Shown in pieces: positions 1 to 64,000 of a DNA stretch of 64,000 nucleotides. This stretch comes from Nitrospirota bacterium. GTDB taxonomy: Bacteria; Nitrospirota; Thermodesulfovibrionia; Thermodesulfovibrionales; UBA6898. Location: contig JACRMT010000004.1 in the NCBI GenBank assembly GCA_016214855.1, positions 682,001 through 746,000 on the forward strand, read 5' to 3'. The position numbers were made by a program, and so were the translations under genes. The notes beneath the pieces were generated by a model. The model saw only the letters and a program-made list of their open reading frames with translations. It was not told the origin of the DNA and searched no databases. Each line of letters starts with the position of its first letter. The stretch's first letter is position 1.

Positions 1-59
1 ACAGGATACTCCTTCCTGAGCCGCCTTATGATCACTGCCATATGCTTCCTGTTTTCCAT
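1..59 (-). CDS. N-terminal fragment of a gene running off the window, possibly endonuclease III
   Basis: Reading leftward, an ATG at 59 is preceded by a good Shine-Dalgarno (GGGGAG about 5 bases upstream) and opens a frame without stops up to the window edge, giving 19 residues that start MENRKHMAVIIRRLRKEYP. A short basic helix ending in a tyrosine-proline is what the start of endonuclease III (Nth) proteins looks like, where it precedes the NPFELL...ILSAQ region. That assignment is a guess from very few residues; the gene itself is well supported by its ribosome site and by the divergent arrangement with the next gene. Confidence 0.4.
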   Translation of the reverse strand, partial: MENRKHMAVIIRRLRKEYP

Positions 60-121
60 ATCGTCTCCCCTGAGTAGCCTGATCTAACCCATTATAACAG
101 AGCTTCAGCTGCACAAAAAAA

Positions 122-149
122 TTGACAATGTTCATATTTCTGGTAGAAT
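122..149 (+). promoter_or_regulatory. sigma-70-like promoter of the ferritin-like gene
   Basis: TTGACA at 122-127 and TAGAAT at 144-149 are separated by 16 bases. The predicted transcript start lies near 156, about 35 bases before the ATG at 191. Confidence 0.65.
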
Positions 150-190
150 GAAGACATAATTCGTCTTATTTTCGAATCAAAGGAGGCCGT

Positions 191-628
191 ATGAAAAAAA
201 AGAAACCTGCAGATGTCTCAAAAGGGCTGATCAAGGTCCTGAAGGACTGGCAGCATCTTGAAGATGAATCGATCAGCCATGCCGAAGCCGCGATCAAAAA
301 GACCAAAAATAAGCTGGTGAAGATGACCATGGAGATGATCAAACACGATTCGCAGAAGCACAGGGTCATGCAGCAGCTTCTTATCGACAGTCTTACCAAA
401 GAATCACTCGTGCTGGAACCTGAAGAGCTTGCCGGCCTTTCCGAAGGTCTGAACAAGCATCTTGCAGCTGAAGCAAAGACCCTTGAGCTTGCAGACAAGG
501 CTCTTCAGAACAGCGAACTGTTCGTAACACGCTATATTCTCTCCTATCTGATCGCTGACGAACAGAAGCACCACGCGCTGCTGAGCAAGCTGAACGAACT
601 GAAGAGGGCGGTCGTTTTCGTAACATAG
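191..628 (+). CDS. ferritin-like four-helix-bundle protein
   Basis: A 145-residue, highly charged, all-helical protein. Four amphipathic helices carry the carboxylate/histidine pattern of the ferritin-like superfamily: EDESISHAEAA near residue 25, KHDSQKH near 55, HLAAEAKTLE near 90 and ADEQKHHALL near 125, which could bind a di-iron site as in rubrerythrin-type proteins. No rubredoxin domain or signal peptide is seen, so it should be cytoplasmic. The start is fixed by AGGAGG at 181-186. It is followed 29 bases later by a cytochrome gene. Substrate (iron storage, peroxide or other) cannot be told from the sequence. Confidence 0.65.
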   Translation: MKKKKPADVSKGLIKVLKDWQHLEDESISHAEAAIKKTKNKLVKMTMEMIKHDSQKHRVMQQLLIDSLTKESLVLEPEELAGLSEGLNKHLAAEAKTLELADKALQNSELFVTRYILSYLIADEQKHHALLSKLNELKRAVVFVT

Positions 629-657
629 AATCCATCAAAAAAAAGAGGAGTCACCCT

Positions 658-1173
658 ATGAAAACCATAACAATAATCATGGTCATCGGCATGGTCCTTG
701 GACTTTTCTCTCTTGCATTTGCGATCCACGAGACCATTCCGGCCGAAACACAGCTTATGCTCCCGGCTGCCAACGCGGTCAAGGTGTACGAATATATAAC
801 CAAAAGCAGCCCCTATACGCGCTGGGACTTGTGGCCGGGCAGACAGAAGATGTATCCCGGCACACAGCCGCACGGCGACTTTCTGACAACCTATGTAAAT
901 GACACCGGAATGTTCGGCTTGAGAAAGAAAACGGGGACCATGCCGGAAGGCACGATCATCGCCAAGGAAAACTATGGAACTGACAGGAAGTTTAATGCAC
1001 TCTCGGTCATGTACAAGATCAAGGGCTACAACCCTGCTGCTTCTGACTGGTTCTGGGCAAAGTATGACAAAGACGGTAATGTCCTTGCTTCAGGACGGGC
1101 AGATGCATGCATCAAATGTCACGAAAAGAAAAAAGACAATGACTTCGTCTTCACGGGTGATCTGAAGAAATAG
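658..1173 (+). CDS. small periplasmic cytochrome c, P460-like
   Basis: A 171-residue protein with a clear Sec signal peptide (about residues 1-22, ending LAFA) and a single heme c motif, CIKCH, only some 15 residues from the C-terminus. The body, with WPGRQKMYPGTQPHGDF and later a GYNPAASDWFWAKYD stretch, looks like the cytochrome P460 family, in which one c-type heme is attached near the end of a small beta-rich domain. Members of the family are found in many respiratory bacteria, often without known substrate. An AGGAG site precedes the ATG. It probably shares the promoter of the upstream ferritin-like gene. Confidence 0.65.
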   Translation: MKTITIIMVIGMVLGLFSLAFAIHETIPAETQLMLPAANAVKVYEYITKSSPYTRWDLWPGRQKMYPGTQPHGDFLTTYVNDTGMFGLRKKTGTMPEGTIIAKENYGTDRKFNALSVMYKIKGYNPAASDWFWAKYDKDGNVLASGRADACIKCHEKKKDNDFVFTGDLKK

Positions 1174-1264
1174 GGTCCATGATACAGGTCATAGTAACAG
1201 AGCGTGATCCGCATTATGCTGTAAGAGGATAGCGCAAACAATTTGATCATCACAAGGAGGAACC

Positions 1265-1486
1265 ATGTTAGAGAAAGTTCAGGCAGCTTTAGACCAGATC
1301 AGACCCATGCTCCAGAGAGACGGCGGAGACGCCCAGCTCGTGGAGGTAACTCCGGATGGAGTGGTAAAGCTTAAACTTGTCGGTGCGTGCGGTCATTGCC
1401 CCATGTCGCAGATGACGCTCAAGATGGGCATAGAAAAGAGGCTTAAGGAACAGCTGCCGGAGATCAAAGAAGTAATCTCCGTATAA
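1265..1486 (+). CDS. Nfu/NifU C-terminal domain iron-sulfur scaffold
   Basis: The 73-residue protein is just the NifU-like C-terminal domain. It has the conserved scaffold motif CGHCP (cysteines 42 and 45), flanked by the typical [10 protein letters not shown] start and a [13 protein letters not shown] helix. Such proteins assemble and hand on [4Fe-4S] clusters, which this window needs in quantity for its ferredoxin-like subunits. The start follows AAGGAGG at 1254-1260. Confidence 0.88.
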
Positions 1487-1521
1487 CGCGCATTTCGTCA
1501 ATGTTCAGAAAGGAGGGTCGT

Positions 1522-1719
1522 ATGATCAAGGTCAAGACCTTTGGGATGGAACTGAAGCCGCTCCAGGCAATGCACGAACTTGCAGAGCTCGATGAGCTGG
1601 TGAATACGTTCATTGCTACAAACAGGATCAAGGATGTTATCTCGGTCTCTGATTCAGCAACAACGGACGACAAGGGTGAAACGATCGGACTTATCCGTGT
1701 TCTTTGTTATGAGATCTGA
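1522..1719 (+). CDS. small conserved hypothetical protein (possibly Cse60-like)
   Basis: A 65-residue protein starting at the ATG preceded by AGGAGGG at 1511-1517; an earlier in-frame ATG at 1501 lies upstream of this ribosome site and is rejected. The pattern MIKVKTFG, then ELDELVNTFIATN, then a beta-strand ISVSD and a final GLIRVLCYE strand resembles the small alpha/beta fold of Cse60-type proteins, but the similarity is weak. It directly follows nfu with a 35-base gap and may be cotranscribed. No catalytic motif is seen. Confidence 0.6.
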   Translation: MIKVKTFGMELKPLQAMHELAELDELVNTFIATNRIKDVISVSDSATTDDKGETIGLIRVLCYEI

Positions 1720-1806
1720 CCGCAGTATGGTCATTGTTCCGGCATGCAGGCAAGATCAAATCGGATAAGAACAGGGGCACCGGCAGGGAGAAGGCAGATA
1801 AGAAAA

Positions 1807-1844
1807 CGGGAAAGGCCCCCCGGTTAACCAGGGGGCCTTTCCCG
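1807..1844 (-). terminator. intrinsic terminator of the cold-shock gene
   Basis: A perfect 14-bp stem (1807-1820 with 1831-1844) closes a 10-base loop. Read on the minus strand it starts 5 bases after the cold-shock stop codon and is followed by TTTTCTT. The plus strand has no T tract, so it acts leftward. Confidence 0.85.
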
Positions 1845-1849
1845 ATGTA

Positions 1850-2050
1850 TTACAGCTTGACTACGTTGACTGCCTTGGGACCTTTCGGGCCTTTTTCAGT
1901 ATCAAAGCTCACTTTGTCACCTTCGGCAAGAGTCTTGAACCCGTTGCCCTGAATGGATGTGTGGTGTACAAAAAGTTCACTTCCGTCTTCGCCCGTAATG
2001 AAGCCAAAACCTTTGCTCTCGTTGAACCATTTCACTGTTCCTTCTGCCAT
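1850..2050 (-). CDS. cold-shock protein, CspA family
   Basis: A 66-residue single cold-shock domain with both nucleic-acid-binding motifs, KGFGFI (RNP1, about residue 13) and LFVHHTSI (RNP2, about residue 26). It begins with the standard [13 protein letters not shown]. The protein is an RNA chaperone that melts secondary structure at low temperature or in growth transitions. AAGGAGG precedes the ATG. It is a single-gene unit with its own promoter (2171-2198), a structured leader of about 110 bases and its own terminator, the usual architecture of a thermally controlled csp gene. Confidence 0.95.
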
Positions 2051-2078
2051 TTCCTTATACCTCCTTATCTCTAAACTG

Positions 2079-2163
2079 GAATTTTAGAAGTCAGAAACAA
2101 AAAAAGACCACAAAGTCAAAAGTCTTTGTGATCTTTAAGTAAACGCAAAAACTTCTAAAATTC
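2079..2163 (-). promoter_or_regulatory. nested-hairpin 5' leader of the cold-shock mRNA
   Basis: Within the leader, 2079-2091 pairs perfectly with 2151-2163 (13 bp). Inside it 2103-2115 pairs with 2124-2136 (13 bp with one G-U). The outer arm begins within a base or two of the predicted transcript start. This looks like a temperature-responsive or stabilising structure as known for cspA mRNAs, although the sequence itself is not recognised as a known family. Confidence 0.6.
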
Positions 2164-2170
2164 TGCTGAA

Positions 2171-2198
2171 CAATAACATGTCCAGACAAGTTCGTCAA
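2171..2198 (-). promoter_or_regulatory. sigma-70-like promoter of the cold-shock gene
   Basis: On the minus strand TTGACG (2198-2193) and TTATTG (2176-2171) are spaced by 16 bases, placing the transcript start near 2164, about 113 bases before the start codon. Confidence 0.5.
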
Positions 2199-2228
2199 GA
2201 AAGAAAATCGAAAAGACAAAAATAGTCC

Positions 2229-2570
2229 TTAACCGCCGGAACGCTTAGGCCGGTACCCAAGCTTCTCCAGAGCTGCCATGACCGTGCCGCAGTGATCGCC
2301 CTGGATCTCCAGAGCGTTATCCTTCATGGTGCCGCCCGTACCGATGCCTGACTTCAGGCGCTTAAGCAGCGCCTCTTTTTCCTGCTGCGGCAGTTGGAGA
2401 CCTTCAACGACCGTAACGGATTTGCCGCCCCTGCCCTTGCGGTCAAGCCGAACGATCACCCTTTGCCCGCTTGTCCGCTGACTGGCAGGGAGGTCTTTTT
2501 CAGCCGGAGCTTCCTTCCTCGAAATCGCTTTTTCTGTTGAATATACCAATCTTGTATTACCTGCTGACAT
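2229..2570 (-). CDS. yciH: SUI1/eIF1-like translation factor (YciH family)
   Basis: The C-terminal 75 residues are a SUI1 domain: RVIVRLDRKGRGGKSVTVV, then LLKRLKSGIGTGGTMKD and LEIQGDH near the end, followed by the basic tail YRPKRSGG. Bacterial members bind the small ribosomal subunit and influence start-site fidelity. The frame is open much further upstream, but that part runs through a dispersed hairpin repeat and is not protein-like, so I start at the ATG at 2570 (113 residues); the ATG at 2579 is equally possible. No clear Shine-Dalgarno is seen. A TACAAT hexamer sits close upstream of the start. Confidence 0.85.
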   Translation of the reverse strand: MSAGNTRLVYSTEKAISRKEAPAEKDLPASQRTSGQRVIVRLDRKGRGGKSVTVVEGLQLPQQEKEALLKRLKSGIGTGGTMKDNALEIQGDHCGTVMAALEKLGYRPKRSGG

Positions 2571-2625
2571 GATGATCATTGTAACATGTGTGACAGCATT
2601 CAGTTCTGATGGGACCGCTTCAAGA

Positions 2626-2713
2626 ATCCCCTCCTTACCAAGGAGGGGGCTGGGGAGGTTTTGCTTGTTTATCCGATACCCCACCCGACCTCCCCTTGTA
2701 AAGGAGAGGTGGC
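2626..2713. repeat. dispersed double-hairpin repeat, copy 1
   Basis: Two G/C-rich palindromes, CCTCCTT-acc-AAGGAGG and a second CCTCCCCTT-gta-AAGGAGAGG, lie in a divergent intergenic region. Similar elements occur at 8986, 14114 and 20708. This copy is the most degenerate in its outer arms. Confidence 0.7.
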
Positions 2714-2886
2714 ACACGCCGAATAACTGAAGGATTACACATGACCGATGCTTTTCCTTGACACGGTCTGTCGTCAGCTGTTAACCTTCACTATCAAATA
2801 ACTGCTGTACCCGGATGAAAACTACGTCATTGTAAGCCCCCATGCACCTGGCTTTTTACCCCGACCGCAGAATAAAAGGAGTTTTT

Positions 2887-4215
2887 ATGAAATTTCACGC
2901 ATTCAATCTTCACACGCAAGTCACAGCTGGTATTACGGCTGCAGGCTATGTCACGCCTACGCCTATCCAGGTGCAGGCAATTCCGCCCGTCCTTGAAGGC
3001 AGCGATGTCATGGGACTGGCCCAGACCGGCACAGGAAAAACAGCGGCCTTTGTGCTGCCTATCCTCCATCGTCTTATGCAGGGGGAGCGCAGACATGTTC
3101 GTGCCCTCATCGTAGCGCCGACGCGGGAACTGGCAGAACAGATACACGAAACGATCAATAACCTCGGCAATCATACCAGGCTTAAGAGTGTAACCATATA
3201 CGGCGGTGTCGGATTCAATCCCCAGGTCGAGAAACTCAGACGCGGAGCCGAGATCGTGGTTGCCTGTCCCGGCCGTCTGCTCGATCATATCGAGCAGCGC
3301 ACGATCAACCTGTCCCAGGTAGAAGTGCTTGTACTGGACGAGGCAGACCGCATGTTCGATATGGGTTTTCTGCCTGACATCAGAAAGATCATCAAGCATA
3401 TACCGGCGAAACGCCAGACGCTTCTCTTTTCTGCGACCATGCCGGACGATATACGCAAACTGGCACACGATATACTGAACAGGCCGGTTACCGTTCAGGT
3501 CGATCATACTGCACCGGCAAATACGGTCAGTCATGCACTCTATCCGGTGGACCAGCACCTCAAAACCGCTCTTCTTCTTGAGCTGTTAAAACATACAGAC
3601 ACGGAATCAGTGCTTATCTTCACGCGCACAAAGCATAGGGCAAAACGGGTCGGTCAGCAACTCGAACGGGTCGGGTACCGTGCGACATCGCTTCAGGGCA
3701 ACCTTTCCCAGAACAGGCGCCAGGAAGCGCTGGATGGATTTCGGAGCGGCAAGTTTCAGATCCTTGTGGCAACAGACATCGCAGCACGCGGGATCGACGT
3801 TTCATCCATATCCCATGTCATAAACTACGACATGCCGGATACCGCAGACGCATACACGCACCGGATCGGGCGTACCGGACGCGCTGCCAAGACGGGTGAT
3901 TCTTTCACCTTTGTCACGCGCGAAGATGAAGAGACGGTCCGCAGTATCGAACGCGTCCTGGGGAAGAAAGTGAAGCGCTGCACACTGGAAGACTTCGACT
4001 ATACAAAGGCTGCTCCTGCCCGCGATGCTGAATTTGCAAGGCCTCCGCGCGAACCTCAGCGCAGATGGAAGACCAGGGGCACAGAAGCGAAAAAACCGGG
4101 AAGGTCCGACACATCGAGAGAAGGAAGATCAGAAGGTCCGAAAACAGCCTATAGAGGCGCTGAATCCCGTCAAAAGCCTGCTGCAGCCACTCATAAATAC
4201 CGTCCCAGCCGCTGA
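2887..4215 (+). CDS. rhlE: DEAD-box ATP-dependent RNA helicase, RhlE type
   Basis: A 442-residue SF2 helicase with all motifs in order: the Q motif PTPIQVQAIP, motif I AQTGTGKT, Ia PTRELAEQ, II DEAD, III SAT, then RecA-2 with ATDIAARGIDV and VI HRIGRTGRA. The tail after about residue 370 is rich in Arg, Lys and Pro, as in RhlE and DeaD helicases, and is likely an RNA-binding extension. It remodels RNA in ribosome assembly or decay. The ATG at 2887 follows AAAAGGAG; the frame upstream has no ribosome site. It lies near the cold-shock gene, and both are commonly needed in the cold. Confidence 0.92.
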   Translation: MKFHAFNLHTQVTAGITAAGYVTPTPIQVQAIPPVLEGSDVMGLAQTGTGKTAAFVLPILHRLMQGERRHVRALIVAPTRELAEQIHETINNLGNHTRLKSVTIYGGVGFNPQVEKLRRGAEIVVACPGRLLDHIEQRTINLSQVEVLVLDEADRMFDMGFLPDIRKIIKHIPAKRQTLLFSATMPDDIRKLAHDILNRPVTVQVDHTAPANTVSHALYPVDQHLKTALLLELLKHTDTESVLIFTRTKHRAKRVGQQLERVGYRATSLQGNLSQNRRQEALDGFRSGKFQILVATDIAARGIDVSSISHVINYDMPDTADAYTHRIGRTGRAAKTGDSFTFVTREDEETVRSIERVLGKKVKRCTLEDFDYTKAAPARDAEFARPPREPQRRWKTRGTEAKKPGRSDTSREGRSEGPKTAYRGAESRQKPAAATHKYRPSR

Positions 4216-4271
4216 TCCGGGACAGACGCAGGCAGCAACTGACCGCGCTGGAGGAAAACGTCCGGCGCGGG

Positions 4272-5882
4272 TCAGTTCCTGCCCTGTTTCAGACCGACAG
4301 CGCCGGTATTGATCTCGGAGCTGAAATGGAATTCTATGTCAGGATAATCGGTCCGTATCCTCTGCAGTTCCCAATCCGACTCTGAAAAAAAGACCACATT
4401 GCCGTATTTGTCCGTGCCGAGCTTTGCCGAGCGGTAATCGCAGAATTTGGCGAGCTTTTTTGGATCATGAGATGTTATCCAGCAGGCCTTGTTGAAGTTG
4501 AGATGACTGAAACGACATGAAGCCCCGTATTCATGCAGCAGGCGGTATTGTATAACGTCGAACTGCAGTTCCCCTACTGTGCCGACAATCCGCCTCTTTC
4601 CCTGTTCCTGAATAAAGAGCTGTGCAACGCCTTCATCAGTAAGTTGGAGCAGGCCCTTTTCGAGCTGCTTGGACCGCATCGGATCAGTATTAATGACCTC
4701 CTTGAAGACCTCAGGAGAAAAACTCGGGATACCCTGGAACATGATCTTTTCACCCTCAGTCAGCGTATCGCCGATCTTGAAGTTGCCGGTATCATAGAGA
4801 CCGATCACATCCCCAGGATAGGCCTCTTCGATGATGCTCTTTTCCTGAGCCAAAAAACTGGCCGGGCTCCTGAATTTCAGGTCCTTTCCCAGCCGCACGT
4901 GGTGAAAGAATTTATTCCGTTCGAACTTTCCTGAACATATCCGCAGAAAAGCGATCCTGTCCCTGTGCCTGGGATCGAGGTTTGCATGGATCTTAAATAC
5001 AAATCCGCTGAAGCTCTTTTCATCAGGATGGATTATGCGGGTATCGGCAATCCTGCTCCGCGGCGGAGGAGCGATGGCGGTAAACGTGGTAAGCAGTTCC
5101 TTTACTCCAAAATTATTGACAGCACTTCCGAAAAAGACCGGCGCAAGATCAGCGTCAAGATACCTCTGCCGCTCAAAAGGCTCATAGACCCCTTCGATAA
5201 GCGCGATATCTTCCCGAAGTTGAAATGCAAATTCACCCAGCCGCTCGTCAAGCACCCTGTCGGAAATCGTATCCACCGCCAAAACATCTTCCGCAATGGA
5301 TGAGCCGCCGGGACGAAAGAGATGCAGGCTTTTATCGTAAATGTTATAGACCCCTTTGAAGGAAGAACCCATGCTGATCGGCCAGCTGAGAGGGCGGACC
5401 TTGATGCGCAGTTTTTCTTCGATCTCATCAAGAAGCTCGAACGGTCTTTTACCCTCGCGGTCCAGCTTGTTGATGAAAACGATGACCGGTGTTTTTCTCA
5501 TCCGGCAGACTTCCATCAGCTTTTCGGTCTGCTCTTCCACGCCCTTTACGCAGTCGACAACAATGATGACACTGTCAACAGCAGTAAGTGTGCGATACAC
5601 ATCCTCTGCAAAATCTTTGTGGCCAGGCGTGTCCAGAAGATTGATCTTCTTGCCGTTGTATTCGAAGTTCATCACTGAGGTGGCCACAGAGATACCCCTC
5701 TGCTTCTCGATCTCCATGAAGTCAGACGCCGTGCTTTTTTTTATCTTGTTCGACTTGACCGCTCCGGCGGTCTGAATGGCGCCGCCGAACAGGAGCAGCT
5801 TTTCCGTGAGCGTCGTCTTCCCGGCATCAGGGTGGCTGATTATCGCAAATGTTCTTCTTCTCTTTATTTCTTCAGTGTACAT
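4272..5882 (-). CDS. prfC: peptide chain release factor 3
   Basis: A translational GTPase of 536 residues, close to the usual 529. G motifs are present: G1 SHPDAGKTT, the switch region [10 protein letters not shown]3 DTPGHKD and G4 NKLD. The long [10 protein letters not shown] and C-terminal FEPYGASC-like region ([11 protein letters not shown]) match RF3 rather than EF-G. RF3 removes RF1 and RF2 from the ribosome after termination. I start at MYTEEIKRR because GAGGT stands 8 bases before that ATG; an upstream ATG at 5927 has no ribosome site. It converges with rhlE. Confidence 0.93.
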
Positions 5883-5964
5883 CAGACAATACCTCGTTAT
5901 CGGAAATCCCTTGCAGAACAGCTTCATAGTATACCCGACCTATCAAAGATGAGGCAAATTCCTA

Positions 5965-5970
5965 TATAAT
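5965..5970 (+). promoter_or_regulatory. perfect -10 box just upstream of a start codon
   Basis: TATAAT ends 9 bases before the ATG at 5980 and there is no Shine-Dalgarno, so transcription would begin almost at the start codon. No convincing -35 is seen. Confidence 0.4.
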
Positions 5971-5979
5971 TTCAGCACC

Positions 5980-6630
5980 ATGAGTGAGATCAGAACCTAT
6001 GCCTCCTACGCTGTTTCACAGGAGCTCAACCGCAGAGAGTTCAGAAAAAAACTGGACCTGTTCCCTGCTGAACTGCGTCACTATGTCATCCTCTCAGAAG
6101 GGATCATCGGCGCTGCAAATGCAAAAAGGGTCGCTGGAACCCCTGCAGCGGTTGTCAGGGACGGTGAAGCTTTTGCGGCAGAGCTGCTGGACATGATCAA
6201 GCCGGGCCAGGATGATGCATTCAGGGGAGTTCTGGAGACCTGCCTTATCGAGACCATGAAAGACGAATTAAGGTTCTGCTGCCCGAACTGCGCGAACTTC
6301 GATGCCTGCATTGACCTTGATAATCTTCCTGTGGGCCACCTCTTCAGGGACCGGGCAGAAGGCCAGGATTCAGATGAACTGAAGAGGAAAATAGCAGGCC
6401 GGATCGGACAAGCGCTGCAGAAGACCCCTCATCTTGAGGCAGAAAGTGCGCAGCTCCTTTGCAAGGACTTCCGGCACCAATACACGTTATCATCCATAGG
6501 CGACGTATTCAACCGGTACGCTGATATCGCGGCAGAGCTTCAACGTTCTCATGGCATTGATTACAGAAAGATCCAGCAGGAGATGATATCGCTCAATATG
6601 GACTTTTATGCAAAATACAAAGACCAATAG
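5980..6630 (+). CDS. conserved hypothetical protein with a cysteine cluster
   Basis: A 216-residue soluble, mostly helical protein that I do not recognise. Its one distinctive feature is the cluster FCCPNCANFDACIDL at about residues 106-120, four cysteines that could hold a metal or an iron-sulfur cluster. The rest is amphipathic helix without signal peptide or membrane segment. Its end overlaps the start of greB by 23 bases, so the two are translationally coupled and may act in related processes. The message looks leaderless (TATAAT 9 bases upstream, no ribosome site). Confidence 0.7.
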   Translation: MSEIRTYASYAVSQELNRREFRKKLDLFPAELRHYVILSEGIIGAANAKRVAGTPAAVVRDGEAFAAELLDMIKPGQDDAFRGVLETCLIETMKDELRFCCPNCANFDACIDLDNLPVGHLFRDRAEGQDSDELKRKIAGRIGQALQKTPHLEAESAQLLCKDFRHQYTLSSIGDVFNRYADIAAELQRSHGIDYRKIQQEMISLNMDFYAKYKDQ

Positions 6631-7099
6631 TGCCGTCTCGTCCTATATAACCCCTGACGGACATAAATGCCTCCATGATGAGCTGTCCTTTCTCTGGAAA
6701 ACCAAGAGGCCTCAGGTGACCCAGGCAGTTGCCGAGGCTGCTGCCATGGGCGACCGTTCCGAGAATGCGGAATATATTTACGGCAAGAGACAGTTGCGGC
6801 AGATCGATTCCCGTATCCGCTTTCTGAAGAAACGACTGGAAAAGCTGGTCGTCGTGGACAGAAAGCCGGCTGATACGTCAAAGGTGTATTTCAGCGCATG
6901 GGTCGAGCTGGAGGATACGGACGGGAACGCTTACCGGTACCGCATCGTCGGACCTGACGAGACCGACTCTGAAAAGAACTTCATCAGCATAGATTCCCCC
7001 ATGGCAAAGGCGTTAATGCGCAGGTCAGAAGGAGATGAAGTGACCGTCGTCAGGCCTAACGGAACAATGACCTTTGTGATTACATCGATCAGGTATTAG
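6608..7099 (+). CDS. greB: transcript cleavage factor GreB
   Basis: A 163-residue Gre factor. The N-terminal coiled-coil carries the acidic tip GDRSENAEY (about residues 46-54) which reaches into the RNA polymerase channel, and the helix with KRQLRQIDSRIRFLKKRLE follows. The C-terminal FKBP-like domain has YRIVGPDETD and SPMAKALM, with the GreB-type ISIDSP segment. It rescues backtracked polymerase by stimulating RNA cleavage. The start overlaps the preceding gene. The direction and overlap argue for one transcript from about 5977. Confidence 0.92.
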   Translation: MQNTKTNSAVSSYITPDGHKCLHDELSFLWKTKRPQVTQAVAEAAAMGDRSENAEYIYGKRQLRQIDSRIRFLKKRLEKLVVVDRKPADTSKVYFSAWVELEDTDGNAYRYRIVGPDETDSEKNFISIDSPMAKALMRRSEGDEVTVVRPNGTMTFVITSIRY

Positions 7100-7503
7100 T
7101 TTTCGTCTTGAAATGCATTCTCCTGTCAAAGTTAAAAACGCCTAAAAATCCAGAGGGCTCTTCGACTCTTTGATGGTTTTTCATTTTCCCCTTGACCTCA
7201 CGATAACATTTTGATAGAGCTAATTAATTTTTGACAGGATTATGAATCCGGGGGGGACGAAGACTTGCAATCAGAATTACGGAAAAGGACTGATACTGTT
7301 GTTTTTTGCAGGCAATAAATGAAAACACGGCTGATAGAACATTGTTTTTTATATCGCATGCGCCTTTTTGATAAATTATAGGTTCAAGGAGTGGGTTGAT
7401 CAATCAAAAACTGCGATAATTACATTTTCAGTATCTTTTAAAAATAAAGGGTAACGCCGTTGTCTGCAAAGTTATATCGCATGCTATGTAATCAGCGCAA
7501 AGA
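7100..7503. other. 404-base AT-rich stretch without genes, with a 13-base direct repeat
   Basis: This lies between the convergent ends of greB and cca. I find no credible coding frame and no clear terminator. The 13-base sequence TTATATCGCATGC occurs at 7349-7361 and again at 7472-7484, 123 bases apart and in the same orientation; its core GCATGC is palindromic. A run of seven G is at about 7251-7257. The composition is lower in G+C than the flanks. Confidence 0.45.
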
Positions 7504-8934
7504 TCAGTCCTTTGTCTCACTTCTTTCTGCCTGCCGGAAGATCATATCAGCAGCCAATTCCAGAGCCTCCTGACGCGAAGTGATCTTGCTGAGGTCCTGG
7601 GCAAATCTCAGACGATAAAGCATCCTTCCGAGCGCAATGCCCGGCTGCATGCCCATGCCGATGAGATCATTGCCGTTGATCAGCAGCGGTGCTTCCAGTT
7701 TCGGTTTGAGAGATGCAAAATATTCCTGCAGGCTTCCGACAGCCCAGGCAATGAAATGCTCACGGTAATCCTCCCCTGACGCCGGCCCGAGACTGCTCAT
7801 GACATCCGCCATCGAAAGGATAAGAGCAGGCACAGCATTATCCCTCATCTTGCGGAACCATCTCATCCGGGCAGCAGCCTTTGCCTTTGGAGACGAAAGC
7901 GCCAAGGGCCTGAGATGCTCTGCAACCAAGCGCACCAGAAACTCTTTTGAAGAAGACGACAGCTTAAACCTCCCTGCCAGGTTCTTCATGATCTCTGCCC
8001 CGGACTTGTCGTGGCCGTAGAATATGATCCTGTCAGTCCCGGGCTTTATTCCTCCTGTTGAGGGTTTTCCTATATCGTGAAGCAGGGCTGCAAGTTTCAG
8101 AAGAACAGTTTTCTCTTCATCGAGAACACCGGCGATTCCGGCACCAGTATCACCAAACCGTGAGAGATCAGACAGGATATCTTCAACCTGCTCCATAACA
8201 AGCAGGGAATGTTCCCACACATCTTTGTGATGGTACCAGTTCTGTTGACACCCCTTCATCGGCACGATCTCAGGAAGGATAACCTTAAGGATACCCATAT
8301 CATCCATCTGCCTGAACCATATCGAGCTTCGCGATGTCAGAAGGATATACTGCAACTCTGCCACGATGCGCTCAACCGAAACCAGTTTCAGAAGCGCGAC
8401 ATTGCGCTGCATCTCTTTCAGTGTATGAACTTCGATGGTAAAGCCCAACATACCAGCAAAGCGAAATGCGCGAAGTATTCTCAAAGGATCAGAGACAAAG
8501 GATTCTGTGCTGACCATTCTGACGGTCTTCTGCTGAATATCTTCCCGCCCATGAAAGGGGTCGAGAAGCTCCCCTGCTGTTCCATAGCCGTGCAGTCTTA
8601 TCGCCATGGCATTGATCGTGAAATCCCTGCGGCTCAGATCTTCCTTTATTGCATCTCCGCGCATCTCAGAGATATCGAGGAACTCATCACAGTTGTCTTT
8701 GTCCACCACCCTGTAGCAGGGTTCTTCAGCCTTCTTTCCCATCATAACGACTGCGGCATTTTTCTGATCTGCAATGCTCATTGCAAGTTTCTTTGCATTC
8801 TTGCAGACAAGATCCAGGTCTTTTGGATCGGCATTCATGAGCAGGTCCCGCACGGTTCCGCCGACCAGATAGCATTGGCCGCCTTCAGGCATCCCCTTCT
8901 CAAACCATCTTCTGAGCGATACCGGTATTATCAT
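7504..8934 (-). CDS. cca: CCA tRNA nucleotidyltransferase with HD domain
   Basis: A 476-residue class II nucleotidyltransferase of the poly(A) polymerase/CCA enzyme family. The catalytic head has YLVGGTVRDLLM and DPKDLDLVCK near residues 22-45. The neck has LSRRDFTINAMAIRL and DPFHGREDI, followed by RFAGMLGFTI. An HD hydrolase domain starts near residue 280 (LAALLHDIGKPST). Enzymes of this form add or repair the 3' CCA of tRNA; the HD part can have phosphodiesterase or phosphatase activity. A poly(A) polymerase role cannot be excluded. GGGAAGAAG precedes the ATG. Confidence 0.85.
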   Translation of the reverse strand: MIIPVSLRRWFEKGMPEGGQCYLVGGTVRDLLMNADPKDLDLVCKNAKKLAMSIADQKNAAVVMMGKKAEEPCYRVVDKDNCDEFLDISEMRGDAIKEDLSRRDFTINAMAIRLHGYGTAGELLDPFHGREDIQQKTVRMVSTESFVSDPLRILRAFRFAGMLGFTIEVHTLKEMQRNVALLKLVSVERIVAELQYILLTSRSSIWFRQMDDMGILKVILPEIVPMKGCQQNWYHHKDVWEHSLLVMEQVEDILSDLSRFGDTGAGIAGVLDEEKTVLLKLAALLHDIGKPSTGGIKPGTDRIIFYGHDKSGAEIMKNLAGRFKLSSSSKEFLVRLVAEHLRPLALSSPKAKAAARMRWFRKMRDNAVPALILSMADVMSSLGPASGEDYREHFIAWAVGSLQEYFASLKPKLEAPLLINGNDLIGMGMQPGIALGRMLYRLRFAQDLSKITSRQEALELAADMIFRQAERSETKD

Positions 8935-8985
8935 CTTCTTCCCATTGCTGATAACAAGAAGTGCATGGGTAAGCAGACATATTTC

Positions 8986-9065
8986 AAAAATCTCCCCTCA
9001 CCCCTCTTTGTCAAAGAGGGGCATGATACCTCCCTTTGGAAAAGGGAGGATAGGAGGGATTTTTC
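8986..9065. repeat. dispersed double-hairpin repeat, copy 2
   Basis: Outer arms AAAAATCTCCC and GGAGGGATTTTT enclose two hairpins, CCCCTCTTT-gtc-AAAGAGGGG and CCTCCCTTT-gga-AAAGGGAGG. The whole can fold as a three-way junction. It lies upstream of cca. Confidence 0.75.
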
Positions 9066-9194
9066 AGTCAATTTCTTCATGCTTTTGCTCTCCTTAGTAT
9101 CAATATATCATATGCATCCATGAATACTTGGACGGCAATGCTTAAAAGCAGACATCTATGCTAAAATAAACATTATTTTTTGATCCTGGAGATA

Positions 9195-9325
9195 TTTTCC
9201 TGCTGCATCCCGTGTGCGGCCCTGCGCAACAGTCAGGTGTGAACCTCGTCAGGTCCGGAAGGAAGCAGCGATAAGCATTTTGCCTGTGTGCCGCAGCAAG
9301 CCGTTCACGGGATGGAGCAGGAAAA
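9195..9325 (+). ncRNA. ffs: signal recognition particle RNA, small bacterial type
   Basis: The universally conserved core GTCAGGTCCGGAAGGAAGCAGC lies at about 9249-9270 (first half GTCAGGTCCGG, second AAGGAAGCAGC), forming the Ffh-binding asymmetric and symmetric loops. The ends pair: 9195-9214 (TTTTCCTGCTGCATCCCGTG) with 9306-9325 in a long terminal stem. The length of about 130 bases is a little longer than 4.5S RNA of E. coli. It sits directly upstream of dnaX, a common location. A TAAAAT box at 9162-9167 may belong to its promoter. Confidence 0.93.
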
Positions 9326-9329
9326 CGGC

Positions 9330-9430
9330 GGTAATGAGTAATAAGTGATGAGTAACCGACAAAGCACCTATCACAATTTTCAGGGGTCCAGTCGCCTTAT
9401 CTGATTACCTATTACTCATCACCCATCACT
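9330..9430. repeat. imperfect inverted repeat built of GTGATGAGTAA-like units
   Basis: Between ffs and dnaX, 9331-9355 holds tandem units of the type GTAATGAGTAATAAGTGATG, and 9405-9430 carries the reverse complement of similar units. They could pair as one long imperfect hairpin. A comparable short-unit patch (CTATGAGCTATGAGCTAA) occurs before recR at 11640-11670. Confidence 0.5.
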
Positions 9431-9445
9431 GAACTACTGAACGAT

Positions 9446-11248
9446 ATGAGCTATCTTGTCCTGGCACGAAAATGGCGTCCAAAAACCTTCGATGACCTCG
9501 TAGGCCAGGAGCCGATTGCCCGCATGCTGAAAAATGCATTGGCGCAGGGGAAGATCTCCCATGCCTATATTTTTTCCGGGCCGCGCGGCGTCGGCAAGAC
9601 CACTACCGCCCGCATCCTCGCAAAAGCGTTAAACTGCAAGCAGGGCCCGACTGCTTCACCCTGCGGCATTTGTGAATCCTGCACCGCTGTCACCGAGGGC
9701 TCTTCTGTTGATGTCTTCGAGATCGATGGTGCATCGAACAACAGCGTTGACGATGTGAGAGACCTCAGGGAAAGAGTGAAGTATGCACCCTCCGGCGGCA
9801 AATATAAGGTCTATATCATCGATGAAGTCCATATGCTTTCGGGCTCTGCATTTAATGCGCTTCTGAAAACCCTGGAAGAACCGCCGCCGCATGTTATCTT
9901 TGTCCTTGCCACGACCGAGATGAAGAAAATCCCGGCAACCGTTCTTTCCCGCTGCCAGCATATGCCATTCCGGAGGATAGCAACAAGCGTTATCAAGGCG
10001 CGTCTTCAGCACATTGCCGATACCGAAAAGATCAACATATCCTCTCATGCACTGGGCCTGGTGGCAAAGGCTGCTGACGGCAGCATGAGGGACTCTCTCA
10101 CAATCCTTGATCAGGTCTCCTCCTTCTCTGATGAGATCAATGAAGAACAGGTGCAGAACCTGCTTGGCCTGACTGACTTCGGCCTGCTTGCAAAGGCTTC
10201 CATGGCGATCATTACCGGCAGCCGTATTGACCTCATAGAGATCATAGACAGCCTTTCTGAACAGGGATTTGACCTCAGAGCCTTCGCTAAAGAGCTTGCC
10301 CAGTTTTTCAGGGACCTTCTGGTCGCAAGCGTTGTGAAGCAGCCGCACGATGTGCTTGAACTGAACAATGAAGAACTGGCCGCAGTTAAGGAACTGGTAG
10401 CCGCCTCTTCAGAGGATCAACTCACGCTCATGCTCACTGAGATCGTGAAGGCAGAAGCAGATGTCAGAAACTCCTCGCTGCCCAGAATTGCCCTTGAAAT
10501 GGCGCTCATCAGGGTAAGCTTCCTGAGCAGCCTGAAGCCGGTCAGGGAGATCATCAGGGATCTCGACAATCTGAGCCGGGGATTGCCTGTACAGACTCCC
10601 ATTGCTGAGCCGATAAGGGAAAGGCCGGCTACAAAAGGCGTTCTGCCGGCGGCAGCACAAAAGGACAGGGATACTGTTGAAAAAGAAAAAAGCACAGAGC
10701 AGCCTGCTGCACCAGTCCAAAAGCCGGTACCCGTAACTGCAATAGAAACCCCTGCTGAAACAGATGAAGAGGATAATGAATCTGCGCCCCTGCCGGAGGT
10801 TGAGGATGAGGGAGCTTACGAAGAGCCGCCTGCTGATATTTCTGAAGCTGTTCTGTCGGAGAAAGAAGGAGATATAACGGTCATCTGGCAAAAGGTCCTC
10901 AACAGCATCGATGCCCCTCTTGCATCCAAGCTTGAGAATTCGGAGATCGAGCTGACAGGAGATCAGCTTCAGGTCACCCTGCAGAGCAGTCAGGCACTGT
11001 TTCTGGATATGATCAGGAAGAGTCTGGCGGAGATCGAAAAGATATTGTCTGAGCATGCAGGAAGGAAGCTCAGCATAATTCTTGCGGCGCTGCAGAAGAA
11101 GAAGTCCGTGCCCAAAAAAGACCTTAAGAAGAAAGCATCTGACGAGCCGGTGGTAAAAGAGGCACTTGAACTTTTTGACGGAAGGATCATTGACGTTATA
11201 CCTGTAGAATCCCAGACTATTATCAAGAACGGAGGAGCCGATGTCTAA
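9446..11248 (+). CDS. dnaX: DNA polymerase III tau/gamma subunit
   Basis: A 600-residue clamp-loader ATPase. Walker A GPRGVGKT is near residue 45, four zinc-binding cysteines follow ([16 protein letters not shown]), then Walker B IIDEVHML and the sensor/arginine region LSRCQ. Domain III ends near residue 360. The tail, rich in Glu, Pro and Ala, is the tau-type linker, and the last 130 residues look like a tau C-terminal domain. It assembles the replisome by loading sliding clamps. There is no ribosome site before the ATG, but this start gives the canonical [12 protein letters not shown]. The stop overlaps the next gene by 8 bases. Confidence 0.95.
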
Positions 11249-11582
11249 GAAAATGTTAGGAGACCTGATGCGTCAGGCACAGAGACTTCAGGAAGAGATG
11301 ATGAAGGCCCAGGAAGAGGCGAAAAAGAAGACCGTTGAAGCAACTGCCGGGGGCGGCATGGTGACGGTCGTTGCAAGCGGCTCCGGTTCGATCGTTTCGA
11401 TCAAGATCGAGAAGGATGTGGTAAATCCGGATGACGTAGAGATGCTTCAGGACCTGATCCTTGCAGCTGCGAATGAAGCGATCCGAAGGGCCCAGGAGCT
11501 GGTGAACAGCGACATGTCCAAGCTTACAGGCGGTCTCAATATGCCTGGCATGGGCGATCTCGGCGGCATGTTCGGAAGATAA
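11241..11582 (+). CDS. ybaB: nucleoid-associated protein YbaB/EbfC
   Basis: A 113-residue YbaB/EbfC protein: a helical, Met/Gln/Glu-rich N-terminus ([20 protein letters not shown]), the core [20 protein letters not shown], then a helix [10 protein letters not shown] and a Gly/Met-rich tail. It binds DNA as a dimer. The ATG overlaps the end of dnaX and is preceded by GGAGGAG inside dnaX, so translation is coupled. The dnaX-ybaB-recR order is highly conserved in bacteria. Confidence 0.93.
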
Positions 11583-11677
11583 GAAAGACCGTGATGCGTA
11601 AAGCATGAAGCGTGAACGATTAACTGCGCAGCAAACTATAAACTAAACTATGAGCTATGAGCTAACAGCAATCTGAT

Positions 11678-12268
11678 ATGCACGGGATAATAGAAAATCT
11701 GATCAATGAACTGACACGGCTGCCTGGGATCGGCAGGAAGTCTGCCCAGAGACTTGCTTTTTTCATTCTCTCCATGCCCGAGTCAGAGGCCATGTCCATC
11801 GCAGAGGCGATCCGGACAGTAAAGCAGACAGCCCGGTTCTGCAGCCAGTGCTTTAACATAACAGACAGCGAACTCTGCGAGGTATGCAGCGACGACTCGC
11901 GCGACACAAGCAGGATCGTTGTTGTCGAGGAACCGAGCAATATCCTTGTCATCGAGAGATCAAAGACATTCCGCTGCATGTATCATGTGCTCCTCGGTGC
12001 ACTCTCTCCCATAGACGGCATAACACCGGAGAAGCTGAAGATAAAAGAGCTTATTGAGCGGGTAAAGAACAATCCTGTTCAGGAAGTTATCGTGGCCACA
12101 AACCCCAACACAAAGGGGGAGATCACAGCACAGTATATCAAGGAACTGCTCAACCCGCTTGGCGTTAGAGTAACCCGCATAGCATATGGTCTGCCGATGG
12201 GGAGTGACATTGAGTTTGCAGATGAAGTTACGCTCAGCAAGGCGCTTGAGGGACGGCGGGAGCTTTAA
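11678..12268 (+). CDS. recR: recombination mediator RecR
   Basis: A 196-residue RecR. The order is a helix-hairpin-helix (LTRLPGIGRKSAQRLAF, residues 10-26), a C4 zinc finger (CSQCFNITDSELCEVC, about residues 57-72), a Toprim domain with VVEEPSNI and the Walker-B-like EVIVATNPNTKGE, and the C-terminal YGLPMGSDIEFAD. It helps load RecA at gaps with RecF and RecO. No ribosome site is obvious upstream, where a short-unit repeat lies. Confidence 0.95.
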   Translation: MHGIIENLINELTRLPGIGRKSAQRLAFFILSMPESEAMSIAEAIRTVKQTARFCSQCFNITDSELCEVCSDDSRDTSRIVVVEEPSNILVIERSKTFRCMYHVLLGALSPIDGITPEKLKIKELIERVKNNPVQEVIVATNPNTKGEITAQYIKELLNPLGVRVTRIAYGLPMGSDIEFADEVTLSKALEGRREL

Positions 12269-12322
12269 TTCCAGGCTACATTCAACCGCTAACAGCTTGA
12301 GCAGAACCTGAAATAAGAAGCG

Positions 12323-12847
12323 TTAGGGCCTCTCTCTTGTTCTCCTCAGAAACAGCATTATCAGGAGCAGCAATCCGGCAACGCCCAACAGCATAATATC
12401 ATACAACGTAAGCATGAACCCTGCCTCAACGGGCATGCTATATCCCTGATCCAAAGGAGCGGTTCTCCTGATCTCCTTTGTCTGCAGTTCAGCAGGTGCG
12501 GGCATCGGAACTGACACAACTTCCTGTGCTGGAGACTTCTGAACAGATTTCCTTAGAGGGGCCGGCCCCTTCGGAGATTTCTTTCTGCCTTCCATACGGA
12601 TGGCGTTTCTGTCCTTATCGTGAAGGTGATATTCGTCATAATTCATATCCCAATCTTCACAGTTCTTAAAACACTTATGGCCGTCCTGATAATCGGTCTT
12701 CCCCGGATGGGCCAGCACTGCTGAAGCGATAAGGATGAGAAGAAAAGAATAAAGCGTCGGCAGCCTGAAAAGCAGATTATGAATGGGAATGTCCTTCTTT
12801 AATTTTTCTACCCCACTGCTCTGCCTTTGCCAATATCTCTGCCTCAT
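12323..12847 (-). CDS. exported hypothetical protein with a YHYH-like metal motif
   Basis: The first part contains a hydrophobic export segment (about LYSFLLILIASAVLA) that ends just before the mature start HPGKTDYQDGHKC. This is followed by CEDWDMNYDEYHLHD, so the motif is HxGxTD..GH...YHxH, resembling the small YHYH domains of secreted proteins and probably binding metal. After a Pro/Lys-rich linker comes a C-terminal membrane helix (MLLGVAGLLLLIMLFL) with an Arg tail. The listed start overlaps the upstream gene by 71 bases and is uncertain; no better ATG exists, so translation might begin at a rare codon nearer the hydrophobic segment. Function unknown. Confidence 0.6.
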   Translation of the reverse strand: MRQRYWQRQSSGVEKLKKDIPIHNLLFRLPTLYSFLLILIASAVLAHPGKTDYQDGHKCFKNCEDWDMNYDEYHLHDKDRNAIRMEGRKKSPKGPAPLRKSVQKSPAQEVVSVPMPAPAELQTKEIRRTAPLDQGYSMPVEAGFMLTLYDIMLLGVAGLLLLIMLFLRRTRERP

Positions 12848-14105
12848 TAACAGCCGTCAGGCTTCTCTGATCCAGGATGATCTTTCCGGCAACAAGCACT
12901 GTATTTATGTCCGCAGCATTCATGGAATAAACAATATGGGAATAGATGTCGTACAAGGGTATCAGATGGGGCTTCCCGAGACCAGCAAGCACAATATCAG
13001 CTGCCTTGCCCGGTTCCAGGCTACCGCAGAGGCTGCCGAGCCCGAGGGCTTCGGCGCCATGGCGCGTTGCCATCAGCATAGCCTGCTTTGCAGTCAACGC
13101 TGTCGGATCTCCTGATATTGCCTTATGCACCTTTGCAGCAGTTGACATCTCACTCAGGATATTCAGGTCATTGTTGCTTGCAGCGCCGTCAGTGCCGAAA
13201 GAGACGTTCACGCCTGCCTGCAGCATCTTCACCACCGGTGCAATACCGGATGCAAGCTTGAGATTCGACTCTATGCAGTGGGAAACATTCGTCTTCGATC
13301 CCGCTAACATGGTGATCTCATCCGGCTCAAGCCAGACACAATGTGCTGCGATCAGGTGTTCATCAAGAAGACCCAGGGAGTCAAGATGTGCCACAGGCCG
13401 TCTCCCATGGCGGGAAAGTATTTCATTGACCTCCCACTCGGTCTCTGACAGGTGAATCTGAAGCAGCACATCGTGCCTGTCTGCAAGGGCCTTTGATTTC
13501 TTCAGGGTTTCGGATGAACAGGCATAAGCCGAATGATCAGCTATTGACGGGACTATAAGATCATCACCTTTCCATTTCCTGATGAACCTGTCGGCATTGG
13601 CAAGATAATCGTCTGCATTTTTTCCTGTCGCAGACGGAAAATCAACAACACCCGAACCGATAACTGCGCGCATGCCGATCTTTCTGGTCGATTGGGCCAC
13701 TGCATCACCGAAGAAATACATGTCTGCGTATGTCGTAATCCCTGCCTTCAGCATCTCAAGACAGGCAAGTTCGACCGCATCGCTCACAAATTCAGGGCTG
13801 AGCCATTTAGCCTCTGCGGGCCAGATATGATCCTCAAGCCAGACCTTAAGCGGAAGGTCATCTGCAAGGCCCCTGAAATAGACCATGGCAGCGTGGGTAT
13901 GAGTGTTTACAAGACCGGGAAATGCAACCTTGCCCTGCCCGTTGATAATCTTTGAGGCAGAATAATTTTGTGTGATCTGCGCAGCAGTACCTACGGCAGC
14001 GATCTTCCTGTCCTTTATTGCTATCGCGCCGCTTTCGATAACCGCAAGCTCCTGATCCATGGTCAGGACATAGTCGGCTTTAACGATCAGATCAACAGAG
14101 TTCAC
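12777..14105 (-). CDS. mtaD: 5-methylthioadenosine/S-adenosylhomocysteine deaminase
   Basis: A 442-residue amidohydrolase. Metal ligands are visible: NTHTHAAM (about residues 67-74), HLSETEWEV (about 220), AAHCVW (about 253) and GTDGAASNND (about 305). The segment RGLADDLPLKVWLEDHIWPAE is typical of the MtaD/TrzN/AtzA branch. It deaminates adenosine-type thioethers formed in S-adenosylmethionine metabolism. The start is a GTG at 14105 with a weak GAAGAAA upstream. A hairpin repeat separates it from asd on the same strand, so the two may or may not be cotranscribed. Confidence 0.85.
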   Translation of the reverse strand: MNSVDLIVKADYVLTMDQELAVIESGAIAIKDRKIAAVGTAAQITQNYSASKIINGQGKVAFPGLVNTHTHAAMVYFRGLADDLPLKVWLEDHIWPAEAKWLSPEFVSDAVELACLEMLKAGITTYADMYFFGDAVAQSTRKIGMRAVIGSGVVDFPSATGKNADDYLANADRFIRKWKGDDLIVPSIADHSAYACSSETLKKSKALADRHDVLLQIHLSETEWEVNEILSRHGRRPVAHLDSLGLLDEHLIAAHCVWLEPDEITMLAGSKTNVSHCIESNLKLASGIAPVVKMLQAGVNVSFGTDGAASNNDLNILSEMSTAAKVHKAISGDPTALTAKQAMLMATRHGAEALGLGSLCGSLEPGKAADIVLAGLGKPHLIPLYDIYSHIVYSMNAADINTVLVAGKIILDQRSLTAVNEAEILAKAEQWGRKIKEGHSHS

Positions 14106-14113
14106 TTTTCTTC

Positions 14114-14212
14114 GTAACTCCCCCTTCCCCTCTTAACCCAAGAGGGGAGAATTCCTCTTTCTCTCAGATCATAATTCCTCCCCTTAAACTAAGGGGAGGT
14201 CAGGAGGGGTTA
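14114..14212. repeat. dispersed double-hairpin repeat, copy 3
   Basis: Outer arms TAACTCCCCCTTC and CAGGAGGGGTTA enclose CCCCTCTT-aacc-CAAGAGGGG and CCTCCCCTT-aaact-AAGGGGAGG. The right arm overlaps the asd stop codon (14210-14212), so the element supplies the end of that gene. Confidence 0.78.
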
Positions 14213-15322
14213 TTTCTCTACCAAAATTCTGAGCATCCGCCGTAAGGGCTCCGCAGCGCCCCAGAGAAGCTGATCTCCGCAGGTAAATGCAGCAAGGAAC
14301 TGAGGGCCCATGTTCATCTTGCGCAAACGCCCTACCGGAACACTGAGCGTTCCGGTGATCGCAGCGGGCGTAAGCTCGCGCATGGTTATGTCGCGCTGGT
14401 TCGGCACCAGTTTCACCCACTGATTATGCCTGGCTATCATGTCATTGATCTCATCCAGCGGCACGTCTTTGGTGAGCTTGATCGTTAGCGCCTGACTGTG
14501 GCAGCGCATTGCACCGATCCGCACGCAGAGGCCGTCAATAGGTATCGGATTCTCCTCACGGCCCAATATCTTGTTCGTCTCTGCCTGGCCCTTCCACTCT
14601 TCCTTGCTCTGGCCGTTATCAAGCTGCTTGTCTATCCACGGAATGAGCGATCCGGCAAGCGGCACACCGAAATGCGCTGTCGGAAAATTCTTATCCCGAA
14701 GAGTGCCGGCGACCTCACGGTCAATATCAAGGATGGCGGACGCCGGGTCATCGAGCAGAACCCTTGCAGCCCTGTGTGCCTCACCCATCTGCTTCAGCAG
14801 TTCGCGCATATTGTTGGCGCCAGCACCTGATGCTGCCTGGTACGTCATGGCACTCATCCACTCCACCAGCCCAGCCTTATATAATCCGCCGATGGCCAAA
14901 AGCATCAAAGAAACCGTGCAGTTGCCGCCGATATAGTTCTTAATGCCCTTTGCCATCCCGTCTTTGATGACATCCATATTCACCGGATCAAGAATAATAA
15001 TGGCATCCTTGTCCATGCGGAGCGTGGAGGCTGCATCGATCCAGATGCCGTTCCAGCCAGAGGCCCGGAGTTTAGGAAAGACCTCAGAGGTATATTCGCC
15101 GCCCTGACAGGAGACGATGGTCTCCATTGCTTTCAGATCGTCTATATTCCTGGCATCTTTCAGCGCAGGCACGTCCTTGCCGATCTTCGGACCAAGGCCT
15201 CCCACGTTCGACGTCGTAAAGAATACCGGCTCGACAATATCGAAATCCTTCTCTTCCAGCATGCGGCCCATCAGCACTGAGCCCACCATACCGCGCCATC
15301 CCACAAATCCGACTCGCTTCAT
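14210..15322 (-). CDS. asd: aspartate-semialdehyde dehydrogenase
   Basis: A 370-residue enzyme of the long, Gram-negative Asd type. The N-terminal nucleotide site is [18 protein letters not shown], the catalytic cysteine is in [10 protein letters not shown] (about residue 134), and the conserved [16 protein letters not shown] follows; the substrate region has [11 protein letters not shown]. It makes aspartate semialdehyde for lysine, diaminopimelate, threonine and methionine. GGGAG precedes the ATG. The last codons overlap a dispersed repeat. Confidence 0.94.
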
Positions 15323-15488
15323 GTCATTGCTCCCGTAAAGTGAATTTCAGGTAAATATTATACTCAAAGCATTGTGCTCTTTGCACGATTGACAAGCAAG
15401 GTATTCATAATTGATTTGAGTAGTCGGCTGTGTTACATTCAGAACAGTTCATTATGCATTAAACAAAAACGGATAGCGGGAGAAGAGC

Positions 15489-15710
15489 ATGACCAATAAT
15501 GAAATTTTGAAGAAGCTGAGAATTGCGCTAAACCTGAAGGACACGGATATTATAGAGATCCTGAAACTTGCGGATTTTGACATCTCGAAATCAGAACTGT
15601 CTGCGCTCTTCAGGAGTGAGGACCAGAGGAATTACCGGGAATGCGGCGACCAGATCCTGAGACGCTTTTTGAACGGTCTCATTATCAGAAACCGCGGAAA
15701 GAAACCTTAG
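15489..15710 (+). CDS. DUF1456 (YehS-like) single-repeat protein
   Basis: A 73-residue helical protein matching one unit of the YehS/DUF1456 repeat: NNEILKKLRIALNLKDTDIIEIL, then an FRSEDQRNY segment and the final RRFLNGLIIRNRGKK. E. coli YehS has two such units in about 156 residues; here only one is present, so it may work as a dimer. Function of the family is unknown. GGGAGA precedes the ATG. It is divergent from asd and 59 bases from another small conserved gene. Confidence 0.78.
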   Translation: MTNNEILKKLRIALNLKDTDIIEILKLADFDISKSELSALFRSEDQRNYRECGDQILRRFLNGLIIRNRGKKP

Positions 15711-15728
15711 GGATATGAAAACAATCAA

Positions 15729-15760
15729 CCCACCCCAGGAACACCTCCCAAGAGGGGACT
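15729..15760. repeat. degenerate half copy of the dispersed hairpin repeat
   Basis: CCACCCCAGGAACACCTCCC followed by AAGAGGGG keeps one hairpin with a mismatch and the outer C-rich segment, but the second hairpin is lost. Confidence 0.4.
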
Positions 15761-15769
15761 TTCTAGACA

Positions 15770-16030
15770 ATGACTGACCGGCAGGTCAACGATCCCCTTC
15801 ACGGCGTCACGCTCGAAATGATGCTTACCCACCTGGTGGAACATTATGGCTGGGAAGAGATGAGCAGGCTCATCAGGATCAGATGTTTCAGCTACGATCC
15901 CAGCATCAAGTCCAGCCTGACATTTCTGAGAAAAACGCCCTGGGCCAGGAAAAAGGTAGAGAATCTGTATTTGCGCCAGAAAAGAATTCGCATTAAAAAG
16001 AAAAATATCAGCAAAGAAACTGACATATGA
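15770..16030 (+). CDS. VF530 family (DUF2132) DNA-binding-like protein
   Basis: An 86-residue protein with nearly the entire family signature: [34 protein letters not shown], then [20 protein letters not shown] and a basic tail. VF530 proteins are small SAP-like or double-stranded DNA-binding-like folds of unknown role. No strong ribosome site is visible; a repeat remnant lies just upstream. Confidence 0.85.
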
Positions 16031-16150
16031 AGGAGTGCCGCAATCGCGTGGAGGCTTTTCAGGAGGGTTAACCCGCAATCTGCCGGGCGGTCTCTGCTGA
16101 AACGCTACATAGCAGGAAACTGCCGCAACTGCTCGCAAGCAATTGCCGGA

Positions 16151-16750
16151 TCAGCCTTCGCCAAGGAGCACAAGAAACTGGCGCACCACATCAGGATCGA
16201 AATGAATCCCGGCAAGATCACGAATATGACTCCGGACCATCTCCTCAGGCCAGGGCTCACGATAGGGCCTCGCCGACAGAAGAGCATCATAAACATCGAC
16301 CACGGCAAATATCCGCGCTGATAATGGGATATTCTCTCCTGAAAGCCTCTGAGGATATCCGGTGCCGTCCCATTTTTCATGATGGCAATAGGGAATATCA
16401 ACAACCGACCGCAGGGACGGCATAAGAAGCTCGTGTGATTGTGTCGGATGCATCCGAATGATATCCCACTCTTCATCGGTTAGGCCGCCCGTCTTCAGAA
16501 GGATCGTCTCCGGGATCAGGAGGGTACCGATGTCGTGGAGCAGCGCTCCGCATCGAATCTCCGACACTGCGGGATCATCGAGCCCCATCTCCCGGCCGAG
16601 CATCGTCACAAGACTTGTCAGGCGGCGGGTATGTCCGTCGTCTTCTCTCGATCGCCTGTCTACCGCCTTTGCGAAAACGCTGAGCGTGATCTCATAAGAA
16701 TCCGTGAAATGATCATAGACCTTCTTCAGTTCATCATAAATTTCTTTCAT
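16151..16750 (-). CDS. HD-GYP domain phosphodiesterase, cytoplasmic
   Basis: A 199-residue protein that is little more than an HD-GYP domain. A short helical lead is followed by the first histidine region, then the metal-binding ALLHDIGTLLIPE, RMHPTQSHELL, and the signature CHHEKWDGTGYP. Such domains hydrolyse cyclic-di-GMP. AAGGAG at 16756-16761 (minus strand) fixes the start MKEIYDELKK; the open frame extends 62 residues upstream with no credible coding. No receiver or membrane part is present, so its control is unknown. It is divergent from another HD-GYP gene. Confidence 0.85.
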   Translation of the reverse strand: MKEIYDELKKVYDHFTDSYEITLSVFAKAVDRRSREDDGHTRRLTSLVTMLGREMGLDDPAVSEIRCGALLHDIGTLLIPETILLKTGGLTDEEWDIIRMHPTQSHELLMPSLRSVVDIPYCHHEKWDGTGYPQRLSGENIPLSARIFAVVDVYDALLSARPYREPWPEEMVRSHIRDLAGIHFDPDVVRQFLVLLGEG

Positions 16751-17034
16751 TAACAGCTCCTTTCGTTTGCGGTGGACAGTTGGCCTCTGCAATGTTCCCA
16801 TCCCATAATACACCGACTTTCGATTTTCCTCAAGAATACTTTTATCGTGGCGAACAGGCATCAGATCGGCCGCAAAACAGATCCTGCTCTCCGGGTCACT
16901 ATGGGTATGCGCTGCGCCGCAGCATCCTTGCGGCATGTATTCTTGACAGATCCGGTAAAAAGTGCAATAGTCTTTTCAAGGGGAAGACTATCGAAATTAT
17001 GAGCAGGATGGCAGCCGGGATATAACGTGAGTCG

Positions 17035-17877
17035 ATGCACAAGATAAACCCACAGACTGTTGTGCTTTCAGAGTATAAAGCTATGTCCCGGCTTTCGCTC
17101 TATATCGTCATTCTCGCCTGGATCGTGCTCGGGATCTATTTATATGTTGTCACTGCTCGCGAAACTTCGACGATCTTTCATTATTTTCTCTCTACGGATC
17201 AGCTCGGCATAAAATTCAGGGCGCTGATACTCCTGGCTCCGCTGATCCTCACGGCGATCAGTTATCTGATCAATGACAGGGCAAGGCTTCTGCTCAAGTC
17301 ATTGTCTGCCGAAAGGGACTTGGGAACGCTCTGTGATGATCTTATTGTGGCGTTTGCAAATGCGATCGATGCCAAGAGCCACTGGACCAATGGTCATTCA
17401 GAACGGGTGACCTCTTATGCCCTTTCGATCGCCAAAGAAATGGGAGTAAGCGAAAGCGACTGCAGGACGCTCAAGATAGCAAGTCTCCTTCATGATATCG
17501 GCAAGATCGGCACGTATGACGTGATCCTGGACAAACCGGGACCTCTCACGAATGAGGAGTGGCAGTTGATCAAGATGCATCCTATTCAGGGCGAAAACAT
17601 CCTGAGACCGATAAAACAGCTTCAGGATGTCATCCCTATAATAAAGGGACATCATGAAAGAGTCGATGGGAAGGGGTATCCCAGCGGCCTGTGCGGAGAT
17701 GAACTCCCCTTGCTTGCAAAGATCCTCTGCCTTGCCGACTCCTATGACGCCATGGTCGCGGACAGACCTTACAAAAAGGGGCTTGACAAGGAACACGCCT
17801 TTTCGGAGATACGCCAAAAAGCAGGCACACAGTTCGATCCGGAGACAGTCAAGGCTTTTTTCGCAGCGATCAGGTAG
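17035..17877 (+). CDS. membrane-anchored HD-GYP domain phosphodiesterase
   Basis: A 280-residue protein with two N-terminal membrane helices (about residues 23-40 and 63-80) flanking a short periplasmic segment of about 20 residues, too small for a folded sensor. The cytoplasmic HD-GYP domain has GHSERVTSYA, SLLHDIGKIGTYD, KMHPIQGENIL and the signature HHERVDGKGYP, so all catalytic residues for cyclic-di-GMP hydrolysis are kept. No clear ribosome site precedes the first ATG; the ATG at 17083 is an alternative. Confidence 0.85.
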   Translation: MHKINPQTVVLSEYKAMSRLSLYIVILAWIVLGIYLYVVTARETSTIFHYFLSTDQLGIKFRALILLAPLILTAISYLINDRARLLLKSLSAERDLGTLCDDLIVAFANAIDAKSHWTNGHSERVTSYALSIAKEMGVSESDCRTLKIASLLHDIGKIGTYDVILDKPGPLTNEEWQLIKMHPIQGENILRPIKQLQDVIPIIKGHHERVDGKGYPSGLCGDELPLLAKILCLADSYDAMVADRPYKKGLDKEHAFSEIRQKAGTQFDPETVKAFFAAIR

Positions 17878-18003
17878 TCACGCTAACTCTCGTCTCCGCT
17901 TTCGCAGCAGAAAAAACTGAGCGCACCGATCGATTATTCACAGAGATCCCTCTAATCAGTGGTAATATACCTGCAAACCATCAATCTGCCGTCAGGGGGA
18001 TAC

Positions 18004-20700
18004 ATGCTGAAAAGGCCGCTCGGAAAACTGCTGTTACTATTTCTTTCATTCTTCTTTCTGTTGATCTTCCTGCCGGAATTCCTCTCACTCTACATTGATT
18101 GGCTCTGGTTCAGGGACATCGGGCGGAGCTTGATATTCAGCACTCAAGTTCAGGGCCAGGCGGTCTCTGCACTTGCCGGCGGCCTCGGCGGGTTTCTCAT
18201 CACATACCTGAACATACAGATCGCGCTGCGGGCAATGAAAGGCAGAGCAGTTGTTATCCCTCTGAACGTCCAGACCATGCCGCAGCTCGACCTCCTCCGG
18301 CATATAGACTGGATCAGGATCATTGTTCCTGTTCTGACGGGCCTCTTCATGGCAGCACTGTTTAACGCGAACTGGTTCTCCTTTCTTTCGTATATCCATA
18401 GGGCTGCATCAGGATATGCTGACCCGATCTTCAGCAAGGATATCTCTTTTTATCTGTTCAGTCTGCCCGCCCAGGAGATTGTTGCGAATGCGCTCCAGTT
18501 CACCCTATGGGCAACGGTCGCCTCGCTCGCCCTTATCTATGTTGTCAAGGGAGCTGTTTTCTTTAACAACCGGGGTGTATCGGCAGAGCGCACTGCCTCA
18601 GCACACATCTCTCTGCTCGGAGCCTTGATCCTGGCTGTCATGGCATGGAAGTCTTACCTCAGTATGCACGCCATCCTCTTTTCGTCGCACGGCCATATTG
18701 CAGGAGCTACCTATACAGACATACACGCAGTGATCCCCTTCATGAAGGTGAGGATCGTGATGGCCTTTGCACTGGCAGCCCTTTTCATCGCCAATATGTA
18801 TCTAAAACGCAGCCTGCTCGTCGGTGCAGGTGTGGCTGCATATATCGCTATCTCTTTTTTCGGGAGCTCAGTCTATCCTGCGCTCCTGCAGAAGTTTGTT
18901 GTTGCACCGAACGAGCTGGTGAAGGAAACACCGTTCATTAAGAACAACATCGCATTCACGCGCAGGGCCTTTGGACTCGACAAGGTACAGGACCGGGATA
19001 TCTCCGGCAGCACTGCACTCGACCGGAGTGATATCAAAAATAACAGCGCGACCATAAAGAACATACGCCTCTGGGACCACCGGCCGCTGCTCGATACCTT
19101 CAGTCAGATCCAGGAGATCCGGACCTATTACCGTTTCTCGTCTGTGGGCAACGACCGGTACCTGATCAATGGAGAATACCGGCAGACCATGCTGTCACCA
19201 CGAGAACTGTCGAGCGAAAGCATCCCGACCCGGAACTGGATCAACGAGACCCTGACCTTTACCCATGGATACGGGTTGACGCTCGGACCGGTGAACCAGG
19301 TGACACCTGAAGGATTGCCGGTGCTGCTCATCAGGGACATCCCGCCGATATCAAATTCGGAAGCGATCAAGGTGACGCGGCCGGAGATCTATTTCGGCAG
19401 GCTGTCCAGTCCGTATGTGATCGTGAATACCAAGTCGAAGGAGTTTGATTATCCGTCGGGGGAGGAGAATGTCTTCACCGAATATTCAGGGAAAAGCGGC
19501 GTGGTGCTCGATTCTTTTCTGAAGAAAATGGCCTTCTCCGCATATTTCAAGTCGATGAAGCTCATTCTTTCGAACGATCTCACCAGTCAGAGCAAGGTCC
19601 TCTTTCACCGGAACATCATGGAGAGAGTGCACAAAGTTATGCCATTCCTGATGATCGATGCCGATCCCTACATGATCATCGCTGATGACGGCCGTCTCTT
19701 CTGGATGCTGGATGCATACACCGTAAGCAGGCGCTTTCCCTATTCTCAGCCCTCGCCAAAGGGCATGAACTACATGCGGAACTCGGTAAAGATCACGATC
19801 AACGCCTTTGACGGCAGCATGATGTTCTATGTGGCGGATAAGGATGACCCGCTGGTCAGGACGATCGATGCCATCTTCCCGGGAACGCTCCAGCCGCTTG
19901 CCGAAATGCCGGCTGACCTGAGAAAACATATCCGCTATCCGCTTGACATCTTCGACATTCAGACGCAGATCTATTCAACCTATCATATGGAAGACCCTCA
20001 GAGCTTTTATAACAAGGAGGACCAGTGGGAGATACCGGCATTAGGCGGTCCGGATAAAGCAGTGATGGAGTCGTACTACACGATCATGAAACTTCCGGAA
20101 GAAAAAAAGGAGGAATTTATCCTGATGCTCCCCTTCAACCCGAAAAAGAAGGACAACCTTTCGGCCTGGATGGTGGCACGGAGCGATGGTGATGATTACG
20201 GAAAGCTTGTGGTATATCGCTTTCCGAAGGACAGGCTTGTGTACGGCCCGAAACAGATCGTTGCGAGGTTCAACCAGGATACAGAGATCTCGCGGCAGAT
20301 CTCGCTCTGGGACCAGCGCGGCTCTCAGGTGATCCAGGGCACGCTGTTGGTGATCCCTATTGAAAACTCCCTGATCTATGTTCAGCCGCTGTATCTGCGT
20401 GCAGAGACCGGCAAGATACCTGAGCTCAAACGGGTCATTGTGGCGTATGAGAACCGTATTGCCATGGAAGAGACCCTTGATGCCGCGCTTTCAAAGATCT
20501 TCGGAGAGATGAAGGTTACGGACGAGGCTGTGGCTGCCGGTAATATCCGGATGCCTGCAGTTAAGGAAGACAAAAAGCTGGCAAATGTTGCAAAGGAACA
20601 TTTCGACCGCGCTATAAAAGCGCAGAGAGAAGGCAACTGGGCAATGTACGGGGAAGAGATCCAGAAACTCGGTGAGGCGATAAAGAAGATGCAGAAATGA
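18004..20700 (+). CDS. UPF0182 (COG1615) large membrane protein
   Basis: An 898-residue protein. The first 310 residues hold about seven hydrophobic helices with the typical LYIDWLWFRDIG motif in the first loop. The remaining 580 residues form a large, presumably extracytoplasmic, soluble part (ending near residue 800) and a lysine-rich helical tail. This is the complete UPF0182 architecture, whose function is unknown. I start at the ATG after CAGGGGGA rather than the upstream GTG at 17959. It stands alone between an HD-GYP gene and a repeat. Confidence 0.9.
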   Translation: MLKRPLGKLLLLFLSFFFLLIFLPEFLSLYIDWLWFRDIGRSLIFSTQVQGQAVSALAGGLGGFLITYLNIQIALRAMKGRAVVIPLNVQTMPQLDLLRHIDWIRIIVPVLTGLFMAALFNANWFSFLSYIHRAASGYADPIFSKDISFYLFSLPAQEIVANALQFTLWATVASLALIYVVKGAVFFNNRGVSAERTASAHISLLGALILAVMAWKSYLSMHAILFSSHGHIAGATYTDIHAVIPFMKVRIVMAFALAALFIANMYLKRSLLVGAGVAAYIAISFFGSSVYPALLQKFVVAPNELVKETPFIKNNIAFTRRAFGLDKVQDRDISGSTALDRSDIKNNSATIKNIRLWDHRPLLDTFSQIQEIRTYYRFSSVGNDRYLINGEYRQTMLSPRELSSESIPTRNWINETLTFTHGYGLTLGPVNQVTPEGLPVLLIRDIPPISNSEAIKVTRPEIYFGRLSSPYVIVNTKSKEFDYPSGEENVFTEYSGKSGVVLDSFLKKMAFSAYFKSMKLILSNDLTSQSKVLFHRNIMERVHKVMPFLMIDADPYMIIADDGRLFWMLDAYTVSRRFPYSQPSPKGMNYMRNSVKITINAFDGSMMFYVADKDDPLVRTIDAIFPGTLQPLAEMPADLRKHIRYPLDIFDIQTQIYSTYHMEDPQSFYNKEDQWEIPALGGPDKAVMESYYTIMKLPEEKKEEFILMLPFNPKKKDNLSAWMVARSDGDDYGKLVVYRFPKDRLVYGPKQIVARFNQDTEISRQISLWDQRGSQVIQGTLLVIPIENSLIYVQPLYLRAETGKIPELKRVIVAYENRIAMEETLDAALSKIFGEMKVTDEAVAAGNIRMPAVKEDKKLANVAKEHFDRAIKAQREGNWAMYGEEIQKLGEAIKKMQK

Positions 20701-20707
20701 GCATAAA

Positions 20708-20788
20708 TCATAACCCCTCCTTACCTCCCCTTATCTTAAGGGGAGGAATAACCCCCTCTTGAGGTAAGAGGGGGATGGGGGAGTTATG
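20708..20788. repeat. dispersed double-hairpin repeat, copy 4
   Basis: Outer arms ATAACCCCTCCTTA and ATGGGGGAGTTAT enclose CCTCCCCTT-atct-TAAGGGGAGG and CCCCCTCTT-gaggt-AAGAGGGGG. It lies between two convergent genes and may double as a terminator. Confidence 0.78.
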
Positions 20789-20825
20789 AATCACCCGTAA
20801 CTGAAGGATACCAGCAGTTTTCTTA

Positions 20826-21908
20826 TTATTTTGCAACGAGGTCTGCGATCTGATCGCCCACCTCGGTCGTGGACATGCCCATATGGCCGGCTGCCTGGCT
20901 CTTCATCTTCTGCATCACAGCAATCATCGCTGCCTCGATCCCCTGGGCTGCCTTTGATTCGCCAATCGTGTCGAGCATCATCATTGCTGCGCCGATCGCT
21001 GCCATCGGATTGATCACATTCTTGCCGGTATATTTGGGAGCGCTGCCGCCCATCGGCTCGAACATCGAGACGCCCTGCGGATTGATGTTGCCCCCTGAAG
21101 CCACGCCAAGTCCGCCCTGGATCATGGCGCCGAGGTCAGTGATGATATCCCCGAAAAGATTTTCCGTGACAGCCACGTCAAACCATTCAGGGTTCTTTAC
21201 AAACCACATGTTAGCTGCATCGACATGATTGTAATCGCGCTTCAGCTCAGGGTACTCTTTTTCACCCATCTCTTCGAAAGCGCGATACCAAAGATCACCG
21301 CAATGGGTAAGCACATTCCGCTTGTGAATGAGCGTGATCGGCTTTGATGCGTATTTCGCATTCATTGCATTGCGTTTTTTCTTGAGTTCAAAGGCATACC
21401 TCAGGCAGCGGTCAACCGTCCTGCGGTCGTACACCATCAGCTGCGTGGCGATCTCATCCGGCGTGCCAACGCGCGTTGCGCCGCCGATGCTGGTATAAAT
21501 GCCGCCCGTGTTCTCACGGATGACCACAAAATCGATATGCTCGGGCCCCTTGTCCTTAAGCGGGGTTTCCACGTTCGGATAGAGCTTGACCGGCCTGAGA
21601 TTGATATACTGGTCAAGTGCAAAGCGCGTCTTGAGGAGAATCCCGGTCTCGAGTATGCCGGGTTTTACGTCAGGGTGTCCGATCGCGCCAAGAAACATCG
21701 AGTCAAACTTCTTGAACTCTTCAATAGCACTGTCAGGGAGCGTCTCACCGGTCTTCAAATACCGTTCTGCGCCGAAATCAAAACTTGTATACTCAAGTTT
21801 GAAGCCGCCTTTGGCAGCTGCAGCATTCAGCACCTTCACACCTTCGCGGACAACTTCGGGGCCTGTGCCGTCACCAGGGATAAGCGCTATATTGTATGTC
21901 TTTGCCAT
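20826..21908 (-). CDS. 3-isopropylmalate/isocitrate dehydrogenase family enzyme
   Basis: A 360-residue beta-decarboxylating dehydrogenase: [11 protein letters not shown] at the N-terminus, the substrate motif [12 protein letters not shown], the catalytic lysine region LIHKRNVLT, the metal aspartates in [12 protein letters not shown], and the cofactor loop [19 protein letters not shown]. The TGGIY form resembles LeuB more than isocitrate dehydrogenase, so 3-isopropylmalate dehydrogenase of leucine synthesis is the first guess, but the following SIGG is like tartrate-type members, so substrate is not certain. AGGAGG precedes MAKTYNIA. No other leu gene is nearby. Confidence 0.8.
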
Positions 21909-22039
21909 GAAATCCTCCTGCATTAAAAAAAGTTTTATATTTTAGCATAGACCATCGGCTTCTTAGAAGTTGAAGTCATAGAGAAACAATGTGCCGACAG
22001 TCTCAGGCGGGTGAAACAGACCTCAGGAACTGAAGTTCT

Positions 22040-23305
22040 TCACTGTATTACCGTCTGGTATCTGGTCCTTGCATCGGCCTGGGCTGTCATACGGATAGAC
22101 TCAAGTTCATCGAAGTGCTTTCCGATAACAGCCACGATCTGACCATTTAATGCTGAACGCACGCTCATGTCGTCGAGCACCCTTAACGTATCAAACCTCT
22201 TCATCCCGCGCCGGTAAGGACGATCCTCGGTCAGAGCGGTAAAGACATCTGCAACAGCCATGACCTGCGAACCAAGAGGCAGGTCCTTTTCTTTCAGATG
22301 AAAGGGATACCCGGAGCCGTCCAGCCTCTCGTGGTGAAATGCCGCCCATGCATTGATCGTCTGCAGGGCCGTGATAGGCTCAAGGATCCTGTAGGTGTAA
22401 AACGTATGATGCCTTACTACATTGAATTCTTTCCTGTTGAGCTGGGAAGGCTTGTCAAGGATCTCAACCGGAACGGCAAGCTTGCCGAGATCGTGCATAT
22501 AGCCTGCTATCCTCATGGCAGTGCATTCCTGCCGGGCAAATCCCAGCTTGCCTGCCAAGAATTCCGCACTGGCTGCCACGCCGCTGGAATGGGTGGCGGT
22601 AAAAGGACTCTTGAAGTCTATGATCCGTGAAAAAAGTTGCGAAAATCCGAGCATGTCCTTCGAGGCAACGCCGATCTGGGCAGAGCGCAGCCTCTGCGAG
22701 AGGATGGTCTGAATCGACGGGGAGGAAAGATCAAGCCAGAAATATTCCCTTGCCGATATTGCCCTGAATACGTCCACCAGTTCAGGACTGAACATCCTTC
22801 CGGCGTTTGACTGGACAGTCCGGCATATCCTGCTGACCTGGCTGAGGATCTCTTTCTTTCTGTTGATCAATACGGCTATCCGGTCAGACAGATGAAGAAT
22901 ATGGCTTGAGAGGGGAACTTCCTGTCCGTTATATTCCCTGCCCGATCCATTGTCCCAGGGAACATGATGGAACCGGACCATGGATGCCACAGCAGAAAGA
23001 GGAGAGAACAGTCTGAGCAGGGCATAACCGCTTTCAGCGTGTTTGTGCGGATTCAGGATCTCAAAGGCCAGGGTATTCCGGCGTTCTGCGAGACTGAAGG
23101 CCCCTATATCGTGCAGGGCTCCGGCCAGCACTATCTCCTTCTGTTGAGCCAAAGGAAGACCCATTTCCGCGGCCATGCTATGCGCGATATAGGCTACCCT
23201 CTTGTGATGGTCAACGACTGATGGATCGATAAAGTCCATAGCATCGGACAGGCAGATCATCAGATCAACCAATTTTATCTTCTTGCCATCCTTCATCATG
23301 ATCAT
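22040..23305 (-). CDS. tandem HD-domain protein, C-terminal HD-GYP active
   Basis: A 421-residue soluble protein with two HD domains. The first (about residues 15-190) keeps GALHDIGAFSL, but its GYP loop is altered to HHVPWDNGSGRE. The second (about 225-400) has THSSGVAAS, GYMHDLGKLAVPVE, RHHTFYTYRIL and a full HHERLDGSGYP signature. The first domain is likely regulatory or structural and the second a cyclic-di-GMP phosphodiesterase. No membrane segment is seen. It is the third HD-GYP gene within 8 kb. Confidence 0.82.
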   Translation of the reverse strand: MIMMKDGKKIKLVDLMICLSDAMDFIDPSVVDHHKRVAYIAHSMAAEMGLPLAQQKEIVLAGALHDIGAFSLAERRNTLAFEILNPHKHAESGYALLRLFSPLSAVASMVRFHHVPWDNGSGREYNGQEVPLSSHILHLSDRIAVLINRKKEILSQVSRICRTVQSNAGRMFSPELVDVFRAISAREYFWLDLSSPSIQTILSQRLRSAQIGVASKDMLGFSQLFSRIIDFKSPFTATHSSGVAASAEFLAGKLGFARQECTAMRIAGYMHDLGKLAVPVEILDKPSQLNRKEFNVVRHHTFYTYRILEPITALQTINAWAAFHHERLDGSGYPFHLKEKDLPLGSQVMAVADVFTALTEDRPYRRGMKRFDTLRVLDDMSVRSALNGQIVAVIGKHFDELESIRMTAQADARTRYQTVIQ

Positions 23306-23376
23306 CCCTGAGGTCCTTTCAAAACCATTTTATCATACTAAAGGGCCTGCACCACTTTTTCGTCGGAAGAAAGACG

Positions 23377-25623
23377 CTAAGAGGCAAAAGATTTAAGTAT
23401 CGAAAGATAAGCCTCATATGCTCTTTCAGCGTCTTCGCTGCCCACAGGCAAGGGGCTGTATCTGGCTTTCTGGAATGCAAGGGTAATGATATATATCTGC
23501 GTATGCAGCGTTTGGAACTTTGGTTTGAGAATATCACAGTATTCCATAGCTGTATAGTGAGTCGGTCTGGGAAAGCCTTTTTCTGTGAATATTCTCTCCG
23601 TCTCTCTATAACAGGAGTAAAGGAACTGCTTGTAATCTGTTTCCCTCAGCTTTCTCAGTTTAGATCGCCTGTATGTCGGGTAAAGCAGACGATAGAGCAA
23701 AAAAACACCAGCTGCAAAAAATCCCGCACCTGCAAAGAACTTCCAGCCGGTTGTTTTAAACCAGAAAAAGATGATTCTTGTAACCATACAAAACTGCAGC
23801 TGAAGTATGAGCAGAAAGGCAATAACTTTATTGCCAATATCAAGAAGATACTGCAATAACTTTGACCACCATTTTTCAGGATTTGCCTGCAGGGTGAGTT
23901 TCAGACGGTCTCTCAGATACTGGTTAAGATTTGAGGCCATGAAAAACCTTCTTTTCTTGCCGGATAAAGGCTGAACAAAGGTCGGCGTTGGCTCAAAGGT
24001 CACCCACCCATGTTCTTTTATATATGCCTCAACCCATGCATGAGCATCCATCTTTCTAATCTCGAAATAACCTGTAACAGGGTTATACCTGTTTGCATGA
24101 TACCCTGTGACCAGTCTTGAAGGAATGCCGGATGTCCTCAGCAGCAGGACCATAGAGGAGGCGAAAAGCTCGCAATGGCCTTTCTTCAGATTGAAGAGAA
24201 ATTCCTCTGCAGGATTGTTCTCCCATTCCATCAGCAAGGTATTAAGCGTATACTCGTAATTATTTTTGAGATGGCTTTCAATGGCCTTTGCCTTTTCATA
24301 GTCATTCTGAAATTGTTCAGTAATAGAATTGCCCAGGTCTCTGACTTTAGGGGAAAGACCTGACGGGAGCTGCAGGTATCTGTCATATTCATCCGTGGGA
24401 TATTCAGTGTCACCTGCAGATCGGCCTTCTATTTCCCTGTTCCCGGATATTACAGAATAAACAGTACCCTTCCGCAGATACTCAGGCGCACGCAAGGCAA
24501 GTGAGCTGCCCTTCTCGATAACATTACCGGGGAATATTAACACAGCCGGCTTGTATGCTGCGAAGATGTGTTGAGTCATGTCTGTGTTCATCGCATAGAT
24601 CTGTATCAGACCCCTATCGTAGAAACTGTCATCAAAAACAAATTTTCGTTTGTCTGAATAGATTTTTCTGTCCCCTGTGCCGCTGTATGACCAGAACCGG
24701 CCGTCAAAGACGTCAAAGACCTTCCCTCTTGAATAGATGGGCCGATCAGTCTGGAGGTAGAATACAATCTCATTTGAACGTGTGGCTTCTCCGACCTTAG
24801 TCACATCAAACCTGTCCTGAAACCCCTTGTAATCCGTGTTAACATCTGTCTTGCTTGAGTCATCAGCATTTGACATCGAGGTGTCAGGCACACGGCTCCT
24901 GAGCCCTGATTTTGCATTCATCTGTTCTTTCTGCTGCTCTCCGGTCAAGGCTTCCCTATCCCAGCCCTCATTCTTATAATTCCATCCCCCTGACGGGAAG
25001 GCCTGTATATGGGGTGACGGCATCCTCGGTATAATGAGGTATATCCCAAGAGAAAGCGTAATTACTGCTATGGCAAGACCAAATCCCTTTGCAGGCAGGT
25101 TCATTTTTCTGATGAGGATGTCTTTGTCGCCGCCTTTTGCATAATTCAAACGTTCATCTATATGGTCTGCCATGAACGTAAAGATACCTGAAAGGACATA
25201 CACTAAAATGTACAAAAGAAAAGAAGTCTCTTTGCTTGCGCTGGCTGCATACAGAATAAGGATGAGTGAAATCAGACAGGCGAAATAGAGTTCCCTCCGG
25301 TTTGTCAAAGTAAAGTTCCTTGCTGCCTGCATGCATATGAGCATAAGCAGAAAACCCTTCTCAATAGTTGCAACCGCAGCAACCAAGATAAAGACAATGA
25401 CTGCGGCTGCGATACCGATATACATGACGACCTTTAGTGTTTCAGACTGTTTCTGCCTGTTGCGCCACGCAGAGAGCAACCCTGCAGCATAAAGACACGG
25501 CCAGAAGAAAGAATTAAAAAGAAATGACGGGATTGACGCATCCCTGTTGACAACTGAAAGGACAGCTGATATCAAGAGCAAAAATATTCCAGCGTAGACA
25601 AGAGGATATTGTATCAGGGTCAT
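23377..25623 (-). CDS. membrane transglutaminase-like protein (DUF3488/TgpA type)
   Basis: A 748-residue protein: about six N-terminal membrane helices (residues 1-205), an extracytoplasmic region with a transglutaminase-like core, another membrane helix near residues 640-660 and a cytoplasmic tail with a DUF4129-like helix. The core has the catalytic Cys484 in GHCELFA and His528 in DAHAWVEA. The third acidic position reads WVTFEPTP, glutamate instead of the usual aspartate. The gene ends the MoxR-DUF58-transglutaminase operon, in which the three products are thought to act together at the envelope. Confidence 0.87.
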   Translation of the reverse strand: MTLIQYPLVYAGIFLLLISAVLSVVNRDASIPSFLFNSFFWPCLYAAGLLSAWRNRQKQSETLKVVMYIGIAAAVIVFILVAAVATIEKGFLLMLICMQAARNFTLTNRRELYFACLISLILILYAASASKETSFLLYILVYVLSGIFTFMADHIDERLNYAKGGDKDILIRKMNLPAKGFGLAIAVITLSLGIYLIIPRMPSPHIQAFPSGGWNYKNEGWDREALTGEQQKEQMNAKSGLRSRVPDTSMSNADDSSKTDVNTDYKGFQDRFDVTKVGEATRSNEIVFYLQTDRPIYSRGKVFDVFDGRFWSYSGTGDRKIYSDKRKFVFDDSFYDRGLIQIYAMNTDMTQHIFAAYKPAVLIFPGNVIEKGSSLALRAPEYLRKGTVYSVISGNREIEGRSAGDTEYPTDEYDRYLQLPSGLSPKVRDLGNSITEQFQNDYEKAKAIESHLKNNYEYTLNTLLMEWENNPAEEFLFNLKKGHCELFASSMVLLLRTSGIPSRLVTGYHANRYNPVTGYFEIRKMDAHAWVEAYIKEHGWVTFEPTPTFVQPLSGKKRRFFMASNLNQYLRDRLKLTLQANPEKWWSKLLQYLLDIGNKVIAFLLILQLQFCMVTRIIFFWFKTTGWKFFAGAGFFAAGVFLLYRLLYPTYRRSKLRKLRETDYKQFLYSCYRETERIFTEKGFPRPTHYTAMEYCDILKPKFQTLHTQIYIITLAFQKARYSPLPVGSEDAERAYEAYLSILKSFAS

Positions 25624-26852
25624 ATGCCGAAGACCTCTTCAAGGTTGTCGCCTTTTGATACAAAATAAATGGCTGCTCCTATCTCCAGAACACCCTGTAC
25701 AAGCAGATCGATTTCCGGACGAAAGGGTTCTTTATCAGCGGTAAAACTGTAATCATTCATGAAGACGCATACCGGCCTTATTCTCTTTTCTTTTAAAAGA
25801 CTGATCTCGTAAAGATATTCATCCACGCCTCTATTCAGTCCGGAAAAAAGCAGAATGGCGGCAGAACCTTCATTCAAATGATTATATGCATGCCTGAGTG
25901 CATGGACATAGGGAACGTCTCCGTCAGCATTAATCCTTGCAAGTGTTTCAAGTGTTCTGGCAAGCTGGTGCAACCCTTTTGAATAGGGGATGATACAGGG
26001 GTTCTTGCCATAACCGAGCAGCTGGAAGTTGTAGCCCCTATCCAGAACAAGTCTTGCTATAGACGCGGCTATTTTGACAGCATACTCAAGGGTTGTCTGC
26101 TTCCCCTCGCCTTTGTCAGACTCTTTATGAAGGTCGATGATTACAGATATGTCTGTAGAGGTGCGAATCTCAAATTCCTTTACAATGAAACGCGAATGCC
26201 TGGCACTTGACGGCCAATGTATATACCTCAAGCTGTCACCTGTTCTGTAATCCCTTGTCCCGAAAAAATCCTCGCTGCCGCCTGTTTTTGATAACGCATC
26301 GGTCCCACCCATCTTTGCGCCTCTCCCGTCAAATGGCAGCCGCTTGATATTAAACATCGCAGGATATACAAGAAGGGTTTGTTTATCGCCATCCAACAAA
26401 TTTTCGTGAGAGGATATCCCCAATGGATAAGCAGACCTGGCCTTTAACGGCCCAATAGCATATTCGCCTCTTTTATAGCAGTCTAACCTGAATGAATAGT
26501 TCTTTTTTCCCCGGCCGGAGAGTTTCCCTATGAATGTCATCGGATTTTGCAGGCCTGGTCCCGCAGCAGGAATGAAGTCGAGCAGTTCAATCATATAGCG
26601 GCTTGACCTGCCTTTGTTTTTGATGCTCATCACAACATCGATACAGTCACCTTCAAAGGCAGCAGACGGCACGGTCCTTGATGCAGTAATGCCTTTGAGG
26701 GAATATCGTGGCAGGATATGAGAAATAACCAGAGTCGAGGTAAGAAGTGCAAACATGCCATAAAGCAAATTGACTTCCCGGTTCCATGCTATGAAGAAAA
26801 AAAGGACCGCAAGAAAAACAAGAGAACTCCTCTTCGTTAGTAGCCGTTTCAT
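25620..26852 (-). CDS. DUF58 family protein (von Willebrand-like)
   Basis: A 410-residue protein with two N-terminal hydrophobic helices (about residues 10-45), then a beta-rich region and a DUF58 core containing FFGTRDYRTGDSLRYIHWPSSAR near residues 195-215 (first half FFGTRDYRTGDS) and a divergent von Willebrand A part with SVIIDLHKES. DUF58 proteins are partners of MoxR ATPases. It overlaps the next gene by 4 bases (ATGA) and starts 3 bases after moxR ends, so all three are cotranslated. Confidence 0.87.
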   Translation of the reverse strand: MKRLLTKRSSLVFLAVLFFFIAWNREVNLLYGMFALLTSTLVISHILPRYSLKGITASRTVPSAAFEGDCIDVVMSIKNKGRSSRYMIELLDFIPAAGPGLQNPMTFIGKLSGRGKKNYSFRLDCYKRGEYAIGPLKARSAYPLGISSHENLLDGDKQTLLVYPAMFNIKRLPFDGRGAKMGGTDALSKTGGSEDFFGTRDYRTGDSLRYIHWPSSARHSRFIVKEFEIRTSTDISVIIDLHKESDKGEGKQTTLEYAVKIAASIARLVLDRGYNFQLLGYGKNPCIIPYSKGLHQLARTLETLARINADGDVPYVHALRHAYNHLNEGSAAILLFSGLNRGVDEYLYEISLLKEKRIRPVCVFMNDYSFTADKEPFRPEIDLLVQGVLEIGAAIYFVSKGDNLEEVFGI

Positions 26853-26855
26853 GAA

Positions 26856-27794
26856 TCACACCACTGGGACAGGAACGCTTTTCAGCACCTCATCTATCAC
26901 TTTTTCTTCGCTTGTCCCCCTCAGCTTTGATTGAGGTTTTATAATAATACGGTGAGCAAGCACATGTCTTGCGACAAGCTTTACCATGGTCGGTTCTACA
27001 TAATCCATTCCTCTCAGAAATGCCATTGCCTGGGATGCCTTCATGAGGCAGAGTGAACCCCTCGGACTTGCTCCAAGCAAAATGTCCTGATGTTTTCGGG
27101 TAGCACCCACTATCTCAACAATATATTTCATTACAGATTTATCGATATGGACCAGGGTGATGGCCTCCTGTGCAGTCTTTAGTTCATCTTCTGCAAGAAC
27201 AGCCTTCATCGAATGGATAGGATGTTCCTTTACCTGCATGCTCATGATATGGATTTCTTCATCAGGTGAGGGATACCCTATTTTGATCTTCATAAAAAAA
27301 CGATCAAGTTGAGCTTCGGGTAATGGGTACGTCCCCTGGAGTTCAATCGGATTCTGGGTTGCTATTACCATAAAAACCTGCGGCAAAGAGTGGGTTATGC
27401 CGTCAGCGGAGACCTGGGACTCCTCCATGCTCTCCAAAAGACTTGATTGCGTCCTTGGTGTAGCCCTGTTTATTTCGTCGGCAAGCAGTATATTGGTAAA
27501 CACAGGGCCCGGCTTAAATTCGAACTCACTCAGCTTCTGATTGAATATGGAAACCCCCGTGATATCAGAGGGAAGCAGATCAGGGGTAAATTGCACCCTT
27601 TTAAAGCGCAGGGCAAGGGAATTCGCGATTGCCCTGGCAAGTATTGTCTTCCCAAGCCCTGGCACATCCTCAATGAGAAGATGTCCTCGGCACAGGAGGG
27701 TTATGACCGCAAGGTCTACAACCTCTCTTTTCCCAATAATTACTTTTTCAATGTTTTTTGTGAGAAGCGTCAGGCTGCTTTGAAATTTGTTCAC
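26856..27794 (-). CDS. MoxR-type AAA ATPase
   Basis: A 312-residue MoxR ATPase: Walker A EDVPGLGKT, the FTPDLLPSDITG loop, Walker B LLADEINRATPRTQSSLLE, sensor IATQNPIE and the C-terminal lid with GASPRGSLCLMKASQA. The family acts as chaperone-like regulators of metal or complex assembly together with DUF58/vWA proteins. I choose the GTG at 27794 because CGGAGG stands 5 bases upstream of it; a TTG further up has no ribosome site. It is first in its operon. Confidence 0.9.
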   Translation of the reverse strand: MNKFQSSLTLLTKNIEKVIIGKREVVDLAVITLLCRGHLLIEDVPGLGKTILARAIANSLALRFKRVQFTPDLLPSDITGVSIFNQKLSEFEFKPGPVFTNILLADEINRATPRTQSSLLESMEESQVSADGITHSLPQVFMVIATQNPIELQGTYPLPEAQLDRFFMKIKIGYPSPDEEIHIMSMQVKEHPIHSMKAVLAEDELKTAQEAITLVHIDKSVMKYIVEIVGATRKHQDILLGASPRGSLCLMKASQAMAFLRGMDYVEPTMVKLVARHVLAHRIIIKPQSKLRGTSEEKVIDEVLKSVPVPVV

Positions 27795-27845
27795 AAAAAC
27801 CTCCGCAAATAAAATTCTCAAGACAGGCCGGGAAATATGCGATAG

Positions 27846-27873
27846 CGTATAAGAATCTTTTTATCGCTGTCAA
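27846..27873 (-). promoter_or_regulatory. promoter of the moxR operon
   Basis: TTGACA (27873-27868) and TATACG (27851-27846) on the minus strand are 16 bases apart; the start of transcription would be near 27839, some 45 bases before the GTG. Confidence 0.55.
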
Positions 27874-28035
27874 CAGAGCAGAATGTTTTCCCCGAAGCGC
27901 GGAGACCGTTTTTCTCAGATAATTATGCACACCACCATTTTCTCAAAGGCAGGGAGTATATCTGATAAAGCTGATCATTGACCTTATATGTTTTGTGATA
28001 AAATGAATGCAATAGATATCTACCGGGAGGGATTC

Positions 28036-29664
28036 ATGTCGCAGAAATTAAGTGATGCTGCATCATACTGGAAAACCATTCTTTCTGATGTAATAACCAA
28101 CAAGGGAATGCTTTCAGATATAGAGAAGTTTGCACGTGAGAACACGGCCCCTTCACCTATCGTTTTCGGCACATCAGGATGGCGCGGCGAGATCGGCACT
28201 GATTATACCTTCAACAATGTCCGCATTGTCACTTCTGCGATAATCGAAATGTTCAGGTCGAGTGATCCCGCGGTCTTGCAGGCAATGGGTGTGACGGATT
28301 TTGATGAAATCAAAAAACGCGGCGTTATTGTAGGCCATGACAACCGGTTCCTCGGCCCTGAGTTCAGCATGGAGGTCATCGGCCTTCTTCAGAATGCCGG
28401 CATAAAGACCTGGTATGCGGGAGAGGCTGCAACCCCTGAGTTCTCCGCAGGAATTGAAATGCTTAAGGCAGCATGCGCTATTAACCTGACACCGTCGCAT
28501 AACCCGGCAAACTACGCAGGGTTCAAGTTCAATCCCTCTGACGGCGGGCCGGCCGGCTCGGAAATAACCACGAAGATCGAAGAGATCGCCAATCGTATGA
28601 TGCTGGATGCTGCGAAGCCCCTGCCGGTCAAACCGGGAGATGTAGAGAAGGTCGACCTGACCTCGCTGTATCTTGATTACATCGAGCAGAGGAAAACGAT
28701 CGACCTTCAGAAGATCAGGAAGTTCATTGCAGAGGCGGATTGTATCCTCTGTATTGATAATGTGCATGGGGCAACGCGCGGCAGGGTGCAGCGCATCCTC
28801 GGCGAAAGTCCGAAGATAACGTATCTCAGGACTGCGGATGACTACCTCTTCGGCGGGGTTGCACCTGAGCCTTCTGAAAAAAATATGGCAGGGGTCGAAA
28901 AGGTCCTTGCTGAAAGCCCGGCTGCGCTGAAACTCGGCGTTATCATGGACCCTGATGGCGACCGTATCCGTTTCTCCGACGGCTCGGTTCAGATCCCCAT
29001 GAACTACTTCGGCGCCATGGCACTGCATTTTCTTCATGTCCATAAAAAGTTTAATGGTATGGTTGCGAAATCGGTCGGAACAAGCAACCTTGTGAATGCG
29101 GTGGCCAAAAAGCTCGGCATCCCCATACAGGAGACCAGGGTCGGATTCAAAAACTTCAGACCATTCCTCCTTCCTTCCGCTGATAGTCGTGCAGTCGCTG
29201 CCTTTGAGGAATCTGACGGAATCACCGGGTACAACCACACACTGGAAAAGGATGCGATTTTCGGCCTTTTGCTTGCGATTGAAATGATGGCAGTTACAGG
29301 CAAAGAACTGAGTGACTATCTCAATGAGATCATGGATGAGTTCGGGCATTTCTATCCTGACCGTTCAGGCATATCGGTTGACCGTTCCCTTGTGGGACGA
29401 CCTCTTCTGCAAAAACTTTCGGTCATTGCACAGCACTATCCTGTGGGCACATCGCTTACGATCGCAGGAGAGAAACGCAAGATCAAGGATCTGATAACGG
29501 TCGACGGCACTAAGCTGGTCTTTGACGACGGTTCGTGGCTCATGATCAGGCCCTCAGGCACTGAACCAAAAGTCAGGTTCTATATCGAGGCACGAACGGA
29601 AGAAGGCAAAAAAGCTGTTTTCGAAGCAGCAGAGCTGATGACACAGGAAGCTCTCAGCAGATAA
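28036..29664 (+). CDS. phosphoglucomutase/phosphomannomutase family enzyme
   Basis: A 542-residue alpha-D-phosphohexomutase. The four domains show FGTSGWRGEIG at the start, the phosphoserine loop TPSHNPANYAG (about residues 153-163), the metal loop DPDGDRIRF (about 303), the sugar loop EESDGITGY (about 395) and the phosphate loop RPSGTEPKVRFY near the end. It interconverts sugar 1- and 6-phosphates for glycogen or envelope sugars; the exact sugar is not decided. The ATG follows GGGAGG; an earlier ATG at 27988 is rejected. Confidence 0.9.
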   Translation: MSQKLSDAASYWKTILSDVITNKGMLSDIEKFARENTAPSPIVFGTSGWRGEIGTDYTFNNVRIVTSAIIEMFRSSDPAVLQAMGVTDFDEIKKRGVIVGHDNRFLGPEFSMEVIGLLQNAGIKTWYAGEAATPEFSAGIEMLKAACAINLTPSHNPANYAGFKFNPSDGGPAGSEITTKIEEIANRMMLDAAKPLPVKPGDVEKVDLTSLYLDYIEQRKTIDLQKIRKFIAEADCILCIDNVHGATRGRVQRILGESPKITYLRTADDYLFGGVAPEPSEKNMAGVEKVLAESPAALKLGVIMDPDGDRIRFSDGSVQIPMNYFGAMALHFLHVHKKFNGMVAKSVGTSNLVNAVAKKLGIPIQETRVGFKNFRPFLLPSADSRAVAAFEESDGITGYNHTLEKDAIFGLLLAIEMMAVTGKELSDYLNEIMDEFGHFYPDRSGISVDRSLVGRPLLQKLSVIAQHYPVGTSLTIAGEKRKIKDLITVDGTKLVFDDGSWLMIRPSGTEPKVRFYIEARTEEGKKAVFEAAELMTQEALSR

Positions 29665-29666
29665 AG

Positions 29667-29876
29667 TTACTCTTCGTAATCCGGATTGTCGTATTCGATC
29701 AGCACCTTGTTGCAGGTAACGCACTCCATCGAGACCTTCAGGATCTGAACGCCTCGCGGGAAGGAGACGATCTGGATCTTATGGCCGGCGTGCTTCAGCA
29801 GCTCTTCATAGTTCGATGCATCCTGACTCTCCTTGCCCAGACAGAATTCAACCTTCACATCCTTTTCTTCAGACAT
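29667..29876 (-). CDS. small hypothetical protein with a CxxC pair
   Basis: A 69-residue acidic protein not recognised. It has ELLKHAGHKIQIVSFPRG, then VSMECVTCNKVLIEYDNPD near the C-terminus; the CVTC pair could bind zinc. GGGAGG precedes the ATG chosen. It follows the next-listed membrane gene by 11 bases and is likely cotranscribed with it. Confidence 0.65.
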   Translation of the reverse strand: MSEEKDVKVEFCLGKESQDASNYEELLKHAGHKIQIVSFPRGVQILKVSMECVTCNKVLIEYDNPDYEE

Positions 29877-29887
29877 AGGGCCTCCCA

Positions 29888-30628
29888 TTATTGCACAACC
29901 GGATCAGCGTTAACATCCATGGGATTCATCCTGACCGCCAGAGAGAACAGATAGGGATAATCCTCTTTAAGATGCTTCATGTATGAGATCCACTCAACAA
30001 GCAGCTGTGAGTACGCGCGTTTTATATCGCCGGAGAGATGGTCAAAGTCCGATCTTGGAAGGTTTGTGAAATCTTTCCGGGCGGCAAGCTCCTCAACAAG
30101 ATGAAAGACCGCCCAGAGAAGATCGGTAAAGGCATCATGTTCAAGAAGATTAGGGTTTGCAAGAAGACTCAGCAGAAAGGTCCTCTTTTCTGAAAGAACG
30201 GTCTTGAGCTCGCTCAGGTCACCTGTTCTGCTGTCTATACCGTAGTGAGCGTTTTTCACCGCAGCCTGGGCATTCATGAAGTCCTTCTCCGTCCACTTTC
30301 CTGAAACGAGCATCACTTCCCTGACTGCGGAAAGATCACTGCCGAACCGGTAGAGCTGTTTCATCAGATCGGTCCCCACCTCTATATAGAACGTGCCAAT
30401 CAGCATGTTCAGCTTCTTCAGAAGCACTCTTTTCTCCCTCATCGTGAGCAACTGGTTCAAAAAGAGCGTTACGAGCAGGACCTGAACCGGGACAAAGGCA
30501 ATGTCCTGCAGCATATAAAAGAACGTATCTTCGGTCTTATGAAAGATCGCTATCTGGACAAGATAAAATAGTGCAGAGATACCAACCAGCGCTGCGGTAA
30601 GGAACAGATACCAGCGAATCTGTTTCAT
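29888..30628 (-). CDS. membrane-anchored hypothetical protein
   Basis: A 246-residue protein with two N-terminal membrane helices (about residues 6-28 and 42-62) in a hairpin, followed by a helical cytoplasmic part with no motif I recognise. The segment after the second helix (MREKRVLLKKLNMLIGTFYIE) is basic. It probably forms a two-gene unit with the small CxxC protein. Function unknown. Confidence 0.75.
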   Translation of the reverse strand: MKQIRWYLFLTAALVGISALFYLVQIAIFHKTEDTFFYMLQDIAFVPVQVLLVTLFLNQLLTMREKRVLLKKLNMLIGTFYIEVGTDLMKQLYRFGSDLSAVREVMLVSGKWTEKDFMNAQAAVKNAHYGIDSRTGDLSELKTVLSEKRTFLLSLLANPNLLEHDAFTDLLWAVFHLVEELAARKDFTNLPRSDFDHLSGDIKRAYSQLLVEWISYMKHLKEDYPYLFSLAVRMNPMDVNADPVVQ

Positions 30629-30793
30629 GCATTACTCCTCGCAATTCAGAATGTGTTTCATTATATCATGGTTACAAGTCGTCAAAGTTGATTTGCACTG
30701 CATGATTTTTGTAACATCATTGCATCCCGATGTTTGCCGTCTCGCGGGGAGATTCCTGTCTTCTGAAATAACCACTTATACTTGGAGGAGCTT

Positions 30794-32791
30794 GTGAAAA
30801 AGATGAACCTTGACCAACTCTGCATCAACACGATACGGATGCTCTCTGCTGACGCCGTGCAGCAGGCAAATTCAGGACATCCCGGCATGCCCATGGGAGA
30901 TGCTGCCATGGCATATGTGCTCTGGTCCAGATTCCTGAGACACAACCCGAAGAATCCCTATTGGCAGAATCGTGACCGGTTCGTGCTCTCAGCAGGTCAT
31001 GGCTCCATGCTTCTGTACAGCCTGCTCCATCTGACTGGCCATAATATTTCGCTCGATGACATAAAGAACTTCAGGCAGTGGGGGAGCAAGACACCGGGCC
31101 ATCCCGAATACTGCCTTGACTGCGGTATCGAGACGACCACCGGGCCTCTCGGCCAGGGCCTCGCGACCGGGGTCGGCATGGCAATGGCAGAGAAATATCT
31201 TTCTGAAATGTTCAATAAGCCGGGATTTCCTCTCCTTGACTATCACATCTACGGCATTGTAAGCGACGGTGATCTTATGGAAGGTCTTTCATCGGAAGCC
31301 GCTTCGTTGGCAGGTCATCTGAAGCTCGGCAAGATCGTATACCTGTATTCTGACAATAAGATAACCATTGAAGGCACAACAGATATTGCCTTTACGGAAG
31401 ACGTTGCAAAGAGGTTCGATGCATACGGATGGCATGTGCAGCATGCTGACGGAGAAGACCTCAAGGCCATTGAAAAGGCCATTGCTGCGGCAAAGAAGGA
31501 CAAACAGAGACCGTCTATTATCCTGGTGCGCACCCATATCGGTTTCGGCAGCCCGCACAAGCAGGACACGCCTGACGTGCATGGTTCGCCGCTTGGTGAA
31601 GAGGAGCTGAAACTGACCAAGCAGAATCTCGGGTGGCCGCTCAAGAAGTTCTTCATCCCGGCTCAGGCTCTAAGACAGATGCGAAAGGCTGTTCAGAAGG
31701 GCAAAAAAGACGAAGCATCATGGACAGCCATGTTTCAAAAATATGCAAAAAAGTATCCGGAGCTTGCAAAGTCCTGGAACACGATCACGACAGGAAGGCT
31801 TCCGGAAGGCTGGGAAAAGCATCTGCCTGTGTTCAAGCCTGAGGACGGAAGTATTGCAACGCGGAGTGCATCAGGCAAGGTGCTCAATGCAATAGCCGAC
31901 AAGCTTCCCCATCTCGTCGGAGGATCTGCAGACCTCGCACCATCGAACAACACACATCTCAAAAAATATGCAGACTTTGGCGCAGCGAAGGGAGGAAGGA
32001 ATATTCACTTCGGCGTCAGGGAACATGCCATGGGTGCGATCCTGAACGGCATGGCATTAAGCAGGATGCTCATCCCCTATGGCGGCACATTCCTTGTTTT
32101 CTCCGATTATATGAGGCCTGCCATCAGGCTTGCGGCTCTCATGGAGACCCACGCGGTGTACGTCTTTACCCATGACTCTATCGGTCTCGGTGAAGACGGG
32201 CCGACACACCAGCCCGTCGGCCATCTCAGCAGTCTCCGGGCAATGCCGCATCTTTATGTTATCCGGCCCGCTGATGCAAATGAGACTTCCCTTGCCTGGA
32301 AGATCGCTATCAGGGATCCCAAAAGGCCGCACGCTCTGATCCTTTCGCGGCAGAATCTGCCGGTGCTGGACAGGAAGAAATACGGTTCTGCAGAGGGCGT
32401 GGAAAAAGGCGGGTACGTGCTTCTTGACTGCAAAGGGACACCTGATATCATTCTTCTTTCTTCCGGTGCAGAGATACATCCCACTCTTGCGGCCGCTGAA
32501 GAGCTTCAGGGATCAGGCGTAAAAGCACGCGTCGTAAACATGGTTTCCTTTGAGGTTTTTGAGCAGCAGACCGCTGCGTACAGGAATACGGTCCTTCCGT
32601 TGAAGGTCGAGAAGAGACTTGCGGTCGAAGCTGCAGCTACACAGAGCTGGTACCGGTATGTCGGACTCAAAGGTGAGGTGATCGGTATTGACCGGTTCGG
32701 CGCATCGGCACCGGCAAAGATCCTGTTCGAAAAGTTCGGATTTACGAAAGAAAACATCGCAGCAAGGGCAAAGAAGCTGCTCAAAAGATAG
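30794..32791 (+). CDS. tkt: transketolase
   Basis: A full-length 665-residue transketolase. It has the N-terminal [12 protein letters not shown], the thiamine diphosphate motif [20 protein letters not shown] ending in [10 protein letters not shown], the His-containing [12 protein letters not shown], and the pyrimidine domain [19 protein letters not shown]. It moves two-carbon units in the pentose phosphate pathway. The likely start is the GTG at 30794, 5 bases after GGAGG; an ATG at 30803 is the alternative. RpiB follows within 5 bases, giving a pentose phosphate operon. Confidence 0.94.
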
Positions 32792-32795
32792 GCGC

Positions 32796-33251
32796 ATGAA
32801 AATTGCAGTCGGTGCAGACCACGGCGGCTTTCATCTGAAGCAACAGATCGTTGCTGTACTGAAGCGGCACCGCCACACGGTCATTGATGTCGGCGCTCAT
32901 AATGATAAACCCTCTGATTATCCTGATTTCGCCCTGGCTGTTGCAGATCAGATCATCGGGAAGAAAGCAGTTCGCGGCATTATCGTCTGCGGAAGCGGCG
33001 TTGGCGCCTGCATCGCCGCCAACAAAGTTCCCGGCATCAGGGCATCGGTATGTCATGACACGTTTTCGGCCCGCCAGGGAGTTGAAGATGATGATATGAA
33101 CGTGCTCTGCCTCGGCGCGCGGGTCATAGGTGTCAATCTTGCAGAAGAGATCGTTTCTGTTTTTCTTGCGGCGAAGTTCTCAAAGGCTGAACGCCATAAA
33201 AGAAGACTGGAAAAAGTAGCAGCACTGGAAAAGACTTTTCAGCGACGCTGA
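32796..33251 (+). CDS. rpiB: ribose-5-phosphate isomerase B
   Basis: A 151-residue RpiB/LacAB family isomerase: ADHGGFHLK at the start, DYPDFALAVA, the active-site VCGSGVGACIAANKVPGIRA and the phosphate-binding NVLCLGARVIG. It interconverts ribulose and ribose 5-phosphate, the natural partner of the transketolase 4 bases upstream. Confidence 0.94.
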   Translation: MKIAVGADHGGFHLKQQIVAVLKRHRHTVIDVGAHNDKPSDYPDFALAVADQIIGKKAVRGIIVCGSGVGACIAANKVPGIRASVCHDTFSARQGVEDDDMNVLCLGARVIGVNLAEEIVSVFLAAKFSKAERHKRRLEKVAALEKTFQRR

Positions 33252-33298
33252 GGAGAGATCAATTCCTCTCCTTCAGATCCTGCCGGCCCTCAAAAGGC

Positions 33299-33685
33299 CT
33301 ATCGGCCTGCCCTGCCATATTTTACCGAGATCTCATATTCCACACTCGCGTGATCACCGGCAACTGCATCGACCTTCCCCTTGCAGTCAATGGTTCCCCT
33401 CTTCTCTTTCTTGCGGGCCTTGATCATGTTTTTGATCACCGGCGTGAGGTCAAATCCGCCGTTATCGCACCCCTTGATCATGCAGTCCATTTTGAAATAG
33501 GCGGCAGAGGTCGGAAAAACATTGAGTGTGCGGACCATGAGAACAGGGTTTATACCGTTTTGATAATACGTCATGTGGATCACCATACCGGAAACCTGCG
33601 GGTAACGTTCGGAAAGCAACCCTGCCGCAGAGGTATTCTGTTTCTTTAATTCCACCTTTGCCGCCTGCTGCTGTCTGTTCGCCAT
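33299..33685 (-). CDS. conserved hypothetical protein behind an attenuator-like leader
   Basis: A 128-residue soluble protein of unknown function, with a basic N-terminus, a beta-rich middle (MVIHMTYYQNG, VLMVRTLNVFP), the CMIKGCDNGGFDL segment and IDCKGKVDAVAGDHASVEY. The alternation of strands ending in VEYEISVKY suggests a small beta-sheet domain. GGAGGGGG precedes the ATG, and a terminator hairpin stands directly in front of this ribosome site. Confidence 0.7.
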   Translation of the reverse strand: MANRQQQAAKVELKKQNTSAAGLLSERYPQVSGMVIHMTYYQNGINPVLMVRTLNVFPTSAAYFKMDCMIKGCDNGGFDLTPVIKNMIKARKKEKRGTIDCKGKVDAVAGDHASVEYEISVKYGRAGR

Positions 33686-33699
33686 GTTCCCCCTCCGGA

Positions 33700-33813
33700 A
33701 AATAAAAACCCCTCGCAGAGTCAGGGGTATTTTGACAGTCTTTGTCGTCTCGCCAGTTCAAAAACCTCAAAAACTTTATGGCGATAATAGCATGAGTCTC
33801 ACCAATGAGTCAA
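33700..33813 (-). promoter_or_regulatory. promoter and leader with terminator hairpin before the ribosome site
   Basis: On the minus strand TTGACT (33813-33808) and TATTAT (33789-33784), spaced by 18, predict a start near 33776. The leader then contains ACCCCT (33728-33723), a 9-base loop and AGGGGT (33713-33708), followed at once by TTTTTATTTT (about 33707-33699) and then the Shine-Dalgarno at 33696-33689. This is a complete intrinsic terminator inside a 90-base leader. Confidence 0.55.
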
Positions 33814-33915
33814 CATATACGTTCAGCACCAGCAAGCCTTCAGCGCATTTCAACAGCTGTTTGCAGGAATAAAAGAAGTCGGTTCAATCGCAGGCAATCT
33901 CGCGTTTAACTCCTG

Positions 33916-33921
33916 TATAAT
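33916..33921 (+). promoter_or_regulatory. perfect -10 box 5 bases before the PBP1A start
   Basis: TATAAT lies immediately upstream of the ATG at 33927 and there is no Shine-Dalgarno. CAGGCAATC (33891-33899) ends 16 bases before it. Confidence 0.45.
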
Positions 33922-33926
33922 AGAGC

Positions 33927-35777
33927 ATGTCCGGACTCGAACAGGACGTTCAGAGCGCAGAAAAAGGATCCCGATTCAGGGTAATTATCGTCATATTTCT
34001 CATCCTTGGCGGCCTTGCAGGCATCGGCGGCGGTTTTCTGTACTGGACGCTCTCTGATCTTCCCAAGGTAAATGCCATTGAGGAATATGTCCCGGTTGAA
34101 TCTTCAAGGGTCTATTCGAGTGACGGACAGGTACTGGCCGAGTTCTATGTTGAGCGCAGGACATTCGTCCCTCATTATGAGATCCCGACCCATGTAAAAC
34201 AGGCGATTATTGCGATCGAAGACGTCCGTTTCTATAGCCATCCAGGCGTTGATCTGATCGGTATTGCCCGAGCACTCTCGCACGATATCCGGGCTGGCGG
34301 CATGAGGCAGGGAGGCAGCACAATCACCCAGCAGCTCGCAAAAATGCTCTTTCTGAAACCGGAAAAATCGATCAAGCGCAAGATCAGGGAAGCAGCACTG
34401 TCTTTCCAGATCGAAAAGCGGTATACAAAAGATGAGATTCTCGGTCTGTACCTTAATCAGGCATATTTCGGTGCACGGTCCTATGGCATTGAGGCAGCAA
34501 GCCAGACCTATTTCGGGAAGACCGTGAAAGATCTGACCTTGGCCGAAGCAGCCCTTCTCGCATCTCTCCCCAAGGCCCCTTCACAGTATTCCCCCTTCAG
34601 AAATGCCGACAAAGCAAAGGAGAGGCGCTCGGTAGTCCTCCAGCAGATGTATCAGCATAAATTCATCAAGCGGGAACAGTATGAAGAGGCCGTAAAGGAA
34701 CCCATGCCCGCAGCTCCTCATTACCGGAAATATGAAGCACCCTATTTTGTCGAACTCCTGAGACACCAGCTCGAGCAGAAATACGGCAGTGAGCTTTATA
34801 CCTCCGGGTACAAGATCCATGCAACCATTGATTTGAAGATGCAGCAGGCCGCAGAAAAGGCTCTGACAAACGGCATCAACTCCGTAGAAAAACGGCGAAA
34901 GCCGGGAATACAGGCATCGCTCGTTGCCATAGATCTCCGCACCGGCCATATCAAGGCTATGGTCGGCGGATTCGATTTCTGGAAAAACCAGTTTAACAGG
35001 GCAACCCAGGCTCTGCGTCAGCCGGGCTCTGCGTTCAAGCCCTTTGTCTATCTGACCGCGATCAAGGACGGCAAGACATCTGAAGACACCATAAACGACG
35101 CGCCTATATCCTTCAAAGGAGGCCGGCCGGGCCAGATGTGGAGACCAAAGAACTATGACGGCAAATATCACGGGGTCGTGACCCTTAGGACAGCCCTTGC
35201 ACGTTCGTTAAATACTGCTACGGTCCGGCTCGCAAGCCATGTCGGACTTGAAAATGTGATCCAGACCGCTCGGGATCTCGGCATCAGGAGCGATCTGCAA
35301 CCCTATATGCCCCTGGCACTTGGCGCGTCAGACGTAACGCTCCTTGAGATGACCCAGGCATATGCCGTCTTTGCATCCGGCAGGAAGATGGACCTGATCC
35401 CCTATGAGCGGATCGAAAACAGGGACAAGATCGTTATTGAAGAAATTCTGCCCAGGCAGACAATTATCCTTGAAGAGGGCGTTGTTAAAGAACTCAGGCT
35501 ATTACTCGCTGCTGTTGTTAAAGAAGGCACTGCCACGCGGGCAAAAGAACTGAAGCGTCCGGTGTACGGCAAGACCGGAACCACCAATGACTATACAGAT
35601 GCCTGGTTCATCGGCTTTGACGACAACCTCGTGGTCGGCGTATGGGTAGGCCGTGACGATCACAAGCCTATCGGCAGCAAGGAAACAGGAGCCTCAGCAG
35701 CCCTGCCCATATGGATAGAGTTCATGAAGCAGACGGGAGACGGGCAGCAACCATCAGGTAACGAACAGCCTCAATAA
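33927..35777 (+). CDS. mrcA: penicillin-binding protein 1A family
   Basis: A 616-residue class A PBP. One membrane anchor (about residues 17-42) leads to a GT51 transglycosylase with AIEDVRFYSHPGVD, the RQGGSTITQQLAKM motif and KIREAALSFQIEKRYTKDEIL. The transpeptidase domain has SxxK at Ser368 (GSAFKPF), SLNTATV, and KTGT at Lys549. It polymerises and cross-links peptidoglycan. It is shorter than E. coli PBP1A, lacking the inserted domains. The message is probably leaderless. Confidence 0.92.
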   Translation: MSGLEQDVQSAEKGSRFRVIIVIFLILGGLAGIGGGFLYWTLSDLPKVNAIEEYVPVESSRVYSSDGQVLAEFYVERRTFVPHYEIPTHVKQAIIAIEDVRFYSHPGVDLIGIARALSHDIRAGGMRQGGSTITQQLAKMLFLKPEKSIKRKIREAALSFQIEKRYTKDEILGLYLNQAYFGARSYGIEAASQTYFGKTVKDLTLAEAALLASLPKAPSQYSPFRNADKAKERRSVVLQQMYQHKFIKREQYEEAVKEPMPAAPHYRKYEAPYFVELLRHQLEQKYGSELYTSGYKIHATIDLKMQQAAEKALTNGINSVEKRRKPGIQASLVAIDLRTGHIKAMVGGFDFWKNQFNRATQALRQPGSAFKPFVYLTAIKDGKTSEDTINDAPISFKGGRPGQMWRPKNYDGKYHGVVTLRTALARSLNTATVRLASHVGLENVIQTARDLGIRSDLQPYMPLALGASDVTLLEMTQAYAVFASGRKMDLIPYERIENRDKIVIEEILPRQTIILEEGVVKELRLLLAAVVKEGTATRAKELKRPVYGKTGTTNDYTDAWFIGFDDNLVVGVWVGRDDHKPIGSKETGASAALPIWIEFMKQTGDGQQPSGNEQPQ

Positions 35778-35800
35778 AAAGGGTCGGCTGTTATACGCTG

Positions 35801-38518
35801 TCAGTCCGGCTTAAGCGGAAGGGTAAATATGAATCGGGAACCTCTGCCCGGGTCACTTTCGACCCAGATGCGTCCTCCGTGGTTTTCTATGATCGTCTTG
35901 CAGATCGCCAGACCCAGACCGGTACCCTGCGGTTTGCCCTTCGATGCGTCCCGAAGCTGATGGAATTTTTCAAATATCCGCTCTCGCTCTTCCGGCACGA
36001 TCCCCGGACCATTGTCAATGACCGCCAGCTTTGCCTCGACATCTGTGGACGATAACTGAAGACGGACGTTCCCTGTATCGGGATCACAGTATTTGATGGC
36101 GTTCGAAAGCAGATTGATAAGCACCTGAACGAGTCTATCCTGATCGCCGGTTATGATGACAGGGCTGCCGGGAACCTCAGAGGAGACCATTATATTTTTG
36201 TTCTGCGCAAGCTGGCTCGTTGCGGCCAGGGCCTCATGTACCACGCTGATGAGGTCCATATTCTCAAGCTCCCACTGATAAGCCCCCGACTCAATCTTGG
36301 TGAAATCAAGCATCTCGTTTACAAGGCGGGTCAGGCGCTCACTCTCTTTAACGACAATCCGCAGCAGCTGCTGCCGCTGCTGCGGATCCATGTCAACGTC
36401 GTCCTGCAGGATTTCAGAGAAGGCCCGGATCGAAGTAAGAGGTGTCCGCAGCTCATGACTTACCGTAGAAACAAAGTCGTCCTTCAAAAGATCAAGTTCC
36501 TTCAGACGCTCATTGGTGCGTTTCAACTCCCGTGTTGCCGACTCGAGTTCCCGCGACTTCTGTTCAAGCCTGCGGCTATACTCGATGACCTGTGACGTCT
36601 CATCGAGTATCTTCATCAACCCCTCTATGCTCAGGGCCTCGCCTTCTATGATCGAAGAGATCATGACGCGGGCAGACGCTGCCCCAACAGTGCGGGCAAG
36701 TTCGCGCTCCGCAAAAGATACAAGACTCTCATTAGCAAGAGTATCGTCCTGCAGTTTCTGGGAGTGCTGGACTGCGTATGTATTAAAAACCATCTCAGCC
36801 CTCCCCGGCCCTATCATGCGGGCCACAAGGCCCTTCAGGTCGCTGACCCTCGTCTTGCCGAGCCAGAGACGCGCACCTTCAGTATCAGAAGCCCTCTTCT
36901 TGTATACATCCACGAACATTGCAGCCTGCAGCTGCTCAAGTGCCTCCTGCCTGCCGAACAGGGATACACCGACCAGGAGACCGATATTCAGCAGCATGCT
37001 CCAGAATACAGCGTGTGTTATAGGATCAAAACCCGAGAGGTTGAACAGGTGATAGGGGCCAAGCATGGGGATGCCGAACAGACCCGGTTCGACAAATGAC
37101 ATGGGCAGCCAGCCAGAGCGGGCGAATGAAGGAAGAAGCAGCGTATAGGTCCAAATGGCAAACCCTCCCGCCAATCCAGCCAGAGCCCCCCGTCTACTCG
37201 CCCCCTTCCAGTATATCCCAAGCAATATGGCCGGCGCGAACTGTGCAGCCGCAGTAAACGAAACAAGACCCATGCTGACCAGGGCATAGGATTCCCCGAT
37301 CAGCCGAAAATACAGGTATCCAAGAAGTAATATGAGCACAATGCTTCCGCGTCTTATGCTGAGAAGTGTCCTGCCCATGTCGTCGCGTCGAAGAAGCTTG
37401 AGCCTCAGGAGAACTGGCATCAGCAGGTCATTACAGAGCATTGTAGAAAGCGCAATGGTCTCCACAATTACCATACCTGTGGCAGCTGACAGCCCGCCGA
37501 TAAATGCGAACAGGGCCAGAGCCTGCTCCCCGCTCCTTAGCGGCAGCGTCAGCACAAACATGTCTGCATCCACTGCACCGGCCTGAAAAAACATGAGACC
37601 TCCCAGAGCTATCGGCAGAACAAAAATATTTATTGCAAGCAGGTACAGCGGAAACAGCCAGGAGGCCGTACGGACATGCTCCTCGTTAACGTTCTCAACG
37701 ACAAGTATCTGAAACTGCCTTGGCAGAAACATGATCGCAGTCATAGCAATGAACGTCAGGGCAAACCATGAAGCATAGCCGCCTGGCATAGAGTCCATGT
37801 CCGTCTGTTTGGTAGTATCCAGCATCAGTGAGGCCTGCTTAAATAGATCCGCCGGCCCGTCGAACAGTACAAACGTAACGAATATGCCCACCGCGGAAAA
37901 GGCCAGCAGTTTCACGATGGATTCGAAGGCAATGGCAGCAACCATGCCCTCGTGCCGTTCGGTAACGTCAATATGCCGCGTTCCGAACAGGATCGAGAAA
38001 ACCGCAAGAATCAGCGCAACGTAGAGGGCCGTATCATGACCGAGGCTCAGCTCACCGGCCTTCTCGGTGCTATAATAAAAAAGTACGTTAAAACTCGTGG
38101 AGATGGCTTTAAGCTGCAGTGCGATATACGGCATGATGCCTACAACTGAAATCACGGTCACGAGACCGCCGATCACAGAACTCTTCCCATAGCGTGACGA
38201 TACGAAATCCGCAATGCTTGTGATATGGTTTATTTTGCTCAGGCGTATTATCTTGCGCAGGACGAGCCACCAGATCGTTGCTGCAAGAGTCGGCCCCAGA
38301 TATATCGGCAGAAAGCCGACTCCGGTAGAAGCCGCGCGGCCCACACTGCCATAGAATGTCCAGCCCGTGCAGTATACTGCAATTGAAAACGTATATATGT
38401 AAGGGTTGCTGATGATGGACCTGCCCGTGTCTGCACGCTTGTCGCCATAATAGGCGACGGCGAACAGGATACCGAGATAACCAAAAGATACAAAGAATAT
38501 TATCCAGTAATTCGGCAT
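35801..38518 (-). CDS. sodium/solute symporter-histidine kinase fusion (CbrA-like)
   Basis: A 905-residue fusion. Residues 1 to about 500 form some 13 membrane helices of the SLC5 symporter family (FYGSVGRAAS, GFLPIYLGPT). Then comes a STAC-type linker (VSDLKGLVARMIGPGRAE), a helical segment with ELARTVGAASARVMI, a coiled coil, and a HisKA helix with His688 in SHELRTPLTS, followed by the ATPase boxes NAIKY, DNGPGIVPEE and GTGLGLAI. It resembles CbrA, in which transport and sensing are joined, but no PAS domain is visible. AAGGAG precedes the ATG chosen, one base after the upstream gene. Confidence 0.9.
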   Translation of the reverse strand: MPNYWIIFFVSFGYLGILFAVAYYGDKRADTGRSIISNPYIYTFSIAVYCTGWTFYGSVGRAASTGVGFLPIYLGPTLAATIWWLVLRKIIRLSKINHITSIADFVSSRYGKSSVIGGLVTVISVVGIMPYIALQLKAISTSFNVLFYYSTEKAGELSLGHDTALYVALILAVFSILFGTRHIDVTERHEGMVAAIAFESIVKLLAFSAVGIFVTFVLFDGPADLFKQASLMLDTTKQTDMDSMPGGYASWFALTFIAMTAIMFLPRQFQILVVENVNEEHVRTASWLFPLYLLAINIFVLPIALGGLMFFQAGAVDADMFVLTLPLRSGEQALALFAFIGGLSAATGMVIVETIALSTMLCNDLLMPVLLRLKLLRRDDMGRTLLSIRRGSIVLILLLGYLYFRLIGESYALVSMGLVSFTAAAQFAPAILLGIYWKGASRRGALAGLAGGFAIWTYTLLLPSFARSGWLPMSFVEPGLFGIPMLGPYHLFNLSGFDPITHAVFWSMLLNIGLLVGVSLFGRQEALEQLQAAMFVDVYKKRASDTEGARLWLGKTRVSDLKGLVARMIGPGRAEMVFNTYAVQHSQKLQDDTLANESLVSFAERELARTVGAASARVMISSIIEGEALSIEGLMKILDETSQVIEYSRRLEQKSRELESATRELKRTNERLKELDLLKDDFVSTVSHELRTPLTSIRAFSEILQDDVDMDPQQRQQLLRIVVKESERLTRLVNEMLDFTKIESGAYQWELENMDLISVVHEALAATSQLAQNKNIMVSSEVPGSPVIITGDQDRLVQVLINLLSNAIKYCDPDTGNVRLQLSSTDVEAKLAVIDNGPGIVPEERERIFEKFHQLRDASKGKPQGTGLGLAICKTIIENHGGRIWVESDPGRGSRFIFTLPLKPD

Positions 38519-38519
38519 G

Positions 38520-38813
38520 TCAGGGCTCCTTGAGATCCTGGCTGTCTGATGGCACCCCAATCCCGGACGAACGGCCCCGAAGAACAAAGCCCGTTATCCC
38601 AATAATAAGGGACCATATTGAAAAGAGATAGAAGTAGAGCACCGGGACACCGCAGACAAAGGCACTTACACTGAAAATTGACAGAAGTGGGAAGTTCAGG
38701 AGTATAAGTCCCCCGATCAGAAGCCCTAACAGACGTTCCACTCTGCGTTCAGGTTCAGGTATTTGACTGCCGTCTCCATGAGTTCCTGATCCCGAATTTT
38801 CCGGTGTCGTCAT
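38520..38813 (-). CDS. small two-helix membrane partner of the symporter
   Basis: A 97-residue protein with a polar N-terminus (PEPERRVERLLG) and two membrane helices (about residues 27-48 and 55-78). This fits the small DUF485/DUF4212-like subunits that are often encoded before sodium/solute symporters. Its ATG overlaps the upstream sensor-exonuclease gene by 4 bases and its stop is one base from the symporter-kinase start, which supports a direct functional link. Confidence 0.7.
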   Translation of the reverse strand: MTTPENSGSGTHGDGSQIPEPERRVERLLGLLIGGLILLNFPLLSIFSVSAFVCGVPVLYFYLFSIWSLIIGITGFVLRGRSSGIGVPSDSQDLKEP

Positions 38814-40876
38814 CGGCGTATAACCTCCATCAATTGAGCCATGGTATTGATCCCGCGTTCCTGAAGCAGGAATAAAAACTTGAGGAATATCTGAGCCGTA
38901 ATGAGAGCATCTCCCTGCGCAGTATGTCTTGCCCTAACCTCTACTCCCAGTCGCCGGGCAACAGCGTCCAGGGAGTGCTCAGGCGTATGGTCGTGCAGAA
39001 AGAGCGACAGCGCAAGGGTATCCAGCACCGGGCCGCGGAAAGAAACACCGGCACGTTTCTCTTTCATCCTGATGAAACGCATATCAAATGCAGTATTATG
39101 CCCTACCAGGACTGCATCACCGGTAAACGCATGAAATGAGCGAAGAACGTCTTCAATGGAGGGTTTATCGATAACCATATCGTCCGTGATTCCATGAAAA
39201 CGCGCAGATGATGGGGGAATGGTCCTCCCTGGGTTCACCAGGCGATCAAAGGTTTCACCGACTACAATGCCCCGGTTGACGATTCTTACCCCGGCAAGGG
39301 AAACGATCTCGTCGCCTTCAAGGGGGGCAAGGCCGGTGGTCTCTGTGTCGAAGACGACAAAGGAAATACGATTTAAGGGAAGGTCCTTCAACCGGCCGGC
39401 CCCTTCAGCGTCCTCATATGGTGAGAAATCAGTATAGACCGGCCGTGCAGGCAGCAGAGGAGCAGGGGATTCCCACTGCCGCGTGGACGACAGTATGGGG
39501 ATGCAAAGCATGGCATAGCCCGGCATACCATGCGGCCTGCTCCAGACTTCGCTGCCCAAGTGCTCAAGCACTTCTGAGACAGTCTGACTGTCAGGGGGCT
39601 CAATCTGAGATGACTTCCATTGCCGGATCAACGCCTCGGGCACTGCCTTGCCTCGCCAGAAAAAATTGAAATAGACGCGCTTGTCGCCCAGAAGAGTTTC
39701 GACTTCGACAGATGCAGCGCACGAGTATTCATGAATCTTCCAGGCGAAGAACTCAAGAAGGTGCAGAAGGGAATGAATCTCCGCCTTTATCCAGAGGGGA
39801 TCGCCGATCATGGTAAGTAGTACCCCTCTTTCCCCGAGCTGCCTGGCCACACAGGCAACGACATCCCCGGTATAAACATCGCTCACCAGATACCGGGGGG
39901 ACTCCATCGCCTCAATCTCGCGGGCAAGAACCTCAAACTGCGCGGTAAGTGTCGCGGTATCACTCACCATGGTGCGCTCAAGCGCGGCACGGCTGCCAGC
40001 ATCAAGGTCCGGCAGCATCTCGATACTGTCAACACTGAGCCTGAGACTTGTTAGCGGCGTCTGTATCCCCCTCATGGCGGCACGCATGAGGTTTTCCCGG
40101 CGCCCCCGTGCATCCGCCTCTCTGCTGACGTCCTCACAGGTAAGCAGAAATGACCAGGACAGGCCATGAACCTCCGGGAGAAGGCGTATGCTGCAACTGA
40201 TGATCGTCCCCATAAGGGTTGAACTTACAAAAGAAATACTGTTTTCAGACTCCGGGTCTGCAGGATTCCGGACTCTCCGCTGCCTCAGAATTGCAAGGGA
40301 ACTCTCGATTGGCGAAGCGGTGCAGAGCTGATAGAGAGAGAGGCCCAGTCCGAGTGCTGAGCTTTCCTGCATTACCCTCCGGGCAGCAAGATTGTAAAAC
40401 ATGATGCGTGCCCGTTCGTCGCAAACGATTATGCCCTCCTTGAGCGATGAAAGGATAGTTTCTAGACGCGTCCTGCTGCTTTCCAGTTCACTCGAACTCG
40501 CGGAAACAGCCTCGGCAATCTCGCGTCTTGACTTCATAAACGCGTCGCCCAGATCACGGACTGCTTCCGGAATATCGCCAAGGAAATGTCGATGTAAGAC
40601 CGTAATCACATACCTTGGATTTACCCCGGTAATGATACGGATCTCCCTGCTGAGCAGCTCCAGTGGTCCAAGCACAAATACATAAAGCGCAAGGAAGAGA
40701 ACGGCAACGAGCAAGGCGGATAAAAAGGCGGCAACCACGAGGGCAAGACGTATCTGTACACGGACATCAGGATTTTCGGCATGCGACAGGAGAATAAGAC
40801 CCGCACCGATAAGCAGCACTGCATAAAAGAACACCGCGGCGAACATCAAATATCGGAACCGGGGATATTTGTTCAA
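38810..40876 (-). CDS. membrane sensor with degenerate kinase helix fused to a DnaQ-like exonuclease
   Basis: A 688-residue protein with two N-terminal membrane helices (about 10-31 and 45-72), a HAMP-like stretch, a PAS domain (about 125-245: LKEGIIVCDERARIMFYN), and a HisKA-like helix where the phospho-acceptor histidine is replaced by Arg269 (MRGIQTPLTSLR). A degraded ATPase-like region follows. The C-terminal third (from about residue 505) is a 3'-5' exonuclease of the DEDDh type: DTETTG at 510, GHNTAFDMRFI and HTAQGDALIT. Architecture is seen; nuclease control by a membrane sensor is inference. Starts 33 bases after the response regulator. Confidence 0.87.
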   Translation of the reverse strand: MNKYPRFRYLMFAAVFFYAVLLIGAGLILLSHAENPDVRVQIRLALVVAAFLSALLVAVLFLALYVFVLGPLELLSREIRIITGVNPRYVITVLHRHFLGDIPEAVRDLGDAFMKSRREIAEAVSASSSELESSRTRLETILSSLKEGIIVCDERARIMFYNLAARRVMQESSALGLGLSLYQLCTASPIESSLAILRQRRVRNPADPESENSISFVSSTLMGTIISCSIRLLPEVHGLSWSFLLTCEDVSREADARGRRENLMRAAMRGIQTPLTSLRLSVDSIEMLPDLDAGSRAALERTMVSDTATLTAQFEVLAREIEAMESPRYLVSDVYTGDVVACVARQLGERGVLLTMIGDPLWIKAEIHSLLHLLEFFAWKIHEYSCAASVEVETLLGDKRVYFNFFWRGKAVPEALIRQWKSSQIEPPDSQTVSEVLEHLGSEVWSRPHGMPGYAMLCIPILSSTRQWESPAPLLPARPVYTDFSPYEDAEGAGRLKDLPLNRISFVVFDTETTGLAPLEGDEIVSLAGVRIVNRGIVVGETFDRLVNPGRTIPPSSARFHGITDDMVIDKPSIEDVLRSFHAFTGDAVLVGHNTAFDMRFIRMKEKRAGVSFRGPVLDTLALSLFLHDHTPEHSLDAVARRLGVEVRARHTAQGDALITAQIFLKFLFLLQERGINTMAQLMEVIRR

Positions 40877-40909
40877 GATTACCTGCCCCGACCGTGTCCC
40901 GGGACCCCG

Positions 40910-41287
40910 CTATTGACCCGGTCTCGATGACAGGATCTCATTAATCCTCATCATTACCTCCCGGGTAGAGAAGGGCTTGGTAACATAGTAATCTGCACCC
41001 AGAGCCAACCCCTTTTCTTTCTCGACCTCTCGGCCCTTTGCGGTAAGCATGATGATGGCAATGTCCTTCAGTGAGGCATCCGCCCGAATGCGCTGACATA
41101 CTTCATACCCGTCCATCTTCGGCATCATGATGTCGAGAACAATAAGATCGGGCCGGAATTCTCTCAAAGCATCAAAGACCTTCTGGCCGTCGTCCACGCT
41201 CTGAACCTGATAGCCTTCCCTCTTCATCAGGAGTTCGAGAGCTAGTACGATATTCGGCTCATCATCCACAATCAGAATGCGGTGCAT
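40910..41287 (-). CDS. stand-alone response regulator receiver
   Basis: A 125-residue CheY-like receiver with all conserved residues: the acidic pair Asp8-Asp9, phospho-acceptor Asp52 in VLDIMMPKMDG, Thr at about residue 82 in MLTAKG, and Lys104 in YVTKPFS. There is no output domain. As first gene of the operon that ends with the symporter-kinase fusion, its probable partner is that kinase; its target may be the exonuclease protein or the divergent CBS-DUF294 protein. Confidence 0.92.
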   Translation of the reverse strand: MHRILIVDDEPNIVLALELLMKREGYQVQSVDDGQKVFDALREFRPDLIVLDIMMPKMDGYEVCQRIRADASLKDIAIIMLTAKGREVEKEKGLALGADYYVTKPFSTREVMMRINEILSSRPGQ

Positions 41288-41324
41288 GCCTTGTTACCAC
41301 CTCACTACGGCTCAGAATGATTTC

Positions 41325-41330
41325 ATTATA
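41325..41330 (-). promoter_or_regulatory. -10 box for the response-regulator operon
   Basis: TATAAT on the minus strand lies 38 bases before the start codon. A weak TGACTG stands at the -35 distance. Confidence 0.4.
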
Positions 41331-41463
41331 CCATAAGCGAGAGACAGCCAGTCAGTTCAGCAGTCGGCAATCGAATAGATAATAGGACAGCCGCTATGTA
41401 TGGTCTGGACATTTTGCATACTGCACTGTACCATGAAAGAAGAAAGGCAGAGGACACGAATAG

Positions 41464-43374
41464 ATGGCAATGCTGAGTAAAGACGCCGCACTATTTTTAA
41501 AAAAACACCCGCCGTTCAGCCTTCTCGACGATCATACGCTCGGCCGGCTGGTGGAGAGCCTCATAATGGAGCTGTATCCTGCCGGCACGCTTATCCTGAA
41601 GCAGGGAGACCAGCAAACCCGCGGCCTTCATATCATCAAAGAGGGAGGCGTAAAAATTCTCGCCAGAGCCGCGTCGGGGCAGGAGCGCGTAATCGACTAC
41701 CGTGATGCTGGGGAGACATTCGGGTTTCTTTCCCTTGATGAAGATGATCGGCTTGACGTATCAGTGCAGGCCGTTGGAGACACAGTCTGCTATGTTGCAG
41801 ACAAGGCCGGCATTATGAAGCTTTTGGATGACCATCCTCTCTTGCGGGAATATCTGATTCCCTCATATTTTCCGAAACGAGAAGAATCACCTGCCGGATC
41901 TTCCGTCTATCAGCATGCCCCTCACCTCGGATCCCAAAGGGTTCTCTTTACTACCCCTGTCAGAGACCTTGCGGGCCGGGAGGTAATCACTGTCCGCGCC
42001 GATACTCCCATCATAGAGGCTGTCAGATTGATGTCGGCGCACCGCATCAGTGCCCTTGTGATTATGGACAAGTCCGACTGGCCGGAGGGGATTATCACTT
42101 CATCTGATCTGCGCGACAGGGTATTAGCCCGACAAAAGGACCAATCCGATCCCGTCAGCGACATCATGAGCAATCCGCTTGTCATGGTAGACGGCGCCGA
42201 TTTCTGCTTTGAAGCACTCCTCAAGATGATGAGCCACAACGTTCACCATCTTCTTGTCATTGATTCAGGGAAACTCACCGGAATCGTCAGCAACCACGAT
42301 TTTCTGGTCCTGCAGGGAATTTCACCGCTCCTGGTCGTCAGAGAGATCGAGAATCAATCGACCATAGAAGGTCTCATCGCTGCGTCGGGAAAAATCAGGG
42401 GGCTCATTTCGCTTCTCCTCCGGGAGGGGGCAGGTGCGGGAAGCATCCTGAGGATCATCACCACGGTAAACGACCGGATTGAACGCAAGATCCTTGACCT
42501 CGCACTCACTACGCTCGGAACACCGCCAGTACCCTTCTGCTGGATCGTTTACGGGAGTGCCGGCAGGAAGGAACAGACATTCAAGACAGATCAGGACAAT
42601 GCAATTGTGTATGCAGACACGGCAGGGGAACTGGAGCAGCTCGCGACAGCGGAGTATTTCGGCCGCTTCGCGGAATTTGTTGTGAACGCATTCTTGCGTT
42701 GCGGTTTTATGCTTTGTCCTGGCGATTTTATGGCTACCACCCCCCAGTGGAGACAGCCCCTCTCCGTATGGAAAAGAAGTTTCAGCGCGTGGATTGATAC
42801 GCCGACGAGCAAGGCGATCCATAATTCAGCCAACCTCTTCGATTTCAGGGGGCTGCACGGAGATCTGAATCTTGCGGTGGAACTCAAAAAGCACCTGATG
42901 CATTCTCTCCGGAATCAGATGATCTTTCTTAAGGCATTAGCAGAACTGACTACAGACTACCGCCCGCCCCTTGGCCTGTTCGGGTCCCTGATATTCGAAA
43001 AGACCGGAGAACATGCGAAACACCTTAATATCAAGGACAAATGCCTTACCCCCTTAACCAATATCGTTCGTCTCTTCAGCTTTGAAAGCAACATCCCGGA
43101 AACCTCTACGCTGGAGAGAATCGCAGTCCTGAAAAATATCCATCCTGTGATGAAGGAGGTAGGTGATGATCTTGAACATGCATTTGAGTTTGTTTCACTG
43201 CTCAGGATACGCCATCAGCTGGATCAATCCGCTATGAACATCGAACCGGACAACTTCATCGACCCCAGGCAGCTGGGATCGCTTGAATTCAGGAACCTCA
43301 AGGGTATCTGCAGTCTGGTCGCCCAGGTCATTAACGACATATCAAGGAAATACGGCACAGGCGCCCGCCTGTAA
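41464..43374 (+). CDS. cNMP-binding/CBS/DUF294 nucleotidyltransferase-like protein
   Basis: A 636-residue soluble protein with four parts in order: a cyclic-nucleotide-binding-like beta-roll (about 15-130, LILKQGDQQTRGLHIIKEG), a CBS pair (about 170-285), a DUF294 nucleotidyltransferase domain with GSAGRKEQTFKTDQDNA starting at about residue 364, and a DUF294 C-terminal helical domain. The G-S-x-G-R-x-E...D-x-D signature is that of GlnD-like nucleotidyltransferases. It lies back to back with the symporter/exonuclease operon; the same set of families is known to be neighbours in pseudomonads. Its substrate is unknown. Confidence 0.9.
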   Translation: MAMLSKDAALFLKKHPPFSLLDDHTLGRLVESLIMELYPAGTLILKQGDQQTRGLHIIKEGGVKILARAASGQERVIDYRDAGETFGFLSLDEDDRLDVSVQAVGDTVCYVADKAGIMKLLDDHPLLREYLIPSYFPKREESPAGSSVYQHAPHLGSQRVLFTTPVRDLAGREVITVRADTPIIEAVRLMSAHRISALVIMDKSDWPEGIITSSDLRDRVLARQKDQSDPVSDIMSNPLVMVDGADFCFEALLKMMSHNVHHLLVIDSGKLTGIVSNHDFLVLQGISPLLVVREIENQSTIEGLIAASGKIRGLISLLLREGAGAGSILRIITTVNDRIERKILDLALTTLGTPPVPFCWIVYGSAGRKEQTFKTDQDNAIVYADTAGELEQLATAEYFGRFAEFVVNAFLRCGFMLCPGDFMATTPQWRQPLSVWKRSFSAWIDTPTSKAIHNSANLFDFRGLHGDLNLAVELKKHLMHSLRNQMIFLKALAELTTDYRPPLGLFGSLIFEKTGEHAKHLNIKDKCLTPLTNIVRLFSFESNIPETSTLERIAVLKNIHPVMKEVGDDLEHAFEFVSLLRIRHQLDQSAMNIEPDNFIDPRQLGSLEFRNLKGICSLVAQVINDISRKYGTGARL

Positions 43375-43425
43375 CCAGCACAGAGACATCAGGCATCAGC
43401 TGTGCTACGGTTGCGTTCCAGAAAC

Positions 43426-43457
43426 AAATAAAAAGCCGGGAGATATTCGCTCCCGGC
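43426..43457 (-). terminator. intrinsic terminator of the PpiC gene
   Basis: GCCGGGAG (43435-43442) pairs with CTCCCGGC (43450-43457) around a 7-base loop, and on the minus strand is followed by TTTTTATTT. Confidence 0.85.
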
Positions 43458-43485
43458 TCGCTGAGAATATATACATTCTGAAAGA

Positions 43486-44415
43486 TTATTTTTTAGGCTC
43501 TTCCTTTTTCGGTTCTGCCTTCTTTTCCTCAGGCTTTGCAGGGGCTTCCTGCTTATCCGTTTTTGCCGGCACAGGCTTTGCCGTCAAGGCTTCTTTGTTG
43601 ATCTCCACCTTATGGGACTTCTTCAGCTCAGCCATGTAGGTGTCAAAGACCCCTTTCTGTCTCTCGCCGGAAAGTTTCTGCGAGACGAGGTCGCGCACTT
43701 TGTCATAAGGAATAGCTTCACCGGTCTTCTTGTCCGTCACCTTGATAATATGGAAACCAAAAGGGCTCTTGACCGGAAAACTCGTAGTCTCACCAGTCTT
43801 CAGTGCTGCAGCAGCCCTTTCGAACTCAGGCACCATCTGACCCTTTTTGAAAAAGCCGAGGTCTCCACCGTTCTTCGCTGAACCGGTATCAATGGAAACA
43901 GCCTTTGCAATCACCTCAAATTTCTCGCCCTTCTTCAAACGGGAGAGGACTTTCTGAGCCTCATCCTCTGTCTTCACCAGGATATGGCTCGCCTTGATCT
44001 CCTTTGCAACAATAAAGTCGTCCTTGTTCTTATCGTAATAGTCTTTTACTTCCTGGTCAGAGACCTTGGCCTTTGCCATGATCTCCTTTTCGAAAAGTTC
44101 GGACACGAGGGAGAGCTTCTTGAATTCTTCCACTTTCTTGATGTAATCCTGTCCCTTGTCATAGCCCTTCTTGACCGCTTCCTTGTACAGCAGCTCCTTA
44201 TTAATGATCTCGTTCAGGAACTTCTCTTTCCCGGCAGCGTCAGTGAAGATCTGCTGGGCATAATCAGGCAGCGCCTGGAACTCCCGGTCAAAATCCGCCT
44301 GTGTTACGGCCGTATTGTCAATCTTCGCAAGATAGGGACCCTTTACCCCTGCCTCCTTCTTGGAACATGATACCAATGCCAGTGCTACAACGCATATAAC
44401 TGCAACTCTTCTCAT
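43486..44415 (-). CDS. PpiC-type peptidyl-prolyl isomerase lipoprotein
   Basis: A 309-residue exported foldase. The start at 44415 follows TTTTGGAGG and gives a lipoprotein signal with the lipobox LVSC (Cys about 17). A SurA-N-like helical part is followed by a parvulin domain (about residues 140-235: IKASHILVKTEDEAQKVL, KNGGDLGFFKKGQMVPEF, FGFHIIKVTDK). The tail is a Lys/Glu/Pro-rich string. It likely assists outer-membrane or periplasmic protein folding, which multiheme cytochromes would need. The longer frame upstream has no ribosome site. Confidence 0.88.
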   Translation of the reverse strand: MRRVAVICVVALALVSCSKKEAGVKGPYLAKIDNTAVTQADFDREFQALPDYAQQIFTDAAGKEKFLNEIINKELLYKEAVKKGYDKGQDYIKKVEEFKKLSLVSELFEKEIMAKAKVSDQEVKDYYDKNKDDFIVAKEIKASHILVKTEDEAQKVLSRLKKGEKFEVIAKAVSIDTGSAKNGGDLGFFKKGQMVPEFERAAAALKTGETTSFPVKSPFGFHIIKVTDKKTGEAIPYDKVRDLVSQKLSGERQKGVFDTYMAELKKSHKVEINKEALTAKPVPAKTDKQEAPAKPEEKKAEPKKEEPKK

Positions 44416-44479
44416 CTCTATAGCCTCCAAAATTAAAGTGCATATGTTATAGCATATCCGCGAAAAAATAACGCAGATT

Positions 44480-44509
44480 TTGACACAAAAACTTTTTTTG
44501 TGATAGATT
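44480..44509 (+). promoter_or_regulatory. promoter of hemL
   Basis: TTGACA at 44480-44485 and TAGATT at 44504-44509 are 18 bases apart. The expected start (about 44516) is within 2 bases of the ATG, and there is no Shine-Dalgarno, so the message may be leaderless. Confidence 0.5.
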
Positions 44510-44517
44510 AACTGGAT

Positions 44518-45810
44518 ATGAAAAATCACTCTGCTTCAAAGAGTTTGTTTCGGAAGGCATCAGCAGCTATTCCCGGGGGAGTAAACAGTCCTGTGCGGGC
44601 ATTTAAGGCTGTCGGAGGCAACCCTCTTTTTATTGACCGGGCAAAGGGTTCGCGCATTTATGATGTTGACGGCAACTCCTACATAGATTACGTGCTTTCC
44701 TGGGGGCCCATGATCCTCGGCCATTCCTTCCCACGGGTAGTAAATGCGCTCAAGAAGGCGGCAGAAAAAGGCACGAGCTACGGCGCGCCAACCGCACTTG
44801 AGATCGAACTTGCAGAACGCGTGCTCAAGATATATCCTTCCATGGACAAGATCCGGATGGTGAATTCAGGCACTGAGGCGACCATGTCTGCCATCAGGGT
44901 TGCGAGGGGTTTCACCGGCAGGGACAAAATACTCAAATTTGAAGGCTGCTACCATGGCCATGCTGACGGTCTGCTGGTCAAGGCAGGTTCAGGTGCTGCG
45001 ACCTTCGGTCTGCCTGACAGTCCCGGTGTGCCTAAGTCCTATGCGCGCAATACGCTCACCCTTCCCTTTAATGATGTCTCTGCTTTCAAGCGTCTTTTAG
45101 AAAAAGACGGCAAGAACATCGCATGTGTTATCGTCGAACCTGTTGTCGGCAATATCGGCTGCGTGCTCCCGAAACCTGGCTTTCTGGAAACCCTGAGAAA
45201 ATTCACCAAAAAATATGGCATCGTCCTCATCTTCGACGAAGTCATGACCGGCTTCAGAGTAGCATTCGGCGGAGCACAGGCATACTATGGCATTAACCCT
45301 GACTTGACCTGTCTCGGCAAGGTGATCGGCGGCGGGCTGCCTGTGGGCGCATATGGCGGCAGGAAAGAGATCATGTCCATGATATCGCCGGAAGGTCCTG
45401 TGTATCAGGCGGGCACGCTCTCGGGCAACCCTCTTGCCATGACAGCCGGTATCGAGACCATAAAAGAACTTTCGAAGGCAGGGGTCTATAAATCGATCGA
45501 AGCAAACTGCGTAATGCTCGAAAAAGGACTGAACGATGCTGCAAAAAAAGCGGGAGTTTCAACCCGCTTTTACCGCGCAGGAAGCATGTTCTGCACCTAT
45601 TTCACCGATATTGAGGTGACAGATTATGCAACGGCAAAAAAAGCAGATACGCAAAAATTCTCAAGGTTCTTCTCGGAAATGCTTGAACAGGGCGTGAATC
45701 TGGCGCCGTCGCAGTTCGAGGCCGGGTTCATGTCCCTTGCTCATTCTGAAAAAGACATTGAAACAACCGTAAAAGCAGCATACGTAAGCCTGAAAAAAAT
45801 AGATAAATAG
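44518..45810 (+). CDS. hemL: glutamate-1-semialdehyde 2,1-aminomutase
   Basis: A 430-residue class III aminotransferase: [10 protein letters not shown] near the start, [16 protein letters not shown] for phosphate binding, [16 protein letters not shown], and the pyridoxal-phosphate lysine 268 in [16 protein letters not shown]. It makes 5-aminolevulinate for heme. The gene stands directly before 11-heme cytochromes and may be cotranscribed with them, which makes sense because that island consumes much heme. Confidence 0.95.
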
Positions 45811-45837
45811 AGCAACAGGTAGTTGGGGAGGAATTTG

Positions 45838-46887
45838 TTGATATTCAATCCGGTTAGTCTCGTAAAAAAGGCCGTGACATGGTTCAGCCAGGGTATTTCT
45901 ACCAAGGCCAGGATCGTCATCATCTGCATCCTTTTGTTCTTTTCTCTTACCATGCTCTTCGTAGCGTACAAGATAAATGATTACTTCGAAAATGACCCTA
46001 ATGCGTGCTTTGCCTGCCATGTGCATGATGAAGCGAACAAGCAATGGGCAAAAAGCGAGCATGCAGGCATCAACTGTCACGAGTGCCACCACTCAACAAA
46101 AAAAGATCAGCTCGTACAGATGTACCGTTTTGCCTTCATGGGTCAGAGGTCTGTATCACCGCGCCATGGAGAGATCATTGTACCGCGGACACTCTGCCTC
46201 AGATGCCACTGGGAAAGAGACGAGAAGTTCCCCAAGGCGCCTGACATCAGCAAGTCACGCTATCATGCAAAGCATGTTTTCAACGAGAAGATCGAATGCA
46301 CCAAATGCCATGGATACAAGACGCATAAGTTCACCATGGAGGAGAGGTATTGCGTCACCTGCCACCTGAACAAGGAACTTCAGCCTCATGATGCGTCCGT
46401 GCAGACAAAGGATGCCAAGGGCAATAAAACATGCCTGCCCATGGGAACCCTCCCCTGCTTCAATTGTCACACGGACCGGACCTCAGATCTTATGCCGGGC
46501 AGAAAAAAATGTCTCTTCTGTCATGGAAGCGAAGCGGTCAGACAGGAACTGATCGCTGACGGTACCATCGACGTGAAGCATTTCCAGCCGAAGCAGGAAA
46601 CCATACAGAGGGCTATCAAATTAAAGATCTCTGCCGACGCAGCCATGCAGTTCCATTGTTACGAGTGCCACAATCCTCATGTCAAGGCCCGGCCTGACTG
46701 GAATAACTGCACGACAAAATGCCATACGAATGTTCGCAATGTCGGCAAGCATGAACTGCATCTGCAGATGAATCTGACATGCAAAGATTGCCACAAACCG
46801 CACGACTGGAAGGTATCTCCGGAACAGGCGAAAAAAGACTGCATCAAATGCCATGAATATAAAGATCCGAAAAATTTTCTAAAATAG
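45838..46887 (+). CDS. membrane-anchored 11-heme cytochrome c, copy A
   Basis: A protein of 349 residues from the TTG at 45838, chosen because GGAGG lies 6 bases upstream and because it aligns with the start of its paralog. One N-terminal membrane helix (about 25-47) is followed by ten CxxCH motifs and one CxxxCH (CTTKCH), thus 11 hemes. The first part (NDPNACFACHVHDEANKQW, CHECHH) is like NapC/NirT quinol dehydrogenases. It probably takes electrons from quinol and feeds periplasmic partners. The copy after it is a tandem duplicate. Confidence 0.88.
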   Translation: MIFNPVSLVKKAVTWFSQGISTKARIVIICILLFFSLTMLFVAYKINDYFENDPNACFACHVHDEANKQWAKSEHAGINCHECHHSTKKDQLVQMYRFAFMGQRSVSPRHGEIIVPRTLCLRCHWERDEKFPKAPDISKSRYHAKHVFNEKIECTKCHGYKTHKFTMEERYCVTCHLNKELQPHDASVQTKDAKGNKTCLPMGTLPCFNCHTDRTSDLMPGRKKCLFCHGSEAVRQELIADGTIDVKHFQPKQETIQRAIKLKISADAAMQFHCYECHNPHVKARPDWNNCTTKCHTNVRNVGKHELHLQMNLTCKDCHKPHDWKVSPEQAKKDCIKCHEYKDPKNFLK

Positions 46888-46896
46888 AGGTATTGT

Positions 46897-47928
46897 ATGA
46901 CATTAAATCCGCTCAAGCTGTTCAACAACATTACCAACTGGTTCTCGGAGAAGCTCACGCCCAGGGCAAAGATCATCCTCGCCATCGGCGCCCTGATTTT
47001 TATTATCATCATGGGTTTTATTGCCTACAAGATCAATGACTACTTTGAGAACGATCCCAATGCCTGTTTTGCCTGTCATGTACATGATGATGCGAACAAA
47101 CAGTGGGCCAAGAGTGAACATGCCAACATCAACTGCCATGAATGCCACCATTCGTCAAAGAAGGACCAGATGATACAGATGTACCGCTTTGCCTTCCTCG
47201 GCCAGCGGTCTGTCGCGCCGAGGCACGGCGAGATAATCGTTCCGAGGGTCCTCTGCCTCAGATGTCACTGGGAAAGAGACGAGAAGTTCCCCAAGGCGCC
47301 TGACATCAGCAGGTCGCGCTATCATGCAAAGCACGTTTTCATCGAGAAAATCGAATGCACCAAGTGCCATGGGTACAGAACGCACAAGTTTTCACTTGAG
47401 GAACGCTATTGTCTGACCTGTCACAAAGACAAGGGGTTCCGCCCTCATGGTACGACAGACAAACCCCATGAAAAAATACCGATGGGTGAACTGCCCTGCC
47501 TCAACTGTCATACAGACCGCACATCAAATTTGCTGCCTGAGAGGAAAAAATGTCTCTTCTGTCATGGCGATGAAAAAGTGAGGAAGGAACTGACGAGCGA
47601 TGCCACGATCGATGTCAAGCATTTCAGGCCTTCAGATGAAACCGTGAAGAAGGCGGTCAAGATCAATGTCCCTGATAAAGCTCCCATGCAGTTCGAATGC
47701 AGAACATGCCACAATCCACATCTGCGTTCCAGGCCCGACTGGGCAGCATGCACCGTCAAGTGTCATACAACAGTTCCTTATACCGGCAAGCACGAGATCC
47801 ATTTGCAGATGAATCTGGCCTGCAAGAATTGTCATAAACCACACGGCTGGAAAGTGACGCCTGAGCAGGCGAAAAAGGACTGTGTGACCTGTCACGAATA
47901 TAAGGACCCGAAACTTTTCATAAAATAA
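46897..47928 (+). CDS. membrane-anchored 11-heme cytochrome c, copy B
   Basis: A 343-residue paralog of the preceding gene, colinear throughout: one N-terminal membrane helix, ten CxxCH and one CxxxCH (CTVKCH) at the same position. It starts 9 bases after copy A; both share the unusual conserved segment ERDEKFPKAPDIS. Most of the length differs at synonymous sites, except one stretch that is almost identical (see findings). The acidic or basic residues around the last hemes differ between the copies, which may adapt them to different partners. Confidence 0.9.
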   Translation: MTLNPLKLFNNITNWFSEKLTPRAKIILAIGALIFIIIMGFIAYKINDYFENDPNACFACHVHDDANKQWAKSEHANINCHECHHSSKKDQMIQMYRFAFLGQRSVAPRHGEIIVPRVLCLRCHWERDEKFPKAPDISRSRYHAKHVFIEKIECTKCHGYRTHKFSLEERYCLTCHKDKGFRPHGTTDKPHEKIPMGELPCLNCHTDRTSNLLPERKKCLFCHGDEKVRKELTSDATIDVKHFRPSDETVKKAVKINVPDKAPMQFECRTCHNPHLRSRPDWAACTVKCHTTVPYTGKHEIHLQMNLACKNCHKPHGWKVTPEQAKKDCVTCHEYKDPKLFIK

Positions 47929-47937
47929 TTATGGCGC

Positions 47938-47975
47938 AGCGGGCCGGAAACAGATAAATATACATCCGGCCCGCT
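47938..47975 (+). terminator. strong hairpin after the 11-heme pair, possible terminator
   Basis: An 11-bp perfect stem (AGCGGGCCGGA with TCCGGCCCGCT) and a 16-base loop, but only AAGATTT follows. It could partly end transcription or protect the upstream message. A TATAAT at 47986-47991 right after it could start a new transcript for the next gene. Confidence 0.45.
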
Positions 47976-48020
47976 AAGATTTCTGTATAATATGGTAACG
48001 CTTATGGGGAGGTGCATTGC

Positions 48021-48512
48021 ATGAAGAATCATGTATTCAGGCCGCTGTTTGCAGTCATCGGTCTCGTTGTGATTGTCCTTGTCATCCGGGTTTTCTACGT
48101 TCCCAAGGATTTTGGTGTCCATGAACGCGGATATATGTATGGATGGTATAGAGAAGGCAACGTATCAGAATGGAAAACATCGGTTAAGGTCAAGTATCAG
48201 GGCAAGGAATATTGTTCAGGCTGCCACGCAGACAAGGTTCAGACCATCGATAAAACACCTCACGCGATCATTCAGTGTGAAAACTGCCATGGGCCGGCAA
48301 ACGACGCAATAGCGGATCATCCTTCTGAACAGCGGCCCAAACTCACGATTGACAGGACGAGAGCGCAATGTCTCAGATGCCACTTAAAACTCGTCTATCC
48401 CACAAGCGGAAGAGCAAATATCAGGGGCATAGACCCTGAAAAACACAATCCGGACATCGAATGTGTCATGTGCCACAATCCTCATAAGCCCGGTCTGGAG
48501 GGATTGAAATGA
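48021..48512 (+). CDS. membrane-anchored tetraheme cytochrome c (module 1)
   Basis: A 163-residue protein with one N-terminal membrane helix (about residues 8-25) and four heme motifs: CSGCH, CENCH, CLRCH and CVMCH. The ATG follows GGGGAGG by 8 bases. It overlaps the next gene by 4 bases, so it belongs to a complex with the ferredoxin-like and NrfD proteins downstream, in the role of DsrJ or NrfB-like electron carriers of related complexes. Confidence 0.87.
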   Translation: MKNHVFRPLFAVIGLVVIVLVIRVFYVPKDFGVHERGYMYGWYREGNVSEWKTSVKVKYQGKEYCSGCHADKVQTIDKTPHAIIQCENCHGPANDAIADHPSEQRPKLTIDRTRAQCLRCHLKLVYPTSGRANIRGIDPEKHNPDIECVMCHNPHKPGLEGLK

Positions 48513-49288
48513 ACAGAAGAGAATTCCTGAAAAATACGGCAAAGGCAGTGGCCGGAGTCACCGTGCCGCTTGCCGCCATCGAGATCTTGAGCCCGGCACG
48601 GGTGCAGGCACTGAAGGCCGACAGTTCTGTGCGCTGGGCATTCCTTGTGGATACTTACAAATGCGTAGGTTGCGGTCTCTGCGTAAAGGCCTGCAAGAAC
48701 GAGAACGAGATCCCTTATGAAGCCAATGTCACAAGGACCTGGGTCGAGCGTTATGTTCTGACCAAAGACGGAAAGTTGTATGCTGATTCGCCGAAGGGCG
48801 CGCGCGATGGCTTCACGAGTGCCAAGATCGACTTGGGAATGGGAAAATTCCAGGATATCAGGAAAGAAGATATTAAAAAAGCATTTTTCGTCCCAAAACT
48901 CTGCAACCAGTGCGAAAATCCTCCCTGCGTTCAGGTCTGCCCTGTAGGCGCTACGTATCAGGCTCCGGACGGCGTTGTCCTTGTAGACAGGACCTGGTGC
49001 ATCGGCTGCGGTTACTGCATCATGGGATGTCCCTATGGCGTCCGCTTCTTTCATCCCAAGTACCATACGGCAGAAAAATGCAATTTCTGCTACCACCGGA
49101 TCAATAAGGGACTAAAGACCGCATGCGTACAGGCCTGCCCGTTTGGTGCGCGGCAGATAGGGAATATCAAAGACCCCAATGATCCGGTTGCAAAGATCAT
49201 AACAACAGAACGGGTAGGCATACTGAAGAGTGAATTCGGCACAAAGCCGCAGGTCTTCTATATCGGGCTGGATGAGGAGGTGCGTTAG
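48509..49288 (+). CDS. Tat-exported 4x[4Fe-4S] protein (module 1)
   Basis: A 259-residue ferredoxin-like subunit with a twin-arginine start (NRREFLKN) and hydrophobic stretch. Four cysteine clusters are seen: CVGCGLCVKACK, CNQCENPPCVQVCP, CIGCGYCIMGCP, and CNFCYHRI...CVQACP. This matches the periplasmic DsrO/NrfC/HybA type, which passes electrons between a NrfD-type quinone site and a partner. It sits between the tetraheme cytochrome and the NrfD gene, with a one-base gap after it. Confidence 0.9.
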   Translation: MNRREFLKNTAKAVAGVTVPLAAIEILSPARVQALKADSSVRWAFLVDTYKCVGCGLCVKACKNENEIPYEANVTRTWVERYVLTKDGKLYADSPKGARDGFTSAKIDLGMGKFQDIRKEDIKKAFFVPKLCNQCENPPCVQVCPVGATYQAPDGVVLVDRTWCIGCGYCIMGCPYGVRFFHPKYHTAEKCNFCYHRINKGLKTACVQACPFGARQIGNIKDPNDPVAKIITTERVGILKSEFGTKPQVFYIGLDEEVR

Positions 49289-50542
49289 ATGGTACATGGA
49301 GAACTCTGGACACTGAAGGAGCTTTTTGTCACACCAAATGAGTATATCTACTGGTCAGTTCAGATCGTAATGTATCCTTTCATGACCGGTCTGGTAGCAG
49401 GAGCCTTTGTCCTGTCATCACTCTATCATGTCTTTGGCATCAAGGAGCTTAAGGACATCGCGCGCTTTGCCCTGGTTTTTTCGTTCGCCCTTCTCTTTGC
49501 CGCTCCGGTACCGATCATCCTGCACCTTCAGCATCCGTTCAGGGGCATAAATAACCTGATGACGCCCCATTTTACCTCAGCCATTGCAGCCTTTGGCATT
49601 GTCTTTTCGACCTATGGGGCTATTGTTGCGTCCGAACTCTGGTTTCTGTACAGGAAGCATTTTGTAGAACAGTCTCAATTCCTCAAAAAGAAGCAGGACA
49701 AGGACTTTGGCGAGAAACTGTTTTACCTGATTTATACAGCGCTTACGCTCGGATCTTTTGATATCAGCAAAGAAGCGCAGCACAAGGATGAAAAAGCGAT
49801 CAAGATACTGGCTGCCATCGGTATTCCGGTCGCCTGCTTCCTGCATGGATATGCTGGATTCATCTTCGGATCTGTCAAGGCGAACGCCCTCTGGATGACA
49901 CCGCTCATGCCGGTCATCTTCATCATGTCTGCAGTCGTTTCCGGCATAGCCCTCTGCATGCTGACCTATATCGTGACCATGGAGATCAGAAAATTCCTCG
50001 CTTGCAAAAAGCAGTCCCCGACGTATTCGCCCGAGTGCCGCGAAGAAATAAAGAGTGTCGAGGTCAATGTCATCAAGATGACAGCAAAGTATCTGCTTTT
50101 CTTCCTGATCTTTGCGATCAGCCTCGAACTCCTTGATCTTATCTTCAGGGGATACACGGCAACAAAATCGTGGGACGTGTTGAGGAGCGTTATTTATGAG
50201 AAGGACTTTAACAGCATATTCGTCTTCCAGTACGGGATCGGTAACCTGATACCGTTCATCCTCTTCCTCCTGCCTGGAATGACCATACGGCGGGCTGTTG
50301 TAGGAGTCGTGCTCGTCATGTTCGGCGTATTCATGATGCGGTGGAACGTCGTGATCGGCGGTCAGGCATTTTCGCTGACCTTTGCCGGGTATATGCATTA
50401 CCACCTCCCGATCATCCCGCACGACTGGGAAACGCTCAAAGAAGGTCTTTTCGGCGCACTGGCAGTCTTCATTATGCCCTTCGTGCTCTTTTTCTTCCTG
50501 ACCAAAATATTCCCGATCTTTGGTCTTAAGGAATCCCACTGA
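49289..50542 (+). CDS. NrfD/PsrC-type quinone-reactive membrane subunit (module 1)
   Basis: A 417-residue membrane protein with about ten helices and the NrfD family features, including FAAPVPIILHLQHPFRG in the third-helix region and HGYAGFIFG in the middle, with FMMRWNVVIGGQ near the end. Such subunits oxidise or reduce quinone in the membrane and exchange electrons with a partner [4Fe-4S] protein, here the gene just upstream. A strong hairpin follows the stop. Confidence 0.88.
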   Translation: MVHGELWTLKELFVTPNEYIYWSVQIVMYPFMTGLVAGAFVLSSLYHVFGIKELKDIARFALVFSFALLFAAPVPIILHLQHPFRGINNLMTPHFTSAIAAFGIVFSTYGAIVASELWFLYRKHFVEQSQFLKKKQDKDFGEKLFYLIYTALTLGSFDISKEAQHKDEKAIKILAAIGIPVACFLHGYAGFIFGSVKANALWMTPLMPVIFIMSAVVSGIALCMLTYIVTMEIRKFLACKKQSPTYSPECREEIKSVEVNVIKMTAKYLLFFLIFAISLELLDLIFRGYTATKSWDVLRSVIYEKDFNSIFVFQYGIGNLIPFILFLLPGMTIRRAVVGVVLVMFGVFMMRWNVVIGGQAFSLTFAGYMHYHLPIIPHDWETLKEGLFGALAVFIMPFVLFFFLTKIFPIFGLKESH

Positions 50543-50546
50543 TATT

Positions 50547-50588
50547 AGAAAGGGGAGTGAACATCTTTTGATTTTCACTCCCCTTTCT
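50547..50588. terminator. strong hairpin after module 1
   Basis: A perfect 15-bp stem, 50547-50561 with 50574-50588 (AGAAAGGGGAGTGAA and its complement), with a 12-base loop. It begins 5 bases after the NrfD stop. The T tract is poor (GCCTCTCCTT), so efficiency is uncertain. Confidence 0.65.
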
Positions 50589-50619
50589 GCCTCTCCTTCG
50601 TTAATCTTTCATTATCCTG

Positions 50620-50648
50620 TTGTAATACCGATTGAAATATCTTATCAT
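50620..50648 (+). promoter_or_regulatory. promoter before module 2
   Basis: TTGTAA at 50620-50625 and TATCAT at 50643-50648 with a 17-base spacer, about 37 bases before the ATG of the tetraheme gene. Confidence 0.45.
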
Positions 50649-50685
50649 TAAGAAAATTGGCTGCCGAAGGACAGGCGAGGTGCTC

Positions 50686-51198
50686 ATGAATAGATATATC
50701 GTATCAGCCGCAGGAACTGTTTTTTTCTTGTTTTTCTTTTTCCATCTTCATCAGGCAGAAGCTCTTGAACAGGAAGTGCATAAAAAGTTCCTGGTACCAC
50801 CTCCGCCTTTTTCACAGGGCATATTCCCGTGCTCACAGTGTCATCAGGGCATGCCTGCAAATAAAGCGCCGCGAAAGCTGGAAATGATGCACCAGGATAT
50901 CGCTCTGCATCACATGCCAGGCGGCTGGTGCTTTGATTGCCATAACCCTGACAACCGCGACACCCTCAGGCTGGCGAACGGTAAAATCGTGAAGTTCAGT
51001 GAGTCCTATAACCTCTGCGGACAGTGCCATGGTACAATACTTCGGGAATGGAAGGCCGGACTGCACGGCAAAAGAACGGGCATGTGGAACGGCGAAAAAC
51101 AGTATCTGCTCTGCGTACACTGCCATTGGCCTCATGACCCTGAATTCAAGCCCATAACTCCCCTGCCTCCGCCGGTCAAGCCGTCGGATATCAAATAA
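50686..51198 (+). CDS. periplasmic tetraheme cytochrome c (module 2)
   Basis: A 170-residue protein with a hydrophobic signal (about 5-24, very Phe-rich) and four heme motifs: CSQCH, CFDCH, CGQCH and CVHCH. It is not closely similar to the module 1 cytochrome, but occupies the same place before a ferredoxin-like and an NrfD gene. The start at 50686 follows GGCGAGG; an in-frame ATG at 50632 is upstream of the promoter's expected start region and rejected. A Pro-rich C-terminus may dock to a partner. Confidence 0.85.
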   Translation: MNRYIVSAAGTVFFLFFFFHLHQAEALEQEVHKKFLVPPPPFSQGIFPCSQCHQGMPANKAPRKLEMMHQDIALHHMPGGWCFDCHNPDNRDTLRLANGKIVKFSESYNLCGQCHGTILREWKAGLHGKRTGMWNGEKQYLLCVHCHWPHDPEFKPITPLPPPVKPSDIK

Positions 51199-51208
51199 GA
51201 GGTGTTTA

Positions 51209-52129
51209 ATGGAACAGAACGATAATAAGAACAGTGGCCTTAACAGGAGGAAATTTCTTCAGGGTGCGGCACTCGGCCTCGCCGGAATGGCTCTTCCCCT
51301 TGACAGGGCTGATGCCTCCTTCTGGGAGTCGTTCTTTCAGAAGCATTTTAGGGAAATGAACGATGCAGAGATTAAGAAGGTGCTCAGCCGTCTTGAAAAA
51401 GAGTGTGAAATAAAATACAAAAAAGCAGTTAAGATCGGCAATGAAAAGGCTATGCCGGGCGTAATGTTCGGCTATGGGCTCGATCTGTCACGCTGTATCG
51501 GATGCAGGAGATGCGTGTACGGCTGTGTAGACGAAAACAACCAGTCCCTTGATCCCCAAATACACTGGATCACCGTGCTTCGCTTCAAAAAGGGAGAGAA
51601 ATGGGTAGATCTGGAAAATGCAGAGAAATACTATAATCCTGATAAAGTGCCTCAGGATGATTATTTCTACATGCCGGTACAATGCCAGCAGTGTGAAAAC
51701 CCTCCCTGCGTCCGGGCCTGCCCGACACAGGCCACATGGAAGGACCCTGACGGGATCGTGGTGATCGACTATAACTGGTGCATCGGCTGCCGCTATTGCA
51801 TGGCAGCCTGTCCCTACGGAGCCCGCAGGTTCAACTGGACAGAACCGAACCGGCCGGCTGAAAAGATCAATCCCAATACCCATTATCTGGGCAACCGTCC
51901 GAGATACAAAGGCGTTGTGGAAAAGTGCACATTTTGCATTCAGAGATCGAGAAACGGCCGGTATCCGGCCTGCGTCGAGGCCTGTCCGGTTGGAGCAAGA
52001 AAGTTCGGCAATCTTCTTGATCCGGAAAGCGAGATCAGATACGCGATCAAGCACAAACGGGTCTTCAGACTGAAGGAAGACCTGAATACGAACCCCAAGT
52101 TCTACTATTTCTTCGCATACGGTAAATAG
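51209..52129 (+). CDS. Tat-exported 4x[4Fe-4S] protein (module 2)
   Basis: A 306-residue subunit with a twin-arginine signal (LNRRKFLQGAALGLAG) and four clusters: CIGCRRCVYGCV, CQQCENPPCVRACP, CIGCRYCMAACP and CTFCIQRS...CVEACP. It is longer than the module 1 homolog, with an extra helical insertion (about 40-85) after the signal. Family knowledge places it in the periplasm, on the outer face of the NrfD subunit encoded next. Confidence 0.9.
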   Translation: MEQNDNKNSGLNRRKFLQGAALGLAGMALPLDRADASFWESFFQKHFREMNDAEIKKVLSRLEKECEIKYKKAVKIGNEKAMPGVMFGYGLDLSRCIGCRRCVYGCVDENNQSLDPQIHWITVLRFKKGEKWVDLENAEKYYNPDKVPQDDYFYMPVQCQQCENPPCVRACPTQATWKDPDGIVVIDYNWCIGCRYCMAACPYGARRFNWTEPNRPAEKINPNTHYLGNRPRYKGVVEKCTFCIQRSRNGRYPACVEACPVGARKFGNLLDPESEIRYAIKHKRVFRLKEDLNTNPKFYYFFAYGK

Positions 52130-52138
52130 GGAGGCTGC

Positions 52139-53737
52139 ATGGTACAGATGATCAGGAACTTCTTCATAGCGCTCAGGCAGATAGCAGTCGGCGACAAGAA
52201 GTATTACGCGTGGGTTTCCTTTCTGTCTTTTCTGATCCTCCTCGGTGCAAGCGCCTATATCGGCCAGATCAACAGGGGGCTGATCGTCACAGCCATGAGA
52301 GACCAGGTTTCCTGGGGATTTTATATCTCCAACTTCACATTCCTTGTGGGTGTCGCTGCAGCTGCAGTCCTTCTCGTCATTCCGGCATATCTCTATCACT
52401 TTAAACCTATCAAGGAAATTGTGCTTTTCGGCGAACTTTTGGCGATCTCTGCCATAACCATGTGTATCCTCTTCATCATGGTGGATATGGGGCAGCCACT
52501 CAGGGTTTGGCACATATTACCGGTCATAGGTGCCATGAATTTTCCGGCGTCTCTGCTTGCCTGGGACGTAGTCGTTCTCAACGGTTACCTTGCGATCAAT
52601 GTTACCATCGCCTTTTATGTCCTTTACCGGCTTTCTATCGGCAAGGATTACAAGATGTCCGTAATAGGCCCGCTGATCATTCTCTCGATCCCCTGGGCGG
52701 TCAGTATTCACACCGTTACGGCGTTTCTGTACAACGGTCTGCCCGCCAGGCCTTTCTGGAATGCCTCGATCCTGGCTCCGAGGTTTCTCGCCTCGGCTTT
52801 CTGCTCAGGACCGGCCCTGATGATCATACTCTTCCAGATCATCAGGAAACTTTCAGAAGTGGAGATAGATAACAAAGCGATCCATAAAATAGCAGAACTG
52901 ATCGCCTATGCCATGGGGATCAACCTGTTTCTCCTTGGCGCCGAGATCTTCAAGGAATTCTATTCGGGCAGCATCCATTCAGAGCCGATCAAATACCTGT
53001 ATTTCGGCCTGCATGGACATAACAAGCTTGTTCCCTGGACATGGTTTGCGACTGTCCTGAACATTTCAGCCTTTTTTCTGTTTCTCTTTCCCAAAACCAG
53101 GGAAAACTTCACAACGCTCAACATGGCCTGCGCCTTTGTGATTACAGGTGTCTATATAGAAAAGGGCATGGGCCTCATCATTCCCGGTTTTATTCCCGAC
53201 ACCCTCGGTGAGATATACGAATACACTCCAACCATGCAGGAAATGCTGATCACCATAGGGATCTGGGCATCCGGGGCCCTGCTCTATACCTTCATGCTGA
53301 AGCTGGCCATCCCGGTCTATACAGGCAAACTCCGCTTCTTCTCAAAGGCCCAGATGGTTAATGCACATGACATCATGTCTCGCCGCATGGCAGTCGTTGA
53401 GGAGAACACTCCCTTTGATGATATGGCAAAGTTACTTCTCTCCAAGCATCTTAACGATATAGCAGTAGTAGACAAGGAAGGCAGACTTATCGGCACAGTT
53501 ACCGATACAGACCTCATATCTCTGGAGGCAGGCGAAACCGCGGGGAAAACCGCAGCAGATATCATGAAAGCCCCGGAAGGCGCCATACCGGAAGATATCA
53601 GGATCCAGGAACTCGGCCAAAAGCTTGCATCTCAGCAAGCCAGCCGTCTTTTCGTGATCAATAACACAGGACAGCCTGTGGGCATGGTTTCCGGCAGTGA
53701 CATCCTGAAGACCCTGGAGCATATAAGAAAAGAGTAA
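52139..53737 (+). CDS. NrfD-type membrane subunit fused to a CBS domain pair
   Basis: A 532-residue fusion. Residues 1 to about 390 form ten membrane helices of the NrfD/HmcC/DsrP type (DMGQPLRVWHILP, GINLFLLGAEIFKEFY). After TGKLRFFSK comes a CBS pair (about 410-530): AHDIMSRRMAVVEENTPFDD, HLNDIAVVDKEGRLIGTVTD, then a second unit ending RLFVINNTGQPVGMVSGSD. CBS pairs bind adenine nucleotides and regulate attached domains, so quinone turnover here may answer to the cell's energy state. The reading frame is unbroken across the join. Confidence 0.88.
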   Translation: MVQMIRNFFIALRQIAVGDKKYYAWVSFLSFLILLGASAYIGQINRGLIVTAMRDQVSWGFYISNFTFLVGVAAAAVLLVIPAYLYHFKPIKEIVLFGELLAISAITMCILFIMVDMGQPLRVWHILPVIGAMNFPASLLAWDVVVLNGYLAINVTIAFYVLYRLSIGKDYKMSVIGPLIILSIPWAVSIHTVTAFLYNGLPARPFWNASILAPRFLASAFCSGPALMIILFQIIRKLSEVEIDNKAIHKIAELIAYAMGINLFLLGAEIFKEFYSGSIHSEPIKYLYFGLHGHNKLVPWTWFATVLNISAFFLFLFPKTRENFTTLNMACAFVITGVYIEKGMGLIIPGFIPDTLGEIYEYTPTMQEMLITIGIWASGALLYTFMLKLAIPVYTGKLRFFSKAQMVNAHDIMSRRMAVVEENTPFDDMAKLLLSKHLNDIAVVDKEGRLIGTVTDTDLISLEAGETAGKTAADIMKAPEGAIPEDIRIQELGQKLASQQASRLFVINNTGQPVGMVSGSDILKTLEHIRKE

Positions 53738-53754
53738 AGCAAAAGACAACAAAT

Positions 53755-53790
53755 AAAAAGACCTGCCGGCACTACCGGCAGGTCTTTTTT
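53755..53790 (+). terminator. intrinsic terminator after module 2
   Basis: A perfect 15-bp stem (53755-53769 with 53775-53789), 5-base loop, ending in TTTTTT. The A run on the left side makes it work on both strands. Confidence 0.92.
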
Positions 53791-53953
53791 ATGCTGGTAC
53801 TGCGGGAAATCTTGTTCCGCCAACACCATCAACCTCAGGCAGAAGATCACTGATCACGCATTCATAGAGCCAATATATCCGAACAGCCTTGTTGTGACGC
53901 AGGATGACAGAGAGCTGGCGTAAGAGGCTCCGGAGAAATGCCGCTAAAACGAA

Positions 53954-54808
53954 CTAATCCCTTGGGGTCTTCGTGATCAGGTAAAGAACTGTGGCCATAG
54001 CGGCAAAAATCAGAAGAATAAAGGCTGAGAAATTCTTCCTGAAACGCAGTTCACCGAAGGTGCTGTTTATCTTGTTTTCCACAACAGCCAGTTTGGATGA
54101 AAATTCGTTTGTCCTGTCCCTGACCAGATTTACATCAACTGAATGAAACAGGGTGCGGAATTCGGCCTGAATATTAAAGAGATTCTTCTGGTCATCGTCA
54201 ATATATACACCTTCTTTTCTGAGCTTCCGAAGACCACCTTCAAGCTCATCGAACTTCTTTTCAGTAAGGAAGAGGGCCTGCTTCATGGTCTTTGCCCTTT
54301 CATAGGAATGGCATTTAGCACACCGATGTTCGCTGATAATGTCGATATTCGCCTTCTGGATATTATGGGACCCATGACACGTAACACAGTTAGGCCCCTT
54401 GCCGGACGCTCTGAATTCCTTGCCATGATCACTGTCATAATAATTCTTCAGAATGCCGATATGACATTTGCCGCAGAAGTCAGGCACCTCGGACGGTTTC
54501 GGCTTTCCCACAAAACCCCTGTGGGGCGACATGGACATCGATGCATCTTTCGGATCACCGCCATGGCAGTTATGACAGGCTATATTGTTCTGGGCATGCC
54601 AGCTCGCCTTCCATTCCTCGGCAATGGTCAGGAACTCGGGCTTCATCTTATCGGAAGAATGGCACTCAATGCAGAAATTCTCCTCAGGCTGCTCGCCCGA
54701 CCATGTCTTGGTAAGGAATCCCTTGGCAAACTCGTCCTGGTAGCTCCCTGATGAGAGCGAAGGCAGAGAGAGCAACATTGCGAACAGAACAATAACGCTC
54801 CGCCCCAT
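53954..54808 (-). CDS. pentaheme cytochrome c with C-terminal membrane anchor
   Basis: A 284-residue protein with an N-terminal signal (about 1-20), five heme motifs (CIECH, CHNCH, CGKCH, CVTCH and CAKCH) in the first 165 residues, a coiled-coil-like helical region, and a membrane helix at the C-terminus (AFILLIFAAMATVLYLI). It is the last gene of the Rieske-cytochrome b operon and overlaps cytochrome b by one base, so it takes the place of cytochrome c1 or f. The ATG at 54808 has GGGGAGG upstream. Confidence 0.87.
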   Translation of the reverse strand: MGRSVIVLFAMLLSLPSLSSGSYQDEFAKGFLTKTWSGEQPEENFCIECHSSDKMKPEFLTIAEEWKASWHAQNNIACHNCHGGDPKDASMSMSPHRGFVGKPKPSEVPDFCGKCHIGILKNYYDSDHGKEFRASGKGPNCVTCHGSHNIQKANIDIISEHRCAKCHSYERAKTMKQALFLTEKKFDELEGGLRKLRKEGVYIDDDQKNLFNIQAEFRTLFHSVDVNLVRDRTNEFSSKLAVVENKINSTFGELRFRKNFSAFILLIFAAMATVLYLITKTPRD

Positions 54809-55908
54809 CACCGCCTCCCCCACCACATGAGAATAACCCAGGATATCATCAGGAAGATGAAGACACCGCGAAGCACGGGCCTCTTGAAAATATTCTTCTC
54901 CTTCTGAACGTCAAGAAATGGCCAGAAGATAAAAACGAATAACAATATGATCTGCAGCGATATCCCAAGGAACTTGTTCGGTATCAGTTTCAGCATCTGG
55001 TAAGGAGCAAGAAAGTACCACTCCGGCCGTATGTTTTCAGGCGTTTTGAAGGCATCTGCCGGCACTGAAGCCTCTTCAGGAAAAAAGAAGGTAGGTGCAA
55101 AAGTAATGATCGAAAACATTATGAGGAAATAACAGATAACCATCAGTACCTGCTTTTGGAAAAGGTAAGGGTAATAAGCGTGCCCTTCCGGATGGGTCTT
55201 CTTTCTGAATTCGGTCAGAGGGCGTTTCTCCTCATCAGTCTTGCCAAAAGGCGTAGAGGAAAGTCCTATCCGCCTTATAAGCGCTATGTGCACCCCCATC
55301 AATATCATAAAGAGAGGAGGAAGAACAGACACATGCACTGCAAAAAATCTGGTCAGCGTTATGCCGCTCACATAATCTCCGCCGCGCAGGAGCCTCGTAG
55401 CAAAATCTCCGAAAAATGGAAATGCCGTTGGCAGTGATGTCACCACGGTAGTTGCCCAGTAACTCAGCTGGGTCCATGGCAACAGATAGCCGCTAAGGCC
55501 AAAAAGGAACGTTATAACCATCATGATCCCGCCGCCGATCCAGGTAAGTTCCCTCGGCCTCTTATAGTTGCCCATAAGGAATATTGTGACCATATGAAGG
55601 GTCACTGCCGTTATCATAAGGTTGCTGCCGACCACATGTATCTGCCGGAAAAGCCAACCATAGGGAACCCTGGTCATGATCTCCTGGACGCTCCTGAATG
55701 CATGTTCAGAGTGGGGGATATAATAGATCATCAGGAAAATGCCGCTGATAACCTGAATAAGATATCCTGCCAACGCAACAGACCCAAGGGCATTGAAGAC
55801 ATTTATCTGCTTCGGCACTCGGTATTCAGTCAGCTGGCTTTTTAGCAGTTCATCCAGACCTATCCTTACTTCGAGCCAGTCCCTTATCTTATTTTTTGCC
55901 ATCGCCAT
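54808..55908 (-). CDS. cytochrome b of a Rieske/b complex
   Basis: A 366-residue single-chain cytochrome b. Heme-ligand pairs are His91/His105 and His192/His207; the 14-residue spacing in the second pair is the b6 type. The quinol-site motif PEWY appears in RPEWYFLAPYQ, and eight membrane helices are predicted. It oxidises quinol and moves protons. The start ATG shares its first base with the Rieske stop codon. A GTG one codon earlier is possible. Confidence 0.92.
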   Translation of the reverse strand: MAMAKNKIRDWLEVRIGLDELLKSQLTEYRVPKQINVFNALGSVALAGYLIQVISGIFLMIYYIPHSEHAFRSVQEIMTRVPYGWLFRQIHVVGSNLMITAVTLHMVTIFLMGNYKRPRELTWIGGGIMMVITFLFGLSGYLLPWTQLSYWATTVVTSLPTAFPFFGDFATRLLRGGDYVSGITLTRFFAVHVSVLPPLFMILMGVHIALIRRIGLSSTPFGKTDEEKRPLTEFRKKTHPEGHAYYPYLFQKQVLMVICYFLIMFSIITFAPTFFFPEEASVPADAFKTPENIRPEWYFLAPYQMLKLIPNKFLGISLQIILLFVFIFWPFLDVQKEKNIFKRPVLRGVFIFLMISWVILMWWGRR

Positions 55909-56318
55909 CACCCTATGATCAACTGCTCGCCCTCGACCTTGAGGGTCACTTTAGGCAAAGGCCTGGGAGGGGGTCCTGACAGCACATTCCCTTCAAGGTC
56001 ATAGGTGCCTGCATGACAGGGGCAGATCAGTCTGTTTTTATCTTTCTCGTATTCTACAAGGCATCCCAAATGGGTACAGACCTTGGACAAGGCTATAAAA
56101 CCCCTGCCGGGACGGTTGATCACGATCACCGGTTTGTCATTAAAAAGAATGATCTTTGACCCTCCGACAGGAATATCCGCCTTTACCAGGACTACCTTTT
56201 TATCCATGTCAGAACTGCCTGGAGGTGCCAAGTATCGAATGAGAGGATAGGCAAACGATGAAACTGATGCCGTGCCAAGAACTGCAAATAGAGCCTTTAG
56301 AAAACTGCGCCGCTTCAT
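55908..56318 (-). CDS. Rieske [2Fe-2S] protein
   Basis: A 136-residue Rieske subunit with a Tat-like start KRRSFLKALF and membrane anchor, and the two cluster-binding boxes CTHLGC (Cys81, His83, Cys86) and CPCHAG (Cys99, Cys101, His102). A Pro-rich loop PPPRPLP follows. It is first in the operon with cytochrome b and the pentaheme protein. Confidence 0.93.
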   Translation of the reverse strand: MKRRSFLKALFAVLGTASVSSFAYPLIRYLAPPGSSDMDKKVVLVKADIPVGGSKIILFNDKPVIVINRPGRGFIALSKVCTHLGCLVEYEKDKNRLICPCHAGTYDLEGNVLSGPPPRPLPKVTLKVEGEQLIIG

Positions 56319-56372
56319 GTTACCCCGTTTTGAGCTAAGGTTTTTTCTTTATTTTTCCCTTACTTAAGAGTG

Positions 56373-56401
56373 ATTTTACGGGATTTTATTTTTACTGTCA
56401 A
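56373..56401 (-). promoter_or_regulatory. promoter of the Rieske-cytochrome b operon
   Basis: TTGACA (56401-56396) and TAAAAT (56378-56373) on the minus strand with the ideal 17-base spacer; expected start about 48 bases before the ATG. Confidence 0.75.
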
Positions 56402-56478
56402 GAAAATTCTCAAACTTTATCGACTTATCATGCGCCATAGCCCATGCTGCCTACAGGCAATCACTTAGCCTGTTCCGG

Positions 56479-56484
56479 TATAAT
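56479..56484 (+). promoter_or_regulatory. -10 box close to the TorD start
   Basis: TATAAT ends 9 bases before the ATG at 56494. CAGGCAATC (56454-56462) precedes it by 16 bases, the same box and spacing as before the PBP1A gene. No Shine-Dalgarno is present. Confidence 0.45.
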
Positions 56485-56493
56485 GCACCTGCC

Positions 56494-57027
56494 ATGATCT
56501 TCGAAACCAATAATATCAGGAGAGCAGAGTCTTACAGGATCCTGGCGCAGCTCTTTCTCAATCCTCCGGATGTAGAGGCGCTCGAATCTGTCAGACAGGA
56601 TTTCAGCCTCGATTTGAAGGAATCGATCGAGCAGATAACAGAGGATTTTGACCTTCTTTTCTCCTTATCACAGGGCATAGTACAGCCGGTTGAGTCGCTC
56701 TTCTCAGAGAACAGTAACATCGACTATATAAACGTAAATGAATTCTACATCAGCGCAGGACTTGTCATTGATGATTCATATGAAATGGTTTCGGACCATC
56801 TTTCTGTGGAACTTCTTTTCATGAGTTACCTCATCGACAACAGCAAGACCGTACTAGAAAAGAATTTTCTTGAACAACACCTGATGAATTGGGTACCGTA
56901 TTACTGTGACCAGATCATTAAAGTTGCAAAGACAGCTTTTTATCGCGAAATAGCAGAGATCGTGAAGGATTATTTAACAGCAGAGCATGAAGAGTATCAG
57001 AATGAGGACTATGGCCCCGCTTTTTGA
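56494..57027 (+). CDS. TorD/NarJ-family molybdoenzyme chaperone
   Basis: A 177-residue all-helical protein with the family marks RAESYRILAQLFLNPPD at the start, DDSYEMVSDHLSVELLFMSYL in the middle, and FLEQHLMNWVPYYCDQI near 130. These chaperones bind the Tat signal of molybdenum enzymes and help cofactor insertion. The obvious client here is the formate dehydrogenase encoded about 5 kb away. Its C-terminal acidic tail overlaps the start region of the next gene. Confidence 0.82.
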   Translation: MIFETNNIRRAESYRILAQLFLNPPDVEALESVRQDFSLDLKESIEQITEDFDLLFSLSQGIVQPVESLFSENSNIDYINVNEFYISAGLVIDDSYEMVSDHLSVELLFMSYLIDNSKTVLEKNFLEQHLMNWVPYYCDQIIKVAKTAFYREIAEIVKDYLTAEHEEYQNEDYGPAF

Positions 57028-57238
57028 CAAGACTATCATAAAGCATTTCGCCCGGGCGGGCACCATAGGCTTTCATATGGTGATCTCTACTTTTGTGGGG
57101 TATCTTATCGGTTCGCAGTTAGACAAGTGGCTCCTTACCTCGCCCTGGTTCACGATCATTTTTCTCATCCTCGGTATCGCAGCCGGGTTCAGGGAACTTG
57201 CGCGCATCGCAAAAAAGATTTCAGATGACCATGATTAA
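57011..57238 (+). CDS. atpZ: AtpZ-like small membrane protein
   Basis: A 75-residue protein with two membrane helices in a hairpin (GTIGFHMVISTFVGYLIGSQL, first 20, and FTIIFLILGIAAGFREL). This is the AtpZ/ATP synthase protein I-like pattern. The ATG at 57011 has GAGG a few bases upstream and lies inside the end of torD. It overlaps the next gene by 11 bases. No other ATP synthase gene is in the window. Confidence 0.7.
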   Translation: MAPLFDKTIIKHFARAGTIGFHMVISTFVGYLIGSQLDKWLLTSPWFTIIFLILGIAAGFRELARIAKKISDDHD

Positions 57239-57584
57239 AAAAATCGCAAGGAATACTGCCATTATCCTTATACCTGCGGCCATAATTTCGGCGTTTTTGC
57301 CCTGGGAAGATCTGCCCTTCAGCATTCTCATAGGAGGTCTGCTTGGCATCCTGAACATACGGGCGCTTGCCTGGAGCGTTGAAGGGATCATCGGAACATC
57401 ATCGGTAAACATGAAAATGCTTTTTTTCAGCCAGTTCCGCTTTGTAATGCTTGCCCTTATTGTCGTCCTGCTGGCTTATCTCAGGCTCGTGACCATTCCC
57501 GGCATCATGGCTGGATTCTCTGTCGTATTTTCCCAGGTGCTGTTTGTGGGGATGATTCAGGCAAAAAAACCTTCTGATCCCTGA
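57228..57584 (+). CDS. atpI: AtpI-like membrane protein
   Basis: A 118-residue protein with four hydrophobic helices, in the form of ATP synthase subunit I (IAIILIP-type first helix, then LIGGLLGILNIRALAW, FRFVMLALIVVLLAYL and the last helix with FSVVFSQVLFVGM). AtpI and AtpZ assist ATP synthase assembly and ion supply; normally they precede atpB. Here they follow torD and stand apart. The start ATG overlaps atpZ. Confidence 0.65.
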   Translation, partial: TMIKKIARNTAIILIPAAIISAFLPWEDLPFSILIGGLLGILNIRALAWSVEGIIGTSSVNMKMLFFSQFRFVMLALIVVLLAYLRLVTIPGIMAGFSVVFSQVLFVGMIQAKKPSDP

Positions 57585-57694
57585 CGCGCATTAGGGAAAC
57601 CTCATTGATCATTTACTGCCTTCCCTTTTCGTTCTTTTGAAAAAGAGTTGCGCACATTCCCCGGCCCGTGTAATATCAAACAAAAAGGGAGAAG

Positions 57695-57997
57695 TTGCAG
57701 ACACAATACGATTCAATGCTGGAACAGCTGAAACAGACCGCAACAGTATTTAAAACCGAACTGAAAGCGTATCAGTTTGCCATAAGCCATGCCGGCACGC
57801 CTAAAACCGCCAAGGTCCTCCTTGCCGCGGCAATCGGATACACCTTGCTGCCGTTTGACATCATCCCAGACTTCATCCCTGTCATCGGGCATCTTGATGA
57901 TGCGCTCATCGTGCCTCTCCTGGTCATCGCAGCCCTCGGCATGATCCCTCCGGAGGTTATGCAGGAGTGCAGGATAAAGGCCAAAGAAGAAACATAA
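57695..57997 (+). CDS. DUF1232 (YkvA-like) membrane protein
   Basis: A 100-residue protein with the DUF1232 core LLPFDIIPDFIPVIGHLDDA within a hydrophobic region and a second hydrophobic helix (LIVPLLVIAALGMIPPEV). The family is widespread and of unknown role. The start is either TTG at 57695, behind AGGGAG, or ATG at 57716. Confidence 0.83.
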   Translation: MQTQYDSMLEQLKQTATVFKTELKAYQFAISHAGTPKTAKVLLAAAIGYTLLPFDIIPDFIPVIGHLDDALIVPLLVIAALGMIPPEVMQECRIKAKEET

Positions 57998-58038
57998 GAA
58001 GACAACAAACTTATTTAAGGTGAAGACGACGGGCTTGC

Positions 58039-59154
58039 TTACGGAACGTCAGGATAGGTTATCTTCAGCTCTTCGCCGCTCAAGGCATCAACAAGAAATG
58101 CCTTAAGCATTTTCTTCTCTTCTTCACTCAGACCGAGAGGCTTGAGATATTTATTTCCCTTTCCACCGCCTGCATTAAAGAACTCGATCACCTCATCGAG
58201 TGATGCAAAGACGCCGTTATGCATGTAAGGTCCCGTTCGCGACACCTCACGGACCGTGGGAGTCCTGAACGCCTTCCAGTCCTCCTTCTTCTTGGTGATC
58301 AGATAACGGCCCGGATCTTCCTTCAGACCGCGATAATTTGGATAATGGTATACCTTGGCCACAAATCTCATGGTAGCTGTTACGCGGGGATCATTTAACA
58401 GAACAGGATTTTCAGGGACATTCAGGGCATAAAATTTATCGTCTGACAAATTTGGACCATAATGGCACTCTATACATCTTCCTTTGCCCCTGAATATCTC
58501 AAATCCCTTTTTGGCTTCTTCAGAGAGTGCCTTGTCTTCCCCCTTAAGAAATGTATCGTATGGTGCATTCAGCGAAACAATTGTCCTCTCAAAGGCTGCG
58601 ATTGCCATGGCAATGCGCCCGCGCGTCGGCTCGCCGCTAAAGACCTTATTAAACGCTTCGACATATTCAGGAACAACGCGTATCTCCTCCTCCACAAAAT
58701 CGAGGTTTTGGTTCATCTCAAATGCTGACATCATGGGAAACAGGGCTTGATCTTCGAGCATCTTTACCCTTCCGTCATGAAACAGGCTCTTGTACATACC
58801 GACATTGTAGAGGGTTTGGGCATTGCGCCAATTTCTGGTCGTGGGATAACTTTGAGAGATATCCTGTCCATCAGCAAATCCCTGTTCAGGCACATGGCAG
58901 GTGGCACAGCTTGTGGTGCCGTCACCGGAAAGCCTCCTGTCGAAGAAAAGCTTCTTGCCGAGTTCTATCTTCTCTGCGGTCTGGGGGTTGTTCTTCGGAA
59001 TGGGCACTGACTTGAAGGGTTCAAGATGACCGGCAGAGGAGATAGAGGTTAAGGCTAAGGTTGAGAGCAAGACAGCCAGGAAAAAACCTCTAAAGAAGTT
59101 CCTAAACCTCAGCCTGAGCCTAAACCTCTCAGTTTGCCTGCTATCGCTTCGCAT
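58039..59154 (-). CDS. di-heme cytochrome c peroxidase/MauG family
   Basis: A 371-residue exported di-heme protein. An unusually Arg-rich n-region (RFRLRLRFRNFFRG) leads to the signal helix. The first heme motif CATCH (Cys83-His87) is followed by VPEQGFADG, and the second is CIECH (about residue 229) followed by YGPNLSDDKFY. The conserved RTPTVREVSRTGPYMHNGVFASL is present (first part RTPTVREV). It likely reduces hydrogen peroxide with electrons from cytochromes. The start overlaps the selenoprotein-like DsbA gene by 14 bases. Confidence 0.92.
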   Translation of the reverse strand: MRSDSRQTERFRLRLRFRNFFRGFFLAVLLSTLALTSISSAGHLEPFKSVPIPKNNPQTAEKIELGKKLFFDRRLSGDGTTSCATCHVPEQGFADGQDISQSYPTTRNWRNAQTLYNVGMYKSLFHDGRVKMLEDQALFPMMSAFEMNQNLDFVEEEIRVVPEYVEAFNKVFSGEPTRGRIAMAIAAFERTIVSLNAPYDTFLKGEDKALSEEAKKGFEIFRGKGRCIECHYGPNLSDDKFYALNVPENPVLLNDPRVTATMRFVAKVYHYPNYRGLKEDPGRYLITKKKEDWKAFRTPTVREVSRTGPYMHNGVFASLDEVIEFFNAGGGKGNKYLKPLGLSEEEKKMLKAFLVDALSGEELKITYPDVP

Positions 59155-59734
59155 TCTTCAGTTCCTCCTCAATGATCTGCTTCAGATACTCATACGGCCT
59201 GTTGCCGACGATCTTCCTGCCGTTGATAAAATATGTCGGCGTGCTGTACAGGTCCATGTCAAAGGCAAGCTGCTTGTCTTTCTCGATCTCTGCCGAGTGT
59301 TTCTTGCTGTCGATAGATGCAGTAAACAGCTTCATATCAAGGCCGAGTTCCCTGGCGTATCTGACAAGACTTTCACGATCAAGTTTGGGCGAGTTCTTAA
59401 GCAGCAGGTCATGCATCTCCCAGTATTTCCCCTGGTCTCCGGCAGCAAGGGAAGCCTCTGCAGCTATATGGGCATAGTCGCGATATTTGTACGGATAGTT
59501 CTTGATGACAAGCCTGACCTTGCCCTTGTATGCATCGATGATCTTCCTGACGACCGGACCGGCCGCCACGCAGTGCGGTCATTGGAAGTCGATGAATTCT
59601 ACAATTGTGACCGGAGCATCTTTGAGTCCCTTTTGGGGGGATTCCCCGACAGGGATCGTAAACCGCTTCTCTTCAGCAGAACCGACAGAAATAATCAGGA
59701 GCAGAAATACCATTACAGCTCGCAGGAGTTTCAT
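59141..59734 (-). CDS. DsbA-like thioredoxin, probable selenoprotein (UGA at the active site)
   Basis: The gene reads as 197 codons from the ATG at 59734 (GAGGTG upstream). Codon 52 is TGA, at 59581-59579, and both sides are in the same frame. Upstream are a signal peptide (about 1-20) and the first strand APVTIVEFIDFQ; downstream are PHC, then a helix with VVRKIIDAYKGKVRLVIKNYPY, and the cis-proline STPTYFINGR. The active site therefore reads FQUPHC, with selenocysteine replacing the first Cys of the DsbA-type FQCPxC. A SECIS-like hairpin follows. It lies between the formate dehydrogenase operon and an overlapping di-heme peroxidase gene. A point nonsense mutation is the alternative. Confidence 0.85.
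59549..59581 (-). promoter_or_regulatory. bacterial SECIS-like hairpin after the UGA codon
   Basis: On the minus strand the UGA (59581-59579) is followed by 11 bases, then GGCGGCC (59567-59561), a GGUCC loop and GGUCGUC (59555-59549). The stem has 7 pairs, two of them G-U. The loop carries the G-U dinucleotide needed by SelB and begins 18 bases after UGA, within the range known for bacterial SECIS elements such as fdhF. Confidence 0.7.
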
Positions 59735-59792
59735 ATGTCACCTCGGCAGGTGCGGCCCGAACGGGAACGATCCGTTCAGGCCGCATATCCGG

Positions 59793-60935
59793 CTATCGTT
59801 TAGCTTCTTCGTATGAAAGCACGTTAAAATACTTGCAGGCAAATTTAAAGAGAAATATTCCCAATGCCACGAGAAACAGGGTGACCATAAACTCGTTGGT
59901 CGTTGGGAAATAGCTTATGCCTTTTCCCTTGGCATGCCTGAGGAGGCCGAAAATACCGACATTCATGCGGTTGATCACGACGCCGATAATAACAAGGGAA
60001 TTCACCAGCAGTATACTGTTTAAGCTGCTCCGCATGGCAGGTATAAGCAGCAGACACAGGGGGACGATAACACCGACAGCCATCTCAAGCAGATAGAGCC
60101 TGGACTCCATACTGCCGTCAAAAGCAACAGCAAGCCCGGGGCCGTTCAGAAGAACGAATACCTTCAGCACACAGTAAAATCCGAGCGCAACGATCGATCC
60201 TCTTGCAAGACCTGAAAGAATGCCCATATTGGCCTGATGCTTGAAGAACTTGGAGCTCAAAATAGATTCGAAACTGACCATCGAAAGTCCCATCATGATG
60301 GCAGAGACCAGGAAGCTGAACGGCAGGAGACTGCTGTACCAGAGCGGATGAAGTTTGTCAGGCACGATCAGATAGACCGCTCCCAGGGAAGACTGGTGAA
60401 GGGTCGAAAGGAGCGTGCCGAAGAGCGCAATAGGCATCATGATCCTCTCGACAAACCTCTGCACACCTTTTAGCCCGATCCGTTCAAAGAACATGGGGCT
60501 CGACTCCATCGCAAGGACCGTCGTATAGATGACCACATGTATCGCGACAATGAACATGATCGAGTTGATCTGCCACATGACCATGGGATGCCATATCCGA
60601 AACGGATGGCCGATATCAAGGAATATTCCGGTTGCTGCCAGCAGGTAGCCCAGAAAGGCGGTCAGGATCGCAGGCCGTGCTATCGGTTTGTATTTCTTCA
60701 TATTAAAAAGGTATACCGCACTGGCTATCACAAACCCGCCTGCTGCCATGGCAACACCTCCCAGGACATCAAATCCTATCCAAAACCCCCAGGGGAAATC
60801 ATCCTGCAGATTTGTTGTTGCGCCAAGTCCGAGGGTCATCCGTTTATATACAGAGAAAGCTCCGGCGATTATAATTATCAACAGCCCCAGCGTCATCGGG
60901 GTAAACATTTTTATTTCATGACGTTCCGTGCTCAT
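59793..60935 (-). CDS. NrfD/HybB-type membrane subunit of formate dehydrogenase
   Basis: A 380-residue membrane protein with about ten helices, NrfD family: TTNLQDDFPWGFWIGFDVLGG, then DIGHPFRIWHPM, and INRMNVGIFG near the end. In this operon it replaces the diheme cytochrome b subunit (FdnI) of the E. coli enzyme as quinone reductase. It overlaps the iron-sulfur subunit gene by 4 bases behind AAGGAGG. Confidence 0.88.
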   Translation of the reverse strand: MSTERHEIKMFTPMTLGLLIIIIAGAFSVYKRMTLGLGATTNLQDDFPWGFWIGFDVLGGVAMAAGGFVIASAVYLFNMKKYKPIARPAILTAFLGYLLAATGIFLDIGHPFRIWHPMVMWQINSIMFIVAIHVVIYTTVLAMESSPMFFERIGLKGVQRFVERIMMPIALFGTLLSTLHQSSLGAVYLIVPDKLHPLWYSSLLPFSFLVSAIMMGLSMVSFESILSSKFFKHQANMGILSGLARGSIVALGFYCVLKVFVLLNGPGLAVAFDGSMESRLYLLEMAVGVIVPLCLLLIPAMRSSLNSILLVNSLVIIGVVINRMNVGIFGLLRHAKGKGISYFPTTNEFMVTLFLVALGIFLFKFACKYFNVLSYEEAKR

Positions 60936-61765
60936 TCGTCTCCCTCCTTATCCATGTTCTGATTTCTTCTGGTGATGACCCAGCTTCCTATGCCTGCAGC
61001 GAGCACAACACCGATGATAGCAGGGATTCCCGATATATACTTCCAGGTCAGATCCGGAAGCACCTGCTCACTGACTTTCGCATGGCCAATCTGGTCAAGG
61101 GGAATTGCAGAAAGAAGCATCACCGATGTGCCACCTGCTTCTTTTTCGCCATAGATATGGTTGTGATATTTCTCAGGATGCTCGGCGATCCTCTTTTTCG
61201 CCTCGGTCAGGCTCTTTTCGATGCTGTCGTTGAAGGTGATCGTGCCAGTCGGGCAGCTCTTTGCACACGCAGGCATCATGCCGGCGAGCAGCCTGTCATA
61301 GCAAAAGTTGCATTTCTGTATCCTTGGCGATATCTTTTCCCACTCATATTTCGGGACATTGAAAGGACAGGCAAGCATACAATACCTGCAGCCTATGCAG
61401 CGTCCCTCCCGGTATATGATCGGTCCTTCAGGGGTCTTGACCAGCGCTTCAACAGGACATACCGAAACACAGGCAGGCTTCTTACAATGAAAACAGCCGT
61501 TCCTGGCAAAGTTCCAGTTCACCTCACCGCCCTTTTCACCCTCAAAAAAAGCAATATTGGTATATGTCTTGGAATTCAGCTTCGGAGGGTTGGTGAACGT
61601 GCTGCCCATAACGGTTTTGTCCGTCTGGTTTTGGTTCCATTGTTTGCAGGCGATCTGGCATCCCCTGCAGCCGATGCATTTTGTGGTATCAACAAGAAAG
61701 CTGGCCTCCATCTTCTTTGTGCCTATGGCAGCCACGGGTGCTGTTGTTTTTGTCTCTGTCGCCAT
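60932..61765 (-). CDS. fdnH: formate dehydrogenase iron-sulfur beta subunit
   Basis: A 277-residue subunit with four ferredoxin clusters: CIGCRGCQIACKQWN, CFHCKKPACVSVCP, CIGCRYCMLACP and CNFCYDRL...CAKSCP. A C-terminal membrane helix (IPAIIGVVLAAGIGSWVI) anchors it, as in FdnH/FdoH. It carries electrons from the molybdenum subunit to the membrane subunit. GGAGG precedes the ATG, 9 bases after the alpha subunit stop. Confidence 0.92.
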   Translation of the reverse strand: MATETKTTAPVAAIGTKKMEASFLVDTTKCIGCRGCQIACKQWNQNQTDKTVMGSTFTNPPKLNSKTYTNIAFFEGEKGGEVNWNFARNGCFHCKKPACVSVCPVEALVKTPEGPIIYREGRCIGCRYCMLACPFNVPKYEWEKISPRIQKCNFCYDRLLAGMMPACAKSCPTGTITFNDSIEKSLTEAKKRIAEHPEKYHNHIYGEKEAGGTSVMLLSAIPLDQIGHAKVSEQVLPDLTWKYISGIPAIIGVVLAAGIGSWVITRRNQNMDKEGDE

Positions 61766-61774
61766 ATCGCCCTC

Positions 61775-64000
61775 CTATGCCTTTGCCTTTTCGATATTGA
61801 CCATAAAGGCCTTGGACTCCGGGATCATGGTATTTGCATCCCCGATCGTCGGCGTCAGAAGATTCGCCGACTCTCCCGCGCTGCCGTCCTCCGGATACTG
61901 CCACCCGAAGTGATACGGTAAACCGACCTGGTGAACAGTAGAGCCTGCGATTTTAAAGGGCTTCAGCCTTTTCGTCACCATGGCAACGGCATTTACCTCT
62001 CCGCGGCCTGATCTCACGATCACCCGTTCTCCTGCACTGATGCTCTTTTCTTTTGCAAGTTCCTCGCTCAGCTCGACAAAAAGCTGGGGCGCCGTCTCAA
62101 GAAGCCAGGGCATATGGCGCGTCAGAACGCCGGTCTGCCAATGCTCGGTCATGCGGTAGGTGGAAGCAACGAACGGATACCGCGTATCGCAGGAATAGAA
62201 GATATCCTCGGCAGCACCGCTCTTCCCGTCATGGAACAGCTTTACCGCAGGGTTTATCTTGGTCTTGGACATCAGGTTTTCCTGGAGCGGGCATTCGAGC
62301 GCTTCATAATGCTCAGGGAATGGACCGTCAGCAAGGCCGGGGCCGAAAAGGGCACCCATGCCATCAGCCCGCATGATGAACGGATTCTTCCCCTTCTCGT
62401 CCGCCATAGGAGGAGCAGGCCCGTCCGGCACATCGCCGTCCCATCCGGGAGCAACCTTATTGGTCTTCGGATCCAGCTTATTGGGATTCCATTTGACAAC
62501 TGCGCGTTTCGGGTCCCATGGCTTTCCGGTCATATCGACCGATGCGCGGTTATAGATGATCCTCCTGTTCACCGGCCATGCAAAAGACCACTCAGGGAAG
62601 AGTCCGAGACCTGTCGGGTCAGTCTTGCCTCTTCTGGCCATCATGTTGATCACTTTGCCCTCCTTCTGCGTATAGCTGCCACTGTAGATCCAGCAGCCGC
62701 AGGAGGTAGTACCGTCAGCCTGAAGGCTTACAAAGTTCGTTGCCAGTTCTCCCTTCTTGCCAACAGGAGCAGGCGGCGTCTTTGTCTTGTCAAAAATATC
62801 GTCCAGATAGTAACCGTTGATCTCTTTTGCCACAAGATGGACATCAAACTCCTTTGCCTTGGACTTATAGTTCCAGGTGGTCTTTATTACAGGCTCCGGA
62901 AATTTTCCACCCTTTGTCTGATACAGTTTCTTTACCCTGTGGTGAAGTTCATTAATGATCTCGCCATCAGGCTTTGACTGCCCGGCCGGGTTAACCGCAG
63001 CATACCGCCACTGAGCCCAGCGGCCTGAGTTTGTGATGCTCCCTTCCTTTTCGACTGATGAAGAGCAGGGCAGCATGAAGACCTCGGTCTGGATATCCTT
63101 CGGAACCATACCCGGACCTCTCCAGAAGGATGCGGTCTCATTATCAAACAGATTTACGTTCACCATCCATTTGAGCTTTGCCATTGCCTTACGGGTCTTG
63201 TTCGCATTGGCGCCTGAGCAGGCAGGGTTCTGACCCCAGGCAAAGAAACCCTCGAACTTACCCTTGAACATCTGGTCAAAGAGCATGAGCCAGGATGCAT
63301 TCATCCCCTCATCGATCTTGGGCAGCCAGGCATAACCGAAGTCATTATCCTTTGTGGCATGATCACCATAAATGGCCTTAAGATAGCTGGTGATATACTT
63401 GGGCCGGTTGCCCCACCAGTTGACGCTCTTGGGATCCTTGGTCTTGGGTGTGTTCTTTTCAATATACGTCTTGAGGTCAACTGCCGTAGCCGTCGGAACC
63501 GGCACATATCCCGGCAGGATATGGAAGAGGAGCCCGTAGTCAGTAGATCCCTGAACATTCGACTCACCTCTGAGGGCATTCACACCGCCGCCTGCCATGC
63601 CGATATTGCCGAGCAAAAGCTGAATGATCGCCATGGTCCTGATGTTCTGCGTACCAACCGTATGCTGGGTCCAGCCCATGGCATAACACTCAGTGCCGAC
63701 CCTGTTCGGTCTGCCTGTGGAGCCGTACACCTTGTAAACCTCTGTCAGCTTATCCTTCGGCGTGCCGGTAATGGCAGAGACCTTGTCGAGCGTATAACGT
63801 GAATAATGCTTTTTCAGGAGCTGGAATACGCAGTTCGGATCCTTGAGGGTCATATCTCTCTTTGGGAGTCCCTTATCATCCATCTGGATGGACCAGCTCT
63901 TCTTGTCATACTTCCTTGCCTTCTCATCATATCCCGAGAAGACCCCGTTAAGCTGGCCCGGCATCTTGAAGTCAGAGTTTATCAGGTAGGATGCGTTTGT
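61775..64000 (-). CDS. fdnG: formate dehydrogenase alpha subunit, N-terminal part outside the window
   Basis: The last 741 residues of a molybdopterin oxidoreductase of the FdnG/FdoG type, open to the window edge. Seen are ECYAMGWTQHTVGTQNIR, GNIGMAGGGVNALRGESNVQ (with QGSTDYG following), FFAWGQNPACSGANANKTR, and the C-terminal molybdopterin-guanine-dinucleotide fold (HWQTGVLTRHMPWL, GERVIVRSGRGEVNAVA). The active-site Sec or Cys and the Tat signal lie beyond 64000. It oxidises formate; with FdnH and the NrfD-type subunit it passes electrons to quinone. Confidence 0.93.
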   Translation of the reverse strand, partial: TNASYLINSDFKMPGQLNGVFSGYDEKARKYDKKSWSIQMDDKGLPKRDMTLKDPNCVFQLLKKHYSRYTLDKVSAITGTPKDKLTEVYKVYGSTGRPNRVGTECYAMGWTQHTVGTQNIRTMAIIQLLLGNIGMAGGGVNALRGESNVQGSTDYGLLFHILPGYVPVPTATAVDLKTYIEKNTPKTKDPKSVNWWGNRPKYITSYLKAIYGDHATKDNDFGYAWLPKIDEGMNASWLMLFDQMFKGKFEGFFAWGQNPACSGANANKTRKAMAKLKWMVNVNLFDNETASFWRGPGMVPKDIQTEVFMLPCSSSVEKEGSITNSGRWAQWRYAAVNPAGQSKPDGEIINELHHRVKKLYQTKGGKFPEPVIKTTWNYKSKAKEFDVHLVAKEINGYYLDDIFDKTKTPPAPVGKKGELATNFVSLQADGTTSCGCWIYSGSYTQKEGKVINMMARRGKTDPTGLGLFPEWSFAWPVNRRIIYNRASVDMTGKPWDPKRAVVKWNPNKLDPKTNKVAPGWDGDVPDGPAPPMADEKGKNPFIMRADGMGALFGPGLADGPFPEHYEALECPLQENLMSKTKINPAVKLFHDGKSGAAEDIFYSCDTRYPFVASTYRMTEHWQTGVLTRHMPWLLETAPQLFVELSEELAKEKSISAGERVIVRSGRGEVNAVAMVTKRLKPFKIAGSTVHQVGLPYHFGWQYPEDGSAGESANLLTPTIGDANTMIPESKAFMVNIEKAKA

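Follow-up and report, generated by a model that had tools for sequence, protein, structure and literature searches.

Gene organization of the locus

The window analysed here, a stretch of 64,000 nt from a Nitrospirota genome, carries on its minus strand a gene for a protein of 688 residues in which a membrane-bound, kinase-like part is joined to an exonuclease domain. The frame opens with a TTG at 40876 and closes with a stop at 38810. The genes on this strand overlap or abut and therefore form one operon, in which a receiver-only response regulator is followed by the fusion protein, a small membrane protein and an SLC5 kinase; the same order is found across phyla. The features of the locus, in window coordinates, are as follows:

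40910..41287, minus strand: receiver-only response regulator (125 aa), operon gene 1; acidic pocket, Asp52, Thr82 and Lys104 intact
38810..40876, minus strand: fusion gene, membrane pseudokinase-DEDDh exonuclease (688 aa), operon gene 2
40625..40867, minus strand: two N-terminal membrane helices (residues about 4-84) joined by a short loop, from AlphaFold secondary structure and hydrophobic sequence
40130..40468, minus strand: PAS domain (residues 137-249), from a weak Pfam PAS match, strands in the model and fold matches to PAS kinases
39905..40126, minus strand: pseudo-DHp helical hairpin (residues 251-324), with Arg269 at the phospho-histidine column
39488..39883, minus strand: degenerate ATPase (CA) domain (residues 332-463); N-box Asn and G2 box absent, invariant Trp407 in place of the G1 Asp
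38813..39376, minus strand: DEDDh exonuclease domain (residues 501-688), with Asp510, Glu512, Asp598, His651 and Asp656
38520..38813, minus strand: small membrane protein (97 aa), whose start codon shares the sequence ATGA with the stop codon of the exonuclease gene
35801..38518, minus strand: SLC5-type transporter joined to a histidine kinase that is intact; the start codon (ATG, 38518) follows the small gene immediately
41464..43374, plus strand: cNMP-binding/CBS/DUF294 putative nucleotidyltransferase, divergent neighbour
41288..41463, no strand: divergent spacer separating the operon from the DUF294 gene, likely to hold the promoters of both, from position only

The original prediction had read the 688-residue chain as two membrane helices, a PAS domain, a HisKA-like helix with Arg269 in place of the histidine and a full DEDDh exonuclease, a reading that is borne out by the frame, Pfam, the motifs and an AlphaFold model. 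Pfam places RNase_T (PF00929) at residues 507-664 (E = 2.8e-36) and a weak PAS match at residues 137-186, and the motifs DTETTG (510-515), HNTAFD (593-598) and HTAQGD (651-656) are all present in the exonuclease. Pfam returned no HisKA or HATPase match in the protein; in fact, its kinase part went unrecognised in the Pfam, NCBIfam and PADLOC scans. The AlphaFold model had a mean pLDDT of 57 with 7 sequences and of 84 with 47 homologs. In the model with 47 homologs two long N-terminal helices and the PAS domain come first; residues 251-324 then form the DHp hairpin, 332-463 a Bergerat-like domain and 501-688 the exonuclease, with a low-confidence linker at residues 473-489. The loop between the two helices comprises only a few residues, and the protein has no extracytoplasmic sensor domain. 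In the PDB, Foldseek matched the N-terminal part to PAS-histidine kinases (WalK, 4i5s, ThkA) and the C-terminal part to the exonucleases of PolC, DnaQ and DinG. A frameshift or assembly artefact as the origin of the gene is ruled out by full-length open homologs in many genomes.

Distribution of the fusion family

We collected 72 members of the fusion family, which is real and conserved and occurs in Nitrospirota, Acidobacteriota and Pseudomonadota. Of the 295 Nitrospirota genomes 4 carry a member, and the 199 genomes of Acidobacteriota yielded one full match and one partial match. In the Pseudomonadota 44 of 398 genomes carry a member, about a tenth of the sampled species, as do 20 of 369 genomes in the class of a gammaproteobacterial MAG from this phylum (in both searches the taxon labels follow the titles of the MAGs at the search centres). 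Plasmid records of Paracoccus, Cupriavidus and rhizobia add further members; where these records are annotated at all, the product is mostly given as "exonuclease domain-containing protein", "3'-5' exonuclease" or similar.

A histidine-kinase fold without catalytic residues

A profile of residues 245-475 aligned with the kinase part of the neighbouring SLC5 kinase family over 207 columns (hhalign probability 99.2%, E = 1.9e-19), while control profiles of the transporter and of DUF294 did not exceed 0.2%. Together with the model and the fold matches to PAS kinases, this assigns the region to the histidine-kinase fold, with a DHp hairpin and then a Bergerat-type domain. The ATPase half alone reached 96.3% in the profile-profile comparison with the SLC5 kinases; the residual HATPase domain that the original prediction had proposed to look for is thus present.

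None of the 72 members carries a histidine in the acceptor column, a point that the original prediction had proposed to check in homologs. The column is occupied by Glu (40 members), Asp (8), Arg (6), Pro (5) and others, with a gap in 2. The ATP-binding boxes are lost across the family as well: there is no N-box Asn, an invariant Trp takes the place of the G1 Asp, and G2 is missing. The 44 aligned SLC5 kinases, by comparison, show essentially no variation in the His, in Glu at H+1 and Thr at H+4, or in the three ATP-binding boxes (N, G1 and G2), which are intact. Scaffold positions are retained in the fusion family, with Arg at H+3 in 94% and Leu at H+16 in 89% of the members, although the protein of the window has Gln272 at H+3. 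The reading as an ordinary kinase is ruled out by the missing histidine among the 72 homologs and, judged from the aligned columns, the kinase is dead throughout the family, having lost both its acceptor and its ATP boxes.

The exonuclease domain

The five catalytic residues listed above are invariant in the 47-row alignment, and the DEDDh residues are retained in 68-69 of the 72 members; the domain is a predicted 3'-5' exonuclease. Mutated DEDDh boxes in relatives, which the original prediction had named as evidence against its reading, do occur, but in three of the 72 members only (L080, L081 and L140): in this small divergent branch the exonuclease region is still recognisable and the catalytic residues are all lost. 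A further exception, L028, is a broken or low-quality copy with ambiguous bases. By sequence and structure matches the domain is closest to PolC/DnaQ-type domains (VIA: Z 25.2 to PolC, 9qpc, with 33% identity, and 21.8 to DnaQ), with which it shares the fold and all five catalytic residues. What differs is its partner, a membrane pseudokinase in place of a polymerase or helicase. The tree unites the fused exonucleases in a single clade (100/99) that excludes the stand-alone enzymes used for comparison. A role in defence is not indicated, as the models that match are generic DEDDh ones only.

Conserved neighbours and joint losses

The link to a symporter that had been noted earlier turned out stronger than claimed, since the adjacent gene combines a transporter with an intact histidine kinase in one protein, with both HisKA and HATPase_c recognised by Pfam. 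Its SLC5 part aligns over residues 8-467 with a solved structure, 10ed_A (E = 4.4e-76), whose entry names a histidine kinase and which is presumably the one reported for CbrA (PMC13022988); the match stops at residue 467 (residue 452 of the chain), short of the STAC region. For the small membrane protein we found no meaningful sequence match in the PDB, and an identity as DUF4212 is unsupported by Pfam. Among the 72 members an SLC5 kinase lies in the neighbourhood of 46 and a DUF294 gene in that of 50. Near the operon in two of the loci, ORFs that by eye resemble acetyl-CoA hydrolase/transferase (L026, 10795-12693; L028, 10092-11993) would fit acetate metabolism. Elsewhere in the window (52139-53737), CBS domains are joined to an NrfD-like membrane subunit, which is an uncommon pairing.

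Of all its neighbours the fusion gene is most tightly linked to the receiver gene, which lies directly upstream in about 60 of the 72 members (58 found by script, together with L111, where the frame exceeded the length cut, and L080, recovered by profile; four more members are cut by contig ends). It persists beside the fusion gene in loci with no SLC5 kinase nearby (L104, L106, L119, L121). The receiver consensus contains a family-specific stretch of 31 residues.

One clade has lost both the receiver gene and the DHp hairpin. About 70 DHp residues are deleted in L138 and L139, where DUF294 is the immediate upstream neighbour without an intervening receiver gene; L125 has a scrambled DHp sequence and likewise lacks the receiver. 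The best receiver match anywhere in these three genomes scores 118 bits, as against 207-235 bits where the receiver is kept. The exonuclease residues are intact in all three. According to the tree this co-loss is a single event in one clade and is hence suggestive rather than statistical proof. Two genomes, G574 and G1179, have kept the DHp with no recognisable cognate receiver. In the branch with the dead exonuclease (L080, L081, L140) the upstream receiver is also without its acidic pocket; three degenerate modules are retained together there.

Comparison with known systems

A close parallel to the dead kinase core is DivL of Caulobacter, which has no acceptor His and whose ordinary docking face serves to bind DivK~P; Arg553, three residues past the replaced His, is needed for this (PMC4211667). 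Like DivL, the fusion protein combines PAS with a kinase core without acceptor His and has a lone receiver as its candidate partner, and Arg553 corresponds to the H+3 position, where the docking Arg is kept in most of the fusion family, though not in the protein of the window. DivL differs in acting on the kinase CckA and in having no enzymatic output domain, whereas the output of the fusion protein would be a nuclease. Moreover, the partnership of the fusion protein with its receiver, unlike that of DivL with DivK, is drawn from adjacency and one co-loss event. By this analogy a DivL-like receptor pseudokinase is the best-supported reading of the fusion protein.

The gene at 38518-35801 encodes the same kind of transporter-kinase as the SLC5/STAC kinases CbrA, CrbS/MxtR and RpuS. 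The local kinase has no fused receiver, and the local response regulator consists of a receiver only, in contrast to the LuxR-type regulators CrbR and RpuR and the sigma-54 activator CbrB. The resemblance of the small membrane protein to CbrX, a protein that binds CbrA at its SLC5 domain (PMC13022988), is one of size, two helices and position only.

A further parallel is found in Pseudomonas putida, where PP_0354 and PP_0353, a CBS protein and an exonuclease, form one operon that is a target of MxtR/ErdR; deletion of PP_0353 impairs growth on pyruvate, and homologs of the pair adjoin actP/yjcH in P. aeruginosa (PMC9927547). As in the locus described here, an RNase_T-type enzyme and a CBS protein are tied to an SLC5 kinase system, and PP_0354 looks like the DUF294 type of this locus. 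PP_0353 differs in being a transcriptional target of the kinase system and, judged from the stand-alone enzymes beside gammaproteobacterial DUF294 genes, is probably without membrane helices or a pseudokinase. Those stand-alone enzymes fall outside the fused clade. Unfused DEDDh enzymes adjoin cNMP-CBS-DUF294 genes in 20 of 30 gammaproteobacterial loci and in all 15 of the best stand-alone Nitrospirota matches. The genome analysed here has a second such pair outside the window (G000:C4:194000-208000, L171), in which the enzyme is stand-alone: this cluster encodes acetyl-CoA synthetase, a sodium:solute symporter, DUF4212, a DEDDh enzyme of 222 residues, cNMP-CBS-DUF294, a sigma-54 (NtrC-type) response regulator, an antiporter and a histidine kinase. 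By analogy, these systems point to carboxylate uptake as the process that the operon of the window may serve.

A possible route from transporter-kinase to nuclease

In what we consider the best explanation, for which we see about an even chance, the transporter-kinase signals through the lone receiver to the pseudokinase, which switches a membrane-held exonuclease. We infer a chain in which a small solute, probably acetate, pyruvate or another short-chain carboxylate, would be sensed by the SLC5 transporter-kinase, which would phosphorylate the receiver-only product of the first gene in the operon. Once phosphorylated, the receiver would dock on the pseudo-DHp of the fusion protein in the way that DivK~P binds DivL. 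Having lost its own chemistry, the pseudokinase would act as a relay: through the coiled dimer the docking event, and with it any signal from PAS, would reach the DEDDh domain at the C-terminus, and the 3'-5' exonuclease at the membrane would thereby be turned up or down. The fusion protein would thus be the output end of a transporter-linked two-component system with no need for transcription. That a kinase shell without its acceptor could serve as a signal-receiving scaffold for a nuclease had been proposed from the single chain; the proposal gains support from the family, in which the histidine is never found, the DEDDh residues are kept in nearly all members and the receiver is encoded upstream. 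The adjacency of the receiver, its co-loss with the DHp and the joint decay of exonuclease and receiver are suggestive of this chain of signalling. Also in its favour are the retained kinase fold with Arg at H+3 in most members, the receiver gene that persists in loci with no SLC5 kinase nearby, the overlapping or abutting genes of the operon, the intact kinase partner and the 10ed_A match of the SLC5 part; the Gln at H+3 in the protein of the window, the single origin of the co-loss and the two genomes with a DHp but no recognisable cognate receiver count against it. Conserved neighbours could, on the other hand, reflect a common regulator with no physical contact between the proteins, and the PAS domain and membrane helices could be a real input.

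This last point leads to a different reading, in which the helices and PAS sense a signal of their own (redox state, a lipid or a cytosolic ligand), the pseudokinase is a dimer conduit only and the receiver acts elsewhere, on the SLC5 kinase or a distant regulator. Both the PAS domain and the transmembrane helices are conserved, G574 and G1179 do without a receiver, and the clade of L138, L139 and L125 keeps an intact exonuclease after the loss of receiver and DHp. We nevertheless regard this reading as unlikely, because the receiver gene is the most tightly linked neighbour and loss of the receiver went along with decay of the DHp in one clade. The nuclease might also be an ordinary housekeeping enzyme of repair or RNA turnover that is tethered to a degenerate kinase, with the operon meaning shared expression only. 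Its fold and residues are indeed of the proofreading type, but the recurrence of the same operon in at least three phyla and the separation of the fused clade from the stand-alone exonucleases compared make this improbable.

Two further proposals concern the substrate. Oligoribonuclease is a DEDDh enzyme, and the window contains three HD-domain (HD-GYP-like) genes (16151-16936, 17035-17877 and 22040-23305), in keeping with the original suggestion that the exonuclease degrades linear dinucleotides (pGpG, pApA) in the service of cyclic dinucleotide signalling. The suggestion is not supported: the nearest of these genes lie 16-25 kb from the fusion gene, HD-GYP genes occur near only 4 of the 72 homologs and were rejected as a conserved context, and for the exonuclease domain, whose best matches are of the PolC/DnaQ type, the PDB sequence matches up to E = 0.01 include no oligoribonuclease. 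We therefore hold a role in dinucleotide turnover to be highly improbable. The other proposal pairs a writer with an eraser: the DUF294 protein would add a nucleotide or a short tail to an RNA or protein target in carboxylate uptake, the DEDDh enzyme would remove it, and the pseudokinase would place the eraser under the control of the transporter-kinase. DUF294 and DEDDh genes adjoin in separate clades, both fused and stand-alone, as counted above, and the P. putida pair is an operon under MxtR/ErdR (PMC9927547). The activity of DUF294 is itself a prediction, however, and we find this pairing distinctly unlikely as an account of the locus. It can be combined with control of the exonuclease by the transporter-kinase through the receiver. 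In one such combination the transporter-kinase would hand its phosphate to the lone receiver, the dead kinase fused to the DEDDh enzyme would read that receiver, and the fusion together with DUF294 would place and remove a nucleotidyl mark on an RNA or a protein and so adjust carboxylate uptake without transcription; our expectation of this is rather doubtful.

Significance

All component families of the fusion protein are known, and its architecture is genuine, conserved and apparently undescribed: searches of the literature on DUF4212 or DUF294 with an exonuclease and on exonuclease-kinase fusions turned up no account of it. The outputs of two-component systems are usually DNA-binding regulators or enzymes of second-messenger metabolism. 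A nuclease governed by a pseudokinase would, if true, be a new kind of two-component output, and the family suggests that a sensor may control a nuclease directly, instead of or besides switching genes on. It would also provide a concrete frame for the unexplained effect of the pp_0353 deletion on the growth of P. putida on pyruvate.

Follow-up and report, generated by a model that had tools for sequence, protein, structure and literature searches.

DsbA-like proteins that carry selenocysteine (Sec) in a UxxC motif have been known since 2005 and form part of the Sargasso Sea set of selenoproteins (PMC1088965). DsbA-like and DsbG-like UxxC forms have also been reported elsewhere (PMC1794560, PMC13188914), among them a "DsbA-like protein form 1" with the domain PF01323 (PMC13188914). 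Here we describe a related gene in a 64,000-nt window (the whole stretch of DNA analysed, positions 682,001 to 746,000 of contig JACRMT010000004.1 in assembly GCA_016214855.1) from an uncultured Nitrospirota bacterium, in which codon 52, a UGA, would be decoded as Sec within a conserved operon; we place the probability of this reading at roughly 90%. The predicted protein shares with the known UxxC selenoproteins (PMC1088965, PMC13188914) the DsbA-like fold, the motif itself, and a Sec that replaces the first Cys of the active site. Whereas those proteins are described as families with widespread Cys homologues, the clade described here is Sec-only and bound to its operon.

The gene lies on the minus strand (59141..59734), beginning with an ATG at 59732-59734 that follows a Shine-Dalgarno sequence, GAGGT, recognised by reading (59740..59744, minus strand). 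In direct translation the frame is open to its stop except for a single TGA (59579..59581, minus strand), giving a product of 197 residues with residue 52 as the Sec of a U-P-H-C active site in the context DFQ-U-PHC-VAAG. A first-pass annotation of this DNA had proposed that an in-frame TGA stands where the first active-site Cys would be (FQ-U-PHC), which proved correct in every detail, and had warned that ordinary gene callers would cut the gene at the GTG at 59569; the shortened frame is present in the list of open reading frames and is what such callers would report. Standard gene calling truncates the selenoprotein and removes its active site. The hydrophobic N terminus, MKLLRAVMVFLLLIISVGSA, is a predicted signal peptide of about residues 1-20 (59675..59734, minus strand; cleavage site placed by eye), and the protein is probably exported. 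Pfam assigned Thioredoxin_4 (94.6 bits) and DSBA (77.5 bits), and an AlphaFold2 model computed with 41 homologues as input adopts a DsbA fold (pLDDT 91.5), with a helix predicted at residues 2-17, inside the signal-peptide region. Foldseek comparison with the PDB placed alpha-DsbA2, BdbD, and ScsC among the best matches, with closest E-values of 4e-13 to 1e-9. The defining features of DsbA-like thioredoxins (PF01323/PF13462) are all recognisable, namely a thioredoxin fold with helical insertion, a CxxC-type site, and a cis-Pro loop, the last located by sequence at TPT, where T165-P166 is invariant in the alignments.

The UGA occupies the catalytic position, is flanked by open frame on both sides, and is kept in homologues. 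TGA was found at the Sec codon in 64/64 full-length order-level homologues, down to 49% identity and in frames that are otherwise open, which places the codon beyond chance. The same was true of all 79 readable loci of named GTDB genomes, a set that overlaps the first; none of these loci has Cys, and one of the two search patterns used for them was built on Cys codons. A phylum-wide profile search showed a gap in scores: every match above about 270 bits carried TGA, and most matches under about 200 bits were Cys proteins. Second in-frame TGAs noted in three genomes (G417, G428, and G230) are terminal stops. It had been expected that relatives would show either TGA or TGC/TGT at this codon: TGA was indeed found in the homologues, but Cys never occurs in the operon-linked subfamily, and Cys relatives appear only in outside groups. 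Cys homologues are customary in discovery pipelines for selenoproteins rather than a requirement.

These comparisons bear directly on the reading of the locus as a pseudogene, a sequencing error, or a plain stop, in which case the TGA would be a nonsense mutation and translation of the real product would begin at the GTG. TGA is a stop elsewhere, and a gene caller would report the GTG frame, but the comparative data refute this reading. Every homologue in both sets has the TGA with intact frames on either side, across two phyla and free of disabling changes, the surrounding residues Q51, P53, H54, and C55 are invariant, and the SECIS described below is conserved. We regard such an origin as very improbable.

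The host genome (3.3 Mb, 23 contigs, completeness 100) carries adjoining selA (616 bits) and selB (375 bits) genes, a selD gene (343.5 bits) that itself contains an in-frame TGA, and a 94-nt tRNA-Sec scoring 70.9 bits, above the gathering score. All components of bacterial Sec insertion sought by the first-pass annotation (SelA, SelB, SelD, and tRNA-Sec) are therefore present. Their presence also argues against reassignment of TGA in this genome, for example to Trp, a reading that has only the open frame in its favour and is already refuted, since TGA serves as the terminal stop in relatives and the codon falls at the position of the DsbA nucleophile Cys, not at that of a Trp; its probability is close to nil. 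In the reading that we prefer, SelB and tRNA-Sec would decode the UGA of codon 52, directed by a hairpin just past it, to produce the U-P-H-C active site.

A predicted bacterial SECIS hairpin lies directly downstream of the UGA (59550..59566, minus strand), with a stem of six pairs and a GGUCC loop (59556-59560) that contains the expected G and, as first noticed from the sequence, starts 18 nt past the TGA. The SECIS of Escherichia coli fdhF has the same loop spacing, with GGUCU there and GGUCC here, 18 nt past the UGA, but its lower stem is of another sequence, and a conserved lower stem is absent here. Folding of the single sequence is unremarkable (z-score -0.13), a GGTC placed 18 nt past a TGA is in itself nothing unusual (it follows 11 of the 2749 TGA triplets in the window), and Rfam gave no SECIS family match in the hairpin region, the matches listed being chance. 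Because single-sequence folding was not significant, the hairpin was assessed by comparative analysis (covariation, slide controls, RNAalifold, and wobble conservation). In an alignment of 58 distinct sequences, pairing is seen in 88.8% of stem cells, against 20-51% when the partner strand is slid. Both sides have changed in 24 stem cells, compared with 12.1 in shuffles, none of 500 of which gave so high a number, and one stem position retains its pairing as G-C, U-A, A-U, and C-G. The number of stem pairs is 5.37 of 6, compared with 4.15 in synonymous-codon simulations. Moreover, the stem-loop codons 57-61 are the gene's top five in wobble conservation (z 11 to 23, relative to simulations from local codon usage), so that coding constraint alone does not explain them. 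The conservation is uneven: roughly half of the sequences lack the pair at stem columns 17/31, and a C-A mismatch stands beside the loop-closing pair in 11. It is the comparative evidence, rather than the hairpin alone, that carries the case, and together with the sel genes and the conservation of the TGA it strongly supports the initial suggestion of a probable selenoprotein.

The genes around the selenoprotein gene all lie on the minus strand. Upstream are an NrfD-like membrane subunit (59793..60935; PF03916), replaced by FDH-gamma in some relatives, an iron-sulfur subunit of the FdnH/HmcB type (60932..61765; HmcB 229.8 bits and FDH-beta 170 bits, both under the cut-off), and the formate dehydrogenase-N alpha subunit FdnG (TIGR01553, 1425 bits), which runs from 61775 to the window end at 64000 and on to 64942. 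The first-pass annotation had pointed to a possible TGA in fdnG beyond position 64000, and a single in-frame TGA is present there, at codon 206, the expected Sec position (64325-64327; L048 6326-6328). Downstream is a di-haem cytochrome c peroxidase or MauG-like gene (58039..59154; CCP_MauG 164.7 bits), whose first 14 nt lie within the selenoprotein gene, an overlap of about the usual length among relatives. The two genes are probably translationally coupled. No terminator-like site was found on this strand between the NrfD and peroxidase genes, and we infer that the selenoprotein gene is co-transcribed with the peroxidase gene within the formate dehydrogenase operon.

This arrangement is widely retained. 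The peroxidase gene lies directly downstream in 77/77 named loci and in 59 of 60 testable order-level loci; the exception, in genome G016, has tandem selenoprotein copies and no peroxidase in the stretch examined. The second of those two copies (L100, G016:C1:24488-25792) reads U-T-H-C. FdnG is found upstream in most loci (59/64 and 36/52 in the two sets), and the codon at its Sec position is a stop in 89/89 readable FdnG neighbours, while the f11 genomes keep the peroxidase partner with formate dehydrogenase not adjacent. In many loci FdhE comes next, and one genus and some other loci have a gene identified as MoeA-like by visual inspection of its sequence. Around distant relatives, in both Cys and Sec forms, neither formate dehydrogenase nor peroxidase was found (0/11 scanned neighbourhoods). 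An apparent selenoprotein-peroxidase fusion in a single open frame (L108, G114:C15) was set aside, since a one-base sequencing indel in the seven consecutive A at the junction is an equally likely explanation. The near-constant position of the gene between a Sec-containing formate dehydrogenase and a two-haem peroxidase suggests that the three proteins work together. One operon would thus tie two selenoproteins, formate dehydrogenase and DsbA, to a haem peroxidase in anaerobes of two phyla, including the cultivated carriers Desulfopila aestuarii DSM 18488, Desulfofustis glycolicus DSM 9705, and Desulfoprunum benzoelyticum DSM 28570.

The nearest solved structures to the peroxidase are bacterial cytochrome c peroxidases, and it retains both CxxCH motifs and a FEMN motif. 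Tyr103 is invariant and Phe325 near-invariant at sites that we take to align with the distal His and axial Met of bacterial peroxidases; with these residues at apparent ligand sites, its chemistry may be unusual, perhaps MauG/MbnH-like. In the alignment no Cys is conserved beyond the two haem motifs, so that an obvious thiol target is not visible in the peroxidase. This last feature is of interest for a different role of a genuine selenoprotein, in the handling of haem cysteines, whereby the CxxCH Cys of the peroxidase and other c-type cytochromes would be kept reduced before haem attachment with electrons fed by CcdA/DsbD. Such a role would fit the strict association of the gene with a c-type protein of two haems, whose only conserved Cys are those of its haem sites, and the occurrence of DsbD-type proteins in a genome unmatched for DsbB or VKOR. 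However, the known haem-Cys reductases, CcmG and ResA, have a TlpA-like rather than a DsbA fold, ccm genes were not recognised beside the selenoprotein gene, and the linkage with formate dehydrogenase is left unexplained. We consider this role unlikely.

The redox partners encoded in the genome are equally relevant to a second alternative, that the selenoprotein functions as E. coli DsbA does, as a general disulfide oxidase of the periplasm. The two share a fold and a CPHC-type active site, including the PH dipeptide found in E. coli DsbA. DsbA and Bacillus subtilis BdbD work with DsbB/BdbC-type partners, but no family match to DsbB or VKOR was found in this genome, which has two DsbD/CcdA-type proteins, and the partner of a classical DsbA-DsbB system is thus not recognised here. 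This absence is one of family matches. Across the 176 genomes of the order, DsbB is nearly absent, exceeding the cut-off in 3, and VKOR is patchy, exceeding it in 17. The lack of a recognised DsbB or VKOR makes a general oxidase less likely, the gene is confined to one operon context, and the nearest structures include BdbD, alpha-DsbA, and ScsC, which mix oxidases and isomerases. We would assign a general oxidase function only a small probability.

We instead favour, tentatively and at somewhat less than even odds, a selenol-disulfide oxidoreductase serving to maintain the activity of the exported formate dehydrogenase and di-haem peroxidase module, its exact substrate being a guess. As a member of the Sec-only clade, the exported DsbA-fold protein would act within the operon of the Sec-containing formate dehydrogenase, where it might reduce or isomerise oxidised Cys or Sec in the module or trade electrons with the peroxidase. 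Its role would lie in protecting, reducing, or assembling that module. Weighing against this role are the peroxidase's lack of conserved Cys outside its haem motifs, the f11 genomes, in which formate dehydrogenase is not adjacent, and the G016 locus with its tandem copies and no peroxidase. The first-pass annotation had envisaged a periplasmic oxidoreductase "perhaps for cytochrome or peroxidase maturation, next to a formate dehydrogenase"; the conserved operon with both enzymes bears out the association, while the substrate of the selenoprotein is still putative. In a more speculative form, which we think doubtful, the selenoprotein and peroxidase would constitute a dedicated periplasmic redox relay operating without DsbB or VKOR, in which the haem enzyme trades electrons with the selenol (e.g. 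by peroxide-driven recharging) and both jointly protect or activate the Sec-containing formate dehydrogenase.

In a phylogenetic tree the operon-linked Sec proteins form one clade (support 100/99) in which Nitrospirota and Desulfobacterota are mixed, which suggests that the clade spread by horizontal transfer. Beyond this clade the tree alternates between Sec and Cys forms. Further DsbA-like selenoproteins with UPYC or UPFC motifs occur in the phylum near the NCBIfam family NF041057 (L119, L120, L122, L123, L221, L222, L125, and L126); this group also alternates between Sec and Cys and has hairpin-like sequences of its own past the TGA. Another UPYC protein (L214, G315:C123) branches beside the clade without the operon and is a possible intermediate.

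In the literature searched, we found neither an operon link for known DsbA-like UxxC selenoproteins nor any report that joins formate dehydrogenase, cytochrome c peroxidase, and selenoproteins; coverage was incomplete, and an earlier description of the operon is possible. The Sec-only DsbA clade and its operon therefore appear new with respect to that literature, although priority is not proven. A Sec-only clade with a near-invariant genomic partner offers a testable function for a class listed as "predicted, function unknown" since 2005.

Compared with described families, the clade is set apart from "DsbA-like protein form 1" by description only and may be the same form. The best NCBIfam match is NF041057 (DsbG-like / Rcas_1661 thioredoxin-like (seleno)lipoprotein), which shares the thioredoxin fold and UxxC motif. 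Membership was rejected because the protein scores 96.4 bits where the cut-off is 190 bits; the signal region of the selenoprotein has no Cys and hence no lipobox Cys, and the NF041057-related proteins of the order (L120, L126, and others) branch apart from the clade and are without the operon. With E. coli DsbA, B. subtilis BdbD, alpha-DsbA2, and ScsC, the protein shares the fold, the position of the CxxC site, and the cis-Pro region, but where those proteins have Cys, the selenoprotein would have Sec.
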